Source of the DNA: Fulvivirga aurantia
GTDB lineage: Bacteria; Bacteroidota; Bacteroidia; Cytophagales; Cyclobacteriaceae
NCBI RefSeq assembly: GCF_009711475.1
Contig: NZ_SMMD01000905.1
Span: 1 to 15,423 of the forward strand
Reading direction: 5' to 3'
Length of the DNA: 15,423 nt
Shown piece after piece: positions 1-15,423 of this stretch. The translations under genes were made by a program, and so were the position numbers. Numbering within the stretch: the first letter of the stretch is position 1; the number at the start of each line of letters is the position of its first letter. The notes under the pieces were generated by a model. The model saw only the letters and a list, made by a program, of their open reading frames with translations, ran no database searches and was not told the origin of the DNA.

Positions 1-1103
1 CAATGGCATGCGGTTCTTCAGAAGAAGATAAAGCAACTACAGATAATGCAAATAATAACGATGATGAACCTAAAAAAGACGGGATTAATCTGCCCCCAGG
101 TTTTAAAATTGATGTTTTTGCTGAAGTGGAGAATGCAAGATCTTTGGCTATAAGTCCTTCTGGAGTCGTGTATGTGGGCAATCGCGCAGAGGATAAAGTG
201 TATGCACTCAGAGATACTGATGGCGACTGGAAAGCTGACGAAAAATATGTAATTGCCTCAGGCTTGAGAATGCCAAATGGTGTGGCGTTTAAAGATGGTG
301 ATTTGTATGTGGCTGAGGTGAGTAAGATATGGAAGTTTAGCAATATTGAAGCTGACCTGGAAAATCCTCCTAGTCCTGAATTGATTTATGATGAATATCC
401 GACAGATGCCCACCATGGGTGGAAATATATAGCCTTTGGGCCAGATGGTAAGCTCTATGTGCCTGTTGGGGCTCCGTGCAATATTTGTGAGAGCGATGAG
501 ATATATGCATCTATTACAAGAATAGATCCCGATGGAAGTAATTTAGAAATTGTGGCTCATGGGGTAAGAAATACTGTAGGCTTTGACTGGAACCCAGAGT
601 CGGGTGATTTATGGTTTACTGACAATGGTCGTGATATGATGGGCGATAACATTCCGCCTTGTGAGTTGAACCGGGTGACAGAAGTCGGCCAGCACTTCGG
701 CTATCCGTATTGTCACGGAGGCGATATCGCTGACCCTCAATTTGGCTCTAAGAGACATTGCAATGACTTTGTAAAACCTCAATATAATTTCAAAGCGCAT
801 ACGGCACCTTTGGGTATGACATTCTATACTGGTGATATGTTTCCAGCAGAATACAAAGGGGATGTATTTGTCGCCCAGCATGGTAGCTGGAATCGCTCAT
901 CTAAGATTGGTTATAGAATAATGCGAGTGCAAATTGAAAATAACAGGGCCACTGCCGGAGAGGTGTTTGCTGATGGTTGGTTAGACGATGCTACCCAAGA
1001 CCAAACAGGTAGACCTGTAGATGTGCTACAATTACCTGACGGGTCATTATTAGTGTCTGACGACTATGGCAATAAGGTGTATAGAATCTCCTACGAAGGC
1101 TAG
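1..1103 (+). CDS. Glucose/sorbosone dehydrogenase-family lipoprotein (5' truncated by window)
   Basis: The frame is open to the left edge, so the true start lies outside the window; the ATG at position 3 is probably internal. The visible protein opens M-A-C-G-S-S, which fits the end of a lipoprotein signal peptide with a lipidated Cys, followed by a low-complexity Asn/Asp/Lys/Glu linker to about residue 26 (numbered from that Met). The rest (30-366) is a six-bladed beta-propeller of the PQQ-dependent sugar dehydrogenase / L-sorbosone dehydrogenase family. Blade motifs seen are FGPDGKLYVPVG (145-156), GVRNTVGFDWNP (187-198), LWFTDNGRDMMGDN (203-216), HTAPLGMTFY (266-275), GDVFVAQHGSWNR (286-298) and RPVDVLQLPDGSLLVSDD (337-354). 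H138 in DAHHGW is a candidate for the family's catalytic His. The family oxidises sugars or aldoses in the periplasm, but the substrate here is unknown. Its stop overlaps the convergent gene's stop in CTAG. Family confident, enzyme activity inferred. Confidence 0.85.
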   Translation, partial: MACGSSEEDKATTDNANNNDDEPKKDGINLPPGFKIDVFAEVENARSLAISPSGVVYVGNRAEDKVYALRDTDGDWKADEKYVIASGLRMPNGVAFKDGDLYVAEVSKIWKFSNIEADLENPPSPELIYDEYPTDAHHGWKYIAFGPDGKLYVPVGAPCNICESDEIYASITRIDPDGSNLEIVAHGVRNTVGFDWNPESGDLWFTDNGRDMMGDNIPPCELNRVTEVGQHFGYPYCHGGDIADPQFGSKRHCNDFVKPQYNFKAHTAPLGMTFYTGDMFPAEYKGDVFVAQHGSWNRSSKIGYRIMRVQIENNRATAGEVFADGWLDDATQDQTGRPVDVLQLPDGSLLVSDDYGNKVYRISYEG

Positions 1104-1984
1104 TTTTCTTTTTTCTTATATAATCCATCAAATGCAGGTGACCAGGTTTTGCCTTCATCAGTACTGCTTTCAAAAAATTGTCTTACAGTGCCATCATCGT
1201 TGAGTGTAAAAGTCAGCCTGGACAGAGATATCCGCCCTTGTTGATTCATAAATTTACTTTCAAATTGTAGCATGCCATCTGCTCGGTCAGTTTCAAGGTA
1301 ATTGAATACATCACCACCACTACCTACCCAGTGCTGATGCCATTTTTTATCGATGGGGTCGTAGTAATTGATGCTTTGCCCCGTGTAATTCCTTGTGCCT
1401 GTGGTGTAATTTTCGTGTATCGCACAGCCTCCGTTTGCTCGGGTTATACTGTTGTCACCGACCTTTTGGCCGTTAACCAGCACGTCCCATTCTCCCAGCC
1501 AGAAATCAAAATGCCTGTATTTTTCACTATTCAGACAAGGATATGCATTGGTTTCTAAAACAGATAATGCCTTTTGATAATCACTTAAATCACGCAATGG
1601 GTCATATGTAGGGTCGTTTTTTAAAGTCATGTAAAAGCTGGCTCCTTGATTTGCCCCTGAGACAATTGTTGCCAGAGCTTCTTCATTTTGATCTTGAGCG
1701 AGATAGACCTGTGCTTTGCCGAGTGTTGTGGCATTGACAGAGTAATTGCTCGATTCGGCTTGTTGAAAATATTCTAATGCTTGCTCATACTGATTGAGGT
1801 TCAGGTAAGCCTGAGCCGTCTTAAACAAAGCCGCTGAGTCTGCTGAATTTTTCTTTAAATGTTTTGTGTATGCTTTTATGGCTTCTTGCCATTCCTGATT
1901 ATTAAAGTGCTTGTCACCAGCGGTGGATTGAGCCATCAGGTGGAAGCCACCGAAAAGCAGGAGAATAGTAATAATATTTCTCAT
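1100..1984 (-). CDS. Exported TPR protein with C-terminal beta-barrel-like (FDFWLGEWDV) domain
   Basis: A 294-residue protein. I chose the ATG at 1984 because it begins a clean signal peptide (MRNIITILLLFGGFHLMAQ, likely cleaved after Ala18 or Ser20). The frame stays open to 2101, but that extension would overlap the upstream gene and bury the signal peptide. Residues about 22-110 form TPR-like helical repeats, clearest at 52-77 (AALFKTAQAYLNLNQYEQALEYFQQA). The LKNDPTYDPLRD motif at 121-132 is typical of the end of a TPR array. Residues 157-291 begin HFDFWLGEWDV and are rich in beta strands and aromatics, resembling the DUF1579/calycin-like domains common after TPRs in Bacteroidota exported proteins. 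The function is unknown; a periplasmic ligand-binding or scaffolding role is only a guess. It lies 71 nt downstream of the DUF2911 gene on the same strand and is probably co-transcribed with it. Confidence 0.8.
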   Translation of the reverse strand: MRNIITILLLFGGFHLMAQSTAGDKHFNNQEWQEAIKAYTKHLKKNSADSAALFKTAQAYLNLNQYEQALEYFQQAESSNYSVNATTLGKAQVYLAQDQNEEALATIVSGANQGASFYMTLKNDPTYDPLRDLSDYQKALSVLETNAYPCLNSEKYRHFDFWLGEWDVLVNGQKVGDNSITRANGGCAIHENYTTGTRNYTGQSINYYDPIDKKWHQHWVGSGGDVFNYLETDRADGMLQFESKFMNQQGRISLSRLTFTLNDDGTVRQFFESSTDEGKTWSPAFDGLYKKKEN

Positions 1985-2055
1985 AAGCGCAGGGTTTAGG
2001 TAGAAGTAAGGTAGTGCAGTTCTTTCAGTCTTCCATCCCTTAATTTGGGGGATTT

Positions 2056-2595
2056 CTAATCCAAAAAATCGATTGGTATTTTTACTTTGGTTCGGTCCCA
2101 AAGGAAAATAAGATCGGCTTTGCTGTTATGAGGCTCAAATTGAATGGTAAAAGGCTCCCATATGACATCAGTAACTTTTTCAACAGGGGCTTCTATACGC
2201 AACACATCACTGGCTTCCAGGTAATTATAAGCACCCCATTGGCCCAATTCACTATTAAAAATTACTGTCCATTTATCTCTTTGAGGAATGGAAAAGATAC
2301 TGTAGGTACCTGCATTCAATGTATCGCCCGCCACCAGCACAGTATCTGTAAGTGTAATTTCGGTTGCCTCATTGGCTCCCGTTCTCCATACTTTGCCGTA
2401 TGGCACCAGGTTGCCAAAGATCTCACGGCCATTTTTCTGAGGTCTACTGTAAGTGATTTTTAAGTAAGTATTCTTATGTTTCATTTTTGTGATATCGGTA
2501 GGGCTTGGTCGCGGATTGAGCGACTCCTGACTGAGGCAAGAGATATAACTTAAAAGTAATCCGGTGATAAGCATTAAGGCCCTTTTCGATTTCAT
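2056..2595 (-). CDS. Exported DUF2911 family protein
   Basis: A 179-residue protein with an N-terminal signal peptide (Lys/Arg at 2-5, hydrophobic core 6-19, probable cleavage near Ser22-Gln23). Residues about 30-175 match DUF2911. Diagnostic motifs are ITYSRPQKNGREIFG (47-61), LVPYGKVWRTGANEATEI (63-80), AGTYSIFSIP (95-104) and WTVIFN (109-114), with the C-terminal IQFEPH strand (151-156). The biochemical function of DUF2911 is not known; it is widespread in Bacteroidota envelopes. C20 sits in Y-I-S-C, which is a poor lipobox, so soluble export looks more likely than lipidation. It is the first gene of a probable two-gene minus-strand unit with the TPR protein and is divergent from the dCMP deaminase gene across 75 nt. 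The start at 2595 gives the full signal peptide with no competing upstream start needed. Confidence 0.88.
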   Translation of the reverse strand: MKSKRALMLITGLLLSYISCLSQESLNPRPSPTDITKMKHKNTYLKITYSRPQKNGREIFGNLVPYGKVWRTGANEATEITLTDTVLVAGDTLNAGTYSIFSIPQRDKWTVIFNSELGQWGAYNYLEASDVLRIEAPVEKVTDVIWEPFTIQFEPHNSKADLIFLWDRTKVKIPIDFLD

Positions 2596-2670
2596 AGATT
2601 TGCAGTAGGTTATTTTTTAAAATGGCTAAATATACGCAACTTTCGCTCAATTACATTTTATAAAAGCACG

Positions 2671-3153
2671 ATGAATAAACCGGCATTTGATGATATTTTT
2701 ATGGAGTTGGCAGTGAATCTGGCTAAGCGCTCACACTGTATCAAGCGTCATGTAGGGGCGGTGCTTACCAAAGACACCAGGATTATCTCCATTGGCTACA
2801 ATGGGCCACCCTCTGGCACGCACAACTGCGATCAGGAATGGCCGGAAGAAGGTTGCAAGCGTGATTCAAAAGGTGGTTGTTCGCTGGCTATACATGCAGA
2901 GCAAAATGCTTTACTCTATGCCGTAAAAAATAAGACAGAAGTGCGAGGGGCCACTATGTTTGTAACATTAGCGCCATGTCTGGCATGCGCCCGTATCATG
3001 TTTACCATGGGTGTAGAAAAAGTCGTTTACCTCAATTCTTACGCAGAATACAAGGGTATTGAAAGCGATGAAGGTGTTGACTTCCTGGAAAAATTTGGAG
3101 TAGTAGTTGAGCGATACAAAGGCAACCTCGACAATGTAACCCACATGATGTAA
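2671..3153 (+). CDS. Deoxycytidylate (dCMP) deaminase
   Basis: A 160-residue zinc enzyme of the cytidine/deoxycytidylate deaminase superfamily that converts dCMP to dUMP, feeding thymidylate synthesis in the cytoplasm. The catalytic zinc motif is seen as H75-A-E77 and P102-C103-L-A-C106, with E77 as the expected proton shuttle. The VGAV (28-31) and ISIGYNGPPSGTHNC (39-53) stretches are typical of dCMP rather than free cytidine deaminases. The Cys-rich insert between the core strands (C53, C62, C70, together with C23) resembles the second, structural zinc site of phage T4 dCMP deaminase; that assignment is inferred. Length is normal for the family (about 140-180). The ATG at 2671 has an in-frame conserved N-terminus and no Shine-Dalgarno. 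The next ORF begins on the base directly after this stop, suggesting translational coupling. ComEB is a homologue, but no competence genes are seen here. Confidence 0.92.
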   Translation: MNKPAFDDIFMELAVNLAKRSHCIKRHVGAVLTKDTRIISIGYNGPPSGTHNCDQEWPEEGCKRDSKGGCSLAIHAEQNALLYAVKNKTEVRGATMFVTLAPCLACARIMFTMGVEKVVYLNSYAEYKGIESDEGVDFLEKFGVVVERYKGNLDNVTHMM

Positions 3154-3420
3154 ATGACGCTCGATGTGGTTTTGCCAACGCTACTTGTCGTTTTAGTCTT
3201 TCGATTAATTATCAATTTTATCATTTATAGAAAAGAATATCAGGTAGCAGATAATACGCATCGAAGAAATAAGCCGGTATTACTGTTTCTATTAAGCTTA
3301 TTGACAATCCTTTGGCTCAATTACGCGAATCCGAAAAGCAAATGGCTCGTAATCGTAAGTAATTTGCTGTCGATAGTATTTCTATCTATTTTGGCCATTT
3401 ATTTAATAACTACTGGTTAG
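3154..3420 (+). CDS. Small integral membrane protein, unknown function
   Basis: An 88-residue hydrophobic protein whose ATG starts immediately after the TAA of the dCMP deaminase gene (TAA-ATG with no gap), which argues for termination-reinitiation and a real gene. It shows about three membrane segments: roughly residues 5-25 (VVLPTLLVVLVF onward), 41-57 (PVLLFLLSLLTILWLNY) and 64-86 (LVIVSNLLSIVFLSIL). A positively charged loop lies between the first two (K27, H36, R37, R38, K40). I do not recognise a family. The position may simply be operonic, with no functional link to deoxynucleotide metabolism. The hydrophobic pattern and tight junction make it credible despite its short length; conservation in relatives has not been seen. 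Confidence 0.6.
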   Translation: MTLDVVLPTLLVVLVFRLIINFIIYRKEYQVADNTHRRNKPVLLFLLSLLTILWLNYANPKSKWLVIVSNLLSIVFLSILAIYLITTG

Positions 3421-3438
3421 GTGTATTGATCGTTCTTT

Positions 3439-3457
3439 TGCGCTATAAATAGTCGCA
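3439..3457 (+). other. Short imperfect hairpin between the small membrane gene and ispG
   Basis: TGCG-CTAT (3439-3446) can pair with ATAG-CGCA (3449-3457, T3453 bulged). The loop is very small and no U-run follows, so this is at best a weak terminator or processing site. It may be chance. Confidence 0.2.
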
Positions 3458-3487
3458 GATTAAGAAACATTTTCTAACACCTAACAG

Positions 3488-3497
3488 TTACCTTTAC
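3488..3497 (+). promoter_or_regulatory. Possible Bacteroidota -7 element upstream of ispG
   Basis: TACCTTTA (3489-3496) fits TAnnTTTG at five of six fixed positions and lies 23 nt before the GTG start. No convincing TTG -33 box is found 17-23 nt upstream, so the call is weak. Confidence 0.22.
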
Positions 3498-3519
3498 AGC
3501 AAAGTAAATAACAGCTAGC

Positions 3520-5511
3520 GTGAATTCAGAATTAATAGCTTCTACAAAGAAATACTGCAACAGTCTTACCCAATATTCCAGAAGAAAAACCAGAGAAGTC
3601 TACATTGGCGATGTGCCTCTAGGTGGCGATAACCCCATCAGAGTACAATCAATGACTACCGTAGACACGATGGATACGATGGGCTCCGTTGAGCAAACGA
3701 TACGTATGGTTGAGGCCGGTTGCGAATATGTGAGGATAACCGCGCCTAGCTTAAAAGAGGCTCAAAACCTTGCTGAGATAAAGAAAGAGCTCAGAAAACG
3801 AGGTTATAATGTGCCATTGGTTGCTGATATTCACTTCACACCTAATGCGGCAGAGTTAGCGGCAAAAATCGTTGAAAAAGTACGGGTAAATCCCGGCAAC
3901 TATGCCGATAAAAAGAAATTTGAGCAAATAGAGTATACTGACGATACTTATCAGGCTGAGCTTGATAGAATCAGAGAAAAATTCACACCACTGGTTGAAA
4001 TCTGTAAAGAGCATGGTACCGCTATGCGTATTGGTACCAACCACGGCTCCTTATCAGATAGAATCATGAGCCGCTATGGTGATACACCACTGGGTATGGT
4101 GGAGTCGGCTTTAGAATTTTTAAGAATCTGCGAAGATCTTGAGTACTACGATATTGTATTATCGATGAAGGCCAGTAACACACAAGTGATGGTGCAGGCA
4201 TACAGGCTACTTGTCAACAAACTGGAAGAAGAAGGTTTGCAACCCTATCCTTTGCATTTGGGAGTGACAGAAGCCGGAGAGGGTGAAGATGGCAGGATTA
4301 AGAGTGCGGTTGGTATTGGCACTTTGCTTGAAGATGGCCTTGGAGATACAGTACGCGTGTCGCTCACTGAAGAACCTGAATTCGAAGCTCCTGTAGCCCA
4401 GACCATGGTTGATCGCTATATCGACAGAGCAGATCATCAGTCAATAGCCCCAATCGAGAACAATCCGCTTGACCCGTTTAAATATGAGCGCAGAGACTCG
4501 CGTGAAGTAGCAAATATCGGTGGACAAAACGTGCCTCGTGTGATAACCGATCTAAGCGGAATTGCACTTGACAACTATAAAGACCTTAAAGCAATAGGGC
4601 ATTTCTATTTGCCAGAGCCTGATAAGTGGAGAATGAATGACCTTGGGGCTGACTATATTTATAGCGGTGGCAAACCGGTTCCTTTTATGCTACCCAATGG
4701 CCTTAAAGAAATTATTGATTATGACGTTTGGTTAAATCATGCTGATCAGGTCAACAAGATTCCATTGTTGAATGCAGATCAATATCAAGGGAAGAGCAGC
4801 AAACATGCTGCAGTCAATTTTATAGCAGTTGATGTAGCCGATCTTAATGATGCTTTTCTGGATACTTTAAAACAAGATAAGACAGCTGTTCTTTTGCTAG
4901 AGACAAATAATAAACACGGTTTAGCCGAGCAAAGGCGGGCTTTCATGAAGCTCATCAATGCAAATGTGACACAACCGGTAATCATAAAAAGAGATTACTC
5001 AGACCTCACGGAAGATCAGTTGCAGATCTATGCTGCCACAGACATCGGTGGACTTCTTATCGATGGTCTGGGTGATGGTGTATTGCTAGCCCATCATTGG
5101 GATGAAAAACTAAATAAAGAAGAACAATTAGCGTTGGTTCAAAACTTCAACAATACCAGTTTCGGCATATTGCAAGCGGCCCGTACCCGTATGACGAAGA
5201 CTGAGTATATTTCTTGTCCGTCTTGCGGTCGTACACTTTTTGATTTGCAAGAGACAACGGCAATGATCAGAAAACGTACCGATCACCTCAAGGGTGTTAA
5301 AATTGGTATCATGGGATGTATTGTAAACGGACCTGGAGAAATGGCTGATGCGGATTACGGCTATGTGGGATCTGGTAAAGGTAAAATTACGTTGTACAAA
5401 GGACAGGAAGTGATGAAAAGAGGAGTGCCGTCTGAGCATGCAGTAGATGAGCTGATCGAGATTATTAGAGAAGATGGTCAATGGGTAGAACCTGAGCTCA
5501 ATCACGACTAA
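3520..5511 (+). CDS. ispG: 4-hydroxy-3-methylbut-2-en-1-yl diphosphate synthase, long three-domain form
   Basis: A 663-residue IspG (GcpE) of the MEP isoprenoid pathway. It reductively opens the cyclic diphosphate MEcPP to HMBPP using a [4Fe-4S] cluster and reduced ferredoxin or flavodoxin. The N-terminal TIM barrel starts at YCNSLTQYSRRKTREV (12-27), with IRVQSMTTVDTMDT (40-53) and VADIHFTPNAA (101-111). The first part continues past LSMKASN (214-220) and GVTEAGEGEDGRIKSAVGIG (248-267). Residues about 310-550 are the extra middle domain found in the Bacteroidota/Chlamydia/plant type and absent from the roughly 370-residue proteobacterial type. The C-terminal reductase-like domain carries the cluster ligands C566 and C569 (CPSCGRT), C600 (GCIVNGPGE) and E607. 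The start is GTG at 3520; it gives the usual N-terminal length, and no ATG lies before the conserved core. No recognisable ribosome binding site. Identity is secure. Confidence 0.97.
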   Translation: MNSELIASTKKYCNSLTQYSRRKTREVYIGDVPLGGDNPIRVQSMTTVDTMDTMGSVEQTIRMVEAGCEYVRITAPSLKEAQNLAEIKKELRKRGYNVPLVADIHFTPNAAELAAKIVEKVRVNPGNYADKKKFEQIEYTDDTYQAELDRIREKFTPLVEICKEHGTAMRIGTNHGSLSDRIMSRYGDTPLGMVESALEFLRICEDLEYYDIVLSMKASNTQVMVQAYRLLVNKLEEEGLQPYPLHLGVTEAGEGEDGRIKSAVGIGTLLEDGLGDTVRVSLTEEPEFEAPVAQTMVDRYIDRADHQSIAPIENNPLDPFKYERRDSREVANIGGQNVPRVITDLSGIALDNYKDLKAIGHFYLPEPDKWRMNDLGADYIYSGGKPVPFMLPNGLKEIIDYDVWLNHADQVNKIPLLNADQYQGKSSKHAAVNFIAVDVADLNDAFLDTLKQDKTAVLLLETNNKHGLAEQRRAFMKLINANVTQPVIIKRDYSDLTEDQLQIYAATDIGGLLIDGLGDGVLLAHHWDEKLNKEEQLALVQNFNNTSFGILQAARTRMTKTEYISCPSCGRTLFDLQETTAMIRKRTDHLKGVKIGIMGCIVNGPGEMADADYGYVGSGKGKITLYKGQEVMKRGVPSEHAVDELIEIIREDGQWVEPELNHD

Positions 5512-5527
5512 GTGAGGAATAATAACC

Positions 5528-5544
5528 AGTCATTTAAAATGACT
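5528..5544 (+). other. Perfect 8-bp inverted repeat between ispG and the DUF6728-type gene
   Basis: AGTCATTT (5528-5535) and AAATGACT (5537-5544) are exact reverse complements around a single A, 17 nt after the ispG stop. As RNA it would form about 7 bp with a 3-nt loop (TAA). It lacks a following T-run, so it could be an operator-like palindrome or a weak RNA hairpin rather than an intrinsic terminator. The symmetry is seen; the function is unknown. Confidence 0.35.
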
Positions 5545-5558
5545 AATTTGAATAACAT

Positions 5559-5762
5559 ATGGCAAATCGAGAAAAGAATGAGGACAGAAATTCGCTGAAA
5601 GATTATTTTCAGTTAGGAGAAGTGTGGGGTTATTTTTTCAGAAAGAAAGACCCAAATAGGCCATCTAATTTTAGCATTAGATCAATGCACTTTGTCAACA
5701 AATTGTCTATTACGATCTTCTTGTTGGGCATGATCTACTTCATAGGCAAGCACTTATTTTAA
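5559..5762 (+). CDS. Small DUF6728-type membrane protein
   Basis: A 67-residue protein. The N-terminus is charged and hydrophilic (1-14), followed by DYFQLGEVWGYFFRKKDPNRP (15-35), then SNFSIRSMHFVNKLS, and a single membrane segment at about 49-64 (LSITIFLLGMIYFIGK). The pattern GEV-x-x-YFFRKKDPNRPSNF...MH-x-x-NKLSI followed by one helix matches, from memory, the small DUF6728 family typical of Cytophagales, whose function is not known. It lies 47 nt after ispG on the same strand, separated by a perfect inverted repeat. The ATG at 5559 gives a full family-like N-terminus. A cytoplasmic N-terminus with the C-terminus outside is predicted from the positive residues before the helix. Confidence 0.75.
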   Translation: MANREKNEDRNSLKDYFQLGEVWGYFFRKKDPNRPSNFSIRSMHFVNKLSITIFLLGMIYFIGKHLF

Positions 5763-5776
5763 AGTCATTGTCTAGC

Positions 5777-5815
5777 CGTTCCGGGTTGGGAACGTGCATT
5801 AGCGGTTAACCGGAA
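5777..5815 (+). other. Nested alternative hairpins upstream of the MmcQ/YjbR gene
   Basis: CGTTCC (5777-5782) pairs exactly with GGAACG (5789-5794) around loop GGGTTG. TTCCGG (5779-5784) can instead pair with CCGGAA (5810-5815), extended by TT/AA past a bulged G. CGGTTAACCG (5803-5812) is also a palindrome by itself. The first two structures exclude each other. No T-run follows. This may be a terminator of the upstream unit or a leader element; the role is not established. Confidence 0.3.
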
Positions 5816-5840
5816 TCATAAAAGCTTTGTATATTTAATT

Positions 5841-6200
5841 ATGGATATAGAAAGCTACCGAGAATACTGCATGGCCAAACCCGGTACCACCGAGGATTTC
5901 CCTTTCGATGAAAATGTGTTAGTCTTCAAAGTGATGGGAAAGATGTATGCCCTTACAGATGTAGATTTATTTACGAGTATCAACCTGAAGTGCGATCCTG
6001 AGTATGCTGTGGAGCTGAGGGACCGATATGCTGGAATTAATGCAGGTTATCATATGAATAAAAAGCATTGGAATACAGTGGAGTGTGATGGTTCTGTGCC
6101 TGACAATCTCATGTTAGAGCTTATCGATCACAGCTATGATTTGGTGGTAAACGGACTGCCTAAGAAGCTCAAAGAGGAATTAAAATCGCTCGATGGCTAA
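5841..6200 (+). CDS. MmcQ/YjbR family protein
   Basis: A 119-residue protein covering the whole MmcQ/YjbR (CyaY-like fold) domain. Motifs are KPGTTEDFPFDENVLVFKV (13-31), GKMYALTDV (33-41), INLKCDPEYAVELRDRY (47-63), GINAGYHMNKKHWNTV (65-80) and the final helix LIDHSYDLVVNGLPK (94-108). Members adopt a double-wing fold and have been suggested to bind DNA, but the cellular role is not settled. Length equals the typical 115-120 residues. The stop overlaps the start of the MsrA-like gene by 8 nt (6193-6200), so the two are translated from one mRNA and probably coupled. The start at 5841 precedes the conserved region by the normal distance. Confidence 0.9.
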   Translation: MDIESYREYCMAKPGTTEDFPFDENVLVFKVMGKMYALTDVDLFTSINLKCDPEYAVELRDRYAGINAGYHMNKKHWNTVECDGSVPDNLMLELIDHSYDLVVNGLPKKLKEELKSLDG

Positions 6201-6690
6201 CTTAAAGAAAATAGGCTTTGGAGGAGGCTGCCACTGGTGCACAGAGGCAGTCTTTTCTTTTTTAAAAGGAGTGACAAAAGTGGAACAAGGCTGGATCGCC
6301 TCAGAAGCACCTGCTGATTCTTTTTCAGAAGCTGTGATTGTACATTTTAATCCAAAGATCATAACGGTCAATGACCTGGTAGCCATTCATTTACATACAC
6401 ACGACTGCACCAGCGATCACTCCATGCGAGCCAAATACCGCTCAGCCGTTTATTATTTTGATAAAGAGCATAAAACTGTGCTCTCGGAAATTTTAACTGA
6501 TCTTCAAGCTGATTTTGAAAAGGCTATTATAACCCAAATACTTCCGTTTCACACTTTTAAAGCGTCCCCATCTGAGTATCAAGACTATTACCGGCAAAAT
6601 CCCAAGAAGCCTTTTTGTCAAACCTACATCAATCCGAAACTAAACAAGCTTCGGGAGAAGTATGGCCAGTTGCTTGTTGAAAGGCATTAA
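6193..6690 (+). CDS. Divergent peptide-methionine (S)-S-oxide reductase (MsrA-like)
   Basis: A 165-residue cytoplasmic MsrA-family protein (no signal peptide) expected to reduce methionine S-sulfoxide using Cys thiols. The nucleophile motif is GGGCHWCTEAVF (10-21) with C13 as the candidate catalytic Cys. YQDYYRQNPKKPFC (129-142) matches the C-terminal region that carries the resolving Cys in E. coli, here C142. KYRSAVYY (81-88) matches the family QYRSAIY. Three regions deviate: Phe of GCFW is His14; the GYAGG/PTYE segment is missing and its Tyr position is Trp34; the QGND segment is shortened, so the Asp of that loop has no equivalent (aligned near Ser77). E46 (SFSEAV) probably replaces the Glu of TGHAE. 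The protein is shorter than common MsrA (about 175-210). It may be a paralogue with altered substrate preference. The gene overlaps the MmcQ/YjbR gene by 8 nt. Confidence 0.82.
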   Translation: MANLKKIGFGGGCHWCTEAVFSFLKGVTKVEQGWIASEAPADSFSEAVIVHFNPKIITVNDLVAIHLHTHDCTSDHSMRAKYRSAVYYFDKEHKTVLSEILTDLQADFEKAIITQILPFHTFKASPSEYQDYYRQNPKKPFCQTYINPKLNKLREKYGQLLVERH

Positions 6691-6697
6691 ACTATAG

Positions 6698-6729
6698 TTT
6701 GTTCAGAGTTTCAAAAAATGCTACTTTCG
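6698..6729 (+). promoter_or_regulatory. Bacteroidota-type promoter for the AI-2E permease gene
   Basis: TTTG at 6698-6701 is followed by 20 nt and then TACTTTCG at 6722-6729, five of six fixed bases of TAnnTTTG. Spacing and composition fit the Bacteroidota primary sigma consensus (TTTG, about 19-21 nt, TAnnTTTG). Transcription would start near 6735, giving a leader of about 20 nt before the ATG at 6755. It lies fully in the gap after the MsrA-like gene, so the permease can have its own promoter. Confidence 0.5.
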
Positions 6730-6754
6730 ACCTGGACTTTTTATAATTTTTTCA

Positions 6755-7777
6755 ATGAAAAATATAGCCTACTTCTTTATTACTGCTATTTCAATAGTTA
6801 TTGTTTTGGTATTTGGCAAGACATTACTCATTCCATTTGTTTTTGCCATTCTACTTTGGTTTGTAATAAGAGAAATCAGAGAGCTACTGGATAAAATTCC
6901 TTTCGTGAAAAAGAGGTTTGCCTTATGGGCAAAAAATCTACTTACTTCCATCATTATTTTATCAATCCTTGGGTTTGCGTCAGGTTTGATTACTGCTAAT
7001 ATTAATGCACTGGCTTACTCTTATCCAAAGTATGAGGCCAATGTTGGGTCTATGGTAGAGAAAGTTAATAAAGCTTTCAATATTGATGTGTTTGAGTACA
7101 TCAATACTCATAGTGGTGATATTGATTTTGGCACTATCCTGAGGTCAATATTCAACTCTCTTTCTGAAATCTTTAGCAGCACTTTCATGATTTTAATCTA
7201 TGTTGCCTTTATATTTCTGGAAGAGGCCTTTTTCCGACCTAAGCTAGCTAATATGTTTGCTGATAGTGAGCGTTTCGATCGAATAATGGAAATTATAAAA
7301 AGCATTGAAATTTCCGTAGCTAAGTACTTAGGGTTAAAAACGCTGGTGAGTTTTATAACCGGTGTTTTGAGTTACTTTGTACTTCTAATTATAGGCATCG
7401 ACTCACCGGTATTCTGGGCTTTTCTCATATTCTTATTAAACTTTATCCCAACCATTGGTTCATTGATTGGCACCTTGTTTCCGGCTGTATTCTGCCTCTT
7501 ACAGTTTGGGGAGATATCTTCTGCACTGCTGGTATTATTCATAGTAGGCGCTATTCAAATCGTTGTTGGCAATGTTTTGGAACCTAAGCTCATGGGTAGT
7601 TCTATGAACTTGAGTGCATTAGTCACAATATTAGCACTGTCTTTTTGGGGCGCGATATGGGGAATAACGGGTATGATTTTAAGTATACCTATCACGGTAA
7701 TCATGGTGATCATTTTCTCTCAGTTTCCTTCGACCAAAGCGGTGGCCATTATGTTGTCAGAAAAGGGAGAGGTATAA
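6755..7777 (+). CDS. AI-2E family transporter (TqsA/PerM-like inner membrane permease)
   Basis: A 340-residue polytopic inner-membrane protein of the AI-2E (PerM/UPF0118) family. Hydrophobic segments are seen at about 5-38 (two helices), 61-85, 142-160, 196-215, 218-248, 255-272 and 286-322. A long soluble region (86-140) separates the early helices, as is usual in the family. Family signatures are FLLNFIPTIGSLIGTLFP (226-243), GNVLEPKLMGSSMNLSALV (272-290) and FWGAIWGITGMILSIPI (298-314). Members have been linked to autoinducer-2 export or to Na+/H+ exchange, but substrates of most are unknown, so quorum sensing should not be assumed. Length is normal (about 340-380). It has its own promoter-like sequence. 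The downstream macroglobulin gene starts 113 nt later. Confidence 0.92.
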   Translation: MKNIAYFFITAISIVIVLVFGKTLLIPFVFAILLWFVIREIRELLDKIPFVKKRFALWAKNLLTSIIILSILGFASGLITANINALAYSYPKYEANVGSMVEKVNKAFNIDVFEYINTHSGDIDFGTILRSIFNSLSEIFSSTFMILIYVAFIFLEEAFFRPKLANMFADSERFDRIMEIIKSIEISVAKYLGLKTLVSFITGVLSYFVLLIIGIDSPVFWAFLIFLLNFIPTIGSLIGTLFPAVFCLLQFGEISSALLVLFIVGAIQIVVGNVLEPKLMGSSMNLSALVTILALSFWGAIWGITGMILSIPITVIMVIIFSQFPSTKAVAIMLSEKGEV

Positions 7778-7800
7778 CTTTCATTACACAATCCCTAAAG

Positions 7801-7831
7801 TTGATTGAATAAAATACACGAAGTAAGTATG
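7801..7831 (+). promoter_or_regulatory. Possible promoter for the alpha-2-macroglobulin gene
   Basis: TTG at 7801-7803 is followed by 20 nt and TAAGTATG at 7824-7831, five of six fixed bases of TAnnTTTG. Transcription would begin near 7838, with a leader of about 50 nt. The gap after the permease gene contains no clear terminator. Confidence 0.35.
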
Positions 7832-7890
7832 AGCGCATAAAAGAAGCTTGTATATTGTGGGCGATTTTACAGTAGCCAATTCAATTAATT

Positions 7891-10800
7891 ATGTCAAGCC
7901 GTTTTTTACACAGAATTTTATTATCCTCTCTTTCTATACTACTACTTGCTTGTGGTGGTGATAAACCTTCTCAAGAGCCAATTGAGGTCGATCCGGCCTT
8001 TACGGGTTATGTTTCAGCATTCACTTCGGGAGTTATTTCTGTTGAGAGCACCATTCAGGTAAGGCTTCGAGAAGCTATTCCGGGCACAACGGCTGGTGAG
8101 AAAGCGGCTGATGACTTGTTTGATTTTAAACCAAGTATCGAAGGTGAAGCTCAATGGATATCCGACCGTATTGTAGAGTTTACGCCTGCTGAGACCTTAC
8201 CCTCAGGCAAATTATTCGAAGTAGATTTTGCGCTGGGAGATATAATGGAAGTGCCTGATAAACTGGAAGTGCTCACTTTTCAGTTTCAAACCATGGAGCA
8301 GCATATTTCTGTAAATTTCGGTGGTCTCGAGGCCTATGACAAAAAGAACCTTGACTGGCAAAAACTCAAAGGCGAGTTAGTGACCTCAGATTTTGCCTTT
8401 GATGAAAAAGTGGAGGGCTCACTTAAGGCCACTCAAGGTGGTAAAAAGGTTTCTCTTAAATGGGAGCACTCTGCCAATGGCAGAAATCACAATTTTGTAA
8501 TAGATAGTATTCAAAGGGGTAAAAGTGCCAGCCAGGTTGTGCTGCAATGGGATGGCGAGCCTATGGAGTCACCTTCAAAAGGTGAGGAAGTGATAGAAAT
8601 ACCCCCGCTAGGTGATTTTACCGTTATGAATATGCGCCTGACCCAGCAGCCTGAGCAATATATTACCTTGTATTTTTCAGACCCACTGGCAGAGCAACAG
8701 GAATTAAAAGGTCTGATATATCTGAAATCGGGCACTAATCTTAGGTTCGTAATTGATGACAACACGGTAACAGCCTACCCGGCCGAACGCATGACCGAGC
8801 AGACTGAGTTGCTCGTAACAAAAGGTGTGAGAAATACCATGGGTTATCAAATGAAGACAGCTTTCTCACAAACCGTGAAGTTTAGCAACATCAAACCAAA
8901 TGTAGAATTGATCGGTGATGGTGTGATCTTACCTAGTACTGATGGCCTTATTTTTCCTTTTAAAGCAGTAAACCTCAATGGTGTAAATGTAAGAGTGCTT
9001 AAAATCTTTGAAGACAACATAGGCCAGTTCTTACAAGTCAACCACCTTGACGGGCGAAGAGAGCTGAAAAGAGTCGGTCGACTCATTTATAAAGAAGATG
9101 TCGCACTCAAATCACTGGGAGCAGTAGATTTCGGAGTCTGGAATTCCTTTGCATTAGACTTATCGAAAATTATACAAGTCGAGCCCGGTGCAATCTATCG
9201 TGTAACGCTAGATTTTGATAAGAAACATTCACTATTCCCTTGTAGCGATACTGAGGAGGAGGAAGATGGAGAAGTAGATTTCTTACTTGATGATCCTGAA
9301 ATGTTAAGCTATGATGATACCGATGACTATTATTATGACGACTACTACTACAATTATAATGATGGCTATCGTTGGGACGAGCGTGACAACCCATGTCGAC
9401 CATCATACTACATGCGAAACAGGCATGTAAAATCGAGAAATGTGCTTGCTTCTGACCTTGGTATAATCGTGAAAGGAGGTGATAGTAAAGAGTTATTAGT
9501 AGCTGTTACCGACCTCACAACAACTGCATCAAAACAGGGGGTAAATGTTGAGGTCCTCAACCTTCAAAACCAGGTGATTGCTTCTGGTGTGACAGAAAGC
9601 AATGGCATGGTAAGAATTCCTATTGACTCAAAGCCTTATTTATTAACAGCCAAAGATGGCAACCAGCGTGGTTATTTACGTCTAGATGATGGTTCAGCCT
9701 TGTCGCTAAGTATGTTTGATATCGGTGGTAGTGAAGTGAAAAAAGGCCTCAAAGGCTTTATCTATGGAGAAAGAGGCGTTTGGCGTCCGGGTGACTCATT
9801 ATATGTTTCCTTTATGATGGAAGACAAGCTCAACCTCATTCCCGATGACCACCCAATTGTTTTTGAGCTATTTACGCCTGAAAATCAGCTGTTTTCTCGC
9901 AATGTGAAAACCAAATCAGTGAAAGGATTATATGACTTCAGAACAGCCACAAAGCCGGAGTCACCAACAGGCAACTGGTTAGCCAAAGTTAAAGTCGGAG
10001 GAGTATCATTTACCAAAACCCTTAAAATTGAAACGGTGAAGCCTAATAGGCTTAAAATCAATATAGATTTTGAAGAGGAAGTCTTGAAATCTGGTCAGGC
10101 CACACCAGGAGAGATTGAGGTAAAATGGCTTCATGGCGCTATCGCTAAAAGTCTAAAAACGGATATTGAAGTTACACTCACCGAGGGTAATGCCCCTTTT
10201 GATAAGTACAAAGACTATCATTTTAACGACCCAATCAAAAGTTTTGAGTCAGAATCAAAGTTCATTTTCGATGGTAAATTAGACGAACAGGGCAAAGCGC
10301 AAATAAAGGCCTCTTTCAATGTTTCTGACAATGCTCCGGGAGTCCTTGATGCTAATTTTAAAGTACGTGCTTTCGAGCAGGGTGGTGATTTTAGCGTAGA
10401 TCGTTTTAGCATGCCATACTCACCTTATACCTCTTATGTCGGGGTGAAAATTCCAAAAGGTAAAGGGTGGCGAGATGCGTTATATAGCAATGAGTCTAAT
10501 TTAATCCCTATTGTCACAGTCGATGAAGAAGGTAAGCCTGTAAGTAGAGACAAACTAAAAATTGAGATTTTTAATGTCGGCTGGCGCTGGTGGTGGGAGA
10601 GAAGCGAGCAGGAAGACCTGGCCCAGTATATAAGAAGCCGATCTACCAATTTGCTCAAGACTGACTACGTAAGCACAGGTGCCGATGGCAAAGTCATGTA
10701 TGACTTTAATTTGGACAAAAGGTCTTGGGGTAGAAAGCTTATAAGAATAACAGACCCTGTTTCCGGTCACAGCACTGGTAAATTATTCTATACTTCTTAT

Positions 10801-13476
10801 AGAGGCTGGTGGCGATCAGGCCAGGAAGGACCCGGTGGTGCAGAAATGTTGACTTTTAAAACCAACAAAGAAAAATACAGCATTCGAGAACAGGTAGAAG
10901 TCACATTGCCAGCCAATGAAACAGGTCGTACTTTGGTGAGTATCGAGTCAGGATCGGAAGTTGTAGACGCCTTCTGGGTAGAGTCACAAGCTGAGCAGTC
11001 AACGTTTACTTTTGAGACCACTGAGGCTATGGCACCTAATGTGTTTGTACACATCAGCTATATTCAGCCACATAATGTTACAGCCAATGATTTGCCTATT
11101 CGTATGTATGGTGTGCAGTCGATCGCTGTCGAAAATCCAAAGACACACCTCAATCCACAAATCAATATGCCCGATGTATTAGCCCCTGAGGAGCGCTTTA
11201 CAATAGAAGTAAGTGAAAAAGATGGCAAAGGGATGGCCTACACTGTAGCCGTGGTTGATGAAGGTTTACTGGATCTAACCCGTTTCAAAACTCCTGACCC
11301 GTGGAATTATTTCTTTTCGCGTGAAGCACTTGGCGTGAAAACCTGGGACATGTATCAATATGTAGTTGGTGCCATGGCAGGAGAGATGTCTGGTCTACTG
11401 GCTTTGGGTGGTGATGAAGAATTATTGGGCAAAGACGGTGGCAAGAAAGCTAATCGCTTTAAACCAGTGGTTAAATATGCGGGGCCATTCTACCTTAAAC
11501 CTGGAGAAAAGGCTAAACATACTTTTCGCATGCCTAATTATGTAGGCTCTGTGCGCACAATGGTCGTTGCTGGTGGAGGTGAAGCCTACGGCAAGTCAGA
11601 AAAAGCCACACCGGTAAAGAAACCGTTGATGGTGCTTACCACTTTACCACGTGTGATCGGACCTGGTGAAACTGTAAAAGTGCCTGTTACTGTTTTTGCT
11701 ATGGATAAGAAAATCAAGACCGTAAGAGCTGAGATTCAGTCAAACGATCTCTTTCACTGTAAAGGCAGCGATAGACAAACCCTGAGATTTACCGAAGAAG
11801 GTGACCAGGTGGTCTATTTTGAGTTGGAAGCGAAAGAATCTATTGGGATTGGCAAGGTCGAAGTAGTGGTTTCAGGCCATGGAGAGCGTGCAAGCCATGA
11901 AGTGGAAATGGATGTGAGGTTGGCAAACCCTCCGGTTAAGAGATATGTAGATGCAGTGATCGAGCCGGGTCAAAGCTGGTCAACTGATTATAGCCCAATC
12001 GGAGTAGAAGGCACTAACAGCGCCATTATGGAAGTGTCAAGCTTTCCACAACTCAATTTAGAAAGTCGTCTAGATTATCTTATCAGGTATCCACATGGTT
12101 GTGTTGAGCAGGTCACATCATCGGTATTTCCTCAACTGCATTTGGATAAGGTGCTAGATCTTTCTGATGAGAGAAAAAAAGAGATAGAGAATAACATCAG
12201 AGCTGCTATAGAAAGACTAAGAAACTTCCAGAATTCAGATGGTGGTCTTTCTTACTGGCCGGGACAGTACAGCAATTATAGCGGCTGGGGAACTAACTAT
12301 GCAGGACACTTTATGATAGAAGCTGAGGCCTCTGGGTACTCTCTTCCGACTGGTTTTAAGAAAAGCTGGGTGCGATTCCAAACTACCAGGGCCAACGAAT
12401 GGGACGATACACGTAATTCAGATTATCGCTATTGGCGCAGAAGCAGTCAGAATACCCAGGCTTATAGATTATATACGCTCGCGCTTGCCGGAAGTCCTGC
12501 TTTAGGTGCAATGAACAGAATGCGAGAAACACCAAATCTTACTTCTGCTGCACGATGGAGATTAGCAGCGGCTTATCAATTGGCCGGTCGTAGACAGGTA
12601 GCCAGTCAAATTATTTCAGGAGCTTCCATAGATGTTGATGAATATCGGGAACTGGGTTATTCTTATGGAAGCTCAATGCGAGACCGTGCTATGATTTTAG
12701 AGGCCTTGGTACTTTTGGATGATAAAATAACTGCTAAGAAAGTATTAGACGAACTCGTAGATCAAATAGGCTCTCGCAGGTGGTTTAGCACCCAGACGGT
12801 AGCTTATACACTATTGGGCGTAGCCAAATTTGTTGGCAGTCGTGATGACGCTTCACCTTTTGGTTATGAGTTTACGATCAATGGTAAAAAATCTCAAAAA
12901 GCTGATCCTGAGAAGCCTGTCATGCAACATAAACTCAACTTTAGTGCAGAAAAGGTCACACTGAAAAATACCAGCGGTCAGTCGATTTTTGTGAGATTGA
13001 TCAACGAAGGTACACCAATGACCAGCGATCAGCTTGATGAGTCAAATGGTCTGGAGATGACTGTGAGGTATGAAGACATGTCTGGTAAAACAATTGATGT
13101 TTCCAGGCTCGAACAAGGCTCCGATTTTATCGCTGAGGTAACGGTGAAGCATCCGGGTGGGGTAAGATTTCACTATGAAGAGATGGCGTTGACGCAGATA
13201 TTCCCTTCAGGTTGGGAAATTAGAAACCTAAGAATGGATTTGACTACGAGCATCAATGTTGGTGATACTCCTGAGTATCAGGATATCCGCGATGATCGCG
13301 TGTACACTTATTTTGATTTGTATGCTTCTAAGAGTAAAACATTTAGAGTGGTGTTAAATGCGGCCTACCTCGGTAGATTTTACCAGCCGGCAGTACATGC
13401 AGGAGCAATGTATGATGATGAAATCAGTGCCTACAAATCCGGCCAATGGGTTGAAGTGGTGCCGAGTGGATTTTAA
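7891..13476 (+). CDS. Bacterial alpha-2-macroglobulin family lipoprotein with intact thioester
   Basis: An 1861-residue envelope protein. The signal peptide ends in a lipobox L18-L-A-C21, predicting a lipid-anchored Cys21. N-terminal macroglobulin (MG) domains run to about residue 1000; GERGVWRPGD (626-635) is the conserved MG-domain signature. A patch GWRWWWERS begins at 897. The bait region is expected before GPFYLKPGEKAKHTFRMPNYVGSVRTMVVAGGGEAYG (from about 1197). The thioester motif PHGCVEQ has C1404 and Q1407, the pair that forms the internal thioester. The following alpha-helical thioester domain (about 1390-1650) includes NSDGGLSYWPGQYSNYSGWG. The C-terminal MG domain occupies about 1690-1861. 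In the family, proteases that cut the bait trigger a conformational change and covalent trapping. Odd feature: an Asp/Glu/Tyr-rich insert between C451 and C502. The frequent partner PbpC is not within this window; repetitive DNA follows instead. Confidence 0.95.
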   Translation: MSSRFLHRILLSSLSILLLACGGDKPSQEPIEVDPAFTGYVSAFTSGVISVESTIQVRLREAIPGTTAGEKAADDLFDFKPSIEGEAQWISDRIVEFTPAETLPSGKLFEVDFALGDIMEVPDKLEVLTFQFQTMEQHISVNFGGLEAYDKKNLDWQKLKGELVTSDFAFDEKVEGSLKATQGGKKVSLKWEHSANGRNHNFVIDSIQRGKSASQVVLQWDGEPMESPSKGEEVIEIPPLGDFTVMNMRLTQQPEQYITLYFSDPLAEQQELKGLIYLKSGTNLRFVIDDNTVTAYPAERMTEQTELLVTKGVRNTMGYQMKTAFSQTVKFSNIKPNVELIGDGVILPSTDGLIFPFKAVNLNGVNVRVLKIFEDNIGQFLQVNHLDGRRELKRVGRLIYKEDVALKSLGAVDFGVWNSFALDLSKIIQVEPGAIYRVTLDFDKKHSLFPCSDTEEEEDGEVDFLLDDPEMLSYDDTDDYYYDDYYYNYNDGYRWDERDNPCRPSYYMRNRHVKSRNVLASDLGIIVKGGDSKELLVAVTDLTTTASKQGVNVEVLNLQNQVIASGVTESNGMVRIPIDSKPYLLTAKDGNQRGYLRLDDGSALSLSMFDIGGSEVKKGLKGFIYGERGVWRPGDSLYVSFMMEDKLNLIPDDHPIVFELFTPENQLFSRNVKTKSVKGLYDFRTATKPESPTGNWLAKVKVGGVSFTKTLKIETVKPNRLKINIDFEEEVLKSGQATPGEIEVKWLHGAIAKSLKTDIEVTLTEGNAPFDKYKDYHFNDPIKSFESESKFIFDGKLDEQGKAQIKASFNVSDNAPGVLDANFKVRAFEQGGDFSVDRFSMPYSPYTSYVGVKIPKGKGWRDALYSNESNLIPIVTVDEEGKPVSRDKLKIEIFNVGWRWWWERSEQEDLAQYIRSRSTNLLKTDYVSTGADGKVMYDFNLDKRSWGRKLIRITDPVSGHSTGKLFYTSYRGWWRSGQEGPGGAEMLTFKTNKEKYSIREQVEVTLPANETGRTLVSIESGSEVVDAFWVESQAEQSTFTFETTEAMAPNVFVHISYIQPHNVTANDLPIRMYGVQSIAVENPKTHLNPQINMPDVLAPEERFTIEVSEKDGKGMAYTVAVVDEGLLDLTRFKTPDPWNYFFSREALGVKTWDMYQYVVGAMAGEMSGLLALGGDEELLGKDGGKKANRFKPVVKYAGPFYLKPGEKAKHTFRMPNYVGSVRTMVVAGGGEAYGKSEKATPVKKPLMVLTTLPRVIGPGETVKVPVTVFAMDKKIKTVRAEIQSNDLFHCKGSDRQTLRFTEEGDQVVYFELEAKESIGIGKVEVVVSGHGERASHEVEMDVRLANPPVKRYVDAVIEPGQSWSTDYSPIGVEGTNSAIMEVSSFPQLNLESRLDYLIRYPHGCVEQVTSSVFPQLHLDKVLDLSDERKKEIENNIRAAIERLRNFQNSDGGLSYWPGQYSNYSGWGTNYAGHFMIEAEASGYSLPTGFKKSWVRFQTTRANEWDDTRNSDYRYWRRSSQNTQAYRLYTLALAGSPALGAMNRMRETPNLTSAARWRLAAAYQLAGRRQVASQIISGASIDVDEYRELGYSYGSSMRDRAMILEALVLLDDKITAKKVLDELVDQIGSRRWFSTQTVAYTLLGVAKFVGSRDDASPFGYEFTINGKKSQKADPEKPVMQHKLNFSAEKVTLKNTSGQSIFVRLINEGTPMTSDQLDESNGLEMTVRYEDMSGKTIDVSRLEQGSDFIAEVTVKHPGGVRFHYEEMALTQIFPSGWEIRNLRMDLTTSINVGDTPEYQDIRDDRVYTYFDLYASKSKTFRVVLNAAYLGRFYQPAVHAGAMYDDEISAYKSGQWVEVVPSGF

Positions 13477-13480
13477 ATGT

Positions 13481-13522
13481 GAGATGTTAGATGTTAGAAA
13501 CTAGAATTTAGACATTAGAGAC
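13481..13522 (+). repeat. Degenerate TTAGA-type short tandem repeat, copy 1
   Basis: Starting 5 nt after the macroglobulin stop, TTAGA-like words recur about every 7-10 nt (GTTAGA, GTTAGA, CTAGAA, TTTAGA, ATTAGA). A second such segment precedes the next composite repeat, so it appears to be part of the repeat organisation. Confidence 0.5.
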
Positions 13523-13526
13523 AGCA

Positions 13527-13665
13527 TAGCGCAAAGGGTGAAGAGTATGATGCTTAGAGCGGGGTGTAGAGGGGGAAAATTAACCATTTACCGTTGTTTA
13601 CTTGGCCTTCAAGGATTAGTAAGTATTATGCCAATGAATTTGGACTATTGATGCCATGCCTTTGA
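13527..13665 (+). repeat. Composite repeat copy A (contains hairpin A)
   Basis: Aligns directly with copy B about 202-206 nt downstream. Shared blocks are GCTTAGAGC-r-GGGTGTAGA (13552 versus 13754), the hairpin with CCTTCAAGGATTAGTAAG, and the tail words CAATGAA, CTATTGATGC and CCTTTGA. Copy A lacks the GGTATCAATTAA tail of copy B, so it is shorter at the 3' side, where the second TTAGA-rich segment takes over. Confidence 0.65.
13596..13624 (+). repeat. 29-nt hairpin repeat, copy A
   Basis: Left arm GTTTACTTG, core beginning GCCTTCAAGG, right arm TTAGTAAGT. It is the most degenerate copy (position 8 T opposite T22), but the outer pairs are kept as wobbles (G1-T29, T2-G28). Confidence 0.6.
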
Positions 13666-13666
13666 T

Positions 13667-13702
13667 TTTTAGAAGTTAGATTTTGGAGGTTAGAAATTAG
13701 AC
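13667..13702 (+). repeat. Degenerate TTAGA-type short tandem repeat, copy 2
   Basis: TTTAGA, GTTAGA, GTTAGA and ATTAGA recur over 36 nt immediately before composite repeat copy B, mirroring the segment that precedes copy A. Confidence 0.5.
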
Positions 13703-13720
13703 TTATGAGTGAAGTAGGGC

Positions 13721-13915
13721 ACGGAGCAAAGGGCAAAGTGCGTAGAGCAAAGAGCTTAGAGCAGGGTGTAGAATTAGTTTGTAAGATTAATCATTACTGT
13801 GGCTTACTAAACCTTCAAGGATTAGTAAGCATGATAGACAATGAAATCAGATCTATTGATGCGTTACCTTTGAGGGATGGTATCAATTAATAGTTTCTTC
13901 TGACTGTTCCGGATA
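13721..13915 (+). repeat. Composite repeat copy B (contains hairpin B)
   Basis: The most complete copy. The 5' part is built of GAGCAAAG-like words (13723 onward), followed by GCTTAGAGCAGGGTGTAGA, hairpin B and a tail with TTGATGCG, GGTATCAATTAATAGTT and TTCTGACTG. Copy F has the same tail order (GATGCG, GGCATCAATTAACAGTT, TTCTGGCC). No target-site duplications or transposase gene were recognised. Confidence 0.65.
13802..13830 (+). repeat. 29-nt hairpin repeat, copy B
   Basis: GCTTACTAA (13802-13810) pairs perfectly with TTAGTAAGC (13822-13830). Inner CCTT/AAGG (13812-13815 with 13817-13820) extends the stem across one A-A mismatch. No T-run follows. Confidence 0.85.
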
Positions 13916-14027
13916 GGGGCTGACAATACACTATACTTACTATTCACATACACTCACAAATACAATTAATAACCATGTGATATTGAGCTGTTAGATCAAA
14001 AGGGTGAGTCTCTGGGGAAAAGCTCAG

Positions 14028-14056
14028 GTTTACTAAGCCTCCAGGGATTAGTAAAT
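14028..14056 (+). repeat. 29-nt hairpin repeat, copy C
   Basis: Left arm GTTTACTAA, core GCCTCCAGGGA, right arm TTAGTAAAT. The second pair is T-A rather than C-G, a compensated change relative to other copies. Confidence 0.75.
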
Positions 14057-14079
14057 CTTCATTCATTAAGACTAAATAA

Positions 14080-14108
14080 TCTTACCAAGCTTTTAAAGTT
14101 TAGTAAGA
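14080..14108 (+). repeat. 29-nt hairpin repeat, copy D
   Basis: Left arm TCTTACCAA, core GCTTTTAAAGT, right arm TTAGTAAGA. The outermost pair is T-A, and inner position 12-18 is T-A instead of C-G, again compensated; one C-A mismatch (7-23). Confidence 0.7.
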
Positions 14109-14134
14109 CTGTTTCAAATGCTATGCGATATAAA

Positions 14135-14163
14135 CCTTACTAATCCTAAGAGGCTTAGTAAGG
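14135..14163 (-). repeat. 29-nt hairpin repeat, copy E (inverted)
   Basis: Read on the minus strand: left arm CCTTACTAA, core GCCTCTTAGGA, right arm TTAGTAAGG. The orientation is opposite to the other five copies. It begins about 31 nt past the stop of the minus-strand gene at 14195, in that gene's reading direction, so it would lie in its 3' untranslated region. Confidence 0.8.
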
Positions 14164-14194
14164 TAGTGCCAATCATTTCTCAGTTTACTCTGGT

Positions 14195-14842
14195 CTACTC
14201 ACAATCCACTGACGTAAGGCGACTTTGACCGTTTTCATCTTTGATTAATTGATAGCCATTATTGAGCATGTAGTTTAGGTCATTTCTACCATTAATATGC
14301 CAGAGAAAGTGACCATACAAGCAATTTGTAATTCTATCTTCATCAAGTTCTTTCTTTAAAAGAGTATCAATTTGATGCCAATACTTTGATTGAGAGTGAG
14401 CAAATATAATGTAAGGGTTAAATTCTGAATCCAGAGGTTTTGTATAGTAACGTTTGATACGATCAGTACCAGGAAATCCGTACATCTCTGTAATCTCAAT
14501 CAATCGCTCGGTATGTTTCTTGTCAAAAGGTATAATATATTCATCCATAATCTGAGCACTTAGTGCTTCATTTTGAAAACTGTTGTTATCGATCCAAGCC
14601 GCCCGGTCCTGTGTCGACAAATTTTCAATACTATCAGTCAAAGATTTATCAAATGATCTGAAAATTAAATACTCACGCAAGCGCTGGTCGTATTCATACA
14701 TAAAGACTAATTCTTCTGTAATAGTATTGATGTCTTCCTTTAGCCTTTCGTCTTTCTCATCCTGAGCATTGACCGTGCAGGAGCAAAGTATAAAAAATGC
14801 ATTAACAACTAAGAAACTTGATAGAGAATTGTATTTGAACAT
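14195..14842 (-). CDS. Exported DUF6624-like protein of unknown function
   Basis: A 215-residue protein with a signal peptide (hydrophobic 10-22, likely cleavage after Ala26 in VNAQD). C20 and C22 do not sit in a good lipobox, though lipidation at C22 cannot be excluded. The mature part has EELVFMYEYDQRLREYL (44-60), then DKKHTERLIEITEMYGFPGTDRI (107-129), a His in IIFAHSQSKYWHQIDTLLKKEL (144-165), and YGHFLWHINGRNDLNYMLNNGYQL (about 175-198). The order D-Q-x-x-R, a long helix, YG-[FW]-P-G, a conserved His, then a GQ/YG-like tail resembles DUF6624, a Bacteroidota family without known function. The match is from memory and moderate. The gene is isolated, AT-rich, and flanked on both sides by hairpin repeats. 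Confidence 0.72.
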   Translation of the reverse strand: MFKYNSLSSFLVVNAFFILCSCTVNAQDEKDERLKEDINTITEELVFMYEYDQRLREYLIFRSFDKSLTDSIENLSTQDRAAWIDNNSFQNEALSAQIMDEYIIPFDKKHTERLIEITEMYGFPGTDRIKRYYTKPLDSEFNPYIIFAHSQSKYWHQIDTLLKKELDEDRITNCLYGHFLWHINGRNDLNYMLNNGYQLIKDENGQSRLTSVDCE

Positions 14843-14908
14843 GATAATGGAGGGTCACGATTAATTTCAATCTAAGATAAATAAAAGTGATTTAATTGGG
14901 TCTCTTTA

Positions 14909-15055
14909 GCGCACAGAGCAAAGCGACCTCTGACTTACTAAGCCTTTAGGGATTAGTAAGTCTGAAAGCTAATTGAAACCAGACGAATCGATGCGATCCC
15001 TGGTATGGAGGTGGCATCAATTAACAGTTATTCTGGCCACTGAATGGTCTGATGA
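14909..15055 (+). repeat. Composite repeat copy F (contains hairpin F)
   Basis: Begins with GCACAGAGCAAAGCG, compares with the GAGCAAAG block of copy B, then hairpin F, then a tail matching copy B (GATGCGAT, GGCATCAATTAACAGTT, TTCTGGCCACTGAATGG). The section between GAGCAAAG and the hairpin is shorter than in A and B. It lies between the two minus-strand genes. Confidence 0.6.
14933..14961 (+). repeat. 29-nt hairpin repeat, copy F
   Basis: ACTTACTAA pairs perfectly with TTAGTAAGT around core GCCTTTAGGGA; the stem extends one more pair outward (G14932 with C14962). The outermost repeat pair is A-T here. Confidence 0.85.
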
Positions 15056-15077
15056 ATCAAATTAAGACCTACTTAGA

Positions 15078-15116
15078 GTCCCTTGCTGGTGATTCTGCGG
15101 GACGGAAAACTCACCA
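15078..15116. other. Interleaved inverted repeats (pseudoknot-like) downstream of the thioredoxin-fold gene
   Basis: GTCCC (15078-15082) pairs with GGGAC (15099-15103), while TGGTGA (15087-15092), inside that loop, pairs with TCACCA (15111-15116). The order is that of an H-type pseudoknot, with connecting loops of 4, 6 and 7 nt. It begins about 10 nt past the stop of the minus-strand gene. It may be a 3' RNA structure or chance. Confidence 0.25.
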
Positions 15117-15125
15117 AGAACCTAT

Positions 15126-15423
15126 TTATTTGATAGTACAGTTGATGTGATCTTCAATTTTCATAAACATTTTCTTTTTTACACCTTTAAAATGAAGCAG
15201 TTGCTGATCATTTTTATATAAAAAAGTTTGTGGTGTTATATCATTGTTTTTAGTCAATTGGTGTTTTAGAATTTCATTGGAATACACCCTATAAGTCTTA
15301 ATCAAATCAGGATACTCTTTTTGTATGGCGTCTTTTTTGTCGTTTAATAAGACAATGATTTCTAATTGTTCACAGTTATCAAAAGCATGAAGATTTTCAA
15401 TCAAATACGTACTATAAGAACAG
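15126..15423 (-). CDS. Thioredoxin-fold (TlpA-like) protein, C-terminal part; start beyond window
   Basis: The minus-strand frame is open to the window edge, so only about the last 98 residues are seen. The first visible residues are C-S-Y-S-T-Y-L-I-E-N-L. A Cys followed six residues later by Leu and then x-x-x-L matches what follows the second Cys of the CxxC in TlpA/ResA-like proteins (C-x5-L-x3-L). Further on, LEIIVLLNDKKDAIQKEY resembles the second beta strand and helix, and ITPQTFLYKNDQQLLHFKGV contains the cis-Pro loop and the final beta hairpin of a thioredoxin fold. The TTG at 15404 is unlikely to be the start, as the fold would lack its first half. The role, probably thiol-disulfide exchange in the envelope, is inferred because CxxC and any signal peptide lie outside the window. 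Confidence 0.6.
   Translation of the reverse strand, partial: CSYSTYLIENLHAFDNCEQLEIIVLLNDKKDAIQKEYPDLIKTYRVYSNEILKHQLTKNNDITPQTFLYKNDQQLLHFKGVKKKMFMKIEDHINCTIK

What the first reader, a model, noticed from the sequence alone, without database searches (positions are those of the whole stretch)
13596..14961. Family of six 29-nt hairpin repeats with compensatory base changes
Six elements of exactly 29 nt occur at 13596, 13802, 14028, 14080, 14135 (inverted) and 14933. The consensus is left arm N-Y-TTACTAA, core GCCTYYAGGGA, right arm TTAGTAA-R-N. The outermost pair is G-T, G-C, G-T, T-A, C-G and A-T in copies A to F. The second pair is T-G, C-G, T-A, C-G, C-G and C-G. An inner pair (12-18) is T-A in copy D and C-G elsewhere. 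Pairing is thus kept while the bases change, which points to selection on a folded RNA or single-stranded DNA rather than recent copying alone. All copies lie outside genes and none has the T-run of an intrinsic terminator. The closest known concept is the REP/BIME class mobilised by RAYT (Y1) transposases; I know of no named family with this sequence.
Basis: partly seen in the sequence, partly recalled or inferred. Interest (0 to 1): 0.7.

Follow-up and report, generated by a model that had tools for sequence, protein, structure and literature searches.

The report
Hairpin repeats orphaned by their transposase
Six small DNA hairpins beside each other are copies of a repeat family that, in sister species, surrounds and sometimes sits inside the gene of a single-strand DNA transposase; this species seems to have lost that gene and kept the repeats.

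Summary
The six 29-nt hairpins are real and far above chance. They belong to a dispersed family: 20 sites on 10 contigs of this draft genome (genus inferred: Fulvivirga), 10 of 15 genomes of the genus, none found in the other five. Pairing is kept while bases change. Seven RAYTs with this hairpin, from two named families, form one clade among 98. The RAYT sits in one syntenic spot beside a response-regulator gene. In the window's genome that spot lacks the RAYT but keeps two hairpins, so these look like orphaned REPs (loss is inferred). The kind is known: Quentin et al. 2018 report REPs flanking, and inserted in frame within, such genes. What differs is the signal: the GT[AG]G foot is absent (2 of 116 feet), and RAYTs of this lineage carry Phe where E. 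coli TnpA_REP has Trp94 (74 of 77). I call it a GTRG-less variant of REP/RAYT. Mobility was not tested.

The parts
13596..13624 (+). hairpin copy A (degenerate left arm)
   Evidence: 36.6 bits; z -1.35
13802..13830 (+). hairpin copy B
   Evidence: 43.7 bits; z -5.46
14028..14056 (+). hairpin copy C
   Evidence: 40.3 bits; z -4.84
14080..14108 (+). hairpin copy D, with T-A at pair 12-18
   Evidence: 39.2 bits; z -2.64
14135..14163 (-). hairpin copy E, inverted relative to C and D
   Evidence: 45 bits; z -5.16
14933..14961 (+). hairpin copy F
   Evidence: 44.2 bits; z -4.85
13477..14194 (.). intergenic stretch between two convergent genes that holds copies A-E
   Evidence: ORF 7891-13476 on + and ORF 14195-14842 on -

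Best explanation
The hairpins are REP-like elements: non-autonomous palindromes whose folded single strand is the substrate of a cognate RAYT (Y1 transposase of the HUH class), which would nick and rejoin them and so spread them between genes. Shown: family, conserved pairing, both-sided flanking of one RAYT clade, tracking of RAYT phylogeny, a fixed RAYT locus, and RAYT absence with two hairpins left at that locus in the window's genome. Inferred: that this RAYT acts on this hairpin, that the window's species once had it and lost it, and that its copies are now immobile.
For: Family: 20 sites at E<0.05 on 10 contigs of the own genome; 10 of 15 genomes of the genus. Pairing. RAYT link: 24 match rows to the G014 RAYT in the genus; the 4 of at least 52% identity (query itself included) have model hits on both sides within about 165 nt, the other 20 rows (some fragments) none. 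In two of the four the same hairpin is also inside the gene, clearly (L187, L188), in a third weakly (L186, E 0.17). Tree of 98 RAYTs: the 7 labelled TTACTAA form one clade, 94/62, 97 with the loop cut out. Across 42 RAYT loci upstream and downstream hairpins resemble each other, 0.886 against 0.532 permuted, 0 of 2000; in-gene against own flank, 23 loci, 0.862 against 0.596, 0 of 2000. Fold: best PDB match of the RAYT model is 4er8, the RAYT bound to a REP hairpin, E 1e-7. Locus: RAYT upstream of the same response-regulator gene in 4 genomes; G000, G001 and G008 have hairpins but no RAYT there.
Against: Copy number does not follow RAYT presence: G001 and G002 give 103 and 89 match rows (both strands counted) with no RAYT of this clade found, and G002 has no hairpin at the syntenic site. 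A truncated Y1 gene of another clade in G002 (L136) has two model hits about 260-340 nt away. Two Mucilaginibacter RAYTs far off in the tree (L258, L262) have flanking hairpins that reach E 1e-4 with the model; I did not label them, and labelling them would break the single clade. No empty and filled site pair was found. Eight of 15 genomes show neither RAYT nor hairpin at the spot, so presence there may be ancestral or not.
Confidence: 0.82

Rival explanations
1. Domesticated 3'-end RNA hairpins: the copies are kept because they stabilise mRNA ends or block readthrough, and the RAYT link is history.
For: A-E lie between convergent gene ends; of 70 sites 18 are convergent and 23 codirectional, 10 divergent, 11 at an edge, 8 inside ORFs. 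REPs are described as mostly downstream of genes (PMC3733652, abstract).
Against: No T-run, copies also between divergent genes and in genes, five sister species lack them, clusters of several in one gap. Not exclusive of REP origin.
Confidence: 0.1
2. Passive spread: the hairpins are only conspicuous parts of longer repeats (200-280 nt) multiplied by recombination or as MITEs of another transposon.
For: In G014 many hairpins sit in tandem units of 231, 249 or 273 nt and one subtype has about 225 nt of conserved context; A and B in the window share flanking blocks (D2, D4, D5).
Against: Contexts differ between genomes and between subtypes while the hairpin stays; upstream and downstream RAYT hairpins match across 42 loci. 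No DDE transposase was searched for.
Confidence: 0.12
3. The copies are mobilised in the window's species by another RAYT, for example the one at G000:C214.
For: G000 has a RAYT-like gene at C214, 37% identical.
Against: That gene carries a different in-gene hairpin (CCTTCCAGG type) and no model hit lies nearby; the other Y1 gene found, C297, lies at a contig end with no model hit in the locus held.
Confidence: 0.06
4. Integron attC-like recombination sites.
For: Folded hairpins in arrays of fairly regular spacing.
Against: No gene cassettes: the 230-280 nt spacers in the two G014 arrays have no ORF of 70 aa or more. No integrase was searched for.
Confidence: 0.01

Closest known systems
TnpA_REP subclass 2.4 (RAYT group 4) with its REPs, Quentin et al. 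2018 (PMC6006769; abstract, passages and sections 12-14 seen)
   Same: Bacteroidetes among hosts; REPs flank the gene and are inserted in frame between HuH and Y motifs; NH[IFV]H and YIxNNP motifs fit NHFH and YIHNNP here.
   Different: Their subclass 2.4 REPs have a 5' GT[AG]G foot, and W94/Q95/R104 are called well conserved; here no GTRG foot above background and Phe at the W94 position. Subclass assignment could not be tested directly.
TnpA_REP subclass 2.6 (RAYT group 5), same paper
   Same: Mostly Bacteroidetes; flanking structures without GT[AG]G; YIH[QN]NP; an SS motif after the core (YSS here).
   Different: In-gene REPs are said to be unique to 2.4, and 2.6 structures are called weak and atypical; these hairpins are strong.
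E. coli REP/BIME and TnpA_REP (4er8)
   Same: Short intergenic palindromes, a mismatch in the stem in many copies, same protein fold.
   Different: No GTAG; the mismatch here is absent in G009 and G011 copies.
CGTC-tagged REPs (PMC3733652, abstract and passages)
   Same: Reported in Bacteroidetes; a cgtcatccctgcg repeat is interspersed with these hairpins in L007.
   Different: Other sequence and tag; said to lack a dedicated transposase.

Membership tests
REP elements (sensu stricto) | short (20-40 bp) palindrome in many mostly intergenic copies | tested here: met
   29-31 nt; 20 sites in a fragmented own genome; 62 of 70 sites not inside an ORF of 120 aa or more
REP elements (sensu stricto) | 5' GT[AG]G (or CGTC) tetranucleotide at the foot | tested here: not met
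   GTRG at 2 of 116 feet of this family; 17 of 278 feet (6.1%) across 76 RAYT loci against 4.4% background. CGTC was not counted
REPtron (RAYT with cognate REPs) | RAYT gene flanked by the same repeat | tested here: met
   4 of 4 RAYTs of the clade in the genus, and 3 named loci L209, L210, L221
REPtron (RAYT with cognate REPs) | RAYT present in the window's genome | tested here: not met
   best match only 37% identical and without this hairpin; syntenic spot empty of RAYT. The assembly has 947 contigs, so a copy elsewhere is not excluded
TnpA_REP/RAYT protein | Y1/HUH fold and motifs | tested here: met
   Pfam Y1_Tnp over cut-off; NCBIfam NF047646 matched below its cut-off, 58-66 against 80 bits; Foldseek 4er8 first
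TnpA_REP/RAYT protein | ssDNA cleavage and rejoining of the REP | not testable with these tools
   needs an enzyme assay
TnpA_REP subclass 2.4 | in-frame REP between HuH and Y | tested here: met
   clear in L187 and L188, weak in L186, none in L185; 24 of 84 wider RAYTs with a strong hairpin there (L240 repeats L191), 1 of 151 windows in other ORFs
TnpA_REP subclass 2.4 | Trp at the W94 position | tested here: not met
   F in 74, L 2, I 1 of 77 proteins with the motif, 21 of 98 without a readable motif; position mapped through a weak alignment, E 0.25
Intrinsic terminator | T-run after the stem | tested here: not met
   about 5% of 116 ends
Rfam families | match at gathering score | tested here: not met
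   window 13400-15423: one hit, FourU, 20 bits against 60

The most novel reading that the evidence does not exclude
Bacteroidota hold a RAYT/REP lineage that has given up the GT[AG]G guide: the enzyme, with Phe for Trp94, would read the palindrome itself, and a copy of that palindrome is kept inside the enzyme's own reading frame, where it could serve as a regulatory or donor hairpin. Hairpin and enzyme change together, and when the enzyme is lost the repeats stay behind as orphans.
Probability: 0.35. Interest if true: 0.6.

Novelty: new variant of a known kind. Interest (0 to 1): 0.42.

Why it matters
In the RAYT enzymes studied so far cleavage depends on GTAG (PMC8266576, passages). A lineage whose repeats lack that tag, with natural hairpin variants matched to their enzymes, would let the source of specificity and cleavage-site choice be tested. 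Syntenic sites with enzyme plus repeats, repeats alone, and neither also give a ready series for asking what happens to a repeat population once its transposase is gone.

Tried and rejected
Rfam scan of the locus: nothing at gathering score. Integron attC idea: no cassette genes in the arrays. Search for a filled and an empty site: G001 L128 against G014 L122 gave an N gap, not an insertion; L039 against L069 share their hairpin; the global alignment of the G001 RAYT locus was uninformative, and the reading there rests on the local matches. A first similarity measure for in-gene against flanking hairpins (own best in 8 of 23, mean 0.67 against 0.43) penalised length; I replaced it with a centre-based one (own best in 9 of 23, permutation 0 of 2000). 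Single loci go against the rule there: L215, L242, L266. Idea that each arm is itself a dyad (TTA-C-TAA): not conserved by eye, dropped. G037 RAYTs L290, L293, L297 and L300 have no model hits nearby. Three chance pattern matches (L089, L197, L216) stayed in the counts and were dropped only. Copy counts from the genome search are lower bounds in part, since only 50-150 first-look candidates per genome were scored and both strands are counted.

Full report
OBSERVATION. The inner 25-nt pattern with up to 3 mismatches matches 10 times (5 sites, both strands) against a shuffled mean of 0.01. Folding as ssDNA gives z -5.46, -4.84, -2.64, -5.16 and -4.85 for B-F and -1.35 for A. A-E lie between convergent genes, F between codirectional ones.

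FAMILY. A covariance model from 17 own-genome copies finds 20 sites at E below 0.05 on 10 of 947 contigs. Eight of the 10 contigs have a hairpin within 250 nt of a contig end, whereas such ends make up 10.7% of the genome, so the assembly breaks at these repeats and the true number is probably higher. In the genus 10 of 15 genomes have matches at E 0.01 or better: match rows, both strands, 106 in G014, 103 in G001, 89 in G002, 66 in G009, 28 in G000, 13 in G008, 12 in G011, 11 in G010, 6 in G012, 2 in G007; none in G003-G006 and G013. In an even sample of the order 9 of 148 genomes match at E 1e-4, own included. The genus is inferred: contig G008:C37 has the length of a Fulvivirga marina contig (712,099) and the RAYTs there are identical.

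PAIRING. In the 17 own-genome copies, the two outermost pairs, which the search pattern did not contain, pair in 15 and 14 of 17 with five and three standard pair types; the structure as a whole beats all 500 shuffles on four of five measures and 497 of 500 on the fifth. Over 58 distinct hairpins from all loci the pairs outside the detection core are paired in 97, 90, 93, 98 and 83% against 87, 83, 63, 47 and 46% shuffled, and pairing falls to background one pair further out. Most of those loci had been fetched with the model, so one search is the cleaner test; relatedness inflates both. Position 10/20 is G.A in 16 of 18 G014 and 8 of 15 G000 sites, G-C in all 7 G009 and 3 G011 sites, A-T in 3 G037 sites and in the 10 sites of L209, L210 and L221.

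TRANSPOSASE. Y1_Tnp genes occur in all 15 genomes of the genus. Searching the genus with the RAYT of G014 gave 24 rows in 11 of 15 genomes. Model hits lie on both sides of the four rows with at least 52% identity (G014, G010, G011, G009), within about 165 nt, and near none of the other 20 rows in the loci held. Earlier, among 69 sources around Y1 genes, hits lay near those of G014 and G010 and near a truncated Y1 gene of another clade in G002 (L136), plus weak hits in L135 and L156. In G011 and G009 the same hairpin also lies inside the gene, between the HuH and Tyr motifs. The protein is Y1_Tnp by Pfam, REP-associated tyrosine transposase by NCBIfam but under the cut-off, and its model (pLDDT 86) matches 4er8 best; the hairpin-encoded loop has low confidence (residue blocks 71-80 and 81-90: 59 and 52).

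CO-VARIATION OF HAIRPIN AND ENZYME. A scan of named genomes kept the best 80 of 557 relatives. With 17 genus loci that makes 97; of 93 with at least 150 aa (L240, a repeat of L191, left out) 76 have a strong hairpin within 200 nt and 42 on both sides; 41 of 151 other genes in these loci do too, a control inflated by closeness to the RAYT. A strong in-gene hairpin between HuH and Y is found in 24 of 84, against 1 of 151 windows in other ORFs. Upstream and downstream hairpins match within loci, as do in-gene and flanking ones. Saprospiraceae loci L209 and L210 and Bacteroidota locus L221 carry the TTACTAA core; L209 has a long tandem array at 58-59 nt and four copies inside the RAYT frame, behind the Tyr motif. 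On a tree of 98 RAYTs the seven labelled ones form one clade, 94/62, and 97 SH-aLRT after cutting out the loop (56 rows trimmed). I labelled by the TTACTAA core; two Mucilaginibacter RAYTs with TTACGAA hairpins reach E 1e-4 with the model, were left unlabelled, and lie elsewhere in the tree.

LOCUS AND LOSS. In all four genomes the RAYT lies directly upstream of a response-regulator gene and next to a divergent permease gene (both names are my reading of the sequences, not a search). The permeases are of one family but only partly similar, so the synteny rests on the regulator. Taking the best regulator match in each of 15 genomes: RAYT with hairpins in 4; hairpins without RAYT in 3 (G000, G001, G008); neither in 8, of which G003 is near a contig end and G006 is a 54% paralogue. 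In G000 (contig C590, no N in the stretch) two hairpins remain at 5509-5537 and, degenerate, 5549-5578. In G001 the sequence matches G014 on both sides of the RAYT with an overlap inside the repeated unit, which suggests deletion by recombination between flanking repeats. That this is loss and not primary absence is inference; no species tree was made.

WHAT IS KNOWN. Quentin et al. 2018 (PMC6006769; abstract, passages, sections 12-14) describe RAYT subclass 2.4 in Cyanobacteria and Bacteroidetes with REPs flanking and inserted in frame within the gene, a 5' GT[AG]G foot, and W94, Q95 and R104 well conserved. In E. coli and two other REPtrons GTAG matters for cleavage (PMC8266576, passages). 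Here GTRG is at background in 278 feet (6.1 against 4.4%) and in 2 of 116 feet of this family; the W94 position is Phe in 74 of 77 readable proteins, mapped through a weak alignment. No paper on these repeats turned up in searches of the open library; subscription papers and preprints are not in it.

VERDICT. REP-like repeats of a RAYT lineage without the GTRG tag, apparently orphaned in the window's species. The kind is known; the tagless variant, the species-specific hairpins and the scar at the syntenic site are what is new here.

Noticed in passing
window 13853-13895 and about 15006-15029: Downstream of copies B and F a second imperfect hairpin (ATTGATGC...GTATCAAT; GATGC...GGCATC) is repeated, with related pieces after A; copies and this element may form a composite unit (D5 and D6; pairing read by eye).
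   Followed up: no
window 13521-13772 and 14908-14923: Low-complexity AGAGCAAAG-like blocks repeated upstream of A, B and F (D3 and D4).
   Followed up: no
L007 (G000:C434) 63-215, also L006 and L010: A cgtcatccctgcg-type palindromic repeat, like CGTC-tagged REPs, is interspersed with the TTACTAA hairpins.
   Followed up: no
L209 1460-2436 (Saprospiraceae MAG JALHQW010000002.1): About 17 hairpins in tandem at mostly 58-59 nt upstream of a RAYT gene, with four more inside its frame.
   Followed up: partly
L065, L074, L076, L077 (G014): A repeat of about 225 nt with several hairpins, tandem at 231 nt and dispersed, that contains one hairpin subtype.
   Followed up: partly
L200 (G002:C152) and L201: Another REP-like hairpin (CCCGTCAGACGG type) repeated every 300 nt or so around a more distant RAYT.
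   Followed up: no
L317 against L070: The RAYT seems deleted in G001 by recombination between flanking direct repeats.
   Followed up: partly
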